From positions 248,001-312,000 of the forward strand of contig JAVJSI010000012.1 in the NCBI GenBank assembly GCA_040219515.1: a DNA stretch of 64,000 nt, in the 5' to 3' direction. The DNA comes from Acidimicrobiales bacterium. GTDB taxonomy: Bacteria; Actinomycetota; Acidimicrobiia; Acidimicrobiales; Aldehydirespiratoraceae. Below, in pieces: positions 1 through 64,000 of this stretch. A model generated the notes under the pieces. That model ran no database searches. It was not told the DNA's origin and worked only from the letters and a program-made list of their open reading frames with translations. Each line of letters starts with the position of its first letter. The stretch's first letter is position 1. The position numbers and the translations under genes are program-made.

Positions 1-351
1 GCCCTTCGAGCCGTCGAGCACCATGATCGCGGCGTCGGTGGCGGCCAGTACCCGGTAGGTGTCCTCGGAGAAGTCGCGGTGACCGGGCGTGTCGAGCAGG
101 TTCAACACGTGGCCTCGGTACGGGAACTGGAGCACCGTCGAGGTGATCGAGATGCCGCGCTGCTGCTCGAGTTCCATCCAGTCGGAGGTGGCGGAGCGAC
201 GATCGCCCTTGGCCTTGACCGAGCCGGCCCCGGCAGTGAGGGCGCCGCCGTAGAGGAGGAACTTCTCGGTGAGCGTGGTCTTGCCCGCGTCGGGGTGCGA
301 GATGATCGCGAACGTGCGTCGTCGCGCGGCTTCGGTGCGGGGGTCGGCCAT
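1..351 (-). CDS. prfC: Peptide chain release factor 3 (RF3), N-terminal part
   Basis: The first 117 residues of a translational GTPase run off the left edge. Visible parts are the P-loop HPDAGKTT near residues 19-26, a switch I region ending in ISIT, and the G3 motif DTPGH near residue 87. The opening '[21 protein letters not shown]' style and the QRGISIT segment are typical of RF3 rather than EF-G or LepA. RF3 recycles RF1/RF2 from the ribosome after peptide release. The ATG at 351 is preceded, 6 nt upstream, by TAGCCT (358-363), which would give a leaderless transcript. Function is firm; the remainder lies outside the window. Confidence 0.93.
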
Positions 352-390
352 TGGTTCAGGCTAGAGGAAGGCTCGCTCAGCTGATCGCGC

Positions 391-486
391 TCAGCCGATC
401 GCGCGGAGGACCACGACGACGAGCAGGATCACGGCGATCGACCCGAAGAGGATCAGGGTCTGGGAGTGCGAGCGCATGTCGAGCAT
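391..486 (-). CDS. 31-residue single-pass membrane peptide (hypothetical)
   Basis: A short open frame starts at ATG 486, 15 bp after the polyprenyl synthetase stop on the same strand. It encodes MLDMRSHSQT followed by an uninterrupted hydrophobic helix (about residues 11-27, rich in I, L and V) and a short ARG/GLY-containing tail. Composition and position downstream of the synthetase suggest a genuine small membrane protein at the end of that operon. A GAGG sequence lies upstream but about 14 nt from the ATG, which is too far for an ideal ribosome site; a second ATG at codon 4 is possible. I do not recognise a family. It could also be chance coding in an untranslated tail. Confidence 0.4.
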   Translation of the reverse strand: MLDMRSHSQTLILFGSIAVILLVVVVLRAIG

Positions 487-501
487 CGTGCGTCGGCCGC
501 C

Positions 502-1548
502 TCAGGTGTCGCGTTCGACGACATAGTCGGCCAGCACCCGTAGCGCCTCTCGACTGCCGTGGCGGTCGGGCAGCGCGTCAATCGCCGCGATCGCGGTCTC
601 GAGCAGCTGCTCGGTCTCCGCTTCGGATGCCGCGACGGCACCGGTGTCGATCATCACTTGCTGGATCGCCGCGATCTCGTCGGAGCCGATCGCGGCGCCG
701 ACCTTGTCGAGCACGGCGAGCTGGGCCGGGTCGGCGGCCTGGCGAGCGAGAGCCAGCAGCACGGTCGGCTTGCCCTCGGTGAGATCGTCGCCCACCGGCT
801 TGCCGGTGCGCTTGCTGTCGCCGAACGCCCCGAGCATGTCGTCTCGCAGCTGGAAGGCGATGCCGAGCGGCATGCCGTGCGCGGCGAGGTCATCGGCCAG
901 GTCGGCTCGGCCGGCCAGGGCGGCACCGAGCTGGAGCGGACGGACGATCGTGTAGCCGGCCGTCTTGTTGCGCATGATCGTGTGGGCCACTTCGAGGGTG
1001 ACGTCGCCCCGGGCGGTGCCGACCACGTCGAGGTACTGCCCCATGTTGAGCTCGGTGCGCAGCGAGTCCCAGATGTTGCGTACGTCCTCGGTGGCCCGGC
1101 CGACACAGCGGTCGGCCATGACCATCGCGATGTCGCCCACGAGGATGGCCGCAGCCTCACCGAAGCGACGGTCCTCGCCCTGCCAACCGCCGGCGCGATG
1201 CCGCTCGATGAAGCGGGCCCACACGGTCGCGGATCCTCGGCGGGTGGGGGAACCGTCCATCACGTCGTCGTGGACGAGCGCGAACGCGTGGAGGAGCTCG
1301 AGGGCACAGCCGAGCCCGGTGGCATCGTCGGACGCGGGGTCGCCGCCACCGATCACCCAACCCCAGTGGCAGTACGCGGGCCGTATGCGCTTGCCGCCGC
1401 CGGCGACGAAGTCCTCGAGATCGGCGAGGGGGACGTCGACGGCGGGGTCGAGTTCACGCCAGGTGGCGCGCTCGCGCAGGAAGACGTCGCGCAGCGCGGC
1501 GTCGATGCGGGTGGCGACGTCGAGCAGTTGCGCAGGGGCGTCGGTCAC
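502..1548 (-). CDS. Polyprenyl (geranylgeranyl-type) diphosphate synthase
   Basis: This 348-residue trans-isoprenyl diphosphate synthase condenses isopentenyl diphosphate onto allylic diphosphates, feeding menaquinone, carotenoid or lipid-carrier synthesis. The FARM motif DDVMD (in LVHDDVMD) and the second aspartate region (QLRDDMLGAFGD) are both visible, as is the GGGKRIRP substrate-binding segment near residue 55. The second motif reads DDxxG rather than DDxxD, a variant common in actinobacterial IdsA-like enzymes. Start GTG 1548 overlaps the xseB stop as GTGA, so translation is coupled to the exonuclease VII genes upstream. Product chain length cannot be told from sequence alone. Confidence 0.9.
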   Translation of the reverse strand: MTDAPAQLLDVATRIDAALRDVFLRERATWRELDPAVDVPLADLEDFVAGGGKRIRPAYCHWGWVIGGGDPASDDATGLGCALELLHAFALVHDDVMDGSPTRRGSATVWARFIERHRAGGWQGEDRRFGEAAAILVGDIAMVMADRCVGRATEDVRNIWDSLRTELNMGQYLDVVGTARGDVTLEVAHTIMRNKTAGYTIVRPLQLGAALAGRADLADDLAAHGMPLGIAFQLRDDMLGAFGDSKRTGKPVGDDLTEGKPTVLLALARQAADPAQLAVLDKVGAAIGSDEIAAIQQVMIDTGAVAASEAETEQLLETAIAAIDALPDRHGSREALRVLADYVVERDT

Positions 1549-1802
1549 TCGCCGTCCAGGTCGAGGGTGATGTCGTCGTCGCCCGGCGGCGGGATCGATG
1601 CATCGGCGTCGAGCGAGGCCACGACCTTCTCGACCTGCACGCGGGCCGCGCCGATGCGATCCCTGCACAGGGTGATGAGAGTGGAGGCCCGTTCGACCCG
1701 GGACGCCAGCACGTCGACGTCGAGATCGTCGTCTTCGAGGTCGTCGAGGATCGTCTCGAGCTCGGTCATGGCGTCGGCGTAGCCGATCTCTTCGTCGCTC
1801 AT
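1545..1802 (-). CDS. xseB: Exodeoxyribonuclease VII small subunit
   Basis: This 85-residue protein has the XseB signature: a short acidic N-terminus, a helical hairpin beginning MTELETILDDLE, and the conserved segment L..RVERAS.LI..CRDRI. It assembles in several copies on XseA to form exonuclease VII, which degrades single-stranded DNA in both directions. Its ATG overlaps the xseA stop (ATGA, 1799-1802), and its own stop overlaps the next GTG. It is therefore the middle gene of a tightly coupled xseA-xseB-prenyl synthase operon. An acidic C-terminal tail (DDDITLDLDGE) follows the conserved core. Confidence 0.92.
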   Translation of the reverse strand: MSDEEIGYADAMTELETILDDLEDDDLDVDVLASRVERASTLITLCRDRIGAARVQVEKVVASLDADASIPPPGDDDITLDLDGE

Positions 1803-3145
1803 TCTGGGTGCTCCGGATCGTGTGGTGACGGATCGAGATCGACGTCGGTGATGGTACTCGTGGTGGTTCCGTCGGCGACCCGGGTGGTGAGGGTGGCGCC
1901 GGGCTGGAGGTCGGCGACGGACCGCAGCACCCGGCCATCGTCGGTGCGAGTGATCGACCAGCCCCGAGCCAGCGCGATCGCGGGGTCGAGGGCCGTCACC
2001 CGCGCCTCGATGATGTCGATGCGGTCGCCGGCCCGCCGGAACGCGTGGCGACGGGCGACGTCGATGCGGGCCACGGCCAGATCGAGCTGAGCCCGAGCCC
2101 GCTGATCGACCCGTTGAGCCGACCGGGCCAGGCGCTGGGACGACTGCGCGAGTCGGGCGTCGGCCCGTTCGGTGGCGCCGAGGCCACTGCGGATCACACC
2201 GCGCCGGGCCAGCTCGACGCGATGGCCTGCACGTTCGACGGCCCGGCGTCCGCCGCTGACGACATCGCGTTCGCACTCGGCCAGGCGACCCAGCCATTCG
2301 GCGACGCAGGCGACGACCAGCTGGGCGGCCGCCGTGGGGGTGGTGGTGGCGGTGTGGGCGACCTCGTCGGCCACGCTGCGGTCGATGTCGTGACCGACCC
2401 CGGTGATCACCGGTACGCCCGCGGCGGCGACGGCCCGGGCCACGTGCTCGTGGTCGAAGGTGGCCAGGTCGGTCTTCGATCCGCCGCCTCTCGCCACGAT
2501 GATCACGTCGACCCCGGCGCCGAGTGCGGCGGCGATGGCCGCAGCCACGCCCCGCTCGGCGCCGAGCCCCTGCACGGGTGTGTCGACCTCGACCAACGTG
2601 AACGCCAGCTCGCTGCGCTCGAACACAGTGGTGATGTCGGCATGGGCCGCGCTGCCGAGCGAGGTGACGACCCCCACGCGCAGCGGCACGGCCGGGATGG
2701 CGTGGCGAGCGTTGGCTCGCAGCAGCCCGTCGGCCGACAGCGCGGTGAGCAGGGCGTCGCGGTCGGCGGCCATCTGCCCCAAGGTGTAGGTGGGATCGAT
2801 GGCCGACATGCGGAACTGGATCCGCCCCTGTGGCGGGTAGTAGTCGACCATCCCCTGAATGCGAATGCGGACGCCGTCGCTCATGCGGATGGGATCGCCG
2901 TGACGCTTCAGCAGCCGGTTGACCCGGTCGCGACTGTCCCGGAACAACACCACCGGCATGGTGGCGATCGGGGCGCCCCCCGGGGTGTCGGAGGGCTCGG
3001 TGAGGTCGAAGTAGACGTGGCCGTTGCGCGACCGGTTGAGGCCACTGATCTCACCCTCGACCCACACGCCATACGGCATGGCGGCATCGAGCGCGGCCCG
3101 CACGATGGCGCTGAGTTCGCTGACCGAGAGTGTCGGATCGTCCAC
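1799..3145 (-). CDS. xseA: Exodeoxyribonuclease VII large subunit
   Basis: This is the catalytic subunit of exonuclease VII. An N-terminal OB fold (VWVEGEISGLNR...HVYFDL, about residues 28-50) is followed by the XseA core with GVVTS, IIVARGGGS and HDIDRSVAD near the middle, then a long coiled-coil region and a C-terminal SITRTDDGRVLRS segment. The frame is open from GTG 3154, but a TACGGT -10-like hexamer (3153-3158) overlaps that codon and sits 7 nt before a second GTG at 3145. I therefore place the start at 3145 (448 residues) as a leaderless start. It leads the operon with xseB and the polyprenyl synthase. Confidence 0.9.
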   Translation of the reverse strand: MDDPTLSVSELSAIVRAALDAAMPYGVWVEGEISGLNRSRNGHVYFDLTEPSDTPGGAPIATMPVVLFRDSRDRVNRLLKRHGDPIRMSDGVRIRIQGMVDYYPPQGRIQFRMSAIDPTYTLGQMAADRDALLTALSADGLLRANARHAIPAVPLRVGVVTSLGSAAHADITTVFERSELAFTLVEVDTPVQGLGAERGVAAAIAAALGAGVDVIIVARGGGSKTDLATFDHEHVARAVAAAGVPVITGVGHDIDRSVADEVAHTATTTPTAAAQLVVACVAEWLGRLAECERDVVSGGRRAVERAGHRVELARRGVIRSGLGATERADARLAQSSQRLARSAQRVDQRARAQLDLAVARIDVARRHAFRRAGDRIDIIEARVTALDPAIALARGWSITRTDDGRVLRSVADLQPGATLTTRVADGTTTSTITDVDLDPSPHDPEHPE

Positions 3146-3193
3146 GTCAGGCACCGTAGTGCCCGGTGCTGACAGCCCGGATCACGGCCGGGC

Positions 3194-4396
3194 TCAGTCG
3201 ATGTCGTCGAGCTCGTCGGCGTCCTCGACGTCTTCACGGCGGATGCCGAGGACGAACAGGATCGCGTCGAGGTAGGGCACCGTGAGCGCGGTGTCGGCCG
3301 CCTCTTCCACCAGGGGCTTCGCGTTGAAGGCGATGCCGAGGCCGGCGGTGGACAGCATGTCGAGATCGTTCGCACCGTCGCCCACCGCCACGGTCTGCGA
3401 CAGCGGCACGTGCCCCTCCGCCGCGATCTCGCGCAGCAGGGCAGCCTTGCGTTCGCGATCGACGATCGGGCCGAGCAGTTCACCCGTGAGCTTGCCGTCG
3501 ACGATCTCGAGCTCGTTGGCGTGGGCGTGGTGGATGCCGAGGTCCTCGGCCAGCCGATCGGTGAAGACGGTGAACCCGCCACTCACGATGGCCACCGTGT
3601 AGCCGAGCCGGCGCAGCGTGCGCACGAAGGTACGAGCGCCCGGGGTGTAGCGGAGATTGGCCCGGGCCCGCTCGATGGCGTGCTCGTCGAGACCGCCGAG
3701 CAGGCGCACGCGCATGCGCAACGACGACTCGAAGTCGATGCCGCCCTCCATGGCGTCACGGGTGATCTGGGCGACCTGTTCGAGGCAGCCGGCCTCGGCG
3801 GCGAGGAGCTCGATGACCTCGTCCTGGATCAGGGTGGAGTCGACATCGAGCACGACGAGCCGCTTCGCTCGGCGGCCGAGTCCCTCACGCTGGATGGCCA
3901 CGTCGATACCGGGGTTCGCAGCCGCGGTCTGGAGCAGCGTGCTGCGCAGCTTCTCGTCGTCGCCGTCGCGCACGAGCAGCTCGTAGCTCATGACCGGGTA
4001 GCGCGACAGGCGGATGATGCGCTCGATGTTGGCGCCGGCGTCGGCGATCGCGGTGGTGGCGGCACCGATCTCGGCCGGCGTGAGCTCCTGTCCGAGCAGG
4101 GTGACGACATGGCCGCGGGTCTTGGGCGTGGGCACCGAGGAGACGACGTCGAAGTCGACCTCCATGCCCTGGTCCCAGCCGAACAGCAGCACATCGCGCA
4201 GCAGGTCTCGCCCCTCGGGCACGAGCACGGCGACACCCAGGGTGAGCTGGCCGCGGATGACGATCTGCTCGATGTCCTGCACCTGCGCGTCGGCATCACC
4301 GAGCACTTCCATCAGCCCCGCGGTGACGCCGGTGTGATCGGGGCCGGTGACCCGGATGAGGACCGTCTGGTGATCCGTGGGGGGCTCGGTGGTCAC
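3194..4396 (-). CDS. serB: Phosphoserine phosphatase with N-terminal ACT region
   Basis: This 400-residue enzyme hydrolyses O-phosphoserine to serine, the last step of serine synthesis. The N-terminal half contains two ACT-like regions (about 10-90 and 95-170), beginning VLIRVTGPDHTGVTAGLM. The HAD phosphatase domain follows, with nucleophile motif DVDST at 184-188, IVSGGF, the RKAALLREIA segment and the metal motif GDGAND. Double-ACT SerB proteins are typical of actinobacteria, and the ACT part suggests allosteric control by amino acids. Start GTG 4396 lies 6 nt after TACCCT, suggesting a leaderless mRNA. The C-terminal tail is acidic (EDVEDADELDDID). Confidence 0.95.
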   Translation of the reverse strand: MTTEPPTDHQTVLIRVTGPDHTGVTAGLMEVLGDADAQVQDIEQIVIRGQLTLGVAVLVPEGRDLLRDVLLFGWDQGMEVDFDVVSSVPTPKTRGHVVTLLGQELTPAEIGAATTAIADAGANIERIIRLSRYPVMSYELLVRDGDDEKLRSTLLQTAAANPGIDVAIQREGLGRRAKRLVVLDVDSTLIQDEVIELLAAEAGCLEQVAQITRDAMEGGIDFESSLRMRVRLLGGLDEHAIERARANLRYTPGARTFVRTLRRLGYTVAIVSGGFTVFTDRLAEDLGIHHAHANELEIVDGKLTGELLGPIVDRERKAALLREIAAEGHVPLSQTVAVGDGANDLDMLSTAGLGIAFNAKPLVEEAADTALTVPYLDAILFVLGIRREDVEDADELDDID

Positions 4397-4602
4397 CCAC
4401 TCAGGGTAGGCACGTCACCCGCCTCTGCTGCGGCATCGGGCGGGGTTTTGGGGGGCTCGGCGGCGGTGGCTGTGGCGCGATCGGCCACTTCGCGACCCTC
4501 ATTCACGAGATGACCGCCGACGAATCGGCGAGACCGCTCCGGCGTCCGAGGATTGAGAATGATTGATTCTTGGTCATATGACAAGAAATGTGGTCGAAAG
4601 GG

Positions 4603-4637
4603 TTGAACACGAACGTATGTTCGTGTACTGTGATGTC
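4603..4637 (+). promoter_or_regulatory. LexA-type SOS box embedded in promoter of the HNH gene
   Basis: A -35-like TTGAAC (4603-4608) and -10-like TACTGT (4626-4631) are exactly 17 bp apart, and the -10 ends 6 nt before the ATG at 4638. The spacer holds a perfect 8-bp inverted repeat, 4607-4614 and 4619-4626, with centre GTAT. Its core CGAACGTATGTTCG matches the Gram-positive/mycobacterial LexA consensus CGAAC-N4-GTTCG. A bound repressor would cover the spacer and -10. Mycobacterial 13E12-family genes are reported to carry LexA sites, which fits the gene driven here. Confidence 0.8.
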
Positions 4638-5804
4638 ATGTTCACGGCGATCCACACGATCCTGACGGGGGTGACCACGCAGGATCGCACGCGCCAGGAG
4701 CTCGAATCCCTGGTCGGTGAGCTGGCCAGAGTCGAGGCCCATGCGGTGGAGCGCCGGCTGGCCGTGACCGCCGCCATCGATGCCCTCGATGACGGCGGAA
4801 TCGGTGGTGCCGACGTCACCCGGGCCAAGGCCCGGCGGTCCACGCGAGATGCCAAGAAGGCGGCGAAGACGGCCCAGGCGCTCAACCAGATGCCGAAGAC
4901 GCGGGCGGCCCTGGCCCGAGGCGCGATCACCGAGGCCCACGCCGATGCGGCGGCCGACGCAGCCGAGCGGGTGTCGCCGGCCGAAGCCGACGCACTGGCC
5001 GACGATGCGGCCGGCCGTCCGGCCGACCTCTTCGGCACACAAGCGCGGTCGTGGGCATCGGCCCGAGAGCGCGAGCAACAGAAGACCGACCGTCAAGCTC
5101 GGCTGCGGGCGGCGCGTGAGGTGTCGACCTGGACCGACGCCAACGGCATGTGGTGCCTGTTCGGCCGGTTCGACCCCGAAACCGGTCAGGAGCTGACGAA
5201 GGCACTTCGCCAGACGACCGATCGGCTGTGGCGAGAAGACGGCGGCCGTGACGGTCGCCCCGACGAGGTTCGCACTCCTGCCCAACGACGAGCCGATGCC
5301 GTCCATGAGCTGATGGTCCGTCCGGCGTCGGCCGGTTCGGGGAAGCGGCCGCACCCCAAGCACCTGGTCGGTGTGAGGGTCGATGCCGGCCGCTGCACCA
5401 GCGGTAACCCCACCGGTGTCGCCGAGTTCATCGACGGCACTCCGCTTCCGCAGTCCACCCTCGAGCGGATCGCCTGCGGGGCCGAGTTCGTCGGCATGGT
5501 GTTCGGTGCCGATGGCGAGACGCTGTGGCAAGGACGCCGCCAGCGGGTGGCCACCGAGGCGCAGTGGGCCAACCTCGTCATTCGCGATGGTGGGTGCTTC
5601 TGTTGTGGGGCCGACCCGGCGAACTGCCAGGCGCACCACATCGTTGCGTGGCAACCGCCCGGACGTGGCCCGACCGACATCGACAATCTCGTACTCTCGT
5701 GCAGCCGCACTCACCATCTGGTCCACGAGCACGGTCACCAGATCATCCGGATCGACGGGAAATGGACCCTCGCTCCACCGGGAGAGCAACGCCGGGCGGC
5801 CTGA
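4638..5804 (+). CDS. DUF222 / HNH endonuclease domain protein (13E12 family)
   Basis: This 388-residue protein has an N-terminal helical DUF222 region rich in A, R and E, and a C-terminal HNH nuclease module. The module runs C-x2-C (CFCC) near residue 318, then AHHIV, then the Asn of DNLVLSC and the final His of HHLVHEHG. Members of this family are abundant in actinobacteria; the molecular role is not established, though nuclease activity is expected from the HNH residues. The frame is open from TTG 4563, but the promoter ends just before ATG 4638, so I choose that start (leaderless). A LexA-type box in the promoter suggests DNA-damage induction. Confidence 0.85.
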   Translation: MFTAIHTILTGVTTQDRTRQELESLVGELARVEAHAVERRLAVTAAIDALDDGGIGGADVTRAKARRSTRDAKKAAKTAQALNQMPKTRAALARGAITEAHADAAADAAERVSPAEADALADDAAGRPADLFGTQARSWASAREREQQKTDRQARLRAAREVSTWTDANGMWCLFGRFDPETGQELTKALRQTTDRLWREDGGRDGRPDEVRTPAQRRADAVHELMVRPASAGSGKRPHPKHLVGVRVDAGRCTSGNPTGVAEFIDGTPLPQSTLERIACGAEFVGMVFGADGETLWQGRRQRVATEAQWANLVIRDGGCFCCGADPANCQAHHIVAWQPPGRGPTDIDNLVLSCSRTHHLVHEHGHQIIRIDGKWTLAPPGEQRRAA

Positions 5805-5835
5805 TTCGGGCGAAATGACCTGCAAGAGTGGGCTG

Positions 5836-6618
5836 ATGCGATCTCGAATCAGGGTCCTTCGCCGTCTGGTGATCCCCACGCTGGCCTTGGGACTGCTCGC
5901 CGCGGCGTGTGGCTCTTCGCCGGACCTCGACACGGTCGTCGCACCCGACACGGCCGAGACATCCACCACGGAGGCGACAGTCACCACGGGGCCGGTCGAC
6001 ACCACGACCTCCACCATCGAGGACGGCCCGACCGCCACCACCGGCATCACCACCACGGCGGCGCCGCCGGAAACCAGCACGACCTCCACCACCGGGGCGC
6101 CGGAGACCACCACCACCATGAGCACGACCACCACCACGACGACGAATGCGACCGGCGAATGCTCGGCAACCGGCGTGGAGGCTCCGTCGACGCCGGACGA
6201 GCTCGGTGCCGAGGCAGCAGACACCTTCCGGGCGGTCGTCGACGCGGCGGTGGACTGCGACTACGACGGTCTCGCGGTTGCGGCGGGCGGCGACATCACC
6301 CTGTCGTTCGGCGGCCCCTACGAAGTGGCGCCGTATCTCGAAGACGCCGAGCAACGCGGCGACGAGCTGCTCCGTATTCTCGTTCAGCTTCTGGCGATGC
6401 CACCCGGGCTGTTGAACGGACCCGCCGCCGACACCGACATCTGGGTGTGGCCGACCTTCTGGGAAGACGACGAACCGGCTACGCCAGCGGAGCAGACGGC
6501 CATCGAGGCCATCTACGGCGAACCCTTCGACGAGGTGCTGTTCGAGGGCGCCTACCTCAGCCACCGCATCGGGATCGACGTCGCCGGCGACTGGCTGTTC
6601 TTCGTGGCCGGCGACTGA
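5836..6618 (+). CDS. Secreted lipoprotein with Thr-rich linker (hypothetical)
   Basis: This 260-residue protein begins with a basic N-terminus (MRSRIRVLRR), a hydrophobic segment and a relaxed lipobox ending LLAAAC, so it should be exported and lipidated. A low-complexity Thr/Ser/Pro stretch of about 75 residues (TTTSTT-type repeats) follows, as a likely periplasmic spacer. The C-terminal globular region has TFRAVVDAAVDCDYDGLAVAA and several WPTFWEDD/DWLFFVAGD-like aromatic motifs resembling small extracellular sensor or NTF2-like folds, but I recognise no family with confidence. An upstream in-frame ATG at 5815 exists; the start at 5836 gives the better signal peptide. The stop sits in the loop of a terminator-like hairpin. 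Confidence 0.75.
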   Translation: MRSRIRVLRRLVIPTLALGLLAAACGSSPDLDTVVAPDTAETSTTEATVTTGPVDTTTSTIEDGPTATTGITTTAAPPETSTTSTTGAPETTTTMSTTTTTTTNATGECSATGVEAPSTPDELGAEAADTFRAVVDAAVDCDYDGLAVAAGGDITLSFGGPYEVAPYLEDAEQRGDELLRILVQLLAMPPGLLNGPAADTDIWVWPTFWEDDEPATPAEQTAIEAIYGEPFDEVLFEGAYLSHRIGIDVAGDWLFFVAGD

Positions 6619-6628
6619 GACGCCGGCC
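6606..6628. terminator. Hairpin between convergent lipoprotein and ABC transporter genes
   Basis: A perfect 8-bp inverted repeat, GGCCGGCG (6606-6613) and CGCCGGCC (6621-6628), encloses a 7-nt loop that contains the lipoprotein stop codon. It lies between two convergent genes. There is no T-run, so a terminator role is inferred from position and GC-rich pairing. Confidence 0.35.
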
Positions 6629-6660
6629 GGAACCAGCCCGATCCAGGTCGGCAGCGCCGA

Positions 6661-8526
6661 CTACACGTGGTCGGCGCGGACCAGGGTCTCGTACAGATCG
6701 TCGTAGAGGCCACCGGCCTGGCGGAGCTCGTCGTGGGTGCCGGTCTCGACGATGCGGCCGTCGTCGAGCACCACGATGACATCGGCATCGGCGATCGTCG
6801 ACAGGCGGTGCGCGATCACGAGTGATGTGCGGCCTTCGAGTGCGTCGGCCAGTGCGGCCTGGACCTGGGCTTCGTTCTCGGAGTCGAGGTGCGAGGTCGC
6901 CTCGTCGAGTACGACGATGGCCGGGTCCTTCAACAGCATGCGGGCGATGGCCAGCCGCTGCTTCTCGCCACCGGAGAGCCGGTAGCCGCGCTCGCCGACG
7001 ATGGTGTCGTAGGAGTCCGGCAGGGCGTCGATCACGTCGTGGATGCGAGCCGCGCGGCAGGCGTCGCGCACCTCGTCGTCGGTGGCGTGGGGACGGGCGT
7101 AGCGCAGGTTGGCGATGACGGTCTCGTGGAACAGGTGAGGGTCCTGGCTGACCACGCCGATCGCCTGACGCAACGAATCCTGGGTGAGGTCACGAACGTC
7201 GTGGCCGTCGATGCGGATGGCGCCCTCGGTGACGTCGTAGAGCCGCGGCACCAGGTTGGTGAGCGTGGTCTTGCCCGCGCCCGATGGTCCGACGATGGCC
7301 ACCATCTGCCCGGGCTCGATACGCAGGTCGATGTCGCGCAAGACGTCGTCGGCCGAGGCCGTCGACTCGCCGCCGCCCAGCGACTCGGGCGTGCCCTCGG
7401 CCGGGTCCGGATAACGAAAGCGGACGTGATCGAACTGCACCGCGCCGGAGGGCGAAACCAACTCGACTGCGTCGGGCGCGTCGGTGACGGCGTTGGGCGC
7501 GTCGAGCACCTCGAACACCCGCTCGAAGGAGACGAAGGCGGTCATGATGTCGACCCGGGCGTTGGAGAGGCTCGTGAGCGGCATGTAGATGCGCACCGTG
7601 TAGAGCCCGAGCGCGACGAGGGTTCCCGGCGTGATGCTGTTGTCGATCACCAGGTGGCCGCCGAGCCAGTAGATGAGGGCTGTGCCGATGGCCCCCACCA
7701 GGGTGAGGGCGACCACGAACACCCGGCTGTACATGGCGCTGCGCACGCCGATGTCGCGCACCCGGCCGGCGCGGGCCCCGAAGTCGTCGGCCTCGGCCTG
7801 ATGGCGACCGAAGAGCTTCACCAGGAGCGCGCCCGACACGTTGAACCGCTCGGTCATGGTGTTGTTCATCGAGGCATTGACGTTCATGCCCTCGCGGGTG
7901 ATGTCCTGGAGACCGGCGCCCACCCGGCGAGCGGGCAGCACGAACACGGGCAGGATCACGATGGCGATCAGGGTGAGCCGCCACTCGAGCAGCAGCATGG
8001 CGATGAGGGTGCCGCCGAGGGTGATGACGTTGCCCACGACGGTGCCGAGGGTGCCGGTGAAGGCCCGCTGGGCCCCGATGACGTCGTTGTTGAGCCGGCT
8101 GATGAGGGTGCCGGTCTGGGTGCGGGTGAAGAACGAGAGCGGCATCCGCTGCACGTGGTCGAACAGCCGCACCCGCAGGTCGTAGATGAGGCCCTCGCCG
8201 ATGCGTGAGCTCAGCCAACGTTCGACGAGCGACAGCGCCGCCTCGCCCACCGCGGCGACGACCATGATGATGAAGAGGGCGTTGAGGTAGCCGCCGTTGT
8301 CGTCGACGATCGCCACGTCGAACACTGCCCGGATGAGCAGCGGCGGAAGCAGCCCGAGGAACGTCGCCACGACGATGGTCGCCAAGAACATCGTGATGTG
8401 GGCCCGGTAGGGGCGAGCGAAGCCGAAGACGCGGCGGCGCGTCTCACGGTTGATGGACTTTCCATCGAGACCCGATCGGTCGGCCGACATCGAGTGCATG
8501 ATCTGGAACGGACTCGGCGCAGACAT
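6661..8526 (-). CDS. ABC exporter, fused membrane and ATPase domains
   Basis: This 621-residue half-transporter has an N-terminal six-helix type-1 exporter domain (about residues 30-325) followed by an ATPase domain. The ATPase shows Walker A GPSGAGKTT (Lys about 419), Q-loop GVVSQDP, signature LSGGEKQR (about 517-524), Walker B IVVLDEAT (Asp about 541) and the switch His in VIAHRLST. It should homodimerise and export lipids, peptides or drugs; substrate is unknown. Two adjacent ATGs exist (8529 and 8526). The hexamer TAGGCT (8533-8538) ends exactly 6 nt before the second, which I take as the leaderless start. No partner half-transporter is adjacent. Confidence 0.92.
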   Translation of the reverse strand: MSAPSPFQIMHSMSADRSGLDGKSINRETRRRVFGFARPYRAHITMFLATIVVATFLGLLPPLLIRAVFDVAIVDDNGGYLNALFIIMVVAAVGEAALSLVERWLSSRIGEGLIYDLRVRLFDHVQRMPLSFFTRTQTGTLISRLNNDVIGAQRAFTGTLGTVVGNVITLGGTLIAMLLLEWRLTLIAIVILPVFVLPARRVGAGLQDITREGMNVNASMNNTMTERFNVSGALLVKLFGRHQAEADDFGARAGRVRDIGVRSAMYSRVFVVALTLVGAIGTALIYWLGGHLVIDNSITPGTLVALGLYTVRIYMPLTSLSNARVDIMTAFVSFERVFEVLDAPNAVTDAPDAVELVSPSGAVQFDHVRFRYPDPAEGTPESLGGGESTASADDVLRDIDLRIEPGQMVAIVGPSGAGKTTLTNLVPRLYDVTEGAIRIDGHDVRDLTQDSLRQAIGVVSQDPHLFHETVIANLRYARPHATDDEVRDACRAARIHDVIDALPDSYDTIVGERGYRLSGGEKQRLAIARMLLKDPAIVVLDEATSHLDSENEAQVQAALADALEGRTSLVIAHRLSTIADADVIVVLDDGRIVETGTHDELRQAGGLYDDLYETLVRADHV

Positions 8527-8592
8527 CATGCGAGCCTACGTTCCGGCCCGAGCCAATGGACTCGGTCCAGTGGTCACTGATAGTGGTATGGC

Positions 8593-11500
8593 ATGCGTGG
8601 ACGTTGGATGGTCGGTTTGTTTGCGGTGGCGACCCTGGTCGCCGGTCTTCCCACGGTGGGGAGCGCCGCGGAGGGCACAGAGGCGGAGGCTCCAGAAAGC
8701 GATGCTGCGTCGAGCGCGGTGAGCGCGACGGTCAATCCGTGGCTGAAGCCGCCGACGTTCGAGGCGGTCGGTGGTCTCGCCCAGATCTCGGTGACCGACG
8801 CCGCGCCCGGCGGTGTGGTCAACCTCGGAAAGTGGTTCGAGACCGACGGCGGTGGTTTCGGCATCGCGTCGGCGGGCAGCGGGCTGATCGACGCACAGGG
8901 CAGCATCATCTTCCGCGAGCTCGATCCGGGTCTCTACCTGGCGGCCAGCGGCAACGCGATCGAGTGGGTCGTCGGCGTCGGCGACCCCGACGACTCCACT
9001 CCCGCACAGTCGTTCTACGACGATCAGCAGATCGAGGAAGGCTTCACCTACATCGAGACGCGGGACGGCACCACGCTGTCGGCCTATGTCGTCCTGCCCG
9101 GCCCGATCGAGGACGGTCCGTACCCGACCGTGATCGAGTACAGCGGCTACAACCCCTCCGACCCGCTCAGCGGCCTCGGCGGTCTCGCCGGCGGACTCGA
9201 TCCCACACCGTTGTGCGGGGCCCTGCCCACCCTGTGCAAGGCACCCGCCCAGCCCGGGTCGCTCCTGGCCGGCCTGTTCGGCTACGCGACGGTGGGCGTG
9301 AACGTCCGGGGCACCGGCTGCTCCGGCGGGGCCTACGACTACTTCGACACCATGCAGGTGCTCGACGGCTATGACGTGGTCGAGGCGGTTGCCGCCCAGC
9401 CGTGGGTGAAGGACAACGAGGTCGGCATGGTCGGCCTCTCGTATCCGGGCATCTCCCAGCTCTTCGTCGCCCAGACCAACCCGCCCAGCCTCAACGCCAT
9501 CACCCCGCTGAGCGTCTACGGCGACACCGCCACCGGCATCCTCGCCCCAGGCGGACTGCTCAACACCGGCTTCGCCACCTCCTGGGCCGACCAGGTGCTC
9601 AGGAACGCCGAGCCCTACGGCACCGGGTGGGTCCGTCAACTGGTCGACGACGGCGACACGGAGTGCGACGAGAACCAGCAGCTCCGGGGCCAGAACGTCG
9701 ACGCCACCGCAAAGGCTCGTTCCCAGCCCTTCTACACCGACGAGATCGCCGGCCCGCTCGACATGCGCAACTTCGTCGGCGACATCGAGGCCGCCGTCTT
9801 CCTCAGCTCGGCGTTCCAAGACGAGCAGACGGGTCCGAGTTTCGGCGACCTCCTCGGTGAGTTCGACAGCGCCGAATCGGTCCGCCAGACGATCTTCAAC
9901 GGCCTTCACGCCGACGGCTTTGCGCCGCAGGTCCTGGCCGAGTGGGCGGCCTTCCTCGATCTCTACGTGGCCAAGGAGGTGCCCGCCAACGACCCGGCGA
10001 TCGGGCTCCTCACGCCGCTGTTCACCCAGGGGATCTTCGGGGGCACCGTTGCCCTCCCACCGAGTCGCTGGACCGACGTTGCCACCCACGCCGACGCGCT
10101 GGCCCGATGGGAGTCCGAGGATCCGATCCGCATCCTGATGGAGAGCGGCGCCGGTGGTGACCCGTACCTGCCGGTGGCCGCGTGGGAGCACTCGACCACC
10201 CAGTGGCCGCCGACCGGCACCGATGTCCAGCGCTACCAGTTCCTGGCCGACGGTCAGCTGGTCGACAAGGGCGTCGACGCCGAAGGCACCGGCGTGGCGA
10301 TGCGCCCGAACCCCGACGTGAGCCAGACCCACTGGTGGGTGGGTGGCGACATCTGGTCCAACCCCACGGTGGAGTGGACACCGCAGGCCGAGGGCGAGAA
10401 CGCCCGCTTCCAGACGGCGCCCCTCACCTCGGATGTCGTGATGGCCGGCACCGGCAGCGTCGACCTCTGGATCCGGTCGGATGCCGACAACGCCGAACTC
10501 GAGGTGTTGCTGAGCGAGATCCGGCCCGACGGCCAGGAGGTCCGGGTGCAGACGGGGCAGCTCGAATGGGCCTACCGCCGCCTCGACGCCTCGTCGACCG
10601 AACTCCAGCCGGTCCAGTACGGCCGCGAAGAGAACTACACGCTCCTCGAGCCGGGGGTGTGGTCGCTCGGCCGCATCCAGATCCCCGCCTTCGCTCATGC
10701 GTTCCGGGCCGGGTCGTCGATCCGGCTCACGGTGAACACCCCGGGCGGCGACACCGCCCGTTGGGAGTTCGAGCTCGACGGTCCGGGGGCCGAGGCGACC
10801 CATGTCATCGGTACCGGCGTCGGCCATCAGTCGTCGATCGCGCTGCCGGTCATCAAGGGTCTCGCGGCACCCACGCCGCTGCCCGCGTGCAACTCGTTGC
10901 GCGGCCAGCCGTGCCGTACCGCGCCGCCCATCGTGAACCGGGTCGTCGACGGCGACTTCTGTTCGGTCTCGCAGTGCCCGCTGCCCGAGGTGCTCGACCC
11001 GGCCGGTATCGACCCGGCCCGGCCGTCGGAGTACGTCCTGCCCGCGGACTACGACCCGGCGAAGGAGTATCCGCTGGTGGTCGTGCTGCACGGATTCGGG
11101 GCCAACGGACCGATCCAGTCGGCGTACATGGGCGTGACCGGGCAGGTCGACGAGCGCGACTTCATCCTCGTGCATCCCAACGGTACGACCCTGCCGAGCG
11201 GTCAACGGTTCTGGTATTCGGGCGCGTCGTGTTGCGGCACCGCCCAGGACGATGTCGCCTACATCACTGCCCTCATCGACGAGGCCAAGGCGACGTTCAA
11301 CGTCGACGACGAGCAGGTTTATCTGTGGGGTCACTCCAACGGCGGCTTCATGAGCTACACGATGGCCTGCGCGGCGAGCGAACAGATCACCGCGATCGTG
11401 TCGCTGGCCGGGTCGAGCTTCAACGATCCCGCAGACTGCGCACCGCAGACCGATCCGATCAGCGTGCTCCAGGTCCACGGCGACGCCGATGCCACGATCT

Positions 11501-11778
11501 CCTACGAGAGCACCGCGTTCTCGCCGGGTGCAATCGACATGTTCGAACGTCACTCCGAGTTCCTGGGCTGTGACGCCTCGGTGACCGGTACCCGCGACGA
11601 TCTCGACCTCGACCAGAACATCGAGGGGGCCGAGACGGCCGTGCAGTACCGCGAGGACGGTTGCGCCGACGGCACATCGGTCGAGCTCTGGACCATCGCC
11701 GGTGGGTCGCACATCCCGTTCTTCACCCCCGCGTATTCCACGGCGGTACTCGACTGGTTGTTCGCCAAGCGCGGCTGA
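8593..11778 (+). CDS. Secreted double alpha/beta-hydrolase: CocE/S15 domain plus esterase domain
   Basis: A 1061-residue exported protein with a classical signal peptide (about residues 1-26, ending SAAEG). The first catalytic module is an X-Pro dipeptidyl-peptidase/CocE-like hydrolase with nucleophile GLSYPG (Ser283), an oxyanion-side NVRGTGCSGG segment and a C-terminal jelly-roll region (about 560-770; VDLWIRSDADNAEL, FRAGSSIRLTVNTPGG). A second module from about 805 resembles PHB-depolymerase/LpqC-type esterases, with VLHGFGANG, nucleophile GHSNGG (Ser915), VHGDADATI and a final GGSHIPFF histidine. Two complete hydrolases in one chain is unusual. Substrates are unknown; polyester, ester or peptide hydrolysis is plausible. 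It stands alone between an exporter and a membrane protein. Confidence 0.88.
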   Translation: MRGRWMVGLFAVATLVAGLPTVGSAAEGTEAEAPESDAASSAVSATVNPWLKPPTFEAVGGLAQISVTDAAPGGVVNLGKWFETDGGGFGIASAGSGLIDAQGSIIFRELDPGLYLAASGNAIEWVVGVGDPDDSTPAQSFYDDQQIEEGFTYIETRDGTTLSAYVVLPGPIEDGPYPTVIEYSGYNPSDPLSGLGGLAGGLDPTPLCGALPTLCKAPAQPGSLLAGLFGYATVGVNVRGTGCSGGAYDYFDTMQVLDGYDVVEAVAAQPWVKDNEVGMVGLSYPGISQLFVAQTNPPSLNAITPLSVYGDTATGILAPGGLLNTGFATSWADQVLRNAEPYGTGWVRQLVDDGDTECDENQQLRGQNVDATAKARSQPFYTDEIAGPLDMRNFVGDIEAAVFLSSAFQDEQTGPSFGDLLGEFDSAESVRQTIFNGLHADGFAPQVLAEWAAFLDLYVAKEVPANDPAIGLLTPLFTQGIFGGTVALPPSRWTDVATHADALARWESEDPIRILMESGAGGDPYLPVAAWEHSTTQWPPTGTDVQRYQFLADGQLVDKGVDAEGTGVAMRPNPDVSQTHWWVGGDIWSNPTVEWTPQAEGENARFQTAPLTSDVVMAGTGSVDLWIRSDADNAELEVLLSEIRPDGQEVRVQTGQLEWAYRRLDASSTELQPVQYGREENYTLLEPGVWSLGRIQIPAFAHAFRAGSSIRLTVNTPGGDTARWEFELDGPGAEATHVIGTGVGHQSSIALPVIKGLAAPTPLPACNSLRGQPCRTAPPIVNRVVDGDFCSVSQCPLPEVLDPAGIDPARPSEYVLPADYDPAKEYPLVVVLHGFGANGPIQSAYMGVTGQVDERDFILVHPNGTTLPSGQRFWYSGASCCGTAQDDVAYITALIDEAKATFNVDDEQVYLWGHSNGGFMSYTMACAASEQITAIVSLAGSSFNDPADCAPQTDPISVLQVHGDADATISYESTAFSPGAIDMFERHSEFLGCDASVTGTRDDLDLDQNIEGAETAVQYREDGCADGTSVELWTIAGGSHIPFFTPAYSTAVLDWLFAKRG

Positions 11779-11800
11779 CCTCACCGATAGCGTGGGCCGA

Positions 11801-12367
11801 ATGCAGCGGCCGAACAGCGACCCCGGGTGGGGTGACGCGCTCAAGCGAGTACCGGCGGCCCTCGTTCCCACGCGCGGGATGCGGATGGCGGCCGGCGGCA
11901 CGAACGGGCTGACGATCATGCGGCTGGTGTGGATCACGTTCGTGGCATCGATGCTGCTGATCGGTGTTGCCGTGTTCGCGATCGACCGGGCGCTGCCCGG
12001 GGGTGGGGCCGACGGCCGGGTGGTGGCCATGGTGGTGGCCGGGCTCGGCGTCTTCGCCCAGGTCGCCGCGATCCGGTTCGTGCCCGCGATCACGGGCACG
12101 ACGATGCCGGCGGTGCGAGCGACCGCACAACGGGCGTTCTTCCTGCGCATCGCCTTCGCCGAGCCGGCCGCCCTGCTCGGCTTCCTCGGTTTCGTCCTCA
12201 GCGGCAATGCGGCTGTCTACGTCGTGGGGTTCGTGGTCGGCATGGCCGGTATGGCCGACGCCGCGCCCACCGCGAGCTGGATCGCCGACGGCCAGAAAGA
12301 ACTTCAGGCCTCGGGTTCTGATGTCGAGCTGCTCGCTGCGCTCGTGAGCGGCGGCATCACCCGCTGA
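11801..12367 (+). CDS. Four-helix integral membrane protein (hypothetical)
   Basis: This 188-residue protein has a 40-residue polar N-terminus, then about four hydrophobic segments (near 43-63, 75-95, 112-130 and 134-155), and a soluble C-terminus ending SGGITR. Its organisation resembles small actinobacterial membrane proteins of unknown role; no catalytic motif is visible. The ATG at 11801 is preceded by TAGCGT (11788-11793) with a 7-nt gap, so it has its own leaderless promoter only 10 bp after the upstream gene stop. It is convergent with, and 1 bp from, the next gene. Confidence 0.75.
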   Translation: MQRPNSDPGWGDALKRVPAALVPTRGMRMAAGGTNGLTIMRLVWITFVASMLLIGVAVFAIDRALPGGGADGRVVAMVVAGLGVFAQVAAIRFVPAITGTTMPAVRATAQRAFFLRIAFAEPAALLGFLGFVLSGNAAVYVVGFVVGMAGMADAAPTASWIADGQKELQASGSDVELLAALVSGGITR

Positions 12368-12368
12368 C

Positions 12369-13067
12369 TCAGCACCAGAGGAAGTCGTGGACGGCGATCC
12401 ATTGGAACGCGGTCCAGTTGGAGTTGTCCTGGTGACGGATCTCCAGGCGGGTGATCGCCTGATCGAAGACGACCTCGACGTTGCCGTTGGATCCGCTCGT
12501 CGACGTGTTGCCGCGCACGGTGTTGGCCGACACCACCGTCTGGGCACCGCCGACGTTCATTGCCGACGGATTGATGGTGCCGGCGCCGTTCGAGCCGATC
12601 ACCCGAACGGTGTCTTCCCAGCTGGAGGACGCTCGGTCGACGTCGATGAGCCAGAAGGTCGGACAGACCGGCACGCTGAACGTGAAGACGAGGTCGACGT
12701 AGTTGCCGTTGCGGGCGTTGTTCATGCCGGTGACGACGGGATTGTCTCGTCCGTTGAGCCCGCCGTTGAACACGAAGCCCCGATAGCTCGGGTCCTGGCG
12801 ACCCCAGGGGTCGCTGATCGCAAAGGTGATCGAGACGGAGCCGTGGTCGGAGAGGAAGCTCGACGGCAGTCGGCTGTTCGCGAAGCGGGAGAAGTCGACC
12901 TGGCGCGTGGGGACGAGGCAACTTCCGGCGGCAGCGGCGACGGCGTCGAGCGACAGGATCGAGGGCGCGGCCCAGATCGCCGCCGACGCGGCGGCGCCGG
13001 ACTTCAGCAGCGTGCGTCGGCTCGTCGCCGAACGGTCGCCGACGGCGAGTGTGGAATCTTGCTCCAT
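12369..13067 (-). CDS. Tat-exported protein of unknown function
   Basis: This 232-residue protein carries a twin-arginine signal (SRRTLLKSG at about 16-24, then an alanine-rich hydrophobic stretch), so it is predicted to be exported folded. The mature part begins around AAGSCLVPTR and is rich in Asn, Ser, Val and aromatic residues, with beta-strand-like alternation (SVSITFAISDPWG, YVDLVFTFSVPVC, NVEVVFDQAITRLEIRH). It ends NWTAFQWIAVHDFLWC, with four scattered cysteines that could form disulphides. It looks like a beta-sandwich extracellular protein; I recognise no family. It is divergent from the decarboxylase gene. Confidence 0.75.
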   Translation of the reverse strand: MEQDSTLAVGDRSATSRRTLLKSGAAASAAIWAAPSILSLDAVAAAAGSCLVPTRQVDFSRFANSRLPSSFLSDHGSVSITFAISDPWGRQDPSYRGFVFNGGLNGRDNPVVTGMNNARNGNYVDLVFTFSVPVCPTFWLIDVDRASSSWEDTVRVIGSNGAGTINPSAMNVGGAQTVVSANTVRGNTSTSGSNGNVEVVFDQAITRLEIRHQDNSNWTAFQWIAVHDFLWC

Positions 13068-13157
13068 CGGTGCTGGATTCGGTAGAAACCGGGTGGAATT
13101 GAGGGGTGACGCCCGAAAGTGTCCCTACGGCGGTGTCGGGTCTGGGAGGCTCGCGGG

Positions 13158-14546
13158 ATGGACGCAACCCGCCGAGCCGAGAAACAGCGACTCCTGGCCG
13201 AGGCGGCCCGCCGAGCCGGGGCCTACCTGGACCGCGACGCGGAGGCGCCGGTGTTCCCCTCGGCCGAGAGCGAGGCGGCCCTGGACGGTTTGACCGACCG
13301 ATTGTCCGACGATGGGAGCGATGCGATGGACGTGCTGGCACAGCTCGACCGACTCGGTTCCCCCGCCACGGTGCGCACCAACGGCGGGCGGTACTTCGGT
13401 TTCGTCAACGGGGGAAGCGAACCCGAGGCCCTCGCGGCGAATGTCCTCGCGTCGGTGTGGGACCAGAACGCGGCTCTTCCGGTGATGTCGCCCGTCGCGG
13501 CCCGGCTCGACGAGATCGCGTCGCGATGGATCGTCGAGATCCTGGGGCTGCCGGCGGCGGCGACCGGCGGGTTCTGCGCGGGAGCGGCCGTGGCCAACCT
13601 CACCTGCGTCGTCGCCGCCCGCGACGCGCTCCTCATGCGGGATGGATGGGACGTCGCCGAGCGAGGTCTCGTGGGCGCGCCGCCGCTCCAGATCGTGGCC
13701 TCGGAGGAGATCCACATCGCCGTCCTCAAGGCACTGCGGGTGGCCGGACTCGGCACCGGATCGGTGACCTTCGTGCCGACCGACGACGAGGGGCGGGTTC
13801 GGGCCGACGCCCTGCCGCCGCTGGGCCCCCGGGCCCTCGTGCTGCTTCAGGCGGGCAACGTCAACACCGGCCACAGCGATCCGTTCCCCGCCGCGGCCGA
13901 CGCCACGAGCGCGGCCGGCGGTTGGCTCCACATCGACGGGGCGTTCGGTCTGTGGGCCGCCGCGTCGCCCACTCGTCGTCGCCTCGTCGCCGGCGCCGAA
14001 CGGGCCGACTCGTGGGCGGTCGACGCGCACAAGTGGCTCAACGTGCCCTACGACTCGGCGCTCGCGGTGTGCGCCCGGGGTGAGGACCTGCGCCGGTCGA
14101 TGGCGATGAACGCGGCCTACCTGCCCGCGGACGCCGCACGAGCGTCCATGCACCTCGGGCTTCAAATGTCGCAACGGGCTCGGGCCGTCGACACCTGGGC
14201 GGTTCTCGCCACGAAGGGCCGTCGTGGTGTGGCCGAGATGATCGATCACACCTGCGAGCTCGCGGCCCGCATGGCCGACGCGCTCCGGGCCGAGGGTGTG
14301 CAGTTGCTGGCCGAGCCGGTCCTCAATCAGGTGCTGGTGGCGTTTCGCGACGACGCCACCACGCTCGCCACGATCGCGGCGGTACAGGACGGGCGTCGCG
14401 CCTGGGTCGGGGGCACGGTCTGGAAGGGCCGACAGGCCATGCGCATCAGCTGCTCCGACACCATGGCGACGACCGTCGATGTCGACGATGCGGTCGATGC
14501 GATTCTGCGGGCCTGGCGCTCGGTCGAGGTCCAAGCCGACGAGTAG
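13158..14546 (+). CDS. PLP-dependent decarboxylase (group II, aromatic amino acid/glutamate type)
   Basis: This 462-residue fold-type I PLP enzyme resembles aromatic-L-amino-acid and related decarboxylases. Visible marks are the substrate-side segment NGGRYFGFVNGGSEPEALAA, FCAGAAVANLTC, EIHIAVLKALR, the GGWLHIDGAFG aspartate that contacts the pyridine nitrogen, and the Schiff-base lysine in WAVDAHKWLN. It removes the carboxyl group of an amino acid, or catalyses a related reaction; the substrate cannot be assigned. GGAGG (13145-13149) lies 8 nt before ATG 13158, a strong ribosome site that decides the start over the open frame upstream. The gene is convergent with hisG. Confidence 0.87.
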   Translation: MDATRRAEKQRLLAEAARRAGAYLDRDAEAPVFPSAESEAALDGLTDRLSDDGSDAMDVLAQLDRLGSPATVRTNGGRYFGFVNGGSEPEALAANVLASVWDQNAALPVMSPVAARLDEIASRWIVEILGLPAAATGGFCAGAAVANLTCVVAARDALLMRDGWDVAERGLVGAPPLQIVASEEIHIAVLKALRVAGLGTGSVTFVPTDDEGRVRADALPPLGPRALVLLQAGNVNTGHSDPFPAAADATSAAGGWLHIDGAFGLWAAASPTRRRLVAGAERADSWAVDAHKWLNVPYDSALAVCARGEDLRRSMAMNAAYLPADAARASMHLGLQMSQRARAVDTWAVLATKGRRGVAEMIDHTCELAARMADALRAEGVQLLAEPVLNQVLVAFRDDATTLATIAAVQDGRRAWVGGTVWKGRQAMRISCSDTMATTVDVDDAVDAILRAWRSVEVQADE

Positions 14547-14562
14547 CCCCGGGCCTCCGGGA

Positions 14563-15408
14563 TCACTCCAGGATGGCGTCGGTGGGGAGCGCGACGATGC
14601 CGGTGGCCCCGATCCCGCGCAGGTCGGTGAGGCGCGCCCACAGATCCTCGCGTCGCACCACGAGGTGGACGGCGACGAGGTCGTCTCGACCCGAGAGCGG
14701 GAGCAGCGTGGGTGCGGCCAGGCCGGGGAAGATCGTGCGCAGTTGATCGATGCGGTCGGGCGCGATGTGCATCATCAGGTATTGCCGGCTGGTGGCGGTG
14801 CGGGCGGCGTCCATGCGCAACAGAAGCCCGGCGACCTCGGGGGACTCGCTCGTGGGTGGATGCGCGAACACGGCCTGGCACGAGGCGGCGACCTCGATGG
14901 CGTGCAGCGAGTTTCGGCGGAGGCTGTTGCCCGTTTCGCGGAGATCGACGATGGCGTCGGCCAGCCCGCGTGCACAGATGCCCTCGAGGGACCCGCCCAT
15001 CGCCACCACATCGATGGTGATGTTCTTGGACTCGAACCAGCGACGAGTCCAGTTCGGCAGGTGCGTCGCCACGGTCTTGCCCGCGAGGTCGGCCGCCGAG
15101 ACGTAGGGCGCGTCGGTGCGACAGGCCAGGACGAGATCGGACCTCGAGAAACCGAGGTCGATCGCGGGCCAGGACTCGATCTCGTTCTCCAGCGCAGTGT
15201 CGGTGGAGATGAACGCGGCATCGAGGCGTCCGGCCCGGAGCCAGGCGGCCGCGTCGCGGGGGCGCATCTCGATGAACTCGATGTCCTCGACGACGAGCGC
15301 CGCGTTCTCCGTACCGAGCTGGCGGAGGTTGTAGCCCGCATGGCGCAGGAGGTCGAAGACCCGATCGCGCAGACGGCCCTTGGACGGGACGGCAACGCGG
15401 GCGCTCAT
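14563..15408 (-). CDS. hisG: ATP phosphoribosyltransferase, long form
   Basis: This 281-residue enzyme starts histidine synthesis by joining ATP and PRPP. The N-terminal catalytic part shows VAVPSKGRL, the IEFIEMRPRD segment and VATHLPNWTRRWFE. GICARGLADAIVDLRETGNSL precedes the C-terminal regulatory domain (from about residue 205), which binds histidine in long-form HisG proteins. The long form works without HisZ, which fits its absence here. Start ATG 15408 overlaps the hisE stop as ATGA (15405-15408), so the two genes are co-translated. Confidence 0.95.
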   Translation of the reverse strand: MSARVAVPSKGRLRDRVFDLLRHAGYNLRQLGTENAALVVEDIEFIEMRPRDAAAWLRAGRLDAAFISTDTALENEIESWPAIDLGFSRSDLVLACRTDAPYVSAADLAGKTVATHLPNWTRRWFESKNITIDVVAMGGSLEGICARGLADAIVDLRETGNSLRRNSLHAIEVAASCQAVFAHPPTSESPEVAGLLLRMDAARTATSRQYLMMHIAPDRIDQLRTIFPGLAAPTLLPLSGRDDLVAVHLVVRREDLWARLTDLRGIGATGIVALPTDAILE

Positions 15409-15683
15409 GAGCGGCGACCTTCGAGCACCGCGAACACGTCGCGCAGCGGCACGTCGACGGCGACCAGCCCGACCATCAGGTGGTAGAGCAGGTCGGCGGC
15501 TTCCTGCGCCGTGAGGGCGGGGTCGTTGGTCGGTCGACCGAGCTCGAGACAGACCTCGAACGCCTCTTCCATGATCTTGCGCTGGGCGAGCTCCGGGTCG
15601 ACGAGCAGCTGGGCGGTGTAGGACTCGTCCGGACTGGCGGTGCGCCGCGCCCGGAGGACCTCTTCGAGTTCGTCGAGAATCAC
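15405..15683 (-). CDS. hisE: Phosphoribosyl-ATP pyrophosphatase
   Basis: This 92-residue all-alpha pyrophosphohydrolase catalyses the second step of histidine synthesis, hydrolysing phosphoribosyl-ATP to phosphoribosyl-AMP. Characteristic elements are SYTAQLL near the N-terminus, the metal-binding EEAFEVCLEL and QEAADLLYHLMV. Start GTG 15683 lies 6 nt after TAGCGT (15690-15695), consistent with a leaderless hisE-hisG mRNA. The pairing of hisE with hisG as a two-gene unit is standard in actinobacteria. Confidence 0.95.
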   Translation of the reverse strand: MILDELEEVLRARRTASPDESYTAQLLVDPELAQRKIMEEAFEVCLELGRPTNDPALTAQEAADLLYHLMVGLVAVDVPLRDVFAVLEGRRS

Positions 15684-15722
15684 CGCATCACGCTACGGGT
15701 CGTGGACGCCGAGGATGCACGG

Positions 15723-16355
15723 TCAGGCCGATCGACCCGACAACGCGGTGGCGAGCCCGAGCCCGAGGTAGACCGCGCCGGCCGTGGTCTCGCTACGGCG
15801 GGCGAGACGGGGGGATCGGCGCATCCGAGATCCGAGCCAGCCACCGGCGAGTGCGTAGACGCCGTCGGTGACGAGGCCGAGGGCGACGAAGACCGCCCCG
15901 AGGGTCATCAACTGGGTGGTCGTGCGGCCGGCGTCGATATCGACGAACTGGGGCACGAAGGCCAGGAAGAACACCGCGGTCTTGGGGTTCAGGATGTTCA
16001 GCACCACGCCGTCGGCGAAGATGCGGCGTGACGATCGGGGGGCCACGACCGCCGTGTCACCGAGCGCGCTGCGGGCTTGAAGCGCGCGGATGCCGAGGAA
16101 GACCAGATACGCGGCACCGGCCAGTTTCACCGCCGTGAAGGCACCTGACGAGGCGACGAGAACCGCCGAGAGACCGAGCACCGCGGCGGCGATGTGGACG
16201 AGGGTGCCGACGTGGATGCCGGCCACCGAGACGAGACCGGCGCGCCGTCCCTGACTGGCACTGCGGGCGACGATGTAGAGCACGGCCGGCCCGGGGACGA
16301 GCAGTAGCAGGAGTGCGGCACCCGAGAAGAGCAGGATGGTCGTCGGATCGGGCAT
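15723..16355 (-). CDS. LysE/RhtB-family amino acid exporter
   Basis: This 210-residue integral membrane protein has the LysE/RhtB pattern: the opening motif LLLLVPGPAVLYIVARSASQGRRAG at about residues 16-40, five to six hydrophobic segments, and the conserved VVLNILNPKTAVFFLAFVPQF. Family members export amino acids or related compounds by proton antiport; the substrate is not predictable. The start ATG 16355 is 6 nt from TAGCTT on the minus strand. It is divergent from the thioesterase gene and is probably monocistronic. Confidence 0.9.
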   Translation of the reverse strand: MPDPTTILLFSGAALLLLLVPGPAVLYIVARSASQGRRAGLVSVAGIHVGTLVHIAAAVLGLSAVLVASSGAFTAVKLAGAAYLVFLGIRALQARSALGDTAVVAPRSSRRIFADGVVLNILNPKTAVFFLAFVPQFVDIDAGRTTTQLMTLGAVFVALGLVTDGVYALAGGWLGSRMRRSPRLARRSETTAGAVYLGLGLATALSGRSA

Positions 16356-16402
16356 CCGTGCAAGCTACGTGGTGCCGCCGCTCGCCGGTACCGTGTTTCG
16401 CC

Positions 16403-17278
16403 ATGGGCAGGGCACTCGATCATCTTCTCGACATCCTCGATCTCGAGCGGATCGATGCCGACATCTTCCGGGGACAGAACGAGACCAGCGACTGGTTCCG
16501 GCTCTTCGGGGGTCAGGTGGCGGCGCAGGCGCTCTGTGCGGCGCAGCGCACCGTTGACGAGCACCGAGTGCACAGTCTGCACGGGTACTTCCTGCGCGGC
16601 GGTGACCCGAAGACCCCGGTGACCTACACCGTCGACCGCATTCGCGACGGTCGGTCGTTCACGACCCGCCGAGTCGTGGCGCTCCAGAACGGCAAGGCGA
16701 TCTTCAACACCTCGATCTCGTTCCACGGCCACGAGGACGGCTACGAGCATCAGGACCCGATGCCCGACGTGCCCGAGCCCGATGGCCTGCCCACCTGGGC
16801 CGACCGGGCAGAGGAGCTCGAGGGCAGGATTCCCGAAGAGCTACGTCAGTGGATGCTGCGGGAGCGGGCCATCGACACCCGGTCGGCCCTGTCACCGAGC
16901 ATGTTCTCCAACGAGGCCAGTACCGAGCCGAATCCGGTCTGGATCCGGGCCAACGGCGATGTGCCCGACGACCCCGACATCCATGCCCAGCTCATCACCT
17001 ACGCGTCCGACATCGCCTTCGTCGACAACATGTATCGACCGCATCGGCGCCGGGAGTCGCCCGGCGTGATGTTGGCCAGCCTCGACCACGCGCTGTGGTT
17101 CCATCGTCCGGTTCGCCTCGACGACTGGTTGCTCTACCACCAGGACAGCCCGAGCGCGTTCGGCGCCCGAGGATTCGCCCGCGGGGCGATCTTCGATCGC
17201 GACGGCACCCATCTCGCGTCAGTGGCGCAGGAAGGTGTGATGCGCGAACTCGACCCCGACAAACCCGGCCGGCACTAG
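16403..17278 (+). CDS. tesB: Acyl-CoA thioesterase II
   Basis: This 291-residue double-hotdog thioesterase hydrolyses fatty acyl-CoA to free acid and CoA. The N-terminal hotdog has FRLFGGQVAAQAL and SLHGYFLRGGDP; RDGRSFTTRRV and the C-terminal half with LASLDHALWFHRP (active-site Asp region) and FARGAIFDRDG follow. Both sequence and length fit TesB. The ATG at 16403 follows TACCGT (16389-16394) with an 8-nt gap. The enzyme probably works in fatty acid turnover together with the propionyl/acyl-CoA genes elsewhere in the window, though not in an operon with them. Confidence 0.93.
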   Translation: MGRALDHLLDILDLERIDADIFRGQNETSDWFRLFGGQVAAQALCAAQRTVDEHRVHSLHGYFLRGGDPKTPVTYTVDRIRDGRSFTTRRVVALQNGKAIFNTSISFHGHEDGYEHQDPMPDVPEPDGLPTWADRAEELEGRIPEELRQWMLRERAIDTRSALSPSMFSNEASTEPNPVWIRANGDVPDDPDIHAQLITYASDIAFVDNMYRPHRRRESPGVMLASLDHALWFHRPVRLDDWLLYHQDSPSAFGARGFARGAIFDRDGTHLASVAQEGVMRELDPDKPGRH

Positions 17279-17521
17279 GTCGCGGGTGCGACGTCAACCA
17301 CCGAGGTGGCGGTCCCAGCCGGGCCATCCGTGCTCGCGTGCGTGACACGGGCAGCCGCATCGGAATCCGGTGCGCCGCCGTCGGCCGTGCTCGCCTCGGG
17401 CCACCAACCGGAGCAAGCTTCGAGTACACCGCAGAGAGTGACTGTCGCACGCGGAGATGTCGGGTCGGTTGCGATTCGATGACACCGGGATCTGGAGCGC
17501 GATCCGGATCGTCGGAGGTCC

Positions 17522-19222
17522 ATGCATGACACCGCCGCCGTACTCACCGCACCCGGACGCCGACCGCGATCCCGCCGCTCGCCCCACTCTCGGCGTGGTC
17601 GCGTCGTACTCGGCCTGCTGGTGGTCGTCGCACTGTTCGCCGCCGCCTGCGGCGACGACGGCGACGAGGCCGACTCGGGTGAGTCGGCCTCGACGGATGA
17701 TGCCGACCGAGACTTCGTGGACGGTGACGGCGACAGTGATGACGGCGACAGCGACAGTGACAGTGACGGCGACAGTGACAGTGACGGCGACACCGAGTCC
17801 GATGCGTCCGACGAGGACGGGTTCTTCGCCGAGGAGCCGTCCCCGACTGCACCCGACGGGGACCGCCTCGAGGGCAACGAGTTCGAGGACTACGGCATAC
17901 GTCCGTTCGTCGAAGCCGACGAGGACGACCGGTCCACGTTCGCGCTCGACGTGGACACCGGTGCGTACACCGTCACTCGTCGGTGGCTGGACGAAGGCGT
18001 GCTGCCCGACCCGGCTTCGGTGCGGGTCGAGGAGTTCGTCAACGCCTTCGACTACGGCTACGACCCACCGAGCGAAGGCCTCTCGCTGCACGTCGACGGC
18101 GCGCCGTCGCCCTTCGACGACGACAACCTCCTGGTGAGGATCGGCGTGCAGGCCGAGGTCGTCGATGACGACGACCGGGCGGATGCAGCGCTCACCTTCG
18201 TGGTCGACACCTCGGGTTCGATGGATCGCGACGACCGCCTGGGCCTGGTCAAGGAGTCGCTCGAGGAGCTCGTCGACGAACTCCGAGACGACGACACCGT
18301 CGCCATCGTCATCTACGGCGACGACTCCACGGTCGTGCTCGAGCCCACCGCGGTGCGCAACGACGACGAGATCTTCGACGCCATCGACGACCTGCGCCCG
18401 GGTGGCTCGACGAACATGGAAGCGGGCCTGCTCACCGGCTACCGACTGGCCGAGGAAGCCTTCGTCGAGGGCGGGATCAATCGGGTGATCCTGGCGTCGG
18501 ACGGCGTGGCCAACGTGGGTCTCACCGATCCCGACGGGCTGACCCGGGAGATCACCGATCGCGCGATCGGCGGCATCCAACTCGTGACCGTCGGGTTCGG
18601 TATGGGCAACTTCAACGACACGCTCATGGAGCAGCTGGCGGATCAGGGCAACGGCTTCTACGCCTATGTCGACGACCGCGACGAGGCCGAGGAGCTCTTC
18701 GAGAACGAGCTGGTCGACACACTCACGCCGATCGCCCGCGACGCCAGGATCCAGGTGATCTTCGACGCCGACGTGGTCGACGAGTACCGACTCATCGGCT
18801 TCGAGAACCGTGGTGTGCTCGACGACGACTTCCGCAACGACGACGTCGACGCCGGCGAACTGAACTCGGGCCACACGGTCACCGCGATCTACGAGGTCGA
18901 CCTGCGCGCCGGTGTGGACCGCAGCGACGACATCGGCGAGATCACGCTGCGCTGGTTCCCGGCCGGGGGCGGCGACGCCGTGGAGATCGACGACGACATC
19001 GAGGTCGACGATCTCGCGGACGACTGGCGAGACACCGACGCCGATCTCCGTCTGGCCACGGTCGTGACGGTGTGGGCGGAGCTGCTGCGCAACAGCCCCT
19101 ACGCCGATGACTTCTCGTTCGACGATGTGGCCGACGAAGCAGCGCGCCTCGACGACGAGCTCGAGACCGAGGAGAGCGACGAACTCGCCCGGCTCACGGA
19201 ACGGTCGGCCGAGCTCAGATGA
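17522..19222 (+). CDS. von Willebrand factor A domain lipoprotein (YfbK-like)
   Basis: This 566-residue protein has a basic N-terminus, one hydrophobic segment and a lipobox-like FAAAC, followed by an Asp/Ser/Gly-rich acidic linker (about 70-105) encoded by near-repeats. Then come an N-terminal YfbK-type segment (STFALDVDTGAYTVTRRWLD...RVEEFVNAFDYGY) and a vWA domain with a MIDAS motif DTSGS (Asp229), TNMEAGL and LASDGVANVG. A C-terminal DUF3520-like region ends in an acidic helix. Such proteins bind divalent metal and probably mediate extracytoplasmic protein contacts. GGAGG lies 2-3 nt from ATG 17522, which is rather close. The 3' end overlaps the convergent HAD gene by 8 bp. Confidence 0.87.
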   Translation: MHDTAAVLTAPGRRPRSRRSPHSRRGRVVLGLLVVVALFAAACGDDGDEADSGESASTDDADRDFVDGDGDSDDGDSDSDSDGDSDSDGDTESDASDEDGFFAEEPSPTAPDGDRLEGNEFEDYGIRPFVEADEDDRSTFALDVDTGAYTVTRRWLDEGVLPDPASVRVEEFVNAFDYGYDPPSEGLSLHVDGAPSPFDDDNLLVRIGVQAEVVDDDDRADAALTFVVDTSGSMDRDDRLGLVKESLEELVDELRDDDTVAIVIYGDDSTVVLEPTAVRNDDEIFDAIDDLRPGGSTNMEAGLLTGYRLAEEAFVEGGINRVILASDGVANVGLTDPDGLTREITDRAIGGIQLVTVGFGMGNFNDTLMEQLADQGNGFYAYVDDRDEAEELFENELVDTLTPIARDARIQVIFDADVVDEYRLIGFENRGVLDDDFRNDDVDAGELNSGHTVTAIYEVDLRAGVDRSDDIGEITLRWFPAGGGDAVEIDDDIEVDDLADDWRDTDADLRLATVVTVWAELLRNSPYADDFSFDDVADEAARLDDELETEESDELARLTERSAELR

Positions 19223-19865
19223 GGGCGTGGGCGTCGGCGACGACGCGGGGCGCGCCGGCTGCCTCCAGGCGGGTGCGCAGCGCAGGCCGGCAATGGCGGC
19301 CGCCGACGAAGCCCACCACGTCCATGCCGGCCGCGAGCGCGGCGGTGATGCCGTGGGGGCTGTCCTCGATCACCAGGCACCGCTCGGGGGCCACACCGAG
19401 GCGCTCGGCCGCGAAGAGGAAGAGGTCGGGGGCGGGCTTGCCCCGGTCGACCATCTGGGTGGAGAAGATGCGATCGGCGGTGAAGTGCTGCGCCAGGTCG
19501 GTCAGATCGAGCGACAGCAGTATGCGGTCGATGTTGCTGCTGGATGCCACGCACCGAGGAAGGGTGAGGTCGCGGAGCAGCTCGGGCATGCCGGCCACCG
19601 GCTGGAGCTGCTCGGGAAACGCCGCCAGTGCCTCACGCTGGATGCGCTGGTTGAGTTCCTCGGGCACGGGTCGGCCGAACTGCTCCTCGAGCAGGGCCAT
19701 CATGTCGGGGTAGCTCAGGCCCACGCATCGTTCCGCGACCTCGTCGACCGTCATCGGGAACCCGGCCTCGGTCAACAGGGTGGCTTCGATCTCGATGACG
19801 ATGGCCTCGCTGTCGACGAGCACGCCGTCGCAGTCGAAGATGACGAGTTCGGGGGAGTTCGACAC
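19215..19865 (-). CDS. HAD-superfamily phosphatase (beta-phosphoglucomutase-like)
   Basis: This 216-residue hydrolase has the HAD motif I FDCDGVLVDSE at the N-terminus, a helical cap, motif II as ASSSN, a lysine in GKPAPDLF, and motif III VIEDSPHGITAALAAGM. The motif and cap class point to phosphoglycolate-phosphatase or beta-phosphoglucomutase-like enzymes acting on small phosphorylated metabolites. The frame is open further upstream, but TACGGT sits 6 nt before GTG 19865, giving a leaderless start immediately before the conserved beta strand. It overlaps the vWA gene tail to tail. Confidence 0.88.
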   Translation of the reverse strand: MSNSPELVIFDCDGVLVDSEAIVIEIEATLLTEAGFPMTVDEVAERCVGLSYPDMMALLEEQFGRPVPEELNQRIQREALAAFPEQLQPVAGMPELLRDLTLPRCVASSSNIDRILLSLDLTDLAQHFTADRIFSTQMVDRGKPAPDLFLFAAERLGVAPERCLVIEDSPHGITAALAAGMDVVGFVGGRHCRPALRTRLEAAGAPRVVADAHALI

Positions 19866-19915
19866 GGCGACACCGTAGGTGCCCGCAGTCCGTCGGTGGC
19901 GGCGCCTCGCCGAGG

Positions 19916-21514
19916 TCAGGCCGTCTGGGCACCCTCGCCGCGGGGAACCACCCACGACGTTGCCGTCTCGACCGGCGAACCTTCGACCCGGACATCGTCG
20001 ACATGACGGAAGTCGGCCCGCCACGCGTCACGGGTGACGGTGTGTTTGACCCACCCCCGCTTGGCGTTGTCGGCCCACTTGATGTGCGGGTTCTCGGCGA
20101 GCACGGCAGGGAGCACCGCGCCGAGCAGGTCGTTCCCGGATGACGAGACGGACGTGCCCACGAATTCGGCTCCCATCGGTGCCGACCCGGGATCGCGGTA
20201 GTCGGTCATCACGTTGCTCACACCGCTCGCGTGGATGTCGCCGGTGAGCACGATGTTGTCGTTGGGGCGCCGGGTGCGCATGGTCTCGAGCACCTGCTCG
20301 CGGGCGTGTGCGTAGCCATCCCACTGATCGAGGTTGTAGAACTCGGGCGCACCGGGGAACAGGTCCATCCTGGAGAAGACGACCTGCTGGGCGAGCACCG
20401 ACCAGTCCGCTCGCGAGCGGGCGATGCCCCGGTCGAGCCAGCGCTGTTGCCGGGCCCCGAGCATCTCGCGCGATTCGTCGGCGACGGGCTCGCATGGGGG
20501 ACCCACCTCGCCGCACTGGTCGGCCCGGTACTGGCGGGTGTCGAGCACGAAGAAGTCGGCGAGGCGACCCCACGGCATGTGCCGGTGGATCCTGAAGTCC
20601 ACGCCCCGGGGTGCCCGGGCGCGGAAGGGCATGTGCTCCCAGTACGCCTTGTAGGCCGCGGTGCGGCGGGCCGCGAACGCCGCCGGATCGGGTGTTGCGC
20701 TGCCGATCTCGGGCACGAGACCGGCGTGGTTGTTCTCCACCTCGTGGTCGTCCCACGTGAAGAGCCAGGGCGCCACCTCGTGCGCAGCCATGAGCGATGC
20801 ATCGCTCTTGTAGAGCGCGTAGCGGTTGCGATACTCGTCGAGGGTGATCGACTCGGGCAGCGGGTCGCTGCGGACACCACCTCCCGGTGACTCGTAGATG
20901 TAGTCACCCACGTGCACGACCAGGTCGGGGGCCGACGCCACCAGGTCGTCGTAGGCGGTGTAGTAGCCGGCGTTGTAGCGCTGACACGAGACCAGGCCGA
21001 ACACCAGCGATTCGGGTCGGGCATTGGATCGAGGGGTCGTTCGGGTGCGGCCGGTCGGTGAGACGTGATCGCCGACGCGGAAGCGATACCAGTAGTCCCG
21101 GTCGGGTCGCAGGCCGCGCACGTCGACGTGCACCGAGTGGCCGTGTTCGGCCTGCGCGCGGGCCCGGCCCCTGCGGACCACCTTGGCCATGGCGGGGTCG
21201 TCGGCAACCTCCCATTCGACGCGGTAGGTCTCGTCGGCCATCCCGCCGCCGTCGAGGGGGTCGGGTGCGAGCCGGGTCCAGATGACCACGCCATTGGCCA
21301 GGGGATCTCCCGACGCGATGCCGAGGGTGAACGGATAGTCGACGATGGGTGGCTGAGTACGAGCGGCCACCGGTTCGACCGACCCGAGCGAGACGACCCC
21401 GGCCGTCGCGCCGACCATCGCACCACCGACGACCGCCCCGCCGACGACGAAGGATCGGCGGGTGATCTCGTGCCGGTCGTTGCTCGTGTCGGACGCGGTG
21501 TGGTTCTTGCTCAT
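19916..21514 (-). CDS. phoD: Alkaline phosphatase D family, Tat-exported
   Basis: This 532-residue protein starts with a twin-arginine signal (EITRRSFVVGGAVVGG, then VVSLGSVEPVAA), so it is exported folded with its metal centre. The mature part has the PhoD N-terminal fibronectin-like domain (FTLGIASGDP, VIWTRLAPDP) and the metallophosphatase core (LVSCQRYNAGYY, VVHVGDYIYE, FTWDDHEVENN, VLTGDIHASG). PhoD enzymes hydrolyse phosphomono- or diesters outside the membrane and are often induced by phosphate limitation; no Pho box is obvious upstream. Start ATG 21514 is preceded by TACGGT with a 9-nt gap. Confidence 0.93.
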   Translation of the reverse strand: MSKNHTASDTSNDRHEITRRSFVVGGAVVGGAMVGATAGVVSLGSVEPVAARTQPPIVDYPFTLGIASGDPLANGVVIWTRLAPDPLDGGGMADETYRVEWEVADDPAMAKVVRRGRARAQAEHGHSVHVDVRGLRPDRDYWYRFRVGDHVSPTGRTRTTPRSNARPESLVFGLVSCQRYNAGYYTAYDDLVASAPDLVVHVGDYIYESPGGGVRSDPLPESITLDEYRNRYALYKSDASLMAAHEVAPWLFTWDDHEVENNHAGLVPEIGSATPDPAAFAARRTAAYKAYWEHMPFRARAPRGVDFRIHRHMPWGRLADFFVLDTRQYRADQCGEVGPPCEPVADESREMLGARQQRWLDRGIARSRADWSVLAQQVVFSRMDLFPGAPEFYNLDQWDGYAHAREQVLETMRTRRPNDNIVLTGDIHASGVSNVMTDYRDPGSAPMGAEFVGTSVSSSGNDLLGAVLPAVLAENPHIKWADNAKRGWVKHTVTRDAWRADFRHVDDVRVEGSPVETATSWVVPRGEGAQTA

Positions 21515-21531
21515 GATGGCGTCACCGTAGG

Positions 21532-22038
21532 TCAGGGGGACGTCGTCGTCCTCCCGAACGGGCTCTCTTCGAAGTCCTCGAGCCGGCGCACGAACGCCTC
21601 GAGGAGTTCGTGGAGAGCCGCCCGCACGACACGACGCCCGAACAGGGCCGTCTCCGGCGATCGCCGATGCTGCACGGGTGGCTGATAGTCGGCTCGCAGG
21701 GTCACCTCGGTGGTGGCCGCGGGACCACGGAGGACCAGGGGTCGGATGTCCAGATGGATGTCCACGCTCACGAGCAGCCGTTTGGTGGCGTTGCCCTCCC
21801 AGGTGAAGTCGAGGCGTGCGTGGTTGTCGTCGCGGACGAACGGGCTGGCCGCGAGTTCGGGCTCGTGTCCCTCGTCGAACCCGGGAACGGTGTCGTCGGC
21901 CGCCTCGACGATCGCGGCGGATCGTTCGGACGCCGCGGTTCCGACCAGTTCGAGGATCTCGTCACTGTGACGGTCGAGCAACCAGCACACGTCGGCGTAG
22001 CTGCGGCGCACGAAGGCGGTGTGCTCGATCCTGCGCAC
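21532..22038 (-). CDS. Conserved hypothetical protein, possible SRPBCC-like fold
   Basis: This 168-residue cytoplasmic protein starts at GTG 22038, whose last base pairs with the monooxygenase stop in a TAGTG arrangement (1-bp overlap), so the two are translationally coupled. It begins VRRIEHTAFVRRSYADVCWLLDRHSDEILELVG and contains a strand-rich middle (HARLDFTWEGN, LLVSVDIHLDIRPL, TTEVTLRADYQPP) before a long C-terminal helix (LHELLEAFVRRLEDFEE). That strand/helix order resembles the START/polyketide-cyclase (SRPBCC) fold, which binds hydrophobic ligands. The link to the flavin monooxygenase suggests it handles the same class of substrate, but this is inference. Confidence 0.65.
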   Translation of the reverse strand: MRRIEHTAFVRRSYADVCWLLDRHSDEILELVGTAASERSAAIVEAADDTVPGFDEGHEPELAASPFVRDDNHARLDFTWEGNATKRLLVSVDIHLDIRPLVLRGPAATTEVTLRADYQPPVQHRRSPETALFGRRVVRAALHELLEAFVRRLEDFEESPFGRTTTSP

Positions 22039-23492
22039 TACACCCGCTCGTAGTCGCTGAGCCGGGCTTCGGCCATCTCGGTGCGGAAGCGGTCGAACGG
22101 AAACGGCCACGCGAACGGGATGCCTCGGTCGTCGAGGTACCAGCTGCGACAGCCCGTTGCCCACACCGTCTTCTTCGCCGCCTCGACCCGTTCTTCCTCG
22201 AACGCCTCGGCTGCCTCGGCGGTCGGGGCGACGACGGCGAGCTGCTCGGCGGCCACCATGTCGACGAGCCCGAGGGTGTAGTCGAGCTGGAGCTCCGCGG
22301 TCTGGATGAGTGAGAAATTGCCGACGGGGCTGTTGGGTCCGTTGAGCATGAACAGGTTGGGGAAGCCGGGCACGGTCACCGACAGGTAGGCGCTGGGGCG
22401 GTCGCTCCACGCATCGTCGAGCAGCACGCCGTCGCGGCCGACCACGGTCATCGGGCGCAGGAACCGATCGACCTGGAACCCGGTCGCCATGACGATGATG
22501 TCCAGATCATGGTGGACACCTTCGGCGTCGACGATGCCGGTCTCGTCGATGCACCGGATCTGGCCGGGAACCACGGTGACCGACGGCTTCTGTACGGCGT
22601 CGTAGAAGTTGTGCGAGATCACCAGTCGCTTGCACGCCGGGGTGTAGTCCGGCCGCAGCAACTCTCGCAGCTCGGGATCGGCGATCTGGGTGTCGAGGTA
22701 CTCGGTACAGCGCTGCGCGATGGCGGAGACCAGGTCGGACTTCCCGTCGAGCACGCTCGTGGCGAAGCCGTCGTTGAACGCCTGCTGCATCGACTCGTGC
22801 ATCTCGCGCAGCAGGTCGGCGTCGGTGCGCCACGCCTGCTTCTCCTCCTCGGTGTAGGCAACCTGGTCGACCGGGCTCACCCACTGCGCGGTGCGCATGA
22901 AGACCTTGAGCTCGGCGGCGACGTCGGCGAGTGCGCCGGTGATCTGCACGCCGGTCGAGCCGGTGCCGACGAGCCCGATGCGTTTGCCGTCGAGCTCCAC
23001 CTCGTGGTCCCAACGGGCGCTGTGGAAGAGAGGCCCGGCGAACGTGTCGAGACCCTCGATGGTCGGGATGCTCGGGTGATGGAGGATGCCGGTGGCGGCG
23101 ATGACGAAGTCGACCACCACGGAATGGCCCGACGCGCCGGTGACGGTCCACCGACGGTCGTCCTCGGACCAGATGCAGCTCACCACCGGATCCTCGAATC
23201 GGATCTGGGGCCGCAGGTCGTACTTGTCGGTGATGCGTTCGAAGTACTCCTGGATCTCCGCGCCGGGCGAGCAGAGATAGCTCCACTCGGGATTGAGGTC
23301 GAACGAATAGCTGTAGATGTGGCTCGGCACGTCGCAGGCGATGCCGGGGTAGGTGTTCTCGCGCCAGGTGCCGCCCACGGTGGCGGCCTTCTCGAAGATC
23401 GTGAAGTCGTAGCCTCGCTCCTGGAGCTTCACTCCGGAGGCGATGCCGGACATCCCGGCACCGATGACGGCGAAGGTTGGCTCATGGTCCAT
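22038..23492 (-). CDS. Baeyer-Villiger-type flavin monooxygenase
   Basis: This 484-residue FAD/NADPH enzyme has the first Rossmann motif GAGMSG near residue 12, the Baeyer-Villiger fingerprint FxGxxxHxxxWD (FAGPLFHSARWD, about 152-163), the second dinucleotide motif GTGSTG, and the C-terminal ATGF sequence (VMATGFQVDRF). It should insert oxygen into ketones or oxidise heteroatoms such as sulphides. The start at ATG 23492 puts the FAD motif at the correct distance from the N-terminus; an extended frame upstream is rejected. CAGAGT lies 6 nt upstream. It is coupled to the following hypothetical gene and divergent from the TIGR03083 gene. Confidence 0.92.
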   Translation of the reverse strand: MDHEPTFAVIGAGMSGIASGVKLQERGYDFTIFEKAATVGGTWRENTYPGIACDVPSHIYSYSFDLNPEWSYLCSPGAEIQEYFERITDKYDLRPQIRFEDPVVSCIWSEDDRRWTVTGASGHSVVVDFVIAATGILHHPSIPTIEGLDTFAGPLFHSARWDHEVELDGKRIGLVGTGSTGVQITGALADVAAELKVFMRTAQWVSPVDQVAYTEEEKQAWRTDADLLREMHESMQQAFNDGFATSVLDGKSDLVSAIAQRCTEYLDTQIADPELRELLRPDYTPACKRLVISHNFYDAVQKPSVTVVPGQIRCIDETGIVDAEGVHHDLDIIVMATGFQVDRFLRPMTVVGRDGVLLDDAWSDRPSAYLSVTVPGFPNLFMLNGPNSPVGNFSLIQTAELQLDYTLGLVDMVAAEQLAVVAPTAEAAEAFEEERVEAAKKTVWATGCRSWYLDDRGIPFAWPFPFDRFRTEMAEARLSDYERV

Positions 23493-23556
23493 CGCGCGAC
23501 TCTGCCAGGCCCGCGGCGCCCTGTCTAGAACGCTGTGCAAGAACTAGGGTCCAGCC

Positions 23557-24243
23557 ATGACCCAGGCGCCCTTGGCCTCGATGTACTTCTCGGTGCGCAA
23601 CCGGGTTCTCGCCACCGTGACGCCGCTGGGCGACGACCAGCTGGTGATGTCGGTGCCGGCGTGTCCCGACTGGACCGTGCACGGGTTGCTCGCCCATCTC
23701 GTCTCGATGCCGATGGCGATCATGGACGGAGAGATCCCCGACGAGGTGCTGGGCGGCGGCGACCCCAACCCGTGGCTCCGCCGTCTGGTCGACGAGCACT
23801 CGCGCCGACCGGTCGACGAACTCGCAGCCTGGTGGGCCCACGACGACGAGCGGCTGGCGCCGGTGTTGCAGGGGGCCGGGCTGCTGCTCGCCGATCTCTT
23901 CACCCACGAGGGCGACATCCTCGGCGCGCTCGGTGTGCCGGCCGACCGCAACACCCCCGAGCTCGACTCGCAGATCGACGCGGCGATGGCCGGACTCCAA
24001 AAGGACATCGCGAGGGCCGGGCTGCCAGCGATCGCGGTGGACAACGGCACCGAGCGCCGCCAGTCGGCTCCGGGCGACCCGGGATGGGTGCTGCGGTGCG
24101 ACTTCTGGACGGCGCATCGGGTGTTCAACAGCCGTCGCACCCGCGACGAGCTCCTGGCCCTGCCGCACGAGGGCGACCCGGCCCGGTACTTCGCGGCGAT
24201 GCATGCCCACCTTCCCCTTCCGGAGCACAGCCTTGGCGAGTGA
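23557..24243 (+). CDS. TIGR03083-type protein, DinB/MDMPI fold
   Basis: This 228-residue protein begins with the helical-bundle pattern of mycothiol-dependent maleylpyruvate isomerase-like proteins: ATVTPLGDDQLVMSVPACPDWTVHGLLAHL, with the metal-binding histidine in the LLAHL helix. ADLFTHEGDILGALG contains a second histidine, and DFWTAHRVFNSRR a third. Members use a thiol cofactor or bind metal; the specific reaction is unknown. TAGGGT ends 6 nt before ATG 23557, suggesting a leaderless start in the divergent intergenic region. The stop codon overlaps a downstream GTG (GTGA) opening a VOC-like reading frame. Confidence 0.8.
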   Translation: MTQAPLASMYFSVRNRVLATVTPLGDDQLVMSVPACPDWTVHGLLAHLVSMPMAIMDGEIPDEVLGGGDPNPWLRRLVDEHSRRPVDELAAWWAHDDERLAPVLQGAGLLLADLFTHEGDILGALGVPADRNTPELDSQIDAAMAGLQKDIARAGLPAIAVDNGTERRQSAPGDPGWVLRCDFWTAHRVFNSRRTRDELLALPHEGDPARYFAAMHAHLPLPEHSLGE

Positions 24244-24500
24244 TCCACCGAGGTTCCGGATGGGTCGTCTCGGTCAACGGCCCGAGCGGCACGCCGCTCG
24301 GGTCCGAGGACCTGATCGACTTCGACCTGTGCTGGGCGTTCGATCTCGCCGATCCGTGGGGCAACCAGTACGAGCTGAACTGCTACGACTACGACCGCAT
24401 CGTGACGGACCTCGTCGATGCCGACGGTCTTCGGCCGGTCCGCTACTGGCCGGCCGACCTGCACGAACGGCACCGTTCCTCGGGCTCGGGAGACGGCTGA
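24240..24500 (+). CDS. C-terminal half of a VOC/glyoxalase-like domain (remnant or small protein)
   Basis: An 86-residue frame starts at GTG 24240, sharing a GTGA overlap with the preceding stop. It reads VIHRGSGWVVSVNGPSG, then the hallmark VOC end AFDLADPWGNQYELNCYDYDR, where the Glu of YEL would be a metal ligand. A full VOC domain is about 120-130 residues and normally has an N-terminal D/HH...VRDL motif, which is missing. Either this is the surviving 3' part of a larger gene fused or truncated by rearrangement, or a short translationally coupled protein that dimerises. No ribosome site is evident. Confidence 0.5.
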   Translation: MIHRGSGWVVSVNGPSGTPLGSEDLIDFDLCWAFDLADPWGNQYELNCYDYDRIVTDLVDADGLRPVRYWPADLHERHRSSGSGDG

Positions 24501-24532
24501 CCGATGGCAATCGAGCTCGACCACGAGGCCGG

Positions 24533-25432
24533 TCAGGTGTCGTCGTCCGCCAGCGGTGCGAGTGATCCGAGGAGATCGAGCGAGCCGTCGGCGAACCAGG
24601 TCGGCCCGCTGATCTCGCCTTCCCCTCGCGTGATCTGAATCCAGCCCTGGGTGAACTCGAGACGGCGGACGACATCGTCGCTCTCCGCAGCGAGATGTAC
24701 GAGCTCGAGCCCGAGCCTGGACATCGCAGGGCCGGTAGTCGTCGACGACGCCAGTCGCGCGGCACGAAGAATGCAGTCCCTGTCCGGCGATCGGCGGAGT
24801 TCGCTCGCGAGTTCGGTGTCGATGGGGGCTACCGCGGACGCCAGTTGTTCGGTGGCATCCTCCCAGTTGCCGGCGCGGCGCACGATCCGGTCGATGATCG
24901 CCATCGCCAAGGTGTGCTGGGCGGCCCAGTCTTCGATGATGTAGACGCCGCCGGGTCGGAGCCAGGGGAACACCATCTCGAGGCTCGCTCGGCTCGGTTC
25001 GTAGAGGTGGGACGCGTCATCGATCACGAGGTCGATGGGAGGACCACCGAACTCGTGGCGCAGTATCTCGACGACGTCCGGGTGGCTCTGGTCGACTCCG
25101 TAGTAGGGCCTGACGGTCTCGGTGAATCCCGAACGGGCCAAGTAGTCGGTGAGCGCCGTCTGCTCGGCTACCGCGAGTTCGATCGCGACGAGTTTCTCGG
25201 GTTGGGTGAGCGCAGCGGTGAGGGCCACGCTGCCACCCCGATAGATACCGAACTCGACGATGCGAGAGGGGGAGAGATCATCGATGACGGCCTTCAGTTG
25301 CTCGATGAGCGTCCTCGACTTGAAGACCGGTGGTGTGTCGAGTTCGCTCGCCGGTGGTGGCGGAACGGCAAAGCTGAAACGGTCCTTGCCCACTTGCACC
25401 ACCCCGGGTTCGCGAAATTCGATGTCAGCCAA
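24533..25432 (-). CDS. Class I SAM-dependent methyltransferase (Methyltransf_24-like), intact copy
   Basis: This 299-residue protein has an N-terminal FREPGVVQVGKDRFSF segment. The nucleotide-binding core follows: VEFGIYRGGSVALTAAL (motif I), LVAIEL (acidic end of strand 2), IDLVIDDASHLYEPSRASL, and LRPGGVYIIEDWAAQHT. The IDDASH...GGxYxIEDW pattern is that of Methyltransf_24 and cephalosporin-hydroxylase-like proteins that modify sugars or small metabolites. The best start is TTG 25432, preceded by GGAAGG 8 nt upstream; no ATG or GTG fits. The gene is followed by a frameshifted paralogue with the same start arrangement. The last 100 bp are nearly identical between the copies, suggesting recent duplication or conversion. 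Confidence 0.83.
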   Translation of the reverse strand: MADIEFREPGVVQVGKDRFSFAVPPPPASELDTPPVFKSRTLIEQLKAVIDDLSPSRIVEFGIYRGGSVALTAALTQPEKLVAIELAVAEQTALTDYLARSGFTETVRPYYGVDQSHPDVVEILRHEFGGPPIDLVIDDASHLYEPSRASLEMVFPWLRPGGVYIIEDWAAQHTLAMAIIDRIVRRAGNWEDATEQLASAVAPIDTELASELRRSPDRDCILRAARLASSTTTGPAMSRLGLELVHLAAESDDVVRRLEFTQGWIQITRGEGEISGPTWFADGSLDLLGSLAPLADDDT

Positions 25433-25520
25433 GATCGGGACCTTCCGTGCGGGGCCTGGAGGGTAGCAGGACGCGCACAGCCGCCTGCTCGGCGTCGACC
25501 ATGCCAACGTGATGGGCCGG

Positions 25521-26416
25521 TCAGGCGTCGTCGTCCGACAGCGAAGCGAGTGAACCGAGGAGATCGAGCGAGCCGTCGGCGAACCAGGTCGGCCCGCTGA
25601 TCTCGCCTTCCCCTCTCGTGATCTGAATCCAGCCTTCCGTGAACTCGAGGCTTCGAACGATGTCGTCGCTCTCCGCGGCGAGATGCACGAGTTCGAGGCC
25701 GAGCCTTGAAAGCCCGGGTGCGACCAACACCTTCGACGCGAGCCGGACGGCGCGATGGACGGTCTCGAGGCTCGGCGCATCACGCATGGCGCTGGCGAGA
25801 TCGGCATCGGCAGGCTCGACAGCGATCGCGAGCTGTTCGGCGACGCGCTCCCAGCCGTCGAGGTGGTTCGCGACCTGGTCGATCATCGCCGTTCCCAGAT
25901 CGTGCTGTGAGGCCCAATCCTCGATGACGTACACGCCACCGAAGCGCAGGCGGGGGAAGACGAGTTCGAAGCTCGCGCGGGTCGGCCAGTAGAGGTGGGA
26001 GGCGTCGTCCAGCACGAGATCGAGAAGGCTGTCGCCGAATTCACGGTCGAGGATGTCGGCCAGGCCCGGATCGCTCTGATCGATCCCGTAGTAGGCCCGG
26101 ACGGATTCCTCGAGACCGGATCGCGACAGATAGTCGGTGAGGTCCGTTTGCTCGCCGGAATTGAGCTCGATCGCCACGAGCTTCTCCGGCCGGGCCAGCG
26201 CGGCGGTGAGCGCAACGCTGCCCCGCGGTAGATCCCGAGCTCGACGATACGAGCGGGCGCGAGATCGGCGACCAGCGCGATCAACTTCTCGACGAGAGTG
26301 CGCGTCTTGAGCACCGGTGGGCTGTCGAACCCTTCCGGGGGCGGTCCGAAATCGAAGCTGAAACGGTCGCCCCCCACTTGCACGACCCCGGGTTCGGGAA
26401 ACTCGATGTCAGCCAA
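25521..26416 (-). pseudogene. Second methyltransferase copy, single-base frameshift
   Basis: A paralogue of the adjacent gene starts at TTG 26416, again 8 nt after GGAAGG, and reads LADIEFPEPGVVQVGG through to VELGIYRGA. The frame is then lost at the C-run 26221-26224 (plus strand). Aligned with the intact copy, one base is missing there, and the correct frame resumes as VAIELNSGEQTDLTDYL and continues to the normal end ESDDIVRSLEF...SLSDDDA. The total length of 896 bp is one short of 299 codons. It is either a real inactivating mutation of the spare copy or a homopolymer sequencing error; the conserved downstream frame and motifs (VLDDASHLY, GGVYVIEDWASQ) mean the damage is recent. Confidence 0.8.
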
Positions 26417-26461
26417 ATCCAGGACCTTCCGTGCGGGGCCCGAGAGTAGCAGGACGCGAAA

Positions 26462-26493
26462 CCGCCGCCTGCAGGTGACCTGACAGGCGGCGG
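26462..26493 (-). terminator. 10-bp-stem hairpin after tRNA-Ser(CGA)
   Basis: A perfect inverted repeat, 26462-26471 and 26484-26493 (CCGCCGCCTG / CAGGCGGCGG), encloses a 12-nt loop that itself contains CAGGT/ACCTG. It begins 7 nt past the encoded CCA end on the minus strand, and the sequence after it reads GGTTTCGCG. This is the expected position for a tRNA transcript terminator. It also separates the tRNA from the methyltransferase duplication. Confidence 0.65.
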
Positions 26494-26500
26494 GTTCTCG

Positions 26501-26590
26501 TGGCGGAAGGTATGGGATTTGAACCCATGGTGACCCGAAGGCCACAACGGCTTTCGAGGCCGCCCCATTCGTCCGCTCTGGCAACCTTCC
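26501..26590 (-). tRNA. tRNA-Ser (anticodon CGA)
   Basis: This 90-nt serine tRNA includes an encoded 3' CCA (26501-26503). The acceptor arms GGAAGGT and ACCTTCC pair perfectly. The anticodon loop CTCGAAA gives CGA, reading UCG. A long variable arm typical of type II tRNAs is present (GTTGTGGCCTTCGGGTCACC), and the T-arm has the TTCAAATCC consensus. Discriminator base is G, as for serine tRNAs. Confidence 0.97.
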
Positions 26591-26635
26591 GGCAACGAGG
26601 TTAGCGGGCCGGCGGCCGAGGCGGCGCCCGGCCGG

Positions 26636-27235
26636 TCAGCCGGCAGTACCCGCCAGCATCACGTTGCCGTCGCGCAGGAGCGTGAACGAGGAGTCGTCGA
26701 CGGTGAACCTCGTCGCGGCCCGGATCGCGCCCCCGATGGCGAGGTCCTGTTCTGCTGTCTCGTCGTCGCAATCCGCCTCGGTGCGCGAGATGCCGTCGAA
26801 TTCGATTCCCTGGCCTTCGGGAATCGCGTCGTCTTCATCGGTGGGTGCGTAGTAGACGCCCCAGGCCTCCCATTCACCGTCGCCGGTGTTGCAGCCGGTG
26901 GAGAACGTGAAGGTGCCGTCGTCGGCGAAGCTGATCGTGACCGGGTCGTCCCCGGCCGGCTCGGCCTCGCCGACGCCGCCGGCCATCTGGAACGTGGTGA
27001 TCGTCCAGTCGCCGACGAGTTCGGCGCCCCGGTCGGCGGGCTCGCTGTCGCCGGCAGCGTCCGTGCCGGTGTCGGTCTCGCCAGTGTCGGTCGGGCCAGG
27101 GTCGGTCTCGCCAGGGTCGGTCGGACCGGTGTCGGTCGAGCCCGTGTCGTCGCCGCATCCCGCCGCCAGGAGGGTGATCGCGCCGACGACCAGGAGCGCT
27201 CGCGCGCAGCTGCTTCGTCGTGTGGTTCTCGGCAT
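26636..27235 (-). CDS. META-domain-like lipoprotein with Asp/Thr/Gly-rich linker
   Basis: This roughly 199-residue exported lipoprotein starts MPRTTRR, with a hydrophobic segment and lipobox LLAAGC. A repetitive linker of GPTD/GETD units (about 27066-27150, near-perfect 18-24-bp repeats) leads to a C-terminal domain resembling META/HslJ: LVGDWTITTFQMAGG, VTISFADDGTFTFSTGCNTGDGEWEAWG, and a final IRAATRFTVDDSSFTLLRDG. HslJ-type domains are envelope proteins linked to stress; the role here is unknown. The start at ATG 27235 is supported by TAACGT (27242-27247) exactly 6 nt upstream. A similar lipoprotein gene precedes it in the same orientation. Confidence 0.8.
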   Translation of the reverse strand: MPRTTRRSSCARALLVVGAITLLAAGCGDDTGSTDTGPTDPGETDPGPTDTGETDTGTDAAGDSEPADRGAELVGDWTITTFQMAGGVGEAEPAGDDPVTISFADDGTFTFSTGCNTGDGEWEAWGVYYAPTDEDDAIPEGQGIEFDGISRTEADCDDETAEQDLAIGGAIRAATRFTVDDSSFTLLRDGNVMLAGTAG

Positions 27236-27302
27236 GGCCAAACGTTAGTGCCGACGTCCGAGCCGAGTCCCGAGTGCGTACGCACGGCGCGTACGTCGTG
27301 GC

Positions 27303-27878
27303 TCAGGGGGTGACCATTGCGTTCATGAGTTCGTTGGCCCGTAGGTCGAGCAGGATGAACGTGGGAGGGTTCCACACCCAGCGGGTGGCGCCGTCGATGG
27401 CGGCAACGAGCTCGGATGCTCGGGCGACCACGTCGTCGGGGCACGACTCGTCGGTGGTCGGGGTGAAGCCACCCGACGCGAAGATCTGGCCGCTGTTGGC
27501 GCCGGGCTGGCCGAATCCCTCGTAGGGGCCCGAGATGCTGAAGGTGGCGGTGTAGTCGTTGCAGCCGTCGTTGCCGGTCATCGTGCCGTCGGGGAAGAAC
27601 TCGAACCAGGGTTCGCGGCCGGCGATGACCGGCTCGAGCGTGCCGTCGGCGTCGGCGAACTCGATGGGGGTGAAGCGGTCGATCAGGACGGCGTCGGATC
27701 CGCTGAGCTCGCCGTTGTTCGTCGCCGTCGTGGCGGTGGGTGAATCGGCGTCACTGTTGGCAGTCTCCTCGGCGGTTGTGCCGGCGGGGCCGTAGCGGTC
27801 CGCGTTGCCGTCACCGCTGCCCCCGCAGGCCGCTGCGGTGAGCGACAACGCGACGAGCACCAGTGCGACACGATTCAT
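27303..27878 (-). CDS. Second META-like lipoprotein
   Basis: This 191-residue lipoprotein has signal MNRVALVLVALSLTAAAC. An Ala/Thr/Asp-rich spacer precedes a globular region with FTPIEFADADGTLEPVIAG, WFEFFPDGTMTGNDGCNDYTATFSISG and a C-terminal WNPPTFILLDLRANELMNAM. The NDGCNDY segment is the META/HslJ hallmark, as in the neighbouring gene, so the two form a paralogous pair. Start ATG 27878 follows TAGCGT (27885-27890) with a 6-nt gap. Together they suggest an envelope-stress or secreted sensor function, not proven. Confidence 0.8.
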   Translation of the reverse strand: MNRVALVLVALSLTAAACGGSGDGNADRYGPAGTTAEETANSDADSPTATTATNNGELSGSDAVLIDRFTPIEFADADGTLEPVIAGREPWFEFFPDGTMTGNDGCNDYTATFSISGPYEGFGQPGANSGQIFASGGFTPTTDESCPDDVVARASELVAAIDGATRWVWNPPTFILLDLRANELMNAMVTP

Positions 27879-27887
27879 GTCGCGACG

Positions 27888-28370
27888 CTAATCCGACGGG
27901 GATCCGCCGCGCCGGGTGACGAAGAAGTCGGTGAGGAGGCGGGCGCATTCCTCGGCCCTGACCCCGTGGGTGGTGGCGAACTCGTGGTTGAGGCGCGGGT
28001 CGCTGCCGAGGCTGTAGAGCGAGCCGCAGGCGCCGGCCTTCATGTCGGCGGCACCGAAGACGACCCGGCCGACGCGCGCCTGCTGGAGCGCGCCGGCGCA
28101 CATCGGGCACGGCTCGAGGGTGACGACCACCGTTGCATCGGTGAGACGCCAAGAGCCGAGCGCGGCGGCAGCGTCACGGACGGCCAGCAGTTCGGCGTGG
28201 GCGGTCGGGTCGTTGGTCGCTTCGCGTTCGTTGTGACGGCGGGCGACGACACGGCCGTCAATCACGACCAGGGCACCGACGGGCACGTCGTCGTGGGCGA
28301 TCGCGAGCGTCGCCTCCTCGATGGCCAGCCCCATCAGGGCGTCGTCGGTCGGATACTGGAGATCGCTCAC
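27888..28370 (-). CDS. tadA: tRNA-specific adenosine deaminase
   Basis: This 160-residue enzyme deaminates adenosine 34 of tRNA-Arg(ACG) to inosine. It has the zinc-dependent cytidine-deaminase fold: active-site HAE in NDPTAHAELLAVR and the PCxxC pair in TLEPCPMCAGAL, then GRVVFGAADMKAGACGS. Length and motifs fit TadA rather than a guanine deaminase. The GTG at 28370 follows TACGCT (28378-28383) with a 7-nt gap; an open frame continues upstream but lacks homology. It lies 9 bp before the second lipoprotein start on the same strand. Confidence 0.93.
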   Translation of the reverse strand: MSDLQYPTDDALMGLAIEEATLAIAHDDVPVGALVVIDGRVVARRHNEREATNDPTAHAELLAVRDAAAALGSWRLTDATVVVTLEPCPMCAGALQQARVGRVVFGAADMKAGACGSLYSLGSDPRLNHEFATTHGVRAEECARLLTDFFVTRRGGSPSD

Positions 28371-28393
28371 GGCGGCGAGCGTAGCGGCGCCGG

Positions 28394-28879
28394 TCAGACG
28401 GTTGCGGTGCGCAGTTCTCGTGACCCGGCCGTTGCCTTCGCCCGATAGAAGAGTTGCATGGCACCGAAGTCCGCCACGACGAGGCCCACCAGCGCAAGGA
28501 CGATGTTGCCGGTCTCGTTCAGCAATCCGGTGAGAAGGATCGCAACCGAGCCGAGGACCCACGTGATGTCGGCAATGGACACCACGAGGCTCTCGGTTCG
28601 CAGCAGGGGCGCATCGAGCCGTGAGATCACCAGCACGGCGACGGCGAAGAGGATGAGGCCGCCGCCCAGCAGGCGCGTGACGGTGACGTGGTCGATGTCG
28701 AGTTCGCGGGAGAGCCACGACCCGGTGACGAGGGCGACGGCGCCGCAGACGAACGAGAACGTGGCATTGGCCCGGAGCACGAGACGAAGCCGTGCGACGG
28801 CATCACCGCCTGTGTGGCTGACAGGGTCTGTGCGGTCGAGAGTGGGGGCGTGGTCGAGAGTGTCTGTGTGGTCGGTCAT
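28394..28879 (-). CDS. Four-helix membrane protein (hypothetical)
   Basis: This 161-residue protein has a polar N-terminus with repeated THT/DHT-type histidine and threonine residues (MTDHTDTLDHAPTLDRTDPVSH), then about four transmembrane helices: ATFSFVCGAVALVTGSWL, LLGGGLILFAVAVLVI, ADITWVLGSVAILLTGL and IVLALVGLVVADFGAMQL. No catalytic motif is visible. It is divergent from an XRE regulator, so the 87-bp region between them could carry an operator controlling both. A GACGGT hexamer sits 6 nt before the ATG. Confidence 0.72.
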   Translation of the reverse strand: MTDHTDTLDHAPTLDRTDPVSHTGGDAVARLRLVLRANATFSFVCGAVALVTGSWLSRELDIDHVTVTRLLGGGLILFAVAVLVISRLDAPLLRTESLVVSIADITWVLGSVAILLTGLLNETGNIVLALVGLVVADFGAMQLFYRAKATAGSRELRTATV

Positions 28880-28966
28880 GGGTCGACCGTCGCATCGAAC
28901 CGGCCGACGAGGCGATGACTCGTGAGGTAATCGTCGCGGTGACCCGCCGGTTCCTACGATGGCACC

Positions 28967-29773
28967 ATGGCCCAACCCGCACCGGCGATCGTCTTCGGCG
29001 AGGAGCTCCGACGTCGGCGTGAGGCCCGGCGCTACAGCCAGCTCGCCCTCGCGGCCGACGCCGAGGTCTCGCAACGTCACCTCAGTTTTCTCGAGAACGG
29101 GAAGTCGAAGCCGAGCCGCGAGATGGTGCTCCACCTCGGGCGGACGCTCGATCTCGCGTTGCGCGACCAGAACCTGCTGCTCGCGGCGGCCGGCTACTCG
29201 GCCGAGTACACCGAACGCGGCCTCGACGATCCCGCCCTCGACGAGGTTCGCCACATGCTCGAGATCGTCCTCGCCGCCCACGGTCACATCCCCGCGTATG
29301 TCGTCGATCGCGGTTGGGATCTCGTGCTCGCCAATCCGGCGGCGCTCGGACTGAGCGCGTTGGCCGGTCTCGACCCGCCGATCGAGGTGGCACTCAACGT
29401 GATGCGAACCTGCTTCCACCCCGACGGAATTCGTTCGAGGATCCTCGAGTGGGAGCAGTTCGCCACCGTGCTCCTCCACCGGCTCGAACGGGAGATCATC
29501 GATCGCCCGTTCGACGATCGACTCGCCGACCTGCTTGCCGAGGCCCGCACCTATCCCGGCGTCGCCGACCTTCCCGACCGGCTGCCGTTCCCCACGGGCA
29601 ATGACCTCGTCGTGCCGATGCAGGTCGAAACGGCGGTGGGCACCCTTCGCTTCATCTCGATGATCGCCACGATCGGCGAACCCTTCGACGTCACGCTCTC
29701 CGAGCTGCGCATCGAGACGCTGCTGCCGGCCGACCGCTTCACCGAAACCACCCTCCGAGAAAGGCTCCCATGA
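28967..29773 (+). CDS. XRE-family regulator with MmyB-like ligand domain
   Basis: This 268-residue regulator has an N-terminal helix-turn-helix (ELRRRREARRYSQLALAADAEVSQRHLSFLENGKSKPSREMVLHL, about 13-57) and a C-terminal MmyB-like domain (DRGWDLVLANPAAL, FISMIATIGEPFDVTLSELRIETLLPAD). MmyB-type domains resemble PAS folds and may bind fatty acids or other ligands. TACGAT (28955-28960) ends 6 nt before ATG 28967, a leaderless pattern. Its stop overlaps the next start (ATGA, 29770-29773), so a SnoaL-like protein is co-translated; the divergent membrane protein may be its target. Confidence 0.88.
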   Translation: MAQPAPAIVFGEELRRRREARRYSQLALAADAEVSQRHLSFLENGKSKPSREMVLHLGRTLDLALRDQNLLLAAAGYSAEYTERGLDDPALDEVRHMLEIVLAAHGHIPAYVVDRGWDLVLANPAALGLSALAGLDPPIEVALNVMRTCFHPDGIRSRILEWEQFATVLLHRLEREIIDRPFDDRLADLLAEARTYPGVADLPDRLPFPTGNDLVVPMQVETAVGTLRFISMIATIGEPFDVTLSELRIETLLPADRFTETTLRERLP

Positions 29774-30147
29774 GCGACACCCCCGACGTGCTCGAGCACT
29801 ACCTCCGCATGTGGAACGAACGGGATCCCGAGCGGATCCGTGATCATCTCGATCGCTGCGTGGGCGACGACTGTTGGTGGGTCGACCCATTGCACCAACA
29901 CGTGGGATGTGACGCCCTCGAAGCCAACGTCCGCGAGTTCCGGTCGACCTACCCCGACGCCGAGCTCGGCCTCGCGAGCAACATCGACAGCCACAACGAC
30001 CGTCATCGCTACGAGTGGTACATCACATCGAGCCCCGGTGAGCTGTTGATCAAGGGCTTCGACGTGGTGACCGTCGACCCGTCATCGGGTCTGATCAACC
30101 GGGTCGACGGGTTCTTCGGTGAATTGGAACGTTCGGGTCCGGTGTGA
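29770..30147 (+). CDS. SnoaL/NTF2-like protein
   Basis: This 125-residue protein has the NTF2-like layout: a first helix (VLEHYLRMWNERDPERIRDHLD), a strand with DDCWWVDPLHQHVGCDAL, a helix EANVREFRSTYPDAEL, and three C-terminal strands (RYEWYITSSPGELLIKGFDVVTVDPSSGLINRVDGFFG). Such folds include hydratases, isomerases and ligand binders; no specific activity can be assigned. It is coupled to the XRE regulator by a 4-bp overlap and is probably in the same response circuit. Confidence 0.78.
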   Translation: MSDTPDVLEHYLRMWNERDPERIRDHLDRCVGDDCWWVDPLHQHVGCDALEANVREFRSTYPDAELGLASNIDSHNDRHRYEWYITSSPGELLIKGFDVVTVDPSSGLINRVDGFFGELERSGPV

Positions 30148-30161
30148 CTCGCTCGGTGTAG

Positions 30162-30911
30162 CTACAGGCCCGCGTAGTAGTCGTAGCCGCGTTCGCCCCA
30201 GTAGTCGGCCCCCTGCTCGGTGCGGAAGTGGATCTGCCCGATGCGCTTGATCTGCTTGATGCCGTACTTGAGCGGCGTGGCGAGCCGGAGCGGGGCTCCG
30301 TTGCGGTCGTTGATCGGCACGTCGAAGTTGTCGTAGACGAGCAGGGACTGGTCGTGGCGCATCGTCTCGATGTCGACGGTGACGTAGTAGTCGCCGTCGG
30401 GCGTCTCGAGGTAGATGTCGGAGATGTCGTCGGGGAGTCGGTCGGCATGGAGCGCCATGAAGTCCGAGAAGCGGGCACCCTGCCAGTTGGTGATCTGGGC
30501 CCAACCCTCGATGCACTTGTGTTCGATGGTCATCTCGTGGCGCGGGAGCGCCTTGATGTCGTCGAGCGTGTGGGTGGCGAGCTGCTCGCCGTCGGGGCCG
30601 AACACGTCGAGCTGCCACGAGTCGAGATCGATCTCGTCGCGGATGCCGATCAGCCCGTTGACCCGCAGGATGTCGGCCGACTCCCGCGAGAACGTGCGGG
30701 CCTGGTGGTCCTCACGGAACAACGACGACCAGATCGACTCGTTGAGCTCGTGGCCGTCTCTCAGCACCTGGGGAATGTTGTCGGCTTCGGGCTGGTCCTG
30801 GATCCAGCGCCAGCCCCGGTAGCCGGCGAAGCTGGCGACACCGCCGACCAGCAGCGATCGTCGTGCCCGGCGCCGGTACTCCTCTTCGGTGAGCTCCGGT
30901 TGTTCAGGCAT
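30162..30911 (-). CDS. Molybdopterin-dependent oxidoreductase, sulfite-oxidase/MsrP-like
   Basis: This 249-residue protein has an N-terminal RRARRSLLVGG segment and hydrophobic stretch suggesting Tat export or membrane anchoring. The Mo-cofactor domain of the sulfite-oxidase/YedY (MsrP) family follows: LDSWQLDVFGPDG, EHKCIEGWAQITNWQGARFSDFM with the Mo-ligating cysteine, and ETPDGDYYVTVDIETM, then the C-terminal strands RNGAPLRLATPLKYGIKQIKRI. Family members reduce oxidised methionine in envelope proteins or act on other oxides. The adjacent cytochrome b gene overlaps it by 8 bp, giving the expected two-component electron-supply pair. Confidence 0.87.
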   Translation of the reverse strand: MPEQPELTEEEYRRRARRSLLVGGVASFAGYRGWRWIQDQPEADNIPQVLRDGHELNESIWSSLFREDHQARTFSRESADILRVNGLIGIRDEIDLDSWQLDVFGPDGEQLATHTLDDIKALPRHEMTIEHKCIEGWAQITNWQGARFSDFMALHADRLPDDISDIYLETPDGDYYVTVDIETMRHDQSLLVYDNFDVPINDRNGAPLRLATPLKYGIKQIKRIGQIHFRTEQGADYWGERGYDYYAGL

Positions 30912-31686
30912 CCGACGTCACCTCCTCGATGCTCGTCGTGCTCGTCGTGCTCGTCGTGCTCGTCGAGGTCGTCGGCTCGGCGGCTCGATCCTGGAGTTCG
31001 TAGCCGGTGATCATGCTGGTGAACATGCGCCAGCCCGACCGGGCCACCTGGAGGATGTGGATCACGAAGAAGACGACGAACAGGAAGGTCACGCTGAAGT
31101 GGATGATGCGGGCCGAGGTGTAGCCGCCGAGCAGCCAGGTCAACGCGCTGAGCTGTGTGGGCTTGAAGATCGCGAAGCCCGAGAGGATCGCCAACGCGCC
31201 GAGGACCAGCACCAGTGAGTAGGTGAGTCGTTGCGCTTCGTTGTAGCGACCTCGCCGGGGTGGGGCCTCCTTGCGGAGGTGGAGGTCGTGCAGCACCGTG
31301 CGGGTGACGTCGCGCACGACCCCTTTGACATGCTGGCGGGTGGGGAAGATCTGCCGCCACTCGCCGGTGCGCCAGATGTAGATCGCGTAGGCGACCCCGT
31401 TGAGGGTGAACAGCCAGGCGAAGGTGAAGTGGAACGCGAGCCCGCGGGCGAGGCGGCGATCCAGGTCGAGCGACTCGTTGAACCCGTCGGGGAAGAAGGC
31501 GAACCATTCCCAACCGAAGAGGCCGAAGGCGTAGACCTCTTCGGCCCGATAGATCCGCAAGCCGCTGTAGATCATGATCACCAACAGCGGGAAGTTGATC
31601 CAGTGCATCCAGCGGTTGCCTCGACGGTGCCTGCGCACCGCCACCCGGGTGGGCGTTGCCTCTTCGTGAAGGTTTGCCACGCCCAC
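30904..31686 (-). CDS. Membrane cytochrome b subunit partnering the molybdoenzyme
   Basis: This 260-residue integral membrane protein has about four transmembrane helices. Haem-ligand histidines are visible in NRWMHWINFPLLVIMIYSG, in LAFHFTFAWLFTLNG, and in RIIHFSVTFLFVVFFVIHILQV. This b561-like layout carries electrons to periplasmic oxidoreductases. It sits in an operon with the Mo protein (8-bp overlap), so it probably supplies electrons from quinol. Start GTG 31686 follows TACGTT with an 8-nt gap. The C-terminal tail (TTSTSTTSTTSTT) is encoded by 9-bp tandem repeats at about 30930-30962. Confidence 0.85.
   Translation of the reverse strand: MGVANLHEEATPTRVAVRRHRRGNRWMHWINFPLLVIMIYSGLRIYRAEEVYAFGLFGWEWFAFFPDGFNESLDLDRRLARGLAFHFTFAWLFTLNGVAYAIYIWRTGEWRQIFPTRQHVKGVVRDVTRTVLHDLHLRKEAPPRRGRYNEAQRLTYSLVLVLGALAILSGFAIFKPTQLSALTWLLGGYTSARIIHFSVTFLFVVFFVIHILQVARSGWRMFTSMITGYELQDRAAEPTTSTSTTSTTSTTSIEEVTSDA
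30928..30964. repeat. 9-bp tandem repeats in cytochrome b tail
   Basis: The plus strand reads CTCGTCGTG units three to four times in succession, encoding a Thr/Ser repeat in the minus-strand gene just before its overlap with the molybdoenzyme start. Such tracts are prone to slippage. Confidence 0.7.
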
Positions 31687-31727
31687 TCAACGTATGTCCT
31701 GCGGGATTGGTTCCCGCTGATGACCCG

Positions 31728-32231
31728 TCAGTCGTGGCCGTCGTTGACGGCGGGGGTCGGCGCTCGGCGTGAGCGGACGATCTCGTCGATGATGAAGAGC
31801 ACGCAGCCGACCACCACGAACATGTCGGCCACGTTGAACACCGCGTACCAACTGACGTCGATGAAGTCCACGACTTTGCCCGACAGCAATCCGTCGTCGG
31901 CTCGGAAGATGCGGTCGAGCAGATTGCCGAGCGCGCCGCCCAGGATCGCGGCATAGAGCCAACTGCGGACCGCGCGTTCTTCGCGGAAGATCTGCCAGGC
32001 GATGAACCCGGACAGGGCGACCACGAGGAGGCCGACCAGGTGGCCGCTGCCGCTGCCGGTACTGAACGAGAACCCGCTGTTGAACGCAAGGTCGAACTCG
32101 AGCGACGGCAGCACGTCGATGGTGCTGCCGTCGCCGAGTCGTCCGAGCGCCCATTCCTTGGTGGCCTGGTCGAGGGAGACGATCCCGATCACGATGAGTG
32201 CGGCGTAGGCCAGCCGTCGCCGCTGAGACAT
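31728..32231 (-). CDS. lspA: Lipoprotein signal peptidase
   Basis: This 167-residue aspartyl protease has four transmembrane helices. It cleaves signal peptides of lipoproteins after lipidation. Characteristic parts are DQATKEWA near residue 21, NSGFSFS, NLLDR, and the catalytic aspartates in VVDFIDV (Asp122) and VFNVADMFVV (Asp136). TACCGT lies 7 nt before ATG 32231 and overlaps the alternative upstream GTG 32240, favouring the ATG. The gene processes the many lipoproteins seen in this window. Confidence 0.95.
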   Translation of the reverse strand: MSQRRRLAYAALIVIGIVSLDQATKEWALGRLGDGSTIDVLPSLEFDLAFNSGFSFSTGSGSGHLVGLLVVALSGFIAWQIFREERAVRSWLYAAILGGALGNLLDRIFRADDGLLSGKVVDFIDVSWYAVFNVADMFVVVGCVLFIIDEIVRSRRAPTPAVNDGHD

Positions 32232-32275
32232 GGCCGACACGGTAGCGGCGAGTGGGGCGGCGGCGTGGCCGACCG

Positions 32276-32821
32276 TCAGTTCGAAACGAGTTCGTCCATC
32301 GCCGCCAGTGAGGTGGTGAGCCCGGCGGCCGACTCTTCCATGAACGTCTCGGGATCTTCGGGGTCGGGCATGTCGACCTGCATCGTCATGAGGGTGAACC
32401 CGTCACCGGTCGGCTCGAACGTCAACGTCTGCGCGGTCGGGGGGCCGGTCGGGTCCGTCTCGCCCATGACGAACCACTCGTCGGCTTCGAGGCGGTCGGG
32501 TCGGTCGACCCCCGTGTAGGTGCCGTGCCAGGCCATCTGGCCGAAGCCGGGGACCACCATCACGTAGTGATAGCGGCCACCCTCGACCGGGTCGGACTCG
32601 CAGACCGGCATCTCCGAGCCCTCCGGCGCACCGGACGGGAACCAGACTCGCAGGTCGGCGGGGTCGGTGAACGCCCGGAACACACGCTCGGGCGGCGCGC
32701 CGAACACCCGGACGCACTGATACGACGAACCGTCGTCGCTCAGTTCGATTCGGGTCGAGCCGCGCCGGGCATCGAGGGTCGAGACGTCGGTGTGGTTTGG
32801 CATTTCGGTGTGGTCTGGCAT
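32276..32821 (-). CDS. SRPBCC/AHSA1-like protein
   Basis: This 181-residue protein has the AHSA1-like START-fold signature: QCVRVFGAPPERVFRAFTDPADLRVWFPSG, GGRYHYVMVVPG, MAWHGTYTGVDRPDRLEADEWF, QTLTFEPTGDGFTLMTMQVDMP and a long C-terminal helix. AHSA1-like proteins encoded downstream of an ArsR regulator are a very common pair. Here ArsR ends 10 bp upstream, and AGGAG lies 7 nt before ATG 32821. The protein probably binds a small hydrophobic ligand; no enzymatic activity can be inferred. Confidence 0.87.
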   Translation of the reverse strand: MPDHTEMPNHTDVSTLDARRGSTRIELSDDGSSYQCVRVFGAPPERVFRAFTDPADLRVWFPSGAPEGSEMPVCESDPVEGGRYHYVMVVPGFGQMAWHGTYTGVDRPDRLEADEWFVMGETDPTGPPTAQTLTFEPTGDGFTLMTMQVDMPDPEDPETFMEESAAGLTTSLAAMDELVSN

Positions 32822-32831
32822 GGAAGTGCTC

Positions 32832-33203
32832 CTAGGGGGTTTCGGGCTGGGTATCGGAACGGGTATCGGGCTGGGAAGAATGGGGATCGGGATCGTTCGA
32901 GACGAGGACGTCGAGGGCGTCGAAGCGGGCCTGCCACACGTCCTCGAACGAGGCGAACCACTCGTGGGCGGCTTCCAGGCCGACGCCGTCGAGGCGGTAG
33001 TGGCGATGGCGGCCATCGGACCGAACCGACACGAGCGCGGCGCCGGCGAGGACCTTGAGGTGCTTCGACACCTGGGGTTGGCGCAGGCCCGAGGCCTCGA
33101 CGAGGGCGGACACCGTCATCTCGGTGCCCTGATGGAGTAGCTCGACCAGGCGGCGCCGGTTCGGTTCCCCCACGGCATCGAGGACAGCGTCGGCGTCGAT
33201 CAC
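32832..33203 (-). CDS. ArsR-family transcriptional regulator
   Basis: This 123-residue winged-helix protein has DAVGEPNRRRLVELLHQGTEMTVSALVEASGLRQPQVSKHLKVLAGAALVSVRSDGRHRHYRL, the classic ArsR DNA-binding core. The CxC metal site found in arsenic sensors is missing, so it is a metal-independent type. It leads an operon with the SRPBCC protein, an arrangement seen for AHSA1 pairs. GTG 33203 is 6 nt from TAGGTT on the minus strand. Autoregulation at this promoter is likely. Confidence 0.9.
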   Translation of the reverse strand: MIDADAVLDAVGEPNRRRLVELLHQGTEMTVSALVEASGLRQPQVSKHLKVLAGAALVSVRSDGRHRHYRLDGVGLEAAHEWFASFEDVWQARFDALDVLVSNDPDPHSSQPDTRSDTQPETP

Positions 33204-33261
33204 GAGGCCAACCTACATATTCCTCACAAGGAATGCAATGGCGAATGCCTCCGGCACGCGG

Positions 33262-33287
33262 CGAATCCCGGCCGAAGCCGGGATTCG
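33262..33287 (-). terminator. 11-bp-stem hairpin after tRNA-Ser(GGA)
   Basis: A perfect inverted repeat, CGAATCCCGGC (33262-33272) and GCCGGGATTCG (33277-33287), with loop CGAA begins 1 nt after the encoded CCA of tRNA-Ser(GGA), read on the minus strand. It is probably the tRNA transcript terminator, although no T-run follows. Confidence 0.6.
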
Positions 33288-33288
33288 G

Positions 33289-33376
33289 TGGCGGAGGGTA
33301 TGGGATTTGAACCCATGGAGGCTTGCACCTCACACGCTTTCCAAGCGTGCCCATTCGGCCGCTCTGGCAACCCTCC
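33289..33376 (-). tRNA. tRNA-Ser (anticodon GGA)
   Basis: This 88-nt type II tRNA includes an encoded CCA. The acceptor stem is GGAGGGT/ACCCTCC. The anticodon stem CACGC/GCGTG encloses loop TTGGAAA, giving GGA, which reads UCC and UCU. The variable arm is long (GAGGTGCAAGCCTC). The T-arm matches that of the other serine tRNA in this window, including the TTCAAATCC stretch. Confidence 0.97.
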
Positions 33377-33379
33377 GGG

Positions 33380-33402
33380 CGGAACCCGCGGTGCGGGTTC
33401 CG
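33380..33402. other. Hairpin in divergent tRNA-Ser / SRP RNA intergenic region
   Basis: A perfect 10-bp inverted repeat, CGGAACCCGC (33380-33389) and GCGGGTTCCG (33393-33402), with a 3-nt loop starts 4 nt upstream of the tRNA 5' end. In this position it would fall within the promoter region of two diverging RNA genes. It may be an insulator-like terminator, a regulator site, or part of a processed precursor. Confidence 0.45.
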
Positions 33403-33430
33403 GACGGGAAGGGTAGCGTGTTTCGGGCAA

Positions 33431-33566
33431 CGCCCGTTCCGGGGTGTGGCGGTCGGGTCCTGTGCAACAGGCGTCCGTGAACCGAGTCAGGGCCGGAAGG
33501 CAGCAGCTCTCAGCGGAGCCGCTTGTGTGCCGCAGATCGCCTGGCCGCCACTCCCGGGAACGGGCG
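33431..33566 (+). ncRNA. ffs: Signal recognition particle RNA (4.5S-type)
   Basis: The SRP hallmark GTCAGGGCCGGAAGGCAGCAG, with its GGAA tetraloop, lies at about 33486-33506. Flanking arms pair as TGGCGG with CCGCCA (33446-33452 / 33545-33550). An outer perfect 10-bp stem, 33431-33440 with 33557-33566, suggests the whole rod-shaped RNA or its precursor reaches these ends. It guides membrane and secreted proteins by binding Ffh. Position just upstream of dnaX-ybaB-recR is a conserved bacterial gene order. Exact ends are uncertain by some 10 nt. Confidence 0.88.
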
Positions 33567-33636
33567 CTGTCGTGCAGTGCCCGTCATCGAACAACGGGCG
33601 TGGTCGCGTCTACTCTGCGCCTAGAGTCGTGGGGGC

Positions 33637-35514
33637 ATGGCCTACCAGTCGTTGTATCGCCGATATCGACCGCAGAAGTTCTCCGAGATCCGTGGTCAGC
33701 AGCACATCGTTTCGGCGCTGAAGAATGCCGTCGCCAAGGGTGAGGTGGGCCACGCCTACCTGTTTCACGGACCGCGTGGCACGGGAAAGACCACCTCGGC
33801 CCGGGTGCTCGCAAAGGCGCTGAACTGCACGAATCCGGGCGACGATTCCGAGCCCTGCGGCGAGTGCGAGAGCTGCCTGGCCATCGAGGAGGGACGTTCG
33901 TTCGACCTCCACGAGCTCGACGCCGCGTCGAACAACGGCGTCGAGGACATGCGCGACCTCTTGGCCAAGGTCAGCCTCGGCACCCCGGGCAAGGCGAAGG
34001 TCTACATCCTCGACGAGGTCCACATGCTCACGCGGGGTGCGGAGAACGCCCTGCTGAAGACGCTCGAAGAGCCGCCCGACCATGTCATCTGGGTGCTCGC
34101 CACGACCGAGCCGCACAAGGTCGTGCAGACCATCCGCAGCCGGTGTCAGGTGTTCGAGCTGGGCCTGCTCGGCGCCGAGGAGATGGCCGACCACGTGCGC
34201 TGGGTCATCTCCGACGCCGGGCTCGACGTCGACGAGGCCGCGATCGACCATGTCGTCTCGGTCGGCGGCGGATCGGTTCGCGACACGCTGAGCGCGCTCG
34301 ACCGCGTGGTCGCCGCCGGTGGCGTGGTTGAGATCGACGAGTCGACGGACCTGCTGCTGTCGGCTTTGGCCGATCGCGACGCCACGGTCGCTCTCGCGGC
34401 CGTGGGCGACGCCCTCGGCCGGGGCAAGGACCCCCGCACGATCGGCGAGGGTGTACTCGCCGGATTGCGCGATGCGTTCCTCGCCTCGATGGGCGCACCC
34501 CAGGCCCGGCTCACCCCGAGCGAGTCGTTGCGAGCCGAGGAGATCTCGAGTCGCATGACACCGGCGGCGATGACCCGGGCGCTCGAAGTGCTCGGCACCG
34601 CGCTGGTCGACATGCGACAGGCTCCCGATGCGCGGGTCGATCTCGAGGTCGCCCTCGTCCGACTGTGCCGAGCCGACGCCGATCGCTCGATCGACGCACT
34701 CGTGGAACGGATCGACCAGCTCGAGGCCCGCGTGGCCGGCTCCCCCGCGCCGGCTCCCGCCTCCCCACCGGCCGCTGCCCCCGCCCCGGCTCCTGCGCCG
34801 GTCGCCACCGAACCGGCGGCGGCTACCGTGGTGGCGTCGTCGCCGGAAATGGCCGATGACGGACCGGGCCTGCCACCGCCCCCGAGTGCCGCACCGGTCG
34901 CGTCGCCGGAACCGGCCGCGGCCAAGGGCGAGGGACCGGCCGCAGCCGCCCGCGCTGCCTTGGCGCAGAAGCTCGGTCGGCCGGCGCCGCCCATCGAACC
35001 GATCACGAGCGAACCCGACGTCGCCGACGTGCCGCTGCCACCTCCGCCGGTGGCCGAGTCCGCCGAGCCGACGGTCGAGTCGCCGTCGGGACTCGCCGAG
35101 TTGCGACCGACGTCGCCGCGTGAGGTCGTGGGGCTCGCGGCCGATCACCTGGGGGTCGACAAGGACACCGTGGTGGCTCGCGCCAACGAGTTGCTGGGTC
35201 CGGCCGACGGCGGTCGATCACCCGATGACCTCGCCCGACTGTGGACCGCACTGGTCGACGAGTTCGATCACCCCATGCCGGCCCCGCCGCCCATCGCGGC
35301 CGTGCCCGATCTCCCGCCGGACCCCGAACCGGCGCCGGCCCCACCGACCGCCGAGCATGTTCCTGAAGAGCATGTTCCCGACGAGCCGGCGCCCGAGGAG
35401 ATCGACCTGCATGATCTCGTCGATGCACCGGCCCATGCCGAGCAGTTCATCGAACAGGTGACCGAGACATTCCCCGGCGCCGAACTCCATGTCCCCGAGG
35501 AGCCATCCGAATGA
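33637..35514 (+). CDS. dnaX: DNA polymerase III subunit gamma/tau
   Basis: This 625-residue clamp-loader subunit has Walker [10 protein letters not shown] at 45-52, four zinc cysteines (64, 74, 77, 80), the DExx box LDEVHM near 126, sensor [20 protein letters not shown] and [13 protein letters not shown] long Ala/Pro-rich linker spans about 375-600 and is weakly conserved. It loads the beta clamp in replication. ATG 33637 follows TAGAGT (33622-33627) with a 9-nt gap. The stop overlaps the ybaB start (ATGA, 35511-35514), and the operon continues to recR. Confidence 0.96.
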
Positions 35515-35888
35515 CCGATTCCAACGACGACGACCTGCCGATCGTGTCCGGCGTGGCGGGCATGCCCGACCTCGGCGGCCTGCTCGAGTCGGCCCAGAAG
35601 ATGATGGCCGAGGCGCAAGCCGCGGCCTCGCAGATCGTCGAAGGAGTTTCCGGCGGCGGTCTCGTGAAGGTCCAGGTCGACGGTCACTTCGAGTTCCACT
35701 CGATCTCCATCGATCCGTCGGCGGTCGACACCGACGACATCGCCCTGCTCGAGGATCTGGTGCTCGCCGCGTTGCGCGACGCCTCGGCCCAGCTCCAGTC
35801 CGGTCAGCAGGGTGCGATGGGCGGGCTCGACCTCGGTGGACCCGATCTCGGCGGGCTGGGCGGTTTGCTCGGCGGCGGAGATCAGTGA
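35511..35888 (+). CDS. ybaB: YbaB/EbfC-family nucleoid-associated protein
   Basis: This 125-residue protein matches the family's usual position and pattern: [47 protein letters not shown], then [22 protein letters not shown], with a Gly-rich C-terminus ([19 protein letters not shown]). YbaB dimers bind DNA and influence nucleoid structure. The gene is coupled on both sides, by an ATGA overlap with dnaX and a GTGA-type overlap with recR at 35885-35888. It is slightly longer than usual because of the C-terminal Gly/Leu repeats. Confidence 0.93.
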
Positions 35889-36508
35889 GCTACTCGGCCA
35901 CGGTCCAGGAACTCATCGATCAACTCGGCCGACTCCCCGGTATCGGTCCGAAGTCGGCGCAGCGGGTGGCGTTTCATCTGCTGAAGGCGCCGCCGGAGGA
36001 TGCGTTGCGGCTGTCGCGGGCAATCGTCGAGGCCAAGGAACGGGTCTCGTTCTGCCAGCGCTGCTTCAACCTCTCCGAGGGCGGCGACGAGTGCGCCATC
36101 TGTCGTGACCCTCGCCGAGAGGTGCGCATGGTGTGCGTCGTCGAGGACAGCCAGGACATCGTCGCGATCGAGCGGACGCAGGAGTTTCGGGGCCGCTACC
36201 ACGTGCTCCAGGGTGCCTTCAGCCCCATCGACGGGGTGGGGGTCGAGCAGCTGCGGGTGAAGGAGCTCATGACGCGGGTCGGCGAGGAGGACATCGAAGA
36301 GGTCATCGTCGCGACGAACCCGAATCTCGAAGGCGAGGCCACGGCATCGCTCCTGGTCAAGTACCTGAAGCCGATGGGCGTGCGGGTCACCCGCATCGCC
36401 AGCGGCCTCCCGGTGGGTGGCGATCTCGAGTATGCCGACGAGCTGACGCTCGGTCGGGCCCTCGAAGGCCGCCAGGTGCTCGACGCCGGCACCGCCGCCG
36501 AATCCTGA
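35885..36508 (+). CDS. recR: Recombination mediator RecR
   Basis: This 207-residue protein has the helix-hairpin-helix [24 protein letters not shown] near the start. A zinc finger follows (Cys57, Cys60, Cys70, Cys73), then the Toprim domain with [10 protein letters not shown] and [15 protein letters not shown], and a Walker-like C-terminus ([12 protein letters not shown]). RecR works with RecF/RecO to load RecA on gaps. Start GTG 35885 overlaps the ybaB stop. The operon ends here; the large hairpin at 36562-36633 follows. Confidence 0.96.
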
Positions 36509-36561
36509 CCCGTCGGGAGGCCCGATCCGTCGCGTGGGATCTCCGTCGCTGGAAAAAAGGA

Positions 36562-36633
36562 TCGAGGCGCCGTCTCGTGCCTGCCGGGCGCGGGCGGTAT
36601 GGATAGACCGGCAGGTCCGAGACGACGCCTCGA
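36562..36633 (-). terminator. Large imperfect hairpin, 26-bp stem, with T-run on the minus strand
   Basis: Arms 36562-36587 and 36608-36633 pair as 8 bp, one mismatch, 7 bp, a 2x2 internal loop and 8 bp, around a 20-nt loop. On the minus strand it is followed by ATCCTTTTTT (36552-36561), an intrinsic-terminator layout for the DivIVA-like gene ending at 36782. On the plus strand it lies about 55 nt after the recR stop and could also stop that transcript. The stem is much longer than usual for a terminator, so a structured RNA is possible. Confidence 0.65.
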
Positions 36634-36781
36634 AACGTCCACGAACTCAGAGGGGAGGATGGGTTGGCATCCAGTCCGTTTCCGTGTTGCGGTTACGTTA
36701 CGTTATTGACGACAAGATGACAAGCAGCTTCTGAATGTTTCTTTTCGTCATCGACGAAGACGCCCGGATGCCGCAGGTGGC

Positions 36782-37420
36782 TCAGGCCGACTGGGGCTCA
36801 GCCGACTGGCGCTGGGCGGCGATGGCGTCGGCCGCGTCGTCGGCCCACGGCACATCACTGTTGGGGTCCTCGACGGTGAGTGCGAGTTCGGCGCTCTGGC
36901 TCACGCCGACGCGGGAAACCGACGCCTGGATGTCGGTCATCGCCGCCTGGAGTCGATCGTGGACGTCGCGTTCGGCGGCGAGCAGGCGATCGAGCCGCTG
37001 CTGGGCCTCGTTGATGACCCGTACGGAACGTTCGCGAGCGTTCTTCTCGGCCGTGGCGAGGATCTCCTCGACCTGCTTGTCGGCTGCTTCCACGAGCTCG
37101 GCCGAGGCCTTCTCGCCTTCGGCGATCGACTTGGCGGCGACCGCGGCGGCGTCCTTGGCGATGCGCTCGGCGTCGTGTTCGGCGGCGGTGCGCACGGCAT
37201 CGGCGTCCTTGGACGCCGCGGCGACGAGTTCTTCGCCGGACTTCACGGCCTGTTCGAGCACGGCGCTCACCGACGAGGAGACGCTCTTGACGCCGTCGCG
37301 CTCGAGCACGCGCATGCGCTCCGCGGCCTTGCGGAGGAGATCACGAACGGCATCGGGGTCGAGCCCGTTGTCCGTGGTGTCGAACTCGGCCCGTTCGAGG
37401 TCTTCCGGCGAAATGTCCAC
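36782..37420 (-). CDS. DivIVA-like coiled-coil protein
   Basis: This 212-residue protein begins MDISPEDLERAEFDTTDNGLDPDAVRDLLRKAAERM, matching the DivIVA N-terminal lipid-binding domain pattern. A long coiled coil (about 35-165, rich in A, E, K and D) and an acidic tail ending QRQSAEPQSA follow. Actinobacterial DivIVA/Wag31-type proteins mark poles and septa and organise growth. The protein is shorter than Wag31. Start is GTG 37420 with ATACTG upstream. The following 36634-36781 region is gene-free and has AT-rich TTACG repeats; its terminator is the hairpin described at 36562. Confidence 0.78.
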   Translation of the reverse strand: MDISPEDLERAEFDTTDNGLDPDAVRDLLRKAAERMRVLERDGVKSVSSSVSAVLEQAVKSGEELVAAASKDADAVRTAAEHDAERIAKDAAAVAAKSIAEGEKASAELVEAADKQVEEILATAEKNARERSVRVINEAQQRLDRLLAAERDVHDRLQAAMTDIQASVSRVGVSQSAELALTVEDPNSDVPWADDAADAIAAQRQSAEPQSA

Positions 37421-37512
37421 GACGGGCAGTATTGCACCCTGCGGCAGGTCCGTGGTGGCAGACGAACGCCCTGTGTGTTCGGCTCGGAGGCGCGTGCTCT
37501 ACGCTCGCCGGA

Positions 37513-37914
37513 ATGCAGCTCACTGAGATCGACCACATCGCCATCGCCGTCAACGACCTCGAAGCCGCCATCGCCTACTACGGCGAGGCGTTCGGTGCCG
37601 AGGTCCATCACCGGGAGATCGTCGACTCCGACGGCGTGGAAGAGGCACTCATCAAGGTCGCCGACAGCTACATCCAGCTCACGGCCGCGACCCGGGACGA
37701 TTCGCCGATCGCCAAGTACCTCGAGAAGCGGGGCGAGGGCCTGCACCATGTGGGATACCGCGTCGACGACTGTGCCGAGGCGCTCGCGCAGATGGTCGAG
37801 GCGGGAGCCACCCCGATCGACAAGGCCCCTCGACCCGGATCGCGTGGCACCACGGTGGCGTTCGTGCACCCCAAGGGCAGCTTCGGCACGCTCATCGAAC
37901 TCGTCCAGGAGTAG
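37513..37914 (+). CDS. mce: Methylmalonyl-CoA epimerase
   Basis: This 133-residue VOC-fold enzyme converts (S)- to (R)-methylmalonyl-CoA. Features are EIDHIAIAVNDLEAAIAYYGEAFG, the VEEALIKVADSYIQL strand, EGLHHVGYRVDD and the closing FGTLIELVQE with the metal-binding Glu. Metal ligands His (DHIA), Glu/Gln and His (GLHHV) are all present. ATG 37513 follows TACGCT (37500-37505) with a 7-nt gap. It complements the propionyl-CoA carboxylase beta subunit gene (52360) in propionate metabolism. It is convergent with, and only 6 bp from, the helicase-glyoxalase fusion. Confidence 0.92.
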   Translation: MQLTEIDHIAIAVNDLEAAIAYYGEAFGAEVHHREIVDSDGVEEALIKVADSYIQLTAATRDDSPIAKYLEKRGEGLHHVGYRVDDCAEALAQMVEAGATPIDKAPRPGSRGTTVAFVHPKGSFGTLIELVQE

Positions 37915-37920
37915 GCCCGA

Positions 37921-40275
37921 TCAGAGGGTGATCACGCCGGTGGGGGTGAAGAGCGTGGCCGAGAGCATCATCTCGCCGCGCCCCACGTCGACGGGAACGG
38001 CGTATTCGCCGAGCCGACTGCCGATGGCCGGATCGGGGTGGCGGAGGTCGAGTGACAGCAGCTCGCAGCCGGGTGCGGCGGTGGCCGCCGGGGTCGCACC
38101 GGGCCATTCGATCAGGAAGGGCAGCACGCCGTCGCCGTCGAGCGGCGGTGCGGTCAGGCGCCACTTCAGCACCTGACCCGAAGGGGTGGTGCGATGCATC
38201 GCGAATGCGTCGCCGGGGTCGACGCCGCGGGACCGTGCCCAGTCGATCCACAGGTCGATGTGGGGAACGCCGGCTGCCCAGGCCACGAGTCGCGGGCGGT
38301 CGAGGTCGTCGATGCCGAACGGTCGCGGACCCGGCGGGTCGCCCTGGGACGGATCGGGACCGACGATCTCGAGATAGGTCGAGCCCCCGAGCGCCAGCAG
38401 CACGTTGCGCGACCCGAGACCGTCGTGACTTCCACCGACCGACGGCTCGACACCCCACGAGTCGCGGATCTCGGCGACGGTGTCGTCGAGGTCGGGTGTG
38501 GCGTAGACGAGATGGTCGATCGTGGCTTCGAGCCGGGCTGCGCGATTGATCGAGGGGTCCTTGGGCCGGCCGCCGAGATCGACGGCGACGAGGCCTCGCA
38601 CGTCGGCGAGCGAGTCGTGGCGGTCGAGGGTCGCCGAGCGACCGTCGGCGAGAGTGAACCGGCCACGAACGCCGGGCCGCGCCCGACCGACCCGATCGGG
38701 AAAGCCGATGGCCAGCGCGGCACCGGCGTCGCGCGGGTCGACGTCCGTTTCGACGATGCCCTGACGGCGGGCGAGGTCGGCGGCCCGGTCGCGTACCTGA
38801 CGCAGGGCGCGACCATCGGCGTCGGGATGATGGCGGTCGCGGTCGAGCAAGAGCAGCAGACGCTCGTCGAGATCGGCCGGCAGGTCGGCGGGTCGCCCCC
38901 GGAGGACATCGCGATCCTCGAGCAGCGCGGCCAGCAGGCACGACAGCCACGGGTGCCGCGACTCGACCACCATACGGGCGAGCCGAGGGTGGGCCGGGAC
39001 CCTGGCCATCCAGAGGCCGAGCTCGGTGGGCGCGCCGGCGTCATCGACGGCGCCGAGACGGCGCAGCAGGGCGACGCCATCAGCCCAGCTCTGGGCGGGC
39101 GGCTGGTCGAGGAACGGCACCTCGGCCGGGTCGGTGATGCCCCGCTGGGCGAGGTCGAGCACGAGATCGGACAACTCGACCTCGGTGATCGCCGGCGGAA
39201 GGAAGGGCGCCCGTCCGCCGTGCTCGACCTTCGACCACAGGCGAATGGCCACGCCGGGACCGGTGCGACCGGCGCGGCCGGCTCGCTGCTCGGCCGAGGC
39301 CCGCGACGTGGTGACGGTGTGCAGGGCGGTCATGCCGGTGCGGGAATCGTGGCGGGGCACCCGCGCCAGCCCGGAGTCGACGACCGAGCCGATCCCCTCG
39401 ACGGTGAGACTCGTCTCGGCCAGATCGGTGGCGAGCACGACGCGCCGCATCGACCGGGGGATGAGGGCCGCATCCTGCTCGGCCGCAGGGAGCGAGCCGT
39501 GGAGGGGCAGCACGGCGGGCCCGTCGGGGCCGAGATGGCCGGCGAGTTCGCGTTCGACTCCACGGATCTCGCCGACCCCCGGAAGGAACACGAGGACGTC
39601 GTCGTGGCCGCGCAGTGCCTCGTCGACGGCGCGGACCACCGCGGGCACGAGCGGATCTCGTCGGCGGCGCCGGGGCCGCCACTTGATCTCGATCGGGTGC
39701 GTCCTTCCGGCCGACGCGACGACAGGGGCCGGCTCGCCGATGCCGAGCAGGGTGGCCACCGCCGCCGTGTCGATGGTGGCCGACATCACGAGCAGGCGGG
39801 CGCGGAGTCCGTGGTGGATGCGGGAATGAAGGGCCAGCGCGAGGCCGGTGTCGCCCGGCAGGGAACGCTCGTGGAACTCGTCGAAGATGACCAGACCGGT
39901 GCCCGCCAGCGCCGGGTCGTGAACGAGGCGGGCCGTCAGCACGCCTTCGGTGACGACCTCGATGCGCGTGCCGGGGCCGACCCGGCGGTCGTCGCGGGTC
40001 ACCCAGCCCACCGTCTGACCGGGCTCCTCGCCGAGCATCGTCGCCATCCGTCGCGCCGCCGCGCGCGCCGCGACCCGGCGGGGCTCGAGCAACACGATCT
40101 TGTTGCCCTCGAGCCATCGTTCGTCGAGCAGCCGCAGGGGCACGAGCGTGGTCTTTCCCGCCCCGGGCTCGGCTTGCAGCACCGCGTGGCCGGTCGTGGT
40201 GAGGGCCTCGCGGAGCTGGTCGATCACTTCTTCGACCGGGAGGTCGGTGGGCGGCAACTGCATCGTACGCATCAT
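37921..40275 (-). CDS. hrpB: HrpB-type ATP-dependent helicase fused to a glyoxalase-like domain
   Basis: This 784-residue protein has a DEAH-family helicase N-terminus: AEPGAGKTT (Walker A, about 36-43), EPRRVAARAAARRM, VTEGVLTARL, IFDEFHERS (DEFH, as in HrpB), MSATIDT, ATDLAETSLTVEGI and QRAGRAGRTGPGVAIRLW. The HrpB conserved region after it (RFTLADGRSATLD...GLVAVDLGGRP) stops near residue 575. Usual HrpB proteins continue for about 200 more residues. Here residues 582-784 instead read ATIDHLVYATPDLDDTVAEI...STYLEIVGPDPSQ, matching a VOC/glyoxalase_3-type domain, with no stop or gap between. ATG 40275, 40272 and 40263 are all possible starts. A chance fusion of two genes is the main alternative. 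Confidence 0.85.
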   Translation of the reverse strand: MMRTMQLPPTDLPVEEVIDQLREALTTTGHAVLQAEPGAGKTTLVPLRLLDERWLEGNKIVLLEPRRVAARAAARRMATMLGEEPGQTVGWVTRDDRRVGPGTRIEVVTEGVLTARLVHDPALAGTGLVIFDEFHERSLPGDTGLALALHSRIHHGLRARLLVMSATIDTAAVATLLGIGEPAPVVASAGRTHPIEIKWRPRRRRRDPLVPAVVRAVDEALRGHDDVLVFLPGVGEIRGVERELAGHLGPDGPAVLPLHGSLPAAEQDAALIPRSMRRVVLATDLAETSLTVEGIGSVVDSGLARVPRHDSRTGMTALHTVTTSRASAEQRAGRAGRTGPGVAIRLWSKVEHGGRAPFLPPAITEVELSDLVLDLAQRGITDPAEVPFLDQPPAQSWADGVALLRRLGAVDDAGAPTELGLWMARVPAHPRLARMVVESRHPWLSCLLAALLEDRDVLRGRPADLPADLDERLLLLLDRDRHHPDADGRALRQVRDRAADLARRQGIVETDVDPRDAGAALAIGFPDRVGRARPGVRGRFTLADGRSATLDRHDSLADVRGLVAVDLGGRPKDPSINRAARLEATIDHLVYATPDLDDTVAEIRDSWGVEPSVGGSHDGLGSRNVLLALGGSTYLEIVGPDPSQGDPPGPRPFGIDDLDRPRLVAWAAGVPHIDLWIDWARSRGVDPGDAFAMHRTTPSGQVLKWRLTAPPLDGDGVLPFLIEWPGATPAATAAPGCELLSLDLRHPDPAIGSRLGEYAVPVDVGRGEMMLSATLFTPTGVITL

Positions 40276-40345
40276 GGCGCGCGCACCGAGTGTGTGTGCC
40301 ACCCGCATCCGTGTGCGAGGCTCCGACGATGGAGGTTCGAACACG

Positions 40346-41221
40346 GTGAAAGTCCATCTGGTCGACGGCACCTACGAGCTGTTCCGTTACCACTACGCGC
40401 CCTCGAACAAGGACACACGACTCGGCGCGCAGCGGGGTGTGCTCAACACCGTGCTCGACCTCGTGTCCGATGGCGCGACGCACATCGGGATCGCGACGGA
40501 CCAGGTCATCGAGTCGTTTCGCAACGACCTCTACGACGGCTACAAAGACGGCAGCGGCGTCGAACCCGACCTGCTGGCCCAGTTCCCCGAAGTCGAGGAG
40601 CTGCTCGAACTCGCGGGCTTCGCCGTCTGGCCCCAGGTCACCCACGAGGCCGACGACGGTATGGCAGCGGGCGCAGCGATGGCTGCAGCGGACCCCCGTG
40701 TCGAGCAGGTGATCATCTGCACTCCGGACAAGGACCTGGCCCAGTGCGTGACCGCCGACGGCCGGATCGTGCAGCTCGATCGTCGGCGCGAGATCGTCTA
40801 CGACCGGGCAGGGGTCATCGAGAAGTTCGGCGTGCCGCCCGAGTCGATCCCCGACTATCTCGGGGTGGTCGGTGACGCCGCCGATGGGTTCCCCGGTCTC
40901 CAGGGCTGGGGCGCGAAGTCGGCGGCCAAGATCCTCACCCGTTTCGGCCACATCGACGCAGTGCCGTTCGACATCGCCGAGTGGGACGGCGTCGACGTGC
41001 GGGGCGCGGCCAAGCTGGCGATGACCCTGCGCGAGAACCTCGAGGATGCGCTGCTCTTTCGTCGCATCGCCACGGTCGACCTCGATGCGCCGGTGAGCGC
41101 CTCCGTCGACGACATGGTGTGGACCGGCCCCTCGGCCGGCTTCGACGAGCGTTGTGCCGAGGTCGGCGCCGACCGGGTTGCGGCCCGGGCCCACGAACTC
41201 TTCGCGACCTACGAGGCGTGA
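40346..41221 (+). CDS. 5'-3' exonuclease (FEN/PolA N-terminal type)
   Basis: This 291-residue stand-alone nuclease resembles the 5'-nuclease domain of DNA polymerase I. It starts VKVHLVDGTYELFRYHYAP and contains GIATDQVIESFRNDLYDGYKDGS, EADDGMAAGAAMAAADPRVEQVIICTPDKDLAQCV, and the helix-hairpin-helix region GVVGDAADGFPGLQGWGAKSAAKILTRFG. Conserved acidic residues (D in LVDG, EADD, TPDKD, VVGDAADG) would bind two metals. It removes RNA primers or flaps. GGAGG (40331-40335) precedes GTG 40346. It is divergent from the helicase gene and followed at 1 bp by an HD hydrolase. Confidence 0.9.
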   Translation: MKVHLVDGTYELFRYHYAPSNKDTRLGAQRGVLNTVLDLVSDGATHIGIATDQVIESFRNDLYDGYKDGSGVEPDLLAQFPEVEELLELAGFAVWPQVTHEADDGMAAGAAMAAADPRVEQVIICTPDKDLAQCVTADGRIVQLDRRREIVYDRAGVIEKFGVPPESIPDYLGVVGDAADGFPGLQGWGAKSAAKILTRFGHIDAVPFDIAEWDGVDVRGAAKLAMTLRENLEDALLFRRIATVDLDAPVSASVDDMVWTGPSAGFDERCAEVGADRVAARAHELFATYEA

Positions 41222-41222
41222 G

Positions 41223-41846
41223 ATGGATCCGGACAAGGCAGTGAGGCTCGCGGCCGAGGTCGACCCCGACCTCGCCGACCGGCTTCGCTTCATCTACGAG
41301 ATCGACCGGTTGAAGTCGGTCCTGCGCCGCAACCTGTTGGCCGACGCATCGCGCAACGAGAACAGTGCCGAGCACTCGTGGCACCTCGCGATGGTGGCGA
41401 TCGCGATGGCACCCCATGCCGCCGAGGCGGTCGACATCGAACGGGTGATCCGCATCCTGCTGGTCCACGACATCGTCGAGGTCGACGCGGGCGATGTCGA
41501 CATCTACGACGTGGAGGGCCGCAAGGCCAAGGAGGCCGAGGAGATCGCGGCCGCCGATCGGATCTTCGGCCTGCTGCCCGAGCCGCAAGGCTCGGAGCTG
41601 CGGGCGCTCTGGGACGAGTACGAGGCCCGTGTCACACCCGAGGCTCGCTTCGCCTACGCCTGCGACCGGCTGCAGCCGCTGATGCTCAACCTGGCCACCG
41701 GGGGATCGACCTGGCATGCCCGCGGGGTCACCTCGTCGCAGGTGAAAGCGATCAACGGCGCCCTCGCCGAGGGTCTGTCCGGCGTGTGGCCCGTGGCCGA
41801 GCGACTGATCGACGAGTCGGTCGCCGACGGGTCCCTCAGTCCCTGA
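41223..41846 (+). CDS. HD-domain hydrolase, YfbR/5'-nucleotidase-like
   Basis: This 207-residue HD-superfamily protein has the sequence LADASRNENSAEHSWHLAMVAIAMAPHA, where the first His and the later HD (LVHDIVEVDAGDVDIYD) bind metal, and a last Asp in FAYACDRLQPLML. YfbR-type enzymes hydrolyse dNMPs. It is adjacent to the FEN-type exonuclease (stop 41219-41221, start 41223), so it is probably in the same transcript. The stop codon lies in the first copy of the 15-bp tandem repeat. Confidence 0.88.
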   Translation: MDPDKAVRLAAEVDPDLADRLRFIYEIDRLKSVLRRNLLADASRNENSAEHSWHLAMVAIAMAPHAAEAVDIERVIRILLVHDIVEVDAGDVDIYDVEGRKAKEAEEIAAADRIFGLLPEPQGSELRALWDEYEARVTPEARFAYACDRLQPLMLNLATGGSTWHARGVTSSQVKAINGALAEGLSGVWPVAERLIDESVADGSLSP

Positions 41847-41866
41847 TCAGCCAGTCCCTGATCAGC
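41837..41866. repeat. 15-bp tandem direct repeat spanning two convergent stop codons
   Basis: CAGTCCCTGATCAGC occurs twice without a gap, at 41837-41851 and 41852-41866. The palindrome TGATCA supplies the TGA of the plus-strand HD gene in the first copy and the TGA of the minus-strand rraA gene in the second. A slippage or duplication event at the junction of two convergent genes explains it. Confidence 0.85.
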
Positions 41867-42362
41867 TGCTCCGCAGGTCGCGGGCGGCCACCAGTACGCC
41901 GTCGAGATCGGCACTGACCCAGGCGCCGGGCCTGATCGTCGCACCGCAGAACGTGACCTCCACATCGCGGTCGCCGAGGCCTCTCTTCTCGGTCTTGCGC
42001 GGGTTGGTTCCCAGCGCGTGGATGGCCAGATCGGTCTCGGCCAGAATCGCTGCATCGCGTACCGCGCCGTAGACGAGGATGCCCGACCAGCCGTTGGCGG
42101 CCGCCTTGGCCGCCAGCTGGTCGCCGACGACGGCCCGCCGCCGCGACCCTCCCGCATCGACCACGAGCACCTTGCCGGTGCCGTCCTCCGCCACTGCCTC
42201 GCGCACCAGAGAGTTGTCCTCGAAGAGCTTGAGGGTGACGGCGGTGCCGGCCATCCGGTCGCGCCCGCCGAGTGAACGAAAGACATTGTCGAGGACGGTG
42301 ACCTCGTCGTCGTGATCGTCGCAGAGATCGGCGGTGGCGGGGAGATCGGTCACGAGTGTCAT
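41862..42362 (-). CDS. rraA: RraA-like protein / 4-hydroxy-4-methyl-2-oxoglutarate aldolase family
   Basis: This 166-residue protein carries RraA family marks: TADLCDDHDDEVTVLDNVFRSLGGRDRMAG, AVTLKLFEDNSLVREAV, KVLVVDAGGSRRRAVVGDQLAAKAAANGWSGILVYGAVRDAA, and ALGTNPRKTEKRGLGDRDV. RraA binds RNase E and modulates its activity; related proteins are metal-dependent aldolases. In this organism either role is possible. ATG 42362 is chosen; an in-frame ATG at 42380 is less likely. It is convergent with the HD gene across the tandem repeat. Confidence 0.9.
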   Translation of the reverse strand: MTLVTDLPATADLCDDHDDEVTVLDNVFRSLGGRDRMAGTAVTLKLFEDNSLVREAVAEDGTGKVLVVDAGGSRRRAVVGDQLAAKAAANGWSGILVYGAVRDAAILAETDLAIHALGTNPRKTEKRGLGDRDVEVTFCGATIRPGAWVSADLDGVLVAARDLRSS

Positions 42363-42408
42363 TCTGTCAGCCCGGAGCATCGCCGGCTGTCTGTGGGATC
42401 ATCGGGTG

Positions 42409-44109
42409 ATGCGGTCACTTCTCGCAGTAGGCCTTCTCGTGGCGCTGGTCGCCGCGGGCTGTGGCGACACCGACGGCGGGGTGGTCGCCGACGAGCTGAC
42501 GACCTCGACCAACGCTCCGGCGACTACGGCGACCGTGCCGACGACCTCGACCACCCTGCCGACGTCGACGTCGGTGAGCACGGTGACCGTCGTGCCCAGT
42601 GACGTCGACCCCTACGGCACGGCGCTGGAGGTCATGGGCATGCGATGGTCCACCATCGAGATCTGGGCCGACGGCTGGGTCGAGATCGCCGCGAAGGTGA
42701 CGGGATCGCCGGTCCTCGATCGTGACTCGGAGATCGGCCGGCTCTTCCCCGATGAGGTGCATGATGCCATCGAGGCCGCGGGCGCAACCGACATGCTCGC
42801 CGCCTACGAGGCGGTGACCAGCGCCGGGCTCGTGAGTGACGTGCTTGCGGTCTTCGCCGAGCACCCAGAGGCTCGCGATGCCGTTCTCGGCGGGCCGGCC
42901 ACGCTGGCGAACACGGTGTCCACCACCACCGATGGGGCCGCATGGACCACACGAGCGATCGACTACATCGCGCCCGGTGAGCTGTGGACGTCGGCATCGA
43001 CGGGCGATCGGATCGCCCTGGTTCTCGGTGAGCGCGACGAGACGACCCTTCAGCTCGCCACGACCCACGATCTCGACACCTGGACCGTTGCGTCGGTCGA
43101 GACCGCCTCCACCGTCGGTGTCGGCATGTACGACGTCGTCGCTTTGGCCGACGGCTGGCTGTTGACGGCCCTCTCCTACGAGACCGGGAGCGTTGCGGCG
43201 GCCTGGATCGTGTCCGACGACGGTACGGCGACCGAGACAGCGCTGCCGGGCGAGATCGGCTGTTGTCGGTTGGAGGCGACGGCGACCGGAGTGTTCGCCC
43301 ATGCCGGCAACATCGGTGAATCGTCGTCGGCCTGGTTCTCCGGCGACGGGATCGACTGGGAACCGCGAGAGATTCCCGATGGACAGCGGATCACGGGCGC
43401 GGCGTCCGTTCGCGACGGCATCGTGATCTCCACGAGGGACGACGCCGCGGCCGTCACCACACAGTGGCGGGCGACGCCGGAGGGCGAGGACTGGACGGTC
43501 ACCGAGCTACCCACCGAGATCGAGGGGGAGGTCGCCGTCGTCGACGACGACCACGAGGGGGTGGCGCAGTTCGTCGCCGTGCCGGGCTGGGGCCAACGGG
43601 GCTACCAGCCGCCGCTTCCCGCGGTGTCGTTCTCGATCGAATCCGAGGGGATCCGGTTCGACTTCACGATCGGCGAGTCGGCCGTCGACGAGCCCTTCGC
43701 GGTGACGGCGACCGACCTCGCGAGCGGTGTGGTGGTCTTCGACCGAGCCGGTCCGATCATCGGCGAACTGCCGATGTGGGCGCACACCGACAGAGCCGAG
43801 TTGCAGTTCTTCGACGAGAACGACGAGCTTGTGGTCGCCGTGCCGTTGGAGTCCGCTCAGGCGGCCTATGGCGCAGCGGTGGAGGACGCGCGGGCCGCGG
43901 CGGCGGTGAACCGTTCGCCGGTCGAGCAAGCGTTCCTCACGTCCACGTATCTGCTCTTCACCTTCGACGGCATCACGTGGTCGTCGACGATCGTGGAGTC
44001 GACGGCGGGTGAGTCCGCGGGATGGCTGGTTGGCTCGATCAACGGCTCGCGCGCGTTGCTCGAAGATGGTGACAGCGGCTACCGGGTGATCGACCTCGAC
44101 GATGGGTGA
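42409..44109 (+). CDS. Large secreted lipoprotein with Thr-rich linker (hypothetical)
   Basis: This 566-residue protein has signal MRSLLAVGLLVALVAAGC (lipobox VAAGC), then a Thr/Ser/Val-rich linker (about 30-65), so it is anchored outside the membrane. The remainder consists of repeated beta-rich stretches with ISTRDDAAAVTTQWRATPEGEDW-type and AWTTRAIDYIAPGELW segments, like propeller or sandwich blades. No known family is certain; photosynthesis-system-like WSG/Asp-box repeats are partly suggested (SSAWFSGDGIDWEPREI). No leaderless -10 is evident, and the promoter is not identified. Confidence 0.72.
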   Translation: MRSLLAVGLLVALVAAGCGDTDGGVVADELTTSTNAPATTATVPTTSTTLPTSTSVSTVTVVPSDVDPYGTALEVMGMRWSTIEIWADGWVEIAAKVTGSPVLDRDSEIGRLFPDEVHDAIEAAGATDMLAAYEAVTSAGLVSDVLAVFAEHPEARDAVLGGPATLANTVSTTTDGAAWTTRAIDYIAPGELWTSASTGDRIALVLGERDETTLQLATTHDLDTWTVASVETASTVGVGMYDVVALADGWLLTALSYETGSVAAAWIVSDDGTATETALPGEIGCCRLEATATGVFAHAGNIGESSSAWFSGDGIDWEPREIPDGQRITGAASVRDGIVISTRDDAAAVTTQWRATPEGEDWTVTELPTEIEGEVAVVDDDHEGVAQFVAVPGWGQRGYQPPLPAVSFSIESEGIRFDFTIGESAVDEPFAVTATDLASGVVVFDRAGPIIGELPMWAHTDRAELQFFDENDELVVAVPLESAQAAYGAAVEDARAAAAVNRSPVEQAFLTSTYLLFTFDGITWSSTIVESTAGESAGWLVGSINGSRALLEDGDSGYRVIDLDDG

Positions 44110-44129
44110 TCCGGTCAGCGAACGGTACG

Positions 44130-45206
44130 TCAGCCTTCGGCGGCGAGCACCTCGCTGATGCCGACCGGTGCGGCGGTTTCCAGCTGGCCGTAGTTGCAGG
44201 AGCTCGCGTCGCGGTCGGGGCGCCAGCGGACGAATCGGGTGGTGCCTCGGAAGCGGCCGTTGAGCACCGCCTCGTACTTCACCTCGGCCACCAGGTCGCA
44301 CGTCATCGGAACCCACGTGGCGGTGTCGCGCCCCTGGCTCCAACGGTTCGGGGTGCCGGGCATGAGGCCGCCTTCGTGGGCCTCGGGGTTCATCCATTCC
44401 GACCACGGATGCGTCGACGGGTCCTCGAGCACGTAGGGGGCGAGGGTCTCGATCAGCTCCGCCCGCAGACTCGCCTTGAAGCTGGAGGCGACACCCATGT
44501 GTTGCAGGCGACCCTCGTGGTCGTGGAGGCCGACGAGCATCGAGCCGACACCGTCGCCGTCCTTGTGGAGGCGGTAGCCGGCCACGACCACATCGGCAGT
44601 GCGGGTGTGTTTCACCTTGTACTGGGTGCGCTTGTTCGGCGCGTAGGTGCCGTCGCGGGGCTTCGCGATCAGTCCGTCGAGCCCGGCCCCCTCGAAGGCG
44701 ACGTACCACTCGTGGGCGATCGTGCGGTCGAGCGTGGAGGGCACGAGATGGATCGGGGCCTCGAACGACTCGCCGATCGCTTCGAGGATCTGGCGGCGGT
44801 CACGGAACGGTTCGTCGGTGAGGTCGGTGTCGTTCACGGCCAACACGTCGAAGGCGACGAACTCGGCCGGCGTCTCCTCGGCCAGACGGTTGATGCGTGA
44901 CTCGGCGGGGTGGATGCGCTGCTGGAGTGAGTCGAAGCCGAGGTGATCGTCGACGGTCACGATGATCTCGCCGTCGATGACGCAGCGGTCGGGCAACGAC
45001 TGCTTCAGCGGTTCGATCAGCTCGGGGAAGTAGCGGGTGAGGGGCTTCTCGTTGCGTGACCCGAGGTGGACCTCGTCGCCGTCGCGAAAGACGATGCAGC
45101 GGAAGCCGTCCCACTTCGGCTCGAACGCGAGGTCACCGATCTCGGGGATGCCGTCGACGGCCTTGGCGAGCATCGGCTTGACGGGCGGGGTGACCGGTAG
45201 ATCCAT
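44130..45206 (-). CDS. ligC: ATP-dependent DNA ligase (LigC/LigD-type catalytic domain)
   Basis: This 358-residue ligase has the nucleotidyltransferase motif I KWDG (Lys31, adenylated), then RNEKPLTRYFPEL, CVIDGEII (motif III), EFVAFDVLAVND, EGAGLDGLIAKP (motif IV) and QYKVKHTR (motif V). An OB-fold C-terminal half with VVVAGYRL and EWMNPEAH...FRGTTRFVRWRPD follows. There is no polymerase or phosphoesterase domain, so it is LigC-like and may serve repair or NHEJ. TAGTCT lies 7 nt before ATG 45206. It is divergent from the PPOX-family gene. Confidence 0.9.
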   Translation of the reverse strand: MDLPVTPPVKPMLAKAVDGIPEIGDLAFEPKWDGFRCIVFRDGDEVHLGSRNEKPLTRYFPELIEPLKQSLPDRCVIDGEIIVTVDDHLGFDSLQQRIHPAESRINRLAEETPAEFVAFDVLAVNDTDLTDEPFRDRRQILEAIGESFEAPIHLVPSTLDRTIAHEWYVAFEGAGLDGLIAKPRDGTYAPNKRTQYKVKHTRTADVVVAGYRLHKDGDGVGSMLVGLHDHEGRLQHMGVASSFKASLRAELIETLAPYVLEDPSTHPWSEWMNPEAHEGGLMPGTPNRWSQGRDTATWVPMTCDLVAEVKYEAVLNGRFRGTTRFVRWRPDRDASSCNYGQLETAAPVGISEVLAAEG

Positions 45207-45263
45207 CGAGGTCAGACTAGAACTCCGGGACAGCTCCGCGGAGTGGCGCCTACTGTCCCCTCG

Positions 45264-45929
45264 ATGACCGAGCCCCCGTCTCCCCGAACCACCGTCCGTC
45301 GCGGCGCCAACCGCGCGGTCTACGCGACCGACGAGGTGAAGGCGATCCTCGATGCCGGCCTCATCGCCCATGTGGGCGTCCAGACCCCCGACGGCCCGCT
45401 CGTGCTGCCGATGGCCTACGGCCGTGACGACGACACGCTGTATCTCCACGGCGCCGCGGCCAACCATCTGCTCGGCACCGGCGCCGGACACGAGGTGTGT
45501 GCCACCGTCACGCTCGTGGACGGACTCGTCATGGCCCGCACACCGTTCCACAATTCGATGAACTATCGCTCGGTCGTGGTGCGGGGGCTCGCCACGAAGA
45601 TCGACGAGAAGGCGGCCAAGCTCCGGGCGCTGAAGATCATCACCGACCACGTCGTCGAGAACTGGGACCTCGGTCGGCCGGTCAGCGACGTCGACGAGAA
45701 GAAGACGCTGGTTCTCGAGATGCCGCTGGCCGAAGCATCGGCCAAGGTCCGCGCCGGCGACCCGATCGACGAGCCCGAGGACATGGCCGGCCCCTGGTGG
45801 GCCGGGGTCATCCCGGTCACGACGACGTTCGGCGACCCCTACCCGGCCGCCGACCTCACTGCCTCACCATCCGGATCCCCAATCGCGATCCCCGGGTCCT
45901 ACCAGACCCTCCAGTCCCGCGTTCTGTGA
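45264..45929 (+). CDS. Pyridoxamine 5'-phosphate oxidase-family flavoprotein
   Basis: This 221-residue PPOX-fold protein has the FMN-binding pattern VYATDEVKAILDAGLIAHVGVQTPDGPLVLPMAYGRDDDTLYLHGAAANHLL, with MARTPFHNSMNYRSVVVRG following. Such proteins act as flavin reductases, nitroreductase-like (NimA) or F420-related enzymes; substrate unknown. TACTGT (45251-45256) lies 7 nt before ATG 45264. The stop codon sits within the arm of a long bidirectional hairpin. Confidence 0.88.
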   Translation: MTEPPSPRTTVRRGANRAVYATDEVKAILDAGLIAHVGVQTPDGPLVLPMAYGRDDDTLYLHGAAANHLLGTGAGHEVCATVTLVDGLVMARTPFHNSMNYRSVVVRGLATKIDEKAAKLRALKIITDHVVENWDLGRPVSDVDEKKTLVLEMPLAEASAKVRAGDPIDEPEDMAGPWWAGVIPVTTTFGDPYPAADLTASPSGSPIAIPGSYQTLQSRVL

Positions 45930-45970
45930 CCTGTCGTGGCGACCGGTTCGCCATGCGAGGTCACAGAACG
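45920..45970. terminator. Bidirectional terminator-like hairpin between convergent genes
   Basis: Arms 45920-45932 and 45958-45970 are a perfect 13-bp inverted repeat (CGTTCTGTGACCT). An inner 6-bp stem, TGGCGA (45937-45942) and TCGCCA (45948-45953), follows a 4x4 internal loop. The arms contain the stop codons of the plus-strand PPOX gene and the minus-strand epoxide hydrolase, so termination signals overlap coding ends. No T-run is present on either strand. Confidence 0.75.
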
Positions 45971-47097
45971 GCGAAGGCGGCGCGCAATTCGTCGACGAAG
46001 ATCTCGGGTTGTTCCCAGGCGGCGAAGTGGCCGCCCTGGTCGAGTTCGTTCCAGTACTGGATGTTCTCGTAGCGCTGTTCGGCCCAGCGCTGTGAGCAGC
46101 GGATGATCTCCTTGGGGTAGATGCTGCAGCCGGTGGGCACGGTCACGTTGCCGCTGCCGAAGTCGGCGAAGCTCTCCCAGTAGAGGCGGGCCGACGAGGC
46201 GCCGGTCGCCGTGAACCAGTAGATCGAGATGTTGTCGAGGATCTGGTCGCGGGTCAGGGCCGACTCGGGGTGGCCGTCGTTGTCGGTCCAGGCCCACATC
46301 TTCTCGGCGATCCACGCGCACTGGCCGGCCGGAGAGTCGACCAACCCGTAGCCGAGCGTCTGCGGGCGGCTGGCCTGCTGCTTCGAGTAGCCCGAGTCCC
46401 AACGGTCGTAGTGGGCGAGACCCTCGAGCGCCGATGCTTCCTGCGGCGTCGGGTCGGCCAGCGACTCGGGCGTCGGGCCGGCCACCGGCATGTTGATGTG
46501 GATGGCCCGTGCGTTGCCCAGGTTCTGCATGCCGATGTAGGTGGTGACGGCGCTGCCCCAGTCGCCGCCCTGGGCGACATAGGAGTCGTAGCCGAGCCGC
46601 AGCATCAGCGTGTTCCACGCGGTGGCGATCCAGGCGACGCCCTTGCCGGTGTCAGTCGGCTTGGCGCTCCAGCCGTAGCCGGGCAGCGAGGGGATCACGA
46701 GGTGGAACGCATCATCCGCCGTGCCGCCGTGCTCGGTGGGATTGGTGAGCGGCTCGATCACGTTCATGAACTCCTCGACCGATCCCGGCCAGCCGTGGGT
46801 GAGGATCATCGGCGTTGCGTCATCGTGGGGCGAACGCACATGGATGAAGTGGATGTCGACGCCGTCGATCTCGGTGAGGAAGTTGTCGTAGGCGTTGATC
46901 GCCGACTCGAAGCGGCGCCAGTCGTAGTCGGTGGCCCAGTAATCGCACAGCTCCTGGGTGTAGGAGAGCGGAATGCCCTGGGTCCAGTCGTCGACCGTCT
47001 CCGCGTCGGGCCAGCGGGTGCGGGCCAGGCGATCGCGGAGGTCCTCGATGGCCGCATCGGGGACGTCGATGGTGAAGGGGCGGATGTCGTCGCTCAT
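45961..47097 (-). CDS. Epoxide hydrolase (EphA/N-terminal EHN type)
   Basis: This 378-residue alpha/beta-hydrolase has the N-terminal epoxide-hydrolase lid region (RPFTIDVPDAAIEDLRDRLARTRWP, WRRFESAINAYDNFL), the oxyanion LTHGWPGSVEEF, the nucleophile aspartate in GGDWGS, SLPGYGWSAKP and the closing catalytic His in GGHFAAWEQPE. Epoxide hydrolases open epoxides to diols, removing toxic or catabolic intermediates. A GAGGCT hexamer sits 7 nt before ATG 47097, weaker than the other leaderless promoters. It is convergent with the PPOX gene. Confidence 0.92.
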   Translation of the reverse strand: MSDDIRPFTIDVPDAAIEDLRDRLARTRWPDAETVDDWTQGIPLSYTQELCDYWATDYDWRRFESAINAYDNFLTEIDGVDIHFIHVRSPHDDATPMILTHGWPGSVEEFMNVIEPLTNPTEHGGTADDAFHLVIPSLPGYGWSAKPTDTGKGVAWIATAWNTLMLRLGYDSYVAQGGDWGSAVTTYIGMQNLGNARAIHINMPVAGPTPESLADPTPQEASALEGLAHYDRWDSGYSKQQASRPQTLGYGLVDSPAGQCAWIAEKMWAWTDNDGHPESALTRDQILDNISIYWFTATGASSARLYWESFADFGSGNVTVPTGCSIYPKEIIRCSQRWAEQRYENIQYWNELDQGGHFAAWEQPEIFVDELRAAFAVL

Positions 47098-47143
47098 GGC
47101 GTGCAGCCTCGCCGCCACGGCTGCGGCGGGCAAGCTGTGATGG

Positions 47144-49408
47144 TCAGCCGATCGCGGACGCGGTGGCGATCCCGACCACCGGGTACTCGTAGAGCACCGG
47201 TTCGTCGCCGGTGAAGTCGACGACGAGGGGCGCCAGGGCGACGAGGTCGGCACCGAAGCCGGTGGTGCGGTTGACGACGATGTAGTCGTCGAATGCGACG
47301 ATCGAAGGCACGTCGAGAGTGGACCTGTCGGGCACGGGCTCGCCGAGCGTGAGGGTCAACGTGGACTCACCGGTGAGGAGATCTGCGCCGTGCAGCACCC
47401 ACGAGGCGGCGATGGGACCGGACTCGTTGGTCTCCGGGTCATATCCCCAGTCCGGGCCCTCCGCCCAGTACAGCGTGGAGCCGTCGGGTGAGATCGTCGC
47501 CGCGGTCACGTAGGGCGGTGCGTTGTAGTCGAGGTCGTCGGTCGGTGACGGCAGCTCGACCGCCGAGCCGTCGGCGTCGACGAAGCCGACCCACTCGGTG
47601 AGGTCGGACCAGGCGGTGGCAACGCCGAGCTCGGCGGCGCGGTTCCAGTGGAAGTCGGTCACCGTGAACTCTGCCTCGGCCGAGAGCCCCAGATCGGCGA
47701 CGAGGCGCAGGTCGTCGACCGCCCATGCCTGGACCCCACCGAACGCATCGCCTACGAGAGCAAGGTCGTCAGGAGCGGCAACGGCGACGATGACCGACTC
47801 GACGCCGTCGACCACCGCCACGTCGTAGATCGCCGCCACGTCGAGCTCGTCGCGGCCACCGTCGAATCCGTAGCGGGCGAAGGACGTGATGTCCTGTCCG
47901 TTGGGGCCGCTCGTGACCTCGCCGACGAAGACGTCGCCATTGCTCGCCTGGTGGATGTCGGTGACGGGGTGATCGGTGTCGCTCTCGACGACGATCACGG
48001 CGTCGAGGGACCCGTCGGCGGCTGGTCGGTAGTGGACGACCGAGGTGCCGTCGGCGAGTACCAGCGCCGGCGGTGTCGCGCCGTTCAGGTCGGCGGGCCA
48101 CAGGATGGGCTCGGTCGTGGTCGTCGGCGCGGTGGGGGTCACCACGGTGGGCTCGGGTGGTGGCGTGCCCGACGAGTCCTGCGCGGTCTGGACGAAGTTG
48201 ACGTAGCCGTCCTCCTGTTCGAGAGAGACCCCTTCGGCGGTGAGTTCGGCCGGGTCGACCCAGATCGTCGTCATTCCTTCGTCGGTGGCCGGCGAGATGT
48301 TCACCACCAGCAGCTGGGGGTCGACCTCCAGGGTGAGACGAAGGCCCGCGTCGGCGTCGATGCCGAGGTCGAGGCTGCGGGGCTCCGTGCCGTTGAAGTT
48401 CACGCCTTCGAGCGTCCAGCCGCCGCCGAAGTCCTGCTGGAGGTACCAGACGCCGTCGCCGTCCGCGTCGAAACGGGCGGCGTAGACCTGCGTGTCGCCC
48501 GCAGGGAGGATCTCCTCCCGATCGAGCGGATCGGGGAAGCCCAGATCGACGCCGTCGAGGTCGTGAACCGTCCACGACGGACCGCCCTCGGAGCCGCTCG
48601 AGACGAGCACGAGGCCGCCGTGCACGTCGACACGGTCGACCGACCACTCGATGCCGTACGCATCGGCGAGGAAGACGTCCGAGTCGCCCGTGGTGAGGTC
48701 GAACTTGCGGAGATCGCCGGTCAGGTCTTCGGTGAGGCCACCGTCGGCGAAAGTGGGTATGTCGCCGACGAACGCCAACGGCACGCCGTCGACCACCGCA
48801 CCCCCGACGAGGTCACCGAACTCGCTCAGGACCGCGACCGTGTCGTCGGTACGGTGGTGGCGCACGACACCGGCGAGGTCGTCTGGTGTCGCCCCGACTT
48901 CGAGCAGGAACGAGCCGTCGGCCAACGCCAAGGCCTCCGTGATGAACTCGCCGGGGGTCGCCGTGTAGAGGACGGTCGTGGTCATGTCGTCATCGACCGA
49001 TCCGTCGGCGTTGACGCGCACGAACTCGCGACCGTCGATGAGACCGGTGGTCGACCCGGCGAACCCGGCGTCTTCGCCGTCGTCGGGCACGCTGTGGTCG
49101 TCGGGCGGGGTGCTGTCGTCGGGGACCGTGCCGTCGTCGGGCTGGTCGACCGTGTCCTGGTCGATCCCGTCGTCATCGTCGGTGAGCGAGGCGAGGCCGA
49201 ACCCGCCGAGGAGCAGGAACGCCCCGACAGCCACGCCGGCGAGGGCGCGCCGCCGGTTGGTGATCTGACGGGCCCGACGCTCGACGCCGTCGAAGCCGGG
49301 CGTGATGGTCGGGACGTCGTCCACGCGGCCCCGGACGCTGTTCCCGAGGGCGGCGCCGAGATCGTCGTCGCTCAGATTCGAGGACCGTCGGTCGGGGGAG
49401 TCGTTCAT
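47144..49408 (-). CDS. Membrane protein with extracellular beta-propeller, sigma-factor partner
   Basis: This 754-residue protein has a cytoplasmic N-terminus (about 1-50, with RAR and ITNRRRA before the helix), one transmembrane helix (RRALAGVAVGAFLLLGGFGLASL), an acidic D/P-rich stretch (DDSTPPDDHSVPDDGEDA) and a long, weakly repetitive C-terminal region of about 600 residues with blade-like motifs. It starts at ATG 49408, overlapping the sigma-factor stop by 4 bp (ATGA), as anti-sigma factors often do. A zinc-finger anti-sigma motif is not visible, so it may instead be a sensor regulated by the sigma factor. Confidence 0.78.
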   Translation of the reverse strand: MNDSPDRRSSNLSDDDLGAALGNSVRGRVDDVPTITPGFDGVERRARQITNRRRALAGVAVGAFLLLGGFGLASLTDDDDGIDQDTVDQPDDGTVPDDSTPPDDHSVPDDGEDAGFAGSTTGLIDGREFVRVNADGSVDDDMTTTVLYTATPGEFITEALALADGSFLLEVGATPDDLAGVVRHHRTDDTVAVLSEFGDLVGGAVVDGVPLAFVGDIPTFADGGLTEDLTGDLRKFDLTTGDSDVFLADAYGIEWSVDRVDVHGGLVLVSSGSEGGPSWTVHDLDGVDLGFPDPLDREEILPAGDTQVYAARFDADGDGVWYLQQDFGGGWTLEGVNFNGTEPRSLDLGIDADAGLRLTLEVDPQLLVVNISPATDEGMTTIWVDPAELTAEGVSLEQEDGYVNFVQTAQDSSGTPPPEPTVVTPTAPTTTTEPILWPADLNGATPPALVLADGTSVVHYRPAADGSLDAVIVVESDTDHPVTDIHQASNGDVFVGEVTSGPNGQDITSFARYGFDGGRDELDVAAIYDVAVVDGVESVIVAVAAPDDLALVGDAFGGVQAWAVDDLRLVADLGLSAEAEFTVTDFHWNRAAELGVATAWSDLTEWVGFVDADGSAVELPSPTDDLDYNAPPYVTAATISPDGSTLYWAEGPDWGYDPETNESGPIAASWVLHGADLLTGESTLTLTLGEPVPDRSTLDVPSIVAFDDYIVVNRTTGFGADLVALAPLVVDFTGDEPVLYEYPVVGIATASAIG

Positions 49409-49902
49409 CGTTCGATCACCTTTCGAAGATCGTCGAGCCCGCGCGCGGCGAGGCTGCGCACGGTCGCAGGACGGACGCCGAGGTGTTCGGCGATCTCGTG
49501 GTCGGGCATGTCGGCGTAGAAGCGCAGGACGAGGACGATCCGTCGCTTGGGGGAGAGCGAGGCGAGCGCGTCGGCCAGGTACTCGTCCTCAGCCGGCGTC
49601 GAGACCGGCAGGGCCGGGGGCCTGATGCGGCGCCGGACCTCACGTTTGCGGAGTTCGCCGCGCGCACCGTTGATCACGCTCGTGCGCAGGTAGCCACCGG
49701 GATTGGTGAGCGAGTCGAAGCGCCGGAGGGTGCGGGCGAAGGCTTCCTGCACGATCTCCTCGGCCCGGTCGGTCGAATCGACGAGTGCTCGGGCGAGACG
49801 CACCAGCACGGGATACTCACGGCGCCAGAGATCTTCGAGTGACGCGACCTCGGGGGTTGTCTCGGCCTCGATGAGCGGCGGGGGATCGGCTTCCAGAATC
49901 AT
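49405..49902 (-). CDS. RNA polymerase sigma-70 factor, ECF/SigE-like
   Basis: This 165-residue sigma factor has region 2 (LEDLWRREYPVLVRLARALVDSTDRAEEIVQEAFARTLRRFDSL) and region 4 helix-turn-helix (SPKRRIVLVLRFYADMPDHEIAEHLGVRPATVRSLAARGLDDLRKV). The basic, proline-rich stretch between them (RKREVRRRIRPPALP) is the linker. Regions 1.1 and 3 are absent, so it belongs to the ECF group and responds to an envelope signal through the membrane protein coupled downstream (4-bp overlap). ATG 49902 or GTG 49905 can start it; a TAGGGG sequence is immediately upstream. Confidence 0.9.
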   Translation of the reverse strand: MILEADPPPLIEAETTPEVASLEDLWRREYPVLVRLARALVDSTDRAEEIVQEAFARTLRRFDSLTNPGGYLRTSVINGARGELRKREVRRRIRPPALPVSTPAEDEYLADALASLSPKRRIVLVLRFYADMPDHEIAEHLGVRPATVRSLAARGLDDLRKVIER

Positions 49903-49960
49903 CACCCCCTACGACGCGCCGGCCCCCGGAAGTGTTGCACCCCCGCAGCCGGTCGAGCGG

Positions 49961-51286
49961 TCAGGGGGTCGGCACCCAGTTGCCGTGGAAGCCGTAGGGC
50001 ACGCGCTGCGGCAGGTGCACGATCGCCTGCGGTTCACCGGTGAAGTCCTGGGCGTTGAGGATCACGACGTCGGCGGTGTCGGTGGTGGCATCGTGGACGT
50101 AGCTGAGACACCAGCCGTCGTCCTCGTCGGCGTCGGCGCTACGGGGAACGAACACCATCTCCTGGCTGGCCCGACCCGGTCCGAAGTCGCGGATCTCCGC
50201 GGTGCCGGCGCGGAGGTCCTGCTTGTGGGCGTTGCCCTCCTCGCCGACGAAGCCGACGGTGTAGCCATAGCGGGCATCTCGACCGACGCGCCGCTCGTCG
50301 ACGCGGGGGAACTCCTGGTTGCGGTCGTCGAGCAGCTCCTCGCTGACGGTTCCCTTGGCGGGGTCGAGCACCCAGCGATGGAGCTGTGGCGGACCCTCGG
50401 CCGGTCCGTTGGTGATGGTGTCGAACACGGAGTCGTGGCGGCAGACGTCGAGCTGGATGGTGCCGTCGGCTCGATCGAACGAGTTCATCGGATGGAAGAC
50501 GAAGCAGGGGTCGAGTTCGCACCACTGCACCTCGCTGGCCGGGGCGTCGAAGGGGAGCACCCCGATGCGAGAGACCTCGTCGGGCTTCCAGCGGTAGGGC
50601 AGGTTCGAGCCGCTCATGGCTGCGTCGAGATCGAAGTGCACGGGCAAGTCGAGGATGAGCACGGCCGACTCGGTGATCGAACAGTCGTGGATCATCGGGC
50701 TGTGGCCGACGGGCACGTCGACGGTGCGGCGGACTCGTCCGTCGCTGCCGACGACGACATAGCGGACGAAGTCCCAGCCGAAGTAGTACGTGACGGCGTG
50801 GAGCTCGCCGGTGCTCGGGTCGCGTTTCGGGTGGGCAGTGAACGTGCCGTCGAGCGTGCCGCCGAAGTCGTCGGACGCGATGGTCTCGAGCTCGTCGTCG
50901 AGCGCGACCGGGAAGTTCAACGCTTCGACGATCGCCAGCGTCTTGCCGGCATGGCTGATGATGTTGGTGTTGGCATTGCCATCGCCGCCTGCGTGCCGTG
51001 GCCCGGGCATGCGAGGCCGACCGAACGCGTCGGCCACCTGATCGCTGTTGACGTAGCGGTTGCGGTACCACTGGGCCCGACCGCCGCCGAGTCGAAGGCC
51101 GTGGGTCATGCCGCTGCCGGTGAACCAGTGCTCGTCGGGTGAGGGTTCGGCCACCGGGTTCGGCCCGATGCGCAGGAGTCGTCCGTCGAGCTCGTCGGGG
51201 ATCGTGCCGGTGATGGGGAGGTCGAGGGCGGTGATCTCCTCACGAACCGGCGCGTAGTTGTCCTGGTAGAAGTCCACGGTGCTCAT
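49961..51286 (-). CDS. Carotenoid oxygenase-family protein
   Basis: This 441-residue protein matches the RPE65/carotenoid-cleavage dioxygenase family. It has ITALDLPITGTIPDELDGRLLRIGPNPV at the N-terminus and HWFTGSGMTHGLRLGGGRAQWYRNRYV. The four iron-ligand histidines appear in TAHPK, MIHDC, VFHPM and GFHGN. It would cleave carotenoids, apocarotenoids or lignin-derived stilbenes with O2. ATG 51286 is preceded by GAGACT with a 7-nt gap, a weak match. Together with the prenyl synthase elsewhere, carotenoid metabolism is plausible, but there is no local biosynthesis cluster. Confidence 0.9.
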   Translation of the reverse strand: MSTVDFYQDNYAPVREEITALDLPITGTIPDELDGRLLRIGPNPVAEPSPDEHWFTGSGMTHGLRLGGGRAQWYRNRYVNSDQVADAFGRPRMPGPRHAGGDGNANTNIISHAGKTLAIVEALNFPVALDDELETIASDDFGGTLDGTFTAHPKRDPSTGELHAVTYYFGWDFVRYVVVGSDGRVRRTVDVPVGHSPMIHDCSITESAVLILDLPVHFDLDAAMSGSNLPYRWKPDEVSRIGVLPFDAPASEVQWCELDPCFVFHPMNSFDRADGTIQLDVCRHDSVFDTITNGPAEGPPQLHRWVLDPAKGTVSEELLDDRNQEFPRVDERRVGRDARYGYTVGFVGEEGNAHKQDLRAGTAEIRDFGPGRASQEMVFVPRSADADEDDGWCLSYVHDATTDTADVVILNAQDFTGEPQAIVHLPQRVPYGFHGNWVPTP

Positions 51287-51355
51287 GCCACCCAGTCTCC
51301 TGCAGCCTCGGTCGCCGCGCATCCCCCTCACGAACGATTCGGGTGAGCGGGCCGA

Positions 51356-51397
51356 GAAGTTGCAGCGTTGGGGTCAGACCCCAAGCGCTGCAACTTC
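51356..51397. repeat. Palindromic repeat element, left copy (REP-like)
   Basis: An 18-bp stem with a single bulge is formed by 51356-51367 with 51386-51397, and TTGGGG (51368-51373) with CCCCAA (51379-51384), around loop TCAGA. The central motif is GGGGTCAGACCCC. Twenty-six bases of it (51357-51382) recur in inverted orientation at 52284-52309. It sits just before the luciferase-like gene promoter. Confidence 0.85.
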
Positions 51398-51422
51398 GAG
51401 GGCTTCGTCCTACTGTGAGGGT

Positions 51423-52214
51423 GTGCAGCACGGCATCTTCGTGGCCCCGTTCGGACGGTTCGCCGATCCGCACAAGCTCGTGGATCTGGCTGCGATCGCC
51501 GAGGAGTCGGGATGGGACGGCGTGTTCCTGTGGGACCACGTGTTGCGGCCGGAGACGAACGAGATCGTCGACACCTGGGTGGCCTTGGGGGCGATGGCAG
51601 CCGCCACGGAAACGATCCGGCTCGGCCCGATGGTCACCCCGGTGCCGCGACGACGCCCGATCAAGCTCGCCCGCGAGATCCTCACCGTCGACCTCATGAG
51701 CGACGGACGGCTCACGGTGGGCGTCGGGTCGGGCACCGATTCGGGTGGCGAGCTGTCGCGCTTCGACGAGATCGTCGATGCTCGGGTGCGGGGCGCCCGG
51801 CTCGACGAGGGCCTCGACATCGTCGCCCGCCTGCTCGAGGGCGAGACCCTGGCCCATGTCGGAGAGCACTTCAGGGTCGACGGCGTGTCGCTCGAACCCC
51901 GGCCCGCGCAGCGACCGCGGCCGCCGATCTGGTGCGCGGCGCGAGGCACGGCCATGAAGCCGGTCCGGCGCGCGGCCGGGTATGAAGGTGTGTTCCCCAT
52001 CGAGGTCGACGCCGACAGCTTCTCCCGGATGCTCGACGAGGTCGCCACCGTGCGAGGCAATCTCGACGGCTTCGACGTGTGTCTGCGCACCAATCACGAC
52101 GGCGTGCCGCCACCCTTCGCCGACCGCGGCGCCACCTGGCTACTCCGGGCCTTCCCCCCTGTCGTCGAGCACTCGAAGGTGTTCGCCGCCGTCGTCCACG
52201 GCCCTTCCTCCTGA
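51423..52214 (+). CDS. Luciferase-like (LLM class) flavin/F420-dependent monooxygenase
   Basis: This 263-residue TIM-barrel protein has GIFVAPFGRFADPHKLVDLAAIAEESGWDGVFLWDHVL, WVALGAMAAATETIRLGPMVTPVPRRRPIKLAREILTVDLMSDGRLTVGVGSG and RLDEGLDIVARLLEGE, typical of the bacterial luciferase family. Actinobacterial members usually use coenzyme F420. It is somewhat short (typical 280-350), with the C-terminus ending PPVVEHSKVFAAVVHGPSS. GTG 51423 is supported by TACTGT (51411-51416) 6 nt upstream. It stands between two related palindromic repeats in opposite orientation, so it could be a transferred cassette. Confidence 0.85.
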   Translation: MQHGIFVAPFGRFADPHKLVDLAAIAEESGWDGVFLWDHVLRPETNEIVDTWVALGAMAAATETIRLGPMVTPVPRRRPIKLAREILTVDLMSDGRLTVGVGSGTDSGGELSRFDEIVDARVRGARLDEGLDIVARLLEGETLAHVGEHFRVDGVSLEPRPAQRPRPPIWCAARGTAMKPVRRAAGYEGVFPIEVDADSFSRMLDEVATVRGNLDGFDVCLRTNHDGVPPPFADRGATWLLRAFPPVVEHSKVFAAVVHGPSS

Positions 52215-52217
52215 ACT

Positions 52218-52309
52218 GTCCCAACGGTGTCAGACACCCGTCTCACCACACCGTTGGGACGGGTGTCTGACACCGTTGGGACGGGGGTCTGACCCCAACG
52301 CTGCAACTT
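52218..52309. repeat. Palindromic repeat element, right copy (REP-like), with 25-bp inverted repeat
   Basis: Arms 52218-52242 and 52258-52282 are a perfect 25-bp inverted repeat separated by 15 bp, with GGTGTCTGACACC centres. A 13-bp direct repeat (CCGTTGGGACGGG) occurs at 52251-52263 and 52273-52285. The right end, 52284-52309, is the exact inverted copy of the left element's first 26 bases. The element occupies the gap between the luciferase-like gene and pccB. Confidence 0.85.
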
Positions 52310-52359
52310 GGGGGGCGCCCGTTTCGGGGTGGAGGGCGGTCCGCAGGTAGATTGCCGCC

Positions 52360-53916
52360 GTGGTTGATCACTCCATGAAGGCAAAACTCGAAGATCTGCG
52401 TGAGCGCAAGGAACAAGCGCTCCATGCCGGGTCGGATCGCTCCGTGCAACGCCAGCACGATAAGGGAAAGATGCTCGCCCGCGAGCGCATCGAGTACCTG
52501 CTCGACGAGGGATCGTTCAACGAGCTCGACATGTTGGCCCGGCATCGTGCGGCGGAGGGCGTGCTCGAGGAGCGGCCCTACACCGACGGCGTCATCACCG
52601 GTTGGGGCACCGTCGACGGTCGCAAGGTGTTCGTGTTCTCCCAGGACTTCACCGTCATGGGCGGTGCGCTCGGCGAGGTGTTCGCCGAGAAGCTCCACAA
52701 GGTGATGGACCTCGCGCTCGCCACCGGTGCGCCGATGATCGGTCTCAACGACGGCGCCGGGGCCCGGATCCAGGAGGGCGTGGTGTCGCTCGACGGCTAC
52801 GGCGGCATCTTCTACCGCAACGTCCAATCGTCGGGCGTCATCCCACAGATCTCGGTGATCCTCGGCCCGTGCGCCGGTGGCGCCGTCTACAGCCCGGCCA
52901 TGACCGACTTCATCTTCATGGTGCGTGAGAAGTCGCACATGTTCATCACCGGTCCCGACGTGGTCAAGACCGTGACGGGCGAAGAGGTCACGCTCGAGGA
53001 GCTCGGCGGCGCCGGCTCCCACAGCAGCAAGTCCGGTGTGGCGACGTTCGTGTCGGACTCCGAGGAGGAGGTGCTCGACGAGGTCAAGTACCTGTTGAGC
53101 TTCCTGCCGTCGAACAATCTCGAACAGACCCCGCGGATCGAGACCGGCGACGACCCCGATCGACTCTGCCCCGAACTCGACGAGATCCTTCCCGACAGCG
53201 CCAACGTCCCCTACGACATGAAGCACGTCATCGGCCACGTGGTCGACGATGGTGACTACATGGAGTACCACTCGGCGTGGGGCAAGAGCATCACGTGCGG
53301 CTACGCCCGTGTCGACGGCCGTGCCGTCGGCATCGTGGGCAACCAGCCGATGATGCTCGCCGGCGTGCTCGACATCGAGTCGGCCGAGAAGGCCGCCCGG
53401 TTCGTGCGCACCTGCGACGCGTTCAACATCCCGCTGATCACCTTCGTCGACGTACCCGGGTTCCTGCCCGGCGTCGACCAGGAGTACGGCGGCATCATCC
53501 GCCACGGCGCGAAGCTCCTCTACGCCTACTGCGAGGCGACCGTGCCGCGCATCCAGATCATCACCCGCAAGGCCTACGGCGGCGCCTACGTGGTCATGGA
53601 CTCGAAGTCGGTCGGTTCCGATCTCGCGTTCGCCTGGCCCACGGCCGAACTCGCGGTGATGGGCTCGCAGGGCGCGGTCGAGATCATCCATCGCCGTGAA
53701 CTCGCCGACGCGGCTGATCCGGTCGCTCGCCGGGCCGAGCTGATCGAGGACTACACCGAGCGCCTCGCCAATCCCTACATCGCAGCCGAGCGCGGCTATG
53801 TCGACGACGTGATCGAACCGTCGGAGACCCGTCGCAAGATCGTGGCCGGCCTCCGTCTGCTCGAGTCGAAGCGGGAAGAGCTGCCCAAGCGCAAGCACGG
53901 GAACGTGCCGCTGTGA
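52360..53916 (+). CDS. pccB: Acyl-CoA (propionyl-CoA) carboxylase beta subunit
   Basis: This 518-residue carboxyltransferase subunit carboxylates propionyl- or acetyl-CoA using biotin carried by an alpha subunit encoded elsewhere. Landmarks are KMLARERIEYLLDEGSF, DFTVMGGALGEVFAEK, the CoA/biotin-site GLNDGAGARIQEGV, ILGPCAGGAVYSPAMTD, VDVPGFLPGVDQEYGGIIRHGAKLLYAYCEATVP, and KAYGGAYVVM. GTG 52360 follows TAGATT (52348-52353) with a 6-nt gap; ATG 52375 is an alternative. It is directly followed by an epsilon-like subunit and comB. With methylmalonyl-CoA epimerase at 37513 it forms a propionate route. Confidence 0.95.
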   Translation: MVDHSMKAKLEDLRERKEQALHAGSDRSVQRQHDKGKMLARERIEYLLDEGSFNELDMLARHRAAEGVLEERPYTDGVITGWGTVDGRKVFVFSQDFTVMGGALGEVFAEKLHKVMDLALATGAPMIGLNDGAGARIQEGVVSLDGYGGIFYRNVQSSGVIPQISVILGPCAGGAVYSPAMTDFIFMVREKSHMFITGPDVVKTVTGEEVTLEELGGAGSHSSKSGVATFVSDSEEEVLDEVKYLLSFLPSNNLEQTPRIETGDDPDRLCPELDEILPDSANVPYDMKHVIGHVVDDGDYMEYHSAWGKSITCGYARVDGRAVGIVGNQPMMLAGVLDIESAEKAARFVRTCDAFNIPLITFVDVPGFLPGVDQEYGGIIRHGAKLLYAYCEATVPRIQIITRKAYGGAYVVMDSKSVGSDLAFAWPTAELAVMGSQGAVEIIHRRELADAADPVARRAELIEDYTERLANPYIAAERGYVDDVIEPSETRRKIVAGLRLLESKREELPKRKHGNVPL

Positions 53917-53929
53917 TGGAGATCATGTA

Positions 53930-54097
53930 ATGGAGATCTCGCCGGCTCCCTCCGACGAGGAGATGGCCGCGATCCTCGCGGCCTACGAGGCCCTGTGGCC
54001 TCGCCCCGACGCGGCGACGATGCCTGACGAACTGCCCCGTTGGCGCTTCGCCGGCCGGTGGTGGTCCGACCGGCCCCGTTACGGCGGCTGGACGTGA
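53930..54097 (+). CDS. Acyl-CoA carboxylase epsilon-like subunit
   Basis: This 55-residue protein starts at ATG 53930. It has the epsilon-subunit pattern SDEEMAAILAAYEALWPRP near the start and WRFAGRWWSDRPRYGGW at the C-terminus. Actinobacterial acyl-CoA carboxylases use such small subunits to hold the alpha and beta complex together. It is too short for most gene-finding thresholds. Upstream is a duplicate start ATGGAGATC at 53916-53924, which opens a 4-codon frame ending TAATG into this start, while the pccB stop overlaps as TGATG. The stop overlaps comB as GTGA. Confidence 0.77.
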   Translation: MEISPAPSDEEMAAILAAYEALWPRPDAATMPDELPRWRFAGRWWSDRPRYGGWT

Positions 54098-54834
54098 CAC
54101 CCGCGAGCCCGGACGAGTACCGGGTTCGCTTCGACTGGGGGCCGATGGGCCTCCGCGCCATTTCCCCGCACGTCGACGTGGTGATCGTCGTCGACGTCTT
54201 GTCGTTCACGACCTGTGTCGACGTCGCCCTCGGCCGCGGCGTCGAGGTGTTCCCCTACAAGATGAACGACGGGACGGCCGAGGACTACGCCGCGTCGATC
54301 GGCGCCGAGCTCGCCGGTGGTCGAGGGAGCGAGGCGTCGTTCTCGCTGTCGCCGACGTCGCTGGCCGAGGCGCCGGCCGGACTCAGGCTCGTGCTGCCGT
54401 CGCCGAACGGTTCTGCCCTCGCGTTCGGTGCGGTCGATGCAGGGGCGGGCGAGGTGGTGGCCGCGTGCATCCGCAACGGTGCGGCGGTCGGCAGCGCGTT
54501 CGCCGACGAGGACCTGACCGTCGGCGTCGTCGCGGCCGGCGAACGATGGCACGGGTCGACCGGCCCGATGCGGGTCGCAGTGGAGGACCTGCTCGGTGCC
54601 GGCGCCGTGCTCTCGATGTTCGACCGGCTCGATCTCAGCCCGGAGGCCCGGGCCGCAGCGGCGGCCTGGCACGACGCCGAGAACGACATCGTCGAACGAC
54701 TCCATCGATCGGTGTCGGGGCGGGAGTTGTGCGAGCAGGGTTGGGCGGACGATGTCACGCTGGCGGCCCAGTCCCACGTGAGTGATCTCGTACCGGTGTT
54801 GCGCGGCGCCTGTTTCGGCGACCGCTCGGACTGA
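54094..54834 (+). CDS. comB: 2-phosphosulfolactate phosphatase family protein
   Basis: This 246-residue protein matches ComB, which hydrolyses 2-phosphosulfolactate in coenzyme M synthesis of archaea and in some bacterial sulfolactate pathways. Visible marks are VVIVVDVLSFTTCVDVALGRG, LRLVLPSPNGSALAFGA, and VGVVAAGERWHGSTGPMRVAVEDLLGAGAVL, the conserved acidic and Ser/Asn clusters of the family. Start GTG 54094 overlaps the epsilon-subunit stop, so expression follows pccB. No other coenzyme M or sulfolactate genes are present, so the local substrate is uncertain. Confidence 0.87.
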   Translation: MTPASPDEYRVRFDWGPMGLRAISPHVDVVIVVDVLSFTTCVDVALGRGVEVFPYKMNDGTAEDYAASIGAELAGGRGSEASFSLSPTSLAEAPAGLRLVLPSPNGSALAFGAVDAGAGEVVAACIRNGAAVGSAFADEDLTVGVVAAGERWHGSTGPMRVAVEDLLGAGAVLSMFDRLDLSPEARAAAAAWHDAENDIVERLHRSVSGRELCEQGWADDVTLAAQSHVSDLVPVLRGACFGDRSD

Positions 54835-54859
54835 GTGTCGCTGCGGCGCCGGCGGCGAG

Positions 54860-55798
54860 TCAGCGGATCTGCGCGCGAAGTTCGGCGAGCCAGTCGTCGG
54901 CCTCGACCACACCGTCGCGGTTCGACTGTTGCTCCTCGGTCGTGCCGTAGGCCGACGGGTAGGAACCGAGGAACTTCACGCGTCCGTGCTTCATCTGGAT
55001 GTTGCGCAGCGCGTCACCCACGACCTGGTCGGCGATGTGGCCTTCGCAGTCGATCAGAAAGCAGTAGTCGCCGAGTCCGGTGCGGGTGGGCCGGCTCTCG
55101 AGCTTGGTGAGGTTGATGTTCCGGGCGGCGAACTCGGAGAGGATGGCCACGAGCGATCCGGGTTCGTCGGCTCGCTGGTAGATCACGATCGAGGTCTTGT
55201 CGTGGCCGGTGGGCGGGGTGACGCCGTTGCGGCTCACGAGTACGAATCGGGTCTGGTTCTCGGGGTGGTCCTCGATGCCGGCCGCGAGGATCTCCAGCCC
55301 GTAGACCTCCGCCGAGCGGCGTGGCGCGATCGCCGCGGTGTCGGTGCGGCCGGACGCCGCGAGTTCGCGGGCCGCGTCGGCGGTGGAGTTCGTCGCCTCG
55401 ACGGCGGCCTTGGCGAGATGGTCGGCGAGGTAGCGGCGGCACTGGGCGTAGGCGACGGGCATCGAACGAACGTGTTCGATGTCGTCGAGGACGACGCCGG
55501 CATGTGCGAGCAGGTTGAGGTTGACGTTCATCACCACCTCGCGCTGGATGAGGAGGTCCGCGTCGAACGCGAGGGTGTCGATCGTGGCGTTGACGGCTCC
55601 CTCGATCATGTTCTCGATCGCCGCGAAGCCGTAGTCGACGGCGGCGTTCTCGACGGCCCGGAGGACCTCGGTGATGCTGCCGAAACGGATGAGCTCCATC
55701 TCGCTCAGGTCCGGTTGGGTGAGCACGGCCTGCTCGGTGAACGTGCCGACGGGGCCCAGGTAGGCGAGGGTGGGCGGAGAAGCGGTGGTGTCGGTCAC
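54860..55798 (-). CDS. pheA: Prephenate dehydratase
   Basis: This 312-residue enzyme converts prephenate to phenylpyruvate in phenylalanine synthesis. It has LAYLGPVGTFTEQAV at the start, DYGFAAIENMIEGAVNATIDTL, and the ACT domain with KTSIVIYQRADEPGSLVAILSEFAARNINLTKLESRPTRTGLGDYCFLIDCEGH, containing the GSL and ESRP phenylalanine-binding motifs. It is not fused to chorismate mutase, so it is monofunctional. GTG 55798 follows TATCCT with an 8-nt gap. It is convergent with comB. Confidence 0.94.
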   Translation of the reverse strand: MTDTTASPPTLAYLGPVGTFTEQAVLTQPDLSEMELIRFGSITEVLRAVENAAVDYGFAAIENMIEGAVNATIDTLAFDADLLIQREVVMNVNLNLLAHAGVVLDDIEHVRSMPVAYAQCRRYLADHLAKAAVEATNSTADAARELAASGRTDTAAIAPRRSAEVYGLEILAAGIEDHPENQTRFVLVSRNGVTPPTGHDKTSIVIYQRADEPGSLVAILSEFAARNINLTKLESRPTRTGLGDYCFLIDCEGHIADQVVGDALRNIQMKHGRVKFLGSYPSAYGTTEEQQSNRDGVVEADDWLAELRAQIR

Positions 55799-55899
55799 AA
55801 CTCCGGAGGATAGGGGGCCGGGCCGCGAGCCGATCCGGTATTACAGTTGAACCTGCGGGTGTGGTTGTAGACGTAACACAAGGGTCGTAGGATTTCCCC

Positions 55900-56889
55900 A
55901 TGACCACTGCGATGTCCCACGACGAGCTGGTCGAGGCGTTCACCGGCGGTCTCGCGCCCGCCGATCGGGTCGAACCCTTCGCCGGGTCCGACCGGCTCCG
56001 TCCCGACGGACGGCCTCGGCCCGAGTTCCGCGCCGAGCTGCGAAGGATCCCCGACGCCCGCAACGCATTGCTCGTCGCCGTGGCGGTGGTGTACCCGTTC
56101 GTGACGGTCGGTGCCGCGGTTGCCATTGATCACCCGGTGGGGTGGGTCGTCGCGTTCTTCGTGATGGGCGCCTACTTCCAGCGAGCGCTCACGCTGTTCC
56201 ACGAGGCCGCCCACCGTCTGCTCTTCAGCAACCGCACCCTCAACGACTGGGTGGGCGAGCGGTTCATCGGCTGGCTCGCCTTCGGCACCGGTGACTCGGC
56301 CTACCGCAAGGCCCATTCGCAGCACCACCGCGACGAGTTCGGCGCCAAGGAGCCGGACTTCGGGCTCTACGCCCGCTACCCGGTGCCGCCCGACTCCCTG
56401 CGCCGCAAGCTCGTTCGCGACGCGATCGGCGTGTCGGGCTGGAAGAACGTCAAGCCGTCGATCGTCGGACTGTTCACGAAGGGCCGCCGGGTTCGGGCGA
56501 TGCGTTTCCTCGGTGGTCAGGTGGTCGTGGCCGCGGTGTTCGCCGCGTTCGGCCACCCGTGGCTGTATCTGTTCCTCTGGCTGCTGCCGTGGCTGACCTA
56601 TTGGCGAGTGGCCAACCGGCTGCGCGCACTGGCCGAACACGCCGGGATGACCCGGTCCGACGACCGCCGTCTCACCACCCACCACATCCGGCAGGGCTTC
56701 CTGTCGAAGCACGTCTTCTTGTCGCAGTCGATCGGCTACCACCTCGCCCACCACGTCGACTCGGGTATCCCGATGGCGAACCTGCCCAAGCTCCACCGGG
56801 CGCTCGTGGAGGACGGCTACGTCAGTGACGCGATCACCCACGACGGCTACTGGTCGTTCTGGCGGACCCTGACCCGACGGGCGGACTGA
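55900..56889 (+). CDS. Membrane fatty acid desaturase / hydroxylase
   Basis: This 329-residue integral membrane di-iron enzyme shows three histidine boxes: HEAAH at 101-105, HSQHH at 139-143, and HLAHH at 281-285, with hydrophobic helices around 55-75, 80-95 and 200-225. It should introduce double bonds or hydroxyls into acyl chains or carotenoids. TAGGAT (55888-55893) lies 6 nt before ATG 55900, indicating a leaderless start. It leads an operon with a PaaX-like regulator (3 bp apart) and an MBL hydrolase. Confidence 0.88.
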   Translation: MTTAMSHDELVEAFTGGLAPADRVEPFAGSDRLRPDGRPRPEFRAELRRIPDARNALLVAVAVVYPFVTVGAAVAIDHPVGWVVAFFVMGAYFQRALTLFHEAAHRLLFSNRTLNDWVGERFIGWLAFGTGDSAYRKAHSQHHRDEFGAKEPDFGLYARYPVPPDSLRRKLVRDAIGVSGWKNVKPSIVGLFTKGRRVRAMRFLGGQVVVAAVFAAFGHPWLYLFLWLLPWLTYWRVANRLRALAEHAGMTRSDDRRLTTHHIRQGFLSKHVFLSQSIGYHLAHHVDSGIPMANLPKLHRALVEDGYVSDAITHDGYWSFWRTLTRRAD

Positions 56890-56892
56890 CCG

Positions 56893-57669
56893 ATGGCGCT
56901 GTCCGCTCGCAGCATCGTCGCGTCGACGCTGTTGGGGACGACTCCGCCGCGGCTGCCGAGCCGCCTGCTCGTGGCCTTCGCCGAGGAGTTCGGCGTCGCC
57001 CCGGGAACCACACGGGTCGCGCTCAGCCGCATGGTCGAGCGGGGCGAGTTGATCCGGGACGACGACGGCACCGTTGCGCTCAGCGGAGAGCTCCTCGACC
57101 GCCAGGGGCGCCAGGAGGAAGGTCTCGCCCCGCACGTGCGGCCGTGGACCGGCGACTGGGAGATGTACCTGGTGCGCGACGGCGGGCGCGAGTCGAGCGA
57201 GCGTGCCGCGTTGCGTCGCGCCGCCACCCACCTGGGGCTGCGCGAGCACCGTGAGGGCGTGTGGCTCCGGCCCGACAACCTCGACCCCGAACGTCAGCGC
57301 ACCGCGCGGGAGGTGGTCGACGCGCAGTGCGATCGGTTCGCCGCTGCGCCGGCCGACCCCGACCCGGTGGGTCTTGCCGCGTCGCTGTTCGAGCTCGCCG
57401 ACTGGGCCGCCGAAGCCGAGCGCTGCCGTGCCCGGATGACGACCATGGCCGCCACCCTCGAGTTCGGTCGGCCGGGGGCCCTGGCCGACGGATTCGAGAC
57501 CGCCGCCCACTCGCTGCGGCACCTCGTGTCCGACCCGAGACTGCCCGACGAGCTGTGTCCGGCCGGTTGGCCCGCCCCCGCGTTGCGGCGGGACTACCAC
57601 GACTACAACGAGCGGTACCGACAGCACCTGTCGGCCTTCTTCCGCAGCCGATCTAGATTGGCTGGATGA
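56893..57669 (+). CDS. PaaX-like transcriptional regulator
   Basis: This 258-residue protein resembles PaaX: an N-terminal winged helix (RSIVASTLLGTTPPRLPSRLLVAFAEEFGVAPGTTRVALSRMVERGELIRDD), a central domain (GDWEMYLVRDGGRESSERAALRRAATHLGLREHREGVWLRPDNL) and the C-terminal PaaX domain. PaaX controls phenylacetate catabolism by binding phenylacetyl-CoA; here it follows a desaturase, so its ligand may be an acyl-CoA. It starts 3 bp after the desaturase stop and overlaps the MBL gene by 4 bp. Confidence 0.86.
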   Translation: MALSARSIVASTLLGTTPPRLPSRLLVAFAEEFGVAPGTTRVALSRMVERGELIRDDDGTVALSGELLDRQGRQEEGLAPHVRPWTGDWEMYLVRDGGRESSERAALRRAATHLGLREHREGVWLRPDNLDPERQRTAREVVDAQCDRFAAAPADPDPVGLAASLFELADWAAEAERCRARMTTMAATLEFGRPGALADGFETAAHSLRHLVSDPRLPDELCPAGWPAPALRRDYHDYNERYRQHLSAFFRSRSRLAG

Positions 57670-58379
57670 GCGATCGCTTCTACTTCCGTCAACTGCTCTC
57701 GGGCCGCGACTTCGCGACCAGCGACCCCATGGCCGCCCAGATGGTGAACTTCGTCTACGCCATCGGCGACCGCGACACCGGCGAAGCGCTGCTGGTCGAT
57801 CCGGCCTACGACGTCAACGGTCTCGTCGATGTGCTGGAGGCCGATGGCATGCGCTGCACCGGGGTGCTGGCGACGCACTATCACCCCGACCATGTGGGCG
57901 GCTCCATGATGGGCATGAAGCTCGAGGGCGTCGCCGAGCTGATGGAACGCGTCGAGGTGCCCATCCACGTGCAGGCCGACGAAGCCGAGTTCGTCGCGAA
58001 GGTCACCGGCCTCGGCGACGCGTCGCTGGTGCAGCACCGCAGCGGCGACAAGGTGAACGTCGGCGCGATCGAGATCGAGCTGATCCACACGCCCGGCCAC
58101 ACGCCGGGCAGCCAGTGCTTCTTCGTCGATGGCCGCCTCGTCGCCGGCGACACGCTCTTCCTCGACGGTTGCGGACGCACCGACTTCCCCGGGTCGAGCC
58201 CCGAGGAGATGTACGAGAGCCTCACCCAGCGACTGGCCAAGGTGCCCGACGACGCGGTCCTCTATCCCGGCCACCAGTATTCGGTCGAGTCGTCGGCCAC
58301 GATGGGCATCACCCGCGAGCGCAACGTGGTCTTCCGGCCGACGTCACGCGAGCAATGGCTCGCGGTGTTCGGGAGCTGA
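57666..58379 (+). CDS. Metallo-beta-lactamase fold hydrolase (glyoxalase II/persulfide dioxygenase-like)
   Basis: This 237-residue protein has the metal motif THYHPDH (His71, His73, Asp75, His76), the second His in HTPGHTPGSQCFF, the bridging Asp in VAGDTLFLDGCGRTDF, and the last His in LYPGHQYS. GCGRTDFPG is characteristic of glyoxalase II and persulfide dioxygenases. The insertion with VEVPIHVQADEAEFV is typical. ATG 57666 overlaps the PaaX-like stop (ATGA). It may clear toxic thioesters or persulfides; the substrate is not certain. Confidence 0.88.
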   Translation: MSDRFYFRQLLSGRDFATSDPMAAQMVNFVYAIGDRDTGEALLVDPAYDVNGLVDVLEADGMRCTGVLATHYHPDHVGGSMMGMKLEGVAELMERVEVPIHVQADEAEFVAKVTGLGDASLVQHRSGDKVNVGAIEIELIHTPGHTPGSQCFFVDGRLVAGDTLFLDGCGRTDFPGSSPEEMYESLTQRLAKVPDDAVLYPGHQYSVESSATMGITRERNVVFRPTSREQWLAVFGS

Positions 58380-58382
58380 CGC

Positions 58383-59042
58383 TCAGGTCACGTCCTGCTG
58401 CCACATGTGCATGCAGTTGTCGCAGCTGTAGAACTCGACCTGGCTGAACCGGTCGAACAGGTCCCGATGGGCCAGTCCCATGCACTTCGGGCAGTTGGCC
58501 GTGGGTCGCTCTTCGTCGCGCAGATCGATCGCCGGGTCGGGGACCTCCGCCGCCATCGCGACCTCGTTGGTTTCGGTCTCCGCGGCAGGCTCCGGCTCGG
58601 GGGCGACGGGCACCATCGACAGCCGACTCAGCGGCGGACGCGTGGGGGTGGGCGCAGCGGCGGGTGTGGGGGTCGGGTCCGGGGCCGGTGGAGTGGTGGC
58701 CGGCTTCTCGGCGACCGTCGTGGTCGACGCCTGGCCGAAGGCATGTCGGGCCCGCAGGCCGAGGCGCCAGCGTGAGCGGTCGGGCTCGGACTCGTCGTAG
58801 AGCTCGGCAACCTCGTGGGCATCGCCCAGCTGACCGCGAATCGTCGCGAGGGCCTTGGCCGGATCGGCGACGGAAGACCCGAGCGGATCGCGTTCGAGGT
58901 CGCGCAGATCGATGACCCCGTCGGCGTCGAGAACGAAGTCGTCCACCCGTTGCGCTTCGACCGTGGTCCGCTCCAGCGCAGCGTTTCGAAGGCGGCTGGC
59001 CAACGGTTCGTTGGGCCTGTCGATGTTCTTCTCGGCGTTCAT
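58383..59042 (-). CDS. Conserved hypothetical protein with C-terminal zinc ribbon
   Basis: This 219-residue protein begins MNAEKNIDRPNEPLASRLRNAALER, has a mid-region with DFVLDADGVIDLRDLERDP, and a Pro/Ala-rich linker (APDPTPTPAAAPTPTRPP). It ends in a CPKC...CDNC zinc-ribbon (ANCPKCMGLAHRDLF, FYSCDNCMHMWQQ). The ribbon resembles those of transcription- or translation-linked proteins, but no function is known. GGAGG lies 9 nt before ATG 59042. It is divergent from nothing obvious and convergent with the MBL gene, only 3 bp from its stop. Confidence 0.72.
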   Translation of the reverse strand: MNAEKNIDRPNEPLASRLRNAALERTTVEAQRVDDFVLDADGVIDLRDLERDPLGSSVADPAKALATIRGQLGDAHEVAELYDESEPDRSRWRLGLRARHAFGQASTTTVAEKPATTPPAPDPTPTPAAAPTPTRPPLSRLSMVPVAPEPEPAAETETNEVAMAAEVPDPAIDLRDEERPTANCPKCMGLAHRDLFDRFSQVEFYSCDNCMHMWQQDVT

Positions 59043-59141
59043 CACCGGTGTCCTCCACACGTTGCGCATCACTCGGATGGGCCACATCCGTCGAACCCAA
59101 CGCTAGGAGGAACCGGCGTGGCGCAGCATGAGTCGGAGGGC

Positions 59142-59771
59142 CTATTTCGACGCCAGGGCGACCACCTCTGCGGTCGTCCAGCCGGCGGCGATCCCGGGGG
59201 CCGCCATGAGCGCGGCGACCAGCGATTCGACCGGTTCGTCGTGCACCTCGAGCAGGCCTCGCAGGATGGTGCCGAGGTAGGGGGCGGACGGTGGGTTCGG
59301 TGGCCGCGACGTCGGTGGGCGGGGCGAGGTGAACGTGACGACGGGGATACCGTCGATCGGGGGGAAGGCGAGGAGTCCGTCGTAGAAACCGTCGCCGAGG
59401 GCGGTGACCGACCCGGCGACGAGCTGATCCACGGGCATCGGTGTCGCGGCGCGTCGGCTCTCCTGCGCCGCGACGTCGTCGAACTGACCGCGGGTGATCA
59501 GGTAGCGCCGGCCCGGTGCTCGGCCGCCGGGTTCGTGATCGAGAAAGGCCACGCCGCCCCCGCCCCACTTGGCGCTGTTCCCGACGAATCGCACCCCGTG
59601 CGGAAACCAGAACGGCTCGCTCCGGGCGGGAGGCCGAGGATCACGGGCGCCGTTCTCCTGCCGCGTCGCCCCATCGGCGCGCCCGCCGGTCAGATAGGCC
59701 TCGAATCGCTCCCGTCGACAGTTCGAGCCGTAGGCCACGTACCAGATCGGCTCATCGTCGTTCGGGCTCAC
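59142..59771 (-). CDS. Gamma-glutamylcyclotransferase-like protein
   Basis: This 209-residue protein starts with the gamma-glutamylcyclotransferase (GGCT/AIG2) pattern WYVAYGSNCRRERFEAYL, followed by VRFVGNSAKWGGGGVAFLDHEPG and RYLITRGQFDDVAAQES. GGCT-like proteins form a beta-barrel that handles gamma-glutamyl amines. The catalytic Glu cannot be fixed with confidence. GTG 59771 follows TACGAT with an 8-nt gap. An unusual feature is a Pro-rich loop (SPRPPTSRPPNPPS) before the C-terminal helix. Confidence 0.75.
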   Translation of the reverse strand: MSPNDDEPIWYVAYGSNCRRERFEAYLTGGRADGATRQENGARDPRPPARSEPFWFPHGVRFVGNSAKWGGGGVAFLDHEPGGRAPGRRYLITRGQFDDVAAQESRRAATPMPVDQLVAGSVTALGDGFYDGLLAFPPIDGIPVVTFTSPRPPTSRPPNPPSAPYLGTILRGLLEVHDEPVESLVAALMAAPGIAAGWTTAEVVALASK

Positions 59772-59888
59772 AGCCCGAGATCGTAGGACCCTGGGAACAT
59801 GGGCCGTTCGACTCAAGAGATCGGCGCAGGGGCCGATTGATCAACAGAACCGCGCACGCGGCATCTCCCGCTCGACAGAGGACATGAC

Positions 59889-61172
59889 ATGACCGACCTG
59901 CACGACACCCACTCGAGTTCGACCGCACGCGAACAGGAGCTCGAAGTCGAGGTCGCCCGACTGCAGGCCGAACTCGACACGCTCAGGGGTGACGACCCGA
60001 GTCTGGTCACCTCGCGCTTCTTGTCGATGGCCGCGGCGACGGTCGACCAAGCGGTCGCCGACGCCCGTCGCGAGGCCGACGAGATCGTCGAAGAGGTCAG
60101 CGCCCAAGCCGAGGCGCGACGAGACGAGGCGACCCGTGTCGCGGCGGAGGCAGAGGCGCTGGCGGAGCAGAAGCTCGAGGAGGCCGATCGGGCGCAGGAA
60201 GCAGTGGACGCGGCGACCGAGCAGGCCGAGTCGATCAAGGCCGCGGCCACGAAGGAGGCGGCGGCGCACGTTGCCATCGAACGTCAGAAGGTCGCTGCCG
60301 AGCTGGAGGCGTTCGCTGCCGTTCGCGCCGCGCTCGACGAAGAGCGCGTCGCGCTCGAGACCTACCACGAGAAACTTCGCAAGGGCGTCCAGGACCTTGC
60401 CCAGTCGATGGTGTCGTTCATGGGCACCGAACTCCCCGACGGCTCCATCAGCGCGATCGACGATCTCGTGTCGCCGCAGCTCGAAGCGGCATTGTCCGAT
60501 CTGGACTCGTCGTTCTCGGTCCACACCGCGTCCACGGAGATCTCCGACACCGACGCCGACGAGACCGACGAGACGGTGGCGGTCGACGAGCTCGACGACG
60601 TCGACCCGCTCGACACCCCGGCCCCGGTGGCCGAGGTCGAGGCCCCGGTGGCGGCCGATCCGTGGACCGCGATGCTCGAATCGGCCATTCCCGAGCACGA
60701 CCGCATCGTCGACGTCCCCGACACGGCGATCGGCGAGATCCCGGCCGGCCCGACGTCCTTCTTCGGCGGTGCCCCCATCGTCGAGGACCCCGCAGCGACC
60801 ACCAGCGCCGGGTTGTTCTCGCGTGCCGCGGCCGACGACACCGACGACACCGACGACACCGTCAGGGCCGGCGATGACGTCACCGCCACCGCCACCGCCA
60901 CCGCCGGCGATGACGACACTGCCGACGGTAGCGATGACGAGACCGCCGACACCGGTGCCGAGGACGCGAAGTCGGGCCGTGGTGGCCTCTTCGGCATGCT
61001 CGGCGCTCGCCTGGTCCAGCAGACCTCGCCCGACGACCGCGCCGACGTCGTGGACACCGACGACACTCTGGACACCGAGGACAGCGATGATCAGGCGTTC
61101 CGTCAGTTCCTCGACGGCGACGACGCGCCGGATCCGAGCCGTGACTGGCTGTTGCGTCCCGAGGCCCGCTGA
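59889..61172 (+). CDS. Long coiled-coil protein with acidic Asp/Thr-rich C-terminus
   Basis: This 427-residue protein begins with a coiled coil (about 10-165; heptads rich in A, E, R, Q and D, e.g. EQELEVEVARLQAELDTLRG). A short folded patch follows (LRKGVQDLAQSMVSFMG), then a disordered acidic tail with DTDDTDDT and ATATATA repeats (60837-60905 in DNA), and a final DDQAFRQFLDGDD. It resembles DivIVA- or scaffold-type polarity proteins of actinobacteria but has no clear DivIVA head. GAGGA lies 7 nt before ATG 59889. A hairpin at 61208-61225 is downstream. Confidence 0.7.
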   Translation: MTDLHDTHSSSTAREQELEVEVARLQAELDTLRGDDPSLVTSRFLSMAAATVDQAVADARREADEIVEEVSAQAEARRDEATRVAAEAEALAEQKLEEADRAQEAVDAATEQAESIKAAATKEAAAHVAIERQKVAAELEAFAAVRAALDEERVALETYHEKLRKGVQDLAQSMVSFMGTELPDGSISAIDDLVSPQLEAALSDLDSSFSVHTASTEISDTDADETDETVAVDELDDVDPLDTPAPVAEVEAPVAADPWTAMLESAIPEHDRIVDVPDTAIGEIPAGPTSFFGGAPIVEDPAATTSAGLFSRAAADDTDDTDDTVRAGDDVTATATATAGDDDTADGSDDETADTGAEDAKSGRGGLFGMLGARLVQQTSPDDRADVVDTDDTLDTEDSDDQAFRQFLDGDDAPDPSRDWLLRPEAR

Positions 61173-61207
61173 GACCCGCGTCCGGCTCATGGGCGTGAGT
61201 TCCCACT

Positions 61208-61225
61208 GCGGTCGGCTGACCGCAG
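61208..61225 (+). terminator. Hairpin after the coiled-coil gene
   Basis: TGCGGTC (61208-61214) and GACCGCA (61219-61225) form a perfect 7-bp stem with a 4-nt loop, 36 nt after the stop at 61172 and before the next promoter (TAGACT, 61256-61261). No T-run follows, so termination is inferred from position. Confidence 0.4.
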
Positions 61226-61270
61226 ACCGCTGACGACCGCCTGCGAACCGGACCCTAGACTCGGCGCCTG

Positions 61271-63865
61271 ATGGTCGCCGCAACCAACCAGCCGGACACC
61301 ACCGGCGCCGGGCGTGTCCGGGGTCTCGACGGCCTTCGGGCCATCGCGGCGCTGGCGATCGTCTTTCACCATGTCGGGTTCCAGTCCGGCGCCACCTATC
61401 GCCAGGAGATCTGGGGCGGCTACCTCGGGCGCCTCGACATCGGCGTCCCCGTCTTCTTCGCGCTGTCAGGCTTCCTGCTGTTCCGTCCGATCGCGGCATC
61501 CGTGTTGGACGACACCCCGCTGCGTCCGGCGCTCGAGCACCTGTGGCGCCGGGCCATGCGGATCTATCCGGCGTTCTGGGTGGCGCTCACCCTGATCGTC
61601 GTCTTCACCAGCGAGGCGTTCGCCGACGTCACCCGCGCGATCACGACCTACCTGCTGGTGCACATCCACTACCCGACGACCTCGATCGAGCCGATGCCGC
61701 AGGCCTGGAGTCTCGCCACCGAGATCAGCTTCTACGCGGCCCTGCCGCTCATGGCCCGGTTCCTTCGGCCGTGGTTGCGCGACCGGTCGAGGGCGGCTCG
61801 TCGCAACGGCCTGCTGGTGTTCATCGCCGCCTGCTACCTGCTCTCGGTCTTCTTCCGGATCGCGGTGCTCACGATGGACACCCGATGGACGTCGGCACAG
61901 GTGCTCTGGCTGCCGGGCACGCTCGACTACTTCGCGATCGGGATGGCGCTCGCGGTGGCTCGGGTCGGGTTCACCGAGGGCAGCGGACCTCGCCGCCGGC
62001 TCGAGCAGGTCGCCGGGCCGGCCGGGCTGTGGTGGATCGCCGCTGCGGTTCTCTTCCACGTCGTCTCGCAGCACATGGGCCTCGCGCTCGGCGTCGACTC
62101 GGCGTCATGGCCCCGCGAGATCGCCCGGCAGATGGTCTATGGCGCGATCGGTTTCTGTCTGCTCTTCCCGCTGGTGTTCGGTTCGAGTCGTCGGTCGCTG
62201 GTCCGTTCGTTCGTGCGCAGTCCGCCGATGGAATGGCTCGGCACGATCTCGTACTCGATCTACCTCTGGCACATGGCGTTCGTGGTGCATCCATGGGAAC
62301 CGCTGGCCGACCGGTTCGGCGCGGTACGCGACACCGCGTTCTGGGATTACGCGGGCACGGACTTCTGGAGCTACCTGGTCATCGCGCTGGTCCCGACACT
62401 GGTCGTGTCGATCGTGAGCTACTACGTCGTCGAGGTCAGCGGTCAACGCTTGCAAGGACTGGTGCGGCGGCCCCGGCTCGACCCGACGCCGTCGGAATCG
62501 TTCGTGACCCGCCTGCGAGCGCAATGGGTCGGCGCCCGGTTCCGGACCCAGCTGTTGGTGATCTCCGGGGTCGGGTTCGTCGGCCGAGTCCTCTACGTGA
62601 TCCTCGCGAAGCACGACCAGACCCTCTCCACCACCGACATCGCGCCGGGCGATCAGTTCTTCTACTCCCGGGCAGCCGACGCCCTGGCGGCCGGCGAGGG
62701 CTTCGTCACACCGTGGCAGGACATCGCGGTCAAGTTGGGACTCGCCGATCCCGGCGAGGCTGCCGCGCATGCCGCCGATCATCCGCCCCTCACCGCGTTG
62801 GTGGCGGCGCCGGCCTCGTTCCTGCCGGGCGGACGCGGCGAGCATCTGTTCGAGCAGCGATTCATCATGTGCGCAGTCGGCGCCGCCGTCATCGTCATGG
62901 TCGGGTTGCTCGCTCGCGAGATCGCCGGCCGTGCGGTCGGCATCATCGCCGCGGTCCTCGCGGCGCTCTACCCGGGGTTCTGGATCAACGACGGCCTGGT
63001 CATGGCCGAGTCACTGACCGCGCTGACGGTCGCCGGCGCGCTCTACGCGGCAGCGCGGTACCGACGCGCGCCGTCGGGTCGGCTCGCGGCCGAACTCGGC
63101 CTCTGGATCGGCTTCGCCGCGCTGGCGCGGGCCGAGTCGTTGCTGCTCATCCCGCTCGTCGTCGTGCCGTTGCTGTGGGTGACGCATCCGGGTTGGCGTG
63201 ACCGGTTCGTCCGAGCGGTCCTTGCCGGTGGGGTGACGGCGCTGGTGGTCGCCCCCTGGGTCGTGCCGAACCTCGTGCGATTCGAGGAGCCGGTGGTGAT
63301 GTCGCATGGCGACGGTCTGGTGCTCGTCGGGGCCAACAACGACGCCGTCTACCGCGGCGGTGGACTCGGATTCTGGTCGCCACCCATGGAGTTCCTCACG
63401 GCCGACGGTCGTTTCGACGAGACGGACCCCAGCGTCGATTCGCTGGCCGCTCGTGACCAGGCGATCGAGTACATCGGCGAGCATCTCGGCGACCAGCCAC
63501 GGGTGATGGCGGCGCGATTCGGTCGGCTGTGGAGCGTGTATCGACCGCTCGAGACCGCGGCGCTGAACACGCAGGAGGGACGCGAACAGTGGGCGTCGCA
63601 TCTCTCGATCGGCGCGCTCTACCTGACACTGCCGCTCGCTCTGCTCGGTTGGTGGCGACTGGGCCGGGGTTGGTCGCGTTGGCTGCTCGGGATCATGGTC
63701 GTGCACGTTTCCCTGATGGGCGTGATGTTCTACGGCATCCCCCGATTCCGGGTACCGGCCGAAGTTGCGCTGATGGTCGCAGCAGCGATCGGTGTGCATT
63801 GGCTCGCTAGCCTCGGCGCATGTCGACCACCGCGCACATCCTCTTCTCCGGCGTCCTCGTCCTGA
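61271..63865 (+). CDS. Membrane acyltransferase (type 3) fused to a GT-C glycosyltransferase domain
   Basis: This 864-residue protein has two membrane modules. Residues about 15-390 match acyltransferase family 3: GLDGLRAIAALAIVFHHVGF with catalytic His, VPVFFALSGFLLFRPI, RRAMRIYPAFWVAL, WSLATEISFYAALPLM and SYSIYLWHMAFV. From about 420 on the protein resembles GT-C/PMT-ArnT-type glycosyltransferases, with ILAKHDQTLSTTDIAPGDQFFYSRAADALAAGEGF (acidic loop), DHPPLTALVAAPASF, VGIIAAVLAALYPGFWINDGLVMAESL and further helices. Both activities act on lipid-linked or surface glycans. ATG 61271 follows TAGACT (61256-61261). The 3' end overlaps the next gene by 46 bp. Confidence 0.85.
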   Translation: MVAATNQPDTTGAGRVRGLDGLRAIAALAIVFHHVGFQSGATYRQEIWGGYLGRLDIGVPVFFALSGFLLFRPIAASVLDDTPLRPALEHLWRRAMRIYPAFWVALTLIVVFTSEAFADVTRAITTYLLVHIHYPTTSIEPMPQAWSLATEISFYAALPLMARFLRPWLRDRSRAARRNGLLVFIAACYLLSVFFRIAVLTMDTRWTSAQVLWLPGTLDYFAIGMALAVARVGFTEGSGPRRRLEQVAGPAGLWWIAAAVLFHVVSQHMGLALGVDSASWPREIARQMVYGAIGFCLLFPLVFGSSRRSLVRSFVRSPPMEWLGTISYSIYLWHMAFVVHPWEPLADRFGAVRDTAFWDYAGTDFWSYLVIALVPTLVVSIVSYYVVEVSGQRLQGLVRRPRLDPTPSESFVTRLRAQWVGARFRTQLLVISGVGFVGRVLYVILAKHDQTLSTTDIAPGDQFFYSRAADALAAGEGFVTPWQDIAVKLGLADPGEAAAHAADHPPLTALVAAPASFLPGGRGEHLFEQRFIMCAVGAAVIVMVGLLAREIAGRAVGIIAAVLAALYPGFWINDGLVMAESLTALTVAGALYAAARYRRAPSGRLAAELGLWIGFAALARAESLLLIPLVVVPLLWVTHPGWRDRFVRAVLAGGVTALVVAPWVVPNLVRFEEPVVMSHGDGLVLVGANNDAVYRGGGLGFWSPPMEFLTADGRFDETDPSVDSLAARDQAIEYIGEHLGDQPRVMAARFGRLWSVYRPLETAALNTQEGREQWASHLSIGALYLTLPLALLGWWRLGRGWSRWLLGIMVVHVSLMGVMFYGIPRFRVPAEVALMVAAAIGVHWLASLGACRPPRTSSSPASSS

Positions 63866-64000
63866 CGGTGCTCTTCATCTACTCGCTGGTGCGACAGCGG
63901 GTGCTGAAGAGCAAGTACGCCCTCCTCTGGTCGCTGGTCGCGGTGGCGCTCCTGCCGATCGCGGCCGTGCCGAGTCTGGTCGAGTCGGTTTCGGATCTGC
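63820..64000 (+). CDS. DUF2304 membrane protein, 5' part
   Basis: From ATG 63820 the frame reads MSTTAHILFSGVLVLTVLFIYSLVRQRVLKSKYALLWSLVAVALLPIAAVPSLVESVSDL and runs off the window. The pattern of two helices around the RxR.LKSKYALLW segment is that of DUF2304, often encoded beside dolichol-phosphate-mannose-type glycosyltransferases in envelope loci. It begins within the 3' end of the fusion gene (46 bp overlap), and TAGCCT (63808-63813) sits 6 nt before it, suggesting its own leaderless promoter. Its full length and partner gene lie outside the window. Confidence 0.8.
   Translation, partial: MSTTAHILFSGVLVLTVLFIYSLVRQRVLKSKYALLWSLVAVALLPIAAVPSLVESVSDL

What the first reader, a model, noticed from the sequence alone, without database searches (positions are those of the whole stretch)
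37921..40275. HrpB-type helicase with its C-terminal third replaced by a glyoxalase-like domain
Residues 1-575 carry all DEAH/HrpB motifs and the HrpB-specific region. At the point where HrpB proteins normally continue for about 200 residues, residues 582-784 instead read as a VOC/glyoxalase_3-type domain with no stop, frame change or gap. I know of no described role joining an RNA helicase-like protein to a small-molecule VOC domain. It may bring a metabolite or antibiotic-type ligand to the helicase, or two genes may have merged after a deletion. The next gene, 6 bp away and tail to tail, is another VOC protein (methylmalonyl-CoA epimerase).
Basis: partly seen in the sequence, partly recalled or inferred. 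Interest (0 to 1): 0.72.

Follow-up and report, generated by a model that had tools for sequence, protein, structure and literature searches.

The report
HrpB RNA helicase fused to glyoxalase-fold domain
A bacterial RNA-helicase-like protein lacks its usual tail and carries instead a domain of a small-molecule-binding (glyoxalase-type) family; the swap is real, appears to have happened once, and has been kept in one bacterial family, but what it does is untested.

Summary
Window 40275..37921 (minus strand) is one 784-residue frame: residues 12-584 match positions 1-572 of 825 of the HrpB helicase model, 586-749 match Pfam Glyoxalase_3 far above cut-off, and HrpB_C is absent. It is not an artefact: 21 complete fusions with the same junction occur in independent assemblies of one Acidimicrobiales family (five genera); within that family all 23 copies whose 3' end is covered are fused; no fusion was seen in samples outside it. 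Fused helicases form one clade among ordinary HrpBs, fused VOC domains one clade apart from standalone relatives. Both halves are under purifying selection; helicase motifs and 39 of 44 conserved VOC positions are retained. 18 of 23 fusion genomes also have a full-length HrpB, so the fusion is usually an extra paralogue. The neighbouring methylmalonyl-CoA epimerase is unlikely to be the donor: adjacency varies, and in fusion-free relatives it sits beside the exonuclease gene. Most likely an ATP-dependent RNA/RNP remodeller with a VOC domain as ligand-binding regulatory or recruiting module; ligand, substrate and function untested. New variant of a known kind.

The parts
37921..40275 (-). HrpB-Glyoxalase_3 fusion gene, 784 aa, ATG at 40275, TGA at 37923-37921
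38530..40275 (-). HrpB-type helicase part, residues 1-582 (GAGKTT 38-43, DEFH 132-135, SAT 165-167, QRAGRAGR 330-337)
   Evidence: TIGR01970 positions 1-572/825; PF00270 and PF00271; motifs in 21 fused proteins
37924..38529 (-). Glyoxalase_3 (VOC) part, residues 583-784; Pfam match 586-749, homology to many standalone relatives runs to the C-terminus
38500..38559 (-). junction region, residues 573-592: HrpB homology ends near R581-L582, VOC begins at about E583-I586 with no evident extra linker
   Evidence: alignment with unfused HrpBs; same junction in 21 fused proteins
37513..37914 (+). methylmalonyl-CoA epimerase (another VOC protein), convergent neighbour; adjacency not constant; unlikely donor of the fused domain
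40346..41221 (+). standalone 5'-3' exonuclease (PF02739 + PF01367), divergent neighbour 70 bp from the fusion's start, constant neighbour of the fusion in the regions examined

Best explanation
A lineage-specific paralogue of the DEAH-family protein HrpB in which the C-terminal about 240-250 residues of the model (HrpB_C included) were replaced once, in an ancestor of several genera of one Acidimicrobiales family, by a whole Glyoxalase_3 (VOC) protein. Shown: one frame, one clade, one junction, purifying selection, intact helicase motifs, retained VOC family residues, coexistence with a full-length HrpB in 18 of 23 fusion genomes. Inferred: the N-terminal part is an RNA-stimulated NTPase that remodels RNA or RNPs, and the VOC domain binds a small molecule (with or without catalysis or a metal) that gates the motor or places it on its target, taking the place of HrpB_C; the full-length HrpB, where present, keeps the original job. 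Ligand and RNA target are unknown.
For: Fusion in 21 complete genes with the same junction; in the family's 51 held genomes 23 carry the VOC part in frame with the helicase, 23 of 23 (two, G017 and G042, are cut by contig ends). Fused helicases one clade, SH-aLRT 100, inside the order's ordinary HrpBs (quick tree); fused VOC one clade, 100/100. dN/dS in the five pairs with dS below 0.5: 0.071-0.174 helicase and 0.067-0.225 VOC; median over 174 of 210 pairs 0.228 and 0.239, the other 36 being dropped as saturated. 39 of 44 positions at least 90% conserved in 24 standalone relatives are kept (same residue, at least 95%) in 21 fused VOCs, 5 are not, none switched to another fixed residue. DEFH and SAT in 21 of 21, GAGKTT in 20 of 21 (one GAGKST), QRAGRAGR in 17 of 21 (two QRAGRSGR, two QRSGRAGR). 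A full-length HrpB with HrpB_C in the own genome and in 18 of 23 fusion genomes. Two helicase sites fixed differently in all 21 fusions: 378 (W in 45 of 45 unfused and 5 of 5 second-paralogue HrpBs, R in 21 of 21 fused) and 118 (Q in 43 of 45 unfused, V in 21 of 21 fused), which would fit adaptation of the motor to a new partner domain.
Against: No biochemical or expression evidence. Ligand and metal are unknown: H588, E636 and E723 are invariant in the fusions, but the position that would correspond to the epimerase's third ligand (recalled) is V, I or A at residue 664, E723 is E or D in only 22 of 24 standalone relatives, and the solved relative 3p8a has Q there. No constant partner gene names a pathway; the neighbours point to DNA replication/repair and nucleotide metabolism rather than RNA. 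5 of 23 fusion genomes show no HrpB_C, so the division of labour with a second HrpB is not universal. Eleven other helicase sites conserved in unfused HrpBs are variable in the fusions, which could also mean relaxed constraint. Both structure predictions were poor (mean pLDDT 40.2 and 39.5). The domain could act only as a structural cap.
Confidence: 0.5

Rival explanations
1. The VOC domain is only a structural replacement: it caps the helicase C-terminus for stability or protein contacts and has no ligand function of its own.
For: HrpB_C is lost and the VOC domain takes its place without an evident linker. Residues fixed in 21 of 21 fusions but not in standalone relatives (W607, W676, W679, R683, R754, E757) could be an interface; their place in the fold is not known.
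Against: 39 of 44 positions conserved in standalone relatives are kept, polar and charged ones included (H588, H617, N624, Y634, E636, R695 in 21 of 21), while the VOC parts are otherwise only 58-81% identical to the window's. That these residues line a pocket is inference.
Confidence: 0.25
2. A bifunctional protein in which the VOC part is an enzyme working independently (for example detoxification, or repair of a modified metabolite or nucleotide) and the fusion only ties expression or location together.
For: VOC proteins are often metalloenzymes (recalled). Family residues are retained. Nearby genes include an HD_3/YfbR-like nucleotidase and a 5'-3' exonuclease.
Against: Six regions with standalone relatives showed no shared neighbours by eye in ORF lists, families not scanned. 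One metal-ligand position of the epimerase is not a ligand here. The helicase part has two fixed changes in all fusions, which an unlinked passenger enzyme would not explain.
Confidence: 0.2
3. Assembly, binning or frame artefact, or a decaying gene.
For: The named records found (L103-L105) are metagenome-assembled genomes, many of the other assemblies are in tens to hundreds of contigs, and the own genome has an estimated contamination of 4.96%.
Against: 21 complete copies in independent assemblies, one in a single contig (G004); same exonuclease neighbour; codon-position GC steady across the junction; dN/dS well below 1 on both sides.
Confidence: 0.02

Closest known systems
HrpB, DEAH-family helicase-like protein (TIGR01970; solved chains 6eud and 6heg)
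   Same: Residues about 10-582 align; helicase motifs present; the NCBI model is passed just above its cut-off; best solved chains are HrpB; nested among HrpBs in the tree.
   Different: Lacks positions 573-825 of the model, PF08482 HrpB_C included; a VOC domain in that place; W at residue 378 (45 of 45 unfused) replaced by R in 21 of 21; in 18 of 23 genomes a paralogue beside a full-length HrpB.
Glyoxalase_3 (PF13468) VOC proteins, standalone forms in other Acidimicrobiales families (24 used; open frames 207-339 aa); solved relative 3p8a, 'uncharacterized protein'
   Same: Match extends beyond the Pfam model, to the C-terminus in most; 39 of 44 conserved positions.
   Different: In the fusion it is the C-terminal part of a helicase; separate clade; 39-52% identity.
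Methylmalonyl-CoA epimerase (neighbour, TIGR03081)
   Same: VOC superfamily; first-module His and the YLE/YIQ stretch align; passes the Glyoxalase_3 cut-off too.
   Different: Best Pfam model Glyoxalase_4; about 133 aa against 202; only 22.7 bits to the fused domain.

Membership tests
HrpB helicase (TIGR01970) | score above the curated cut-off of the equivalog model | tested here: met
   554.4 against 546.15 bits, only positions 1-572 of 825 matched; the second HrpB model NF008662 is not reached (455.8 against 1053), nor by the full-length paralogue (792.7)
HrpB helicase (TIGR01970) | C-terminal HrpB_C domain PF08482 | tested here: not met
   absent in P0001; present in 6 of 6 unfused HrpBs scanned; so described as a variant, not as a typical HrpB
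HrpB helicase (TIGR01970) | superfamily 2 helicase motifs (Walker A, DEFH, SAT, QRxGRxGR) | tested here: met
   present in P0001 and in the 21 fused proteins with the variants listed; motif names recalled
HrpB helicase (TIGR01970) | phylogenetic place among HrpBs, not HrpA | tested here: met
   quick tree of 72 rows with one HrpA row as outlier
HrpB helicase (TIGR01970) | RNA-dependent NTPase activity | not testable with these tools
   needs purified protein
Glyoxalase_3 (PF13468), VOC superfamily | score above Pfam gathering score over the domain | tested here: met
   122.5 (whole protein) and 125.8 (segment) against 25.1 bits
Glyoxalase_3 (PF13468), VOC superfamily | residues conserved in standalone relatives retained | tested here: met
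   39 of 44 positions
Glyoxalase_3 (PF13468), VOC superfamily | two beta-alpha-beta-beta-beta modules | tested here: inconclusive
   secondary structure of the model fits a first module (E15-20 H24-35 E40-42 E50-58 E61-68) but mean pLDDT is 39.5
Glyoxalase_3 (PF13468), VOC superfamily | bound divalent metal with the usual four ligands | tested here: inconclusive
   H588, E636, E723 invariant in 21 fusions, residue 664 is V/I/A; ligand positions recalled from the epimerase and placed by sequence only
anti-phage system protein | match to PADLOC models | tested here: not met
   no match for P0001 and two neighbours

The most novel reading that the evidence does not exclude
A ligand-controlled RNA helicase: a bacterial DEAH motor whose accessory C-terminal domain was exchanged for a small-molecule-binding VOC domain, so that a metabolite or toxic compound switches or directs RNA/RNP remodelling. 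It would be the first such sensor-motor fusion in this helicase family known to me; the literature listings searched showed none.
Probability: 0.3. Interest if true: 0.75.

Novelty: new variant of a known kind. Interest (0 to 1): 0.5.

Why it matters
HrpB's cellular role and the purpose of its own C-terminal domain are poorly known (recalled); one held paper links HrpB of Xanthomonas to type IV pilus gene expression and biofilm formation (PMC4804567, abstract and three passages read). A natural, long-lived swap of that domain suggests that the motor can work with another C-terminal module, and gives a handle: if the VOC ligand can be found, the input to this helicase becomes testable. It also joins RNA machinery to a metabolite-binding fold, which I have not seen described.

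Tried and rejected
Artefact: rejected by 21 independent complete copies. Origin from the neighbouring epimerase: judged unlikely (22.7 bits between the two; mce match beside the fusion in 10 of the 14 other fusion regions whose contig reaches that side, absent in L040, L041, L043, L071, and L072 ends too early), though it too passes the Glyoxalase_3 cut-off. Internal start giving a separate VOC protein: in-frame ATG/GTG/TTG codons at residues 555-592 exist in 18 of 21 genes, at shifting places, none in G003, G006, G013; some internal initiation cannot be excluded.

Fusion outside the family: an even sample of 397 genomes of the order searched with junction plus VOC gave 59 genomes with a match; 6 are fused, all of family f1, and no match in the other 53 lies in an open frame over 349 aa. 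396 genomes of the phylum searched with the whole protein: the only fusion is the window's, but only the two best candidates per genome were scored. Rare fusions elsewhere are not excluded. Defence system: no PADLOC match. Viral contigs: no relative.

Structure: two jobs with four sequences each gave unusable models, so no fold search was made. Function from context of standalone VOC relatives: six regions, no shared neighbours by eye. The helicase tree is the quick one, the careful search did not finish; rows cut short (L024, stretches aligned over 400 residues or less) and duplicate loci L073-L132 were left out. The VOC tree leaves out the standalone copy of G006, whose locus was not held, and matches aligned over 150 residues or less. 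The marker tree (26 rows) has weak forks (55-63), does not place G033 with the rest of its genus g3, and puts G012 outside.

Co-occurrence in the family (51 genomes): VOC fusion and HrpB_C 18 both, 5 fusion only, 2 HrpB_C only, 26 neither (of the two, G005 has a fusion fragment at a contig end, and in G038 the neighbouring exonuclease's close match is missing as well). The Fisher p of 2e-07 ignores kinship; I do not use it as proof of a functional link.

Full report
What is there. The minus-strand frame 40275..37921 encodes 784 residues without a break. By NCBIfam it is HrpB over residues 12-584, covering positions 1-572 of 825 (554.4 bits, cut-off 546.15). By Pfam residues 586-749 are Glyoxalase_3 (122.5 bits, cut-off 25.1), while HrpB_C is missing. 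The own genome gives three matches to the protein: this fusion, a full-length HrpB of 826 aa (43% identical, with HrpB_C, 913 bits on TIGR01970) and an HrpA (PF11898 in the same frame).

How solid the fusion is. Of 198 genomes searched, the own included, 21 hold a complete fusion (genera g1, g3, g8, g9, g10 of family f1). Further pieces lie at contig ends in G017, G042, G005 and, in a sixth genus g7, G012. In a search of the 51 held genomes of the family, 23 have the fused VOC part, each in frame with the helicase; one of them (G006) has in addition a standalone copy. The junction is at the same place in all 21: HrpB homology runs to about residue 582 and the VOC domain starts at once. No unfused copy of this helicase type was seen in the family where the contig covers the 3' end.

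Where it came from. Helicase parts of the 21 fusions are one clade (SH-aLRT 100), lying inside the ordinary HrpBs of the order, next to three sequences of family f17 (support 86); the second HrpB of the family (five rows) is a different branch (quick tree). Fused VOC parts are one clade apart from 24 standalone relatives (100/100), which are 39-52% identical to the window's domain in open frames of 207-339 aa. The simplest reading is that a whole VOC protein was joined once to a shortened HrpB.

The place in the genome. Larger regions were fetched for 14 of the 20 other complete fusions and for the partial G017. In 14 of 14 with the contig long enough, and in the window, the 5'-3' exonuclease lies next to the helicase start, head to head; beyond the VOC end come recR, ybaB and dnaX in the 13 that reach so far. 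The epimerase lies beside the VOC end in the window and in 10 of 14. Seven fusion-free genomes of the family were looked at: in six (genera g2, g4, g6) epimerase and exonuclease matches are 6 to about 140 bp apart with no helicase or VOC match between; in the seventh (G010, g5) recR and exonuclease are close and no epimerase match was seen in the stretch. Of outgroups, G106 has epimerase and exonuclease side by side, G110 has them about 3.3 kb apart. A marker tree puts g2 with g1 inside the fusion-bearing genera (100 and 99), so g2 probably lost the gene; for g4, g5, g6 loss and never-had cannot be told apart, because forks are weak.

Selection and residues. Nei-Gojobori dN/dS in the five pairs with dS below 0.5 is 0.071-0.174 for residues 1-560 and 0.067-0.225 for 585-784; medians over 174 of 210 pairs are 0.228 and 0.239, with dS high in many and 36 pairs dropped as saturated. 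Helicase motifs are kept, with few variants. Among 44 positions at least 90% conserved in the standalone VOC relatives, 39 are kept at 95% or more in the fusions (H588, H617, N624, Y634, E636, R695, W705 in 21 of 21), 5 are not, none changed to another fixed residue. In the helicase, 13 sites conserved in unfused HrpBs are changed or more variable in the fusions; two are fixed switches, Q118 to V and W378 to R, the latter W in 45 of 45 unfused and 5 of 5 second-paralogue sequences. HrpA of the own genome has Q and L at these places. I read the two switches as adaptation after HrpB_C was lost; that is inference, and the other 11 sites could also mean relaxed constraint.

How it most likely works. 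Shown: two constrained domains in one reading frame, and a full-length HrpB elsewhere in 18 of 23 fusion genomes (of the five without, G001 and G003 are 66% and 82% complete, G023, G026 and G033 90-93%). Inferred: an ATP-driven RNA or RNP remodeller whose accessory domain has become a small-molecule-binding module that gates or targets it. The rivals are a purely structural cap and an independent enzyme on a shared chain. Metal binding is open: three ligand-type residues are invariant in the fusions, a fourth position is V, I or A, and ligand positions are recalled from the epimerase.

Comparison with what is known. By features it is a variant of HrpB that fails one defining feature (HrpB_C), and its tail is a member of Glyoxalase_3 by sequence. 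The best solved chain found by profile is 3p8a, uncharacterised, followed by methylmalonyl-CoA epimerases (that 3p8a is of this Pfam family is recalled). Searches of the held open-access papers for HrpB with helicase and glyoxalase (one paper, listing seen, one occurrence of each word), for VOC with helicase and domain architecture (none) and for PF13468 with helicase (none) gave no report of such a fusion. Subscription papers and domain-architecture databases were not available, so the architecture may be listed somewhere.

Verdict. Real, conserved, of single origin as far as the trees show, and unreported as far as searched; mechanism untested. Interest 0.5.

Noticed in passing
family f1, 51 genomes: HrpA, full-length HrpB and the fused HrpB largely come and go together by genus: 25 of 51 genomes (all those of g2, g4, g5, g6) show no match to any of the three, though g2 groups with g1, which has them. 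Exceptions exist, e.g. G002 and G004 have both HrpBs but no HrpA match.
   Followed up: partly
P0001 residues 118 and 378 (window 39924-39922 and 39144-39142): Residues conserved in ordinary HrpBs (Q in 43 of 45, W in 45 of 45) are V and R in all 21 fused proteins.
   Followed up: partly
window 41862-42380, minus strand: RraA-family gene (NF006875 'ribonuclease E activity regulator RraA', 200 bits against 136), third gene from the fusion; also near it in several but not all fusion regions. That RraA binds RNA helicases in E. coli is recalled.
   Followed up: no
window 40346-41221, plus strand: Standalone 5'-3' exonuclease resembling the N-terminal part of DNA polymerase I, near recR and dnaX also in relatives without the fusion.
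   Followed up: partly
G006:C52:101513-102115 (L194:3475-4122): A standalone Glyoxalase_3-type protein (46% identical) in a genome of the same genus that also has the fusion.
   Followed up: no
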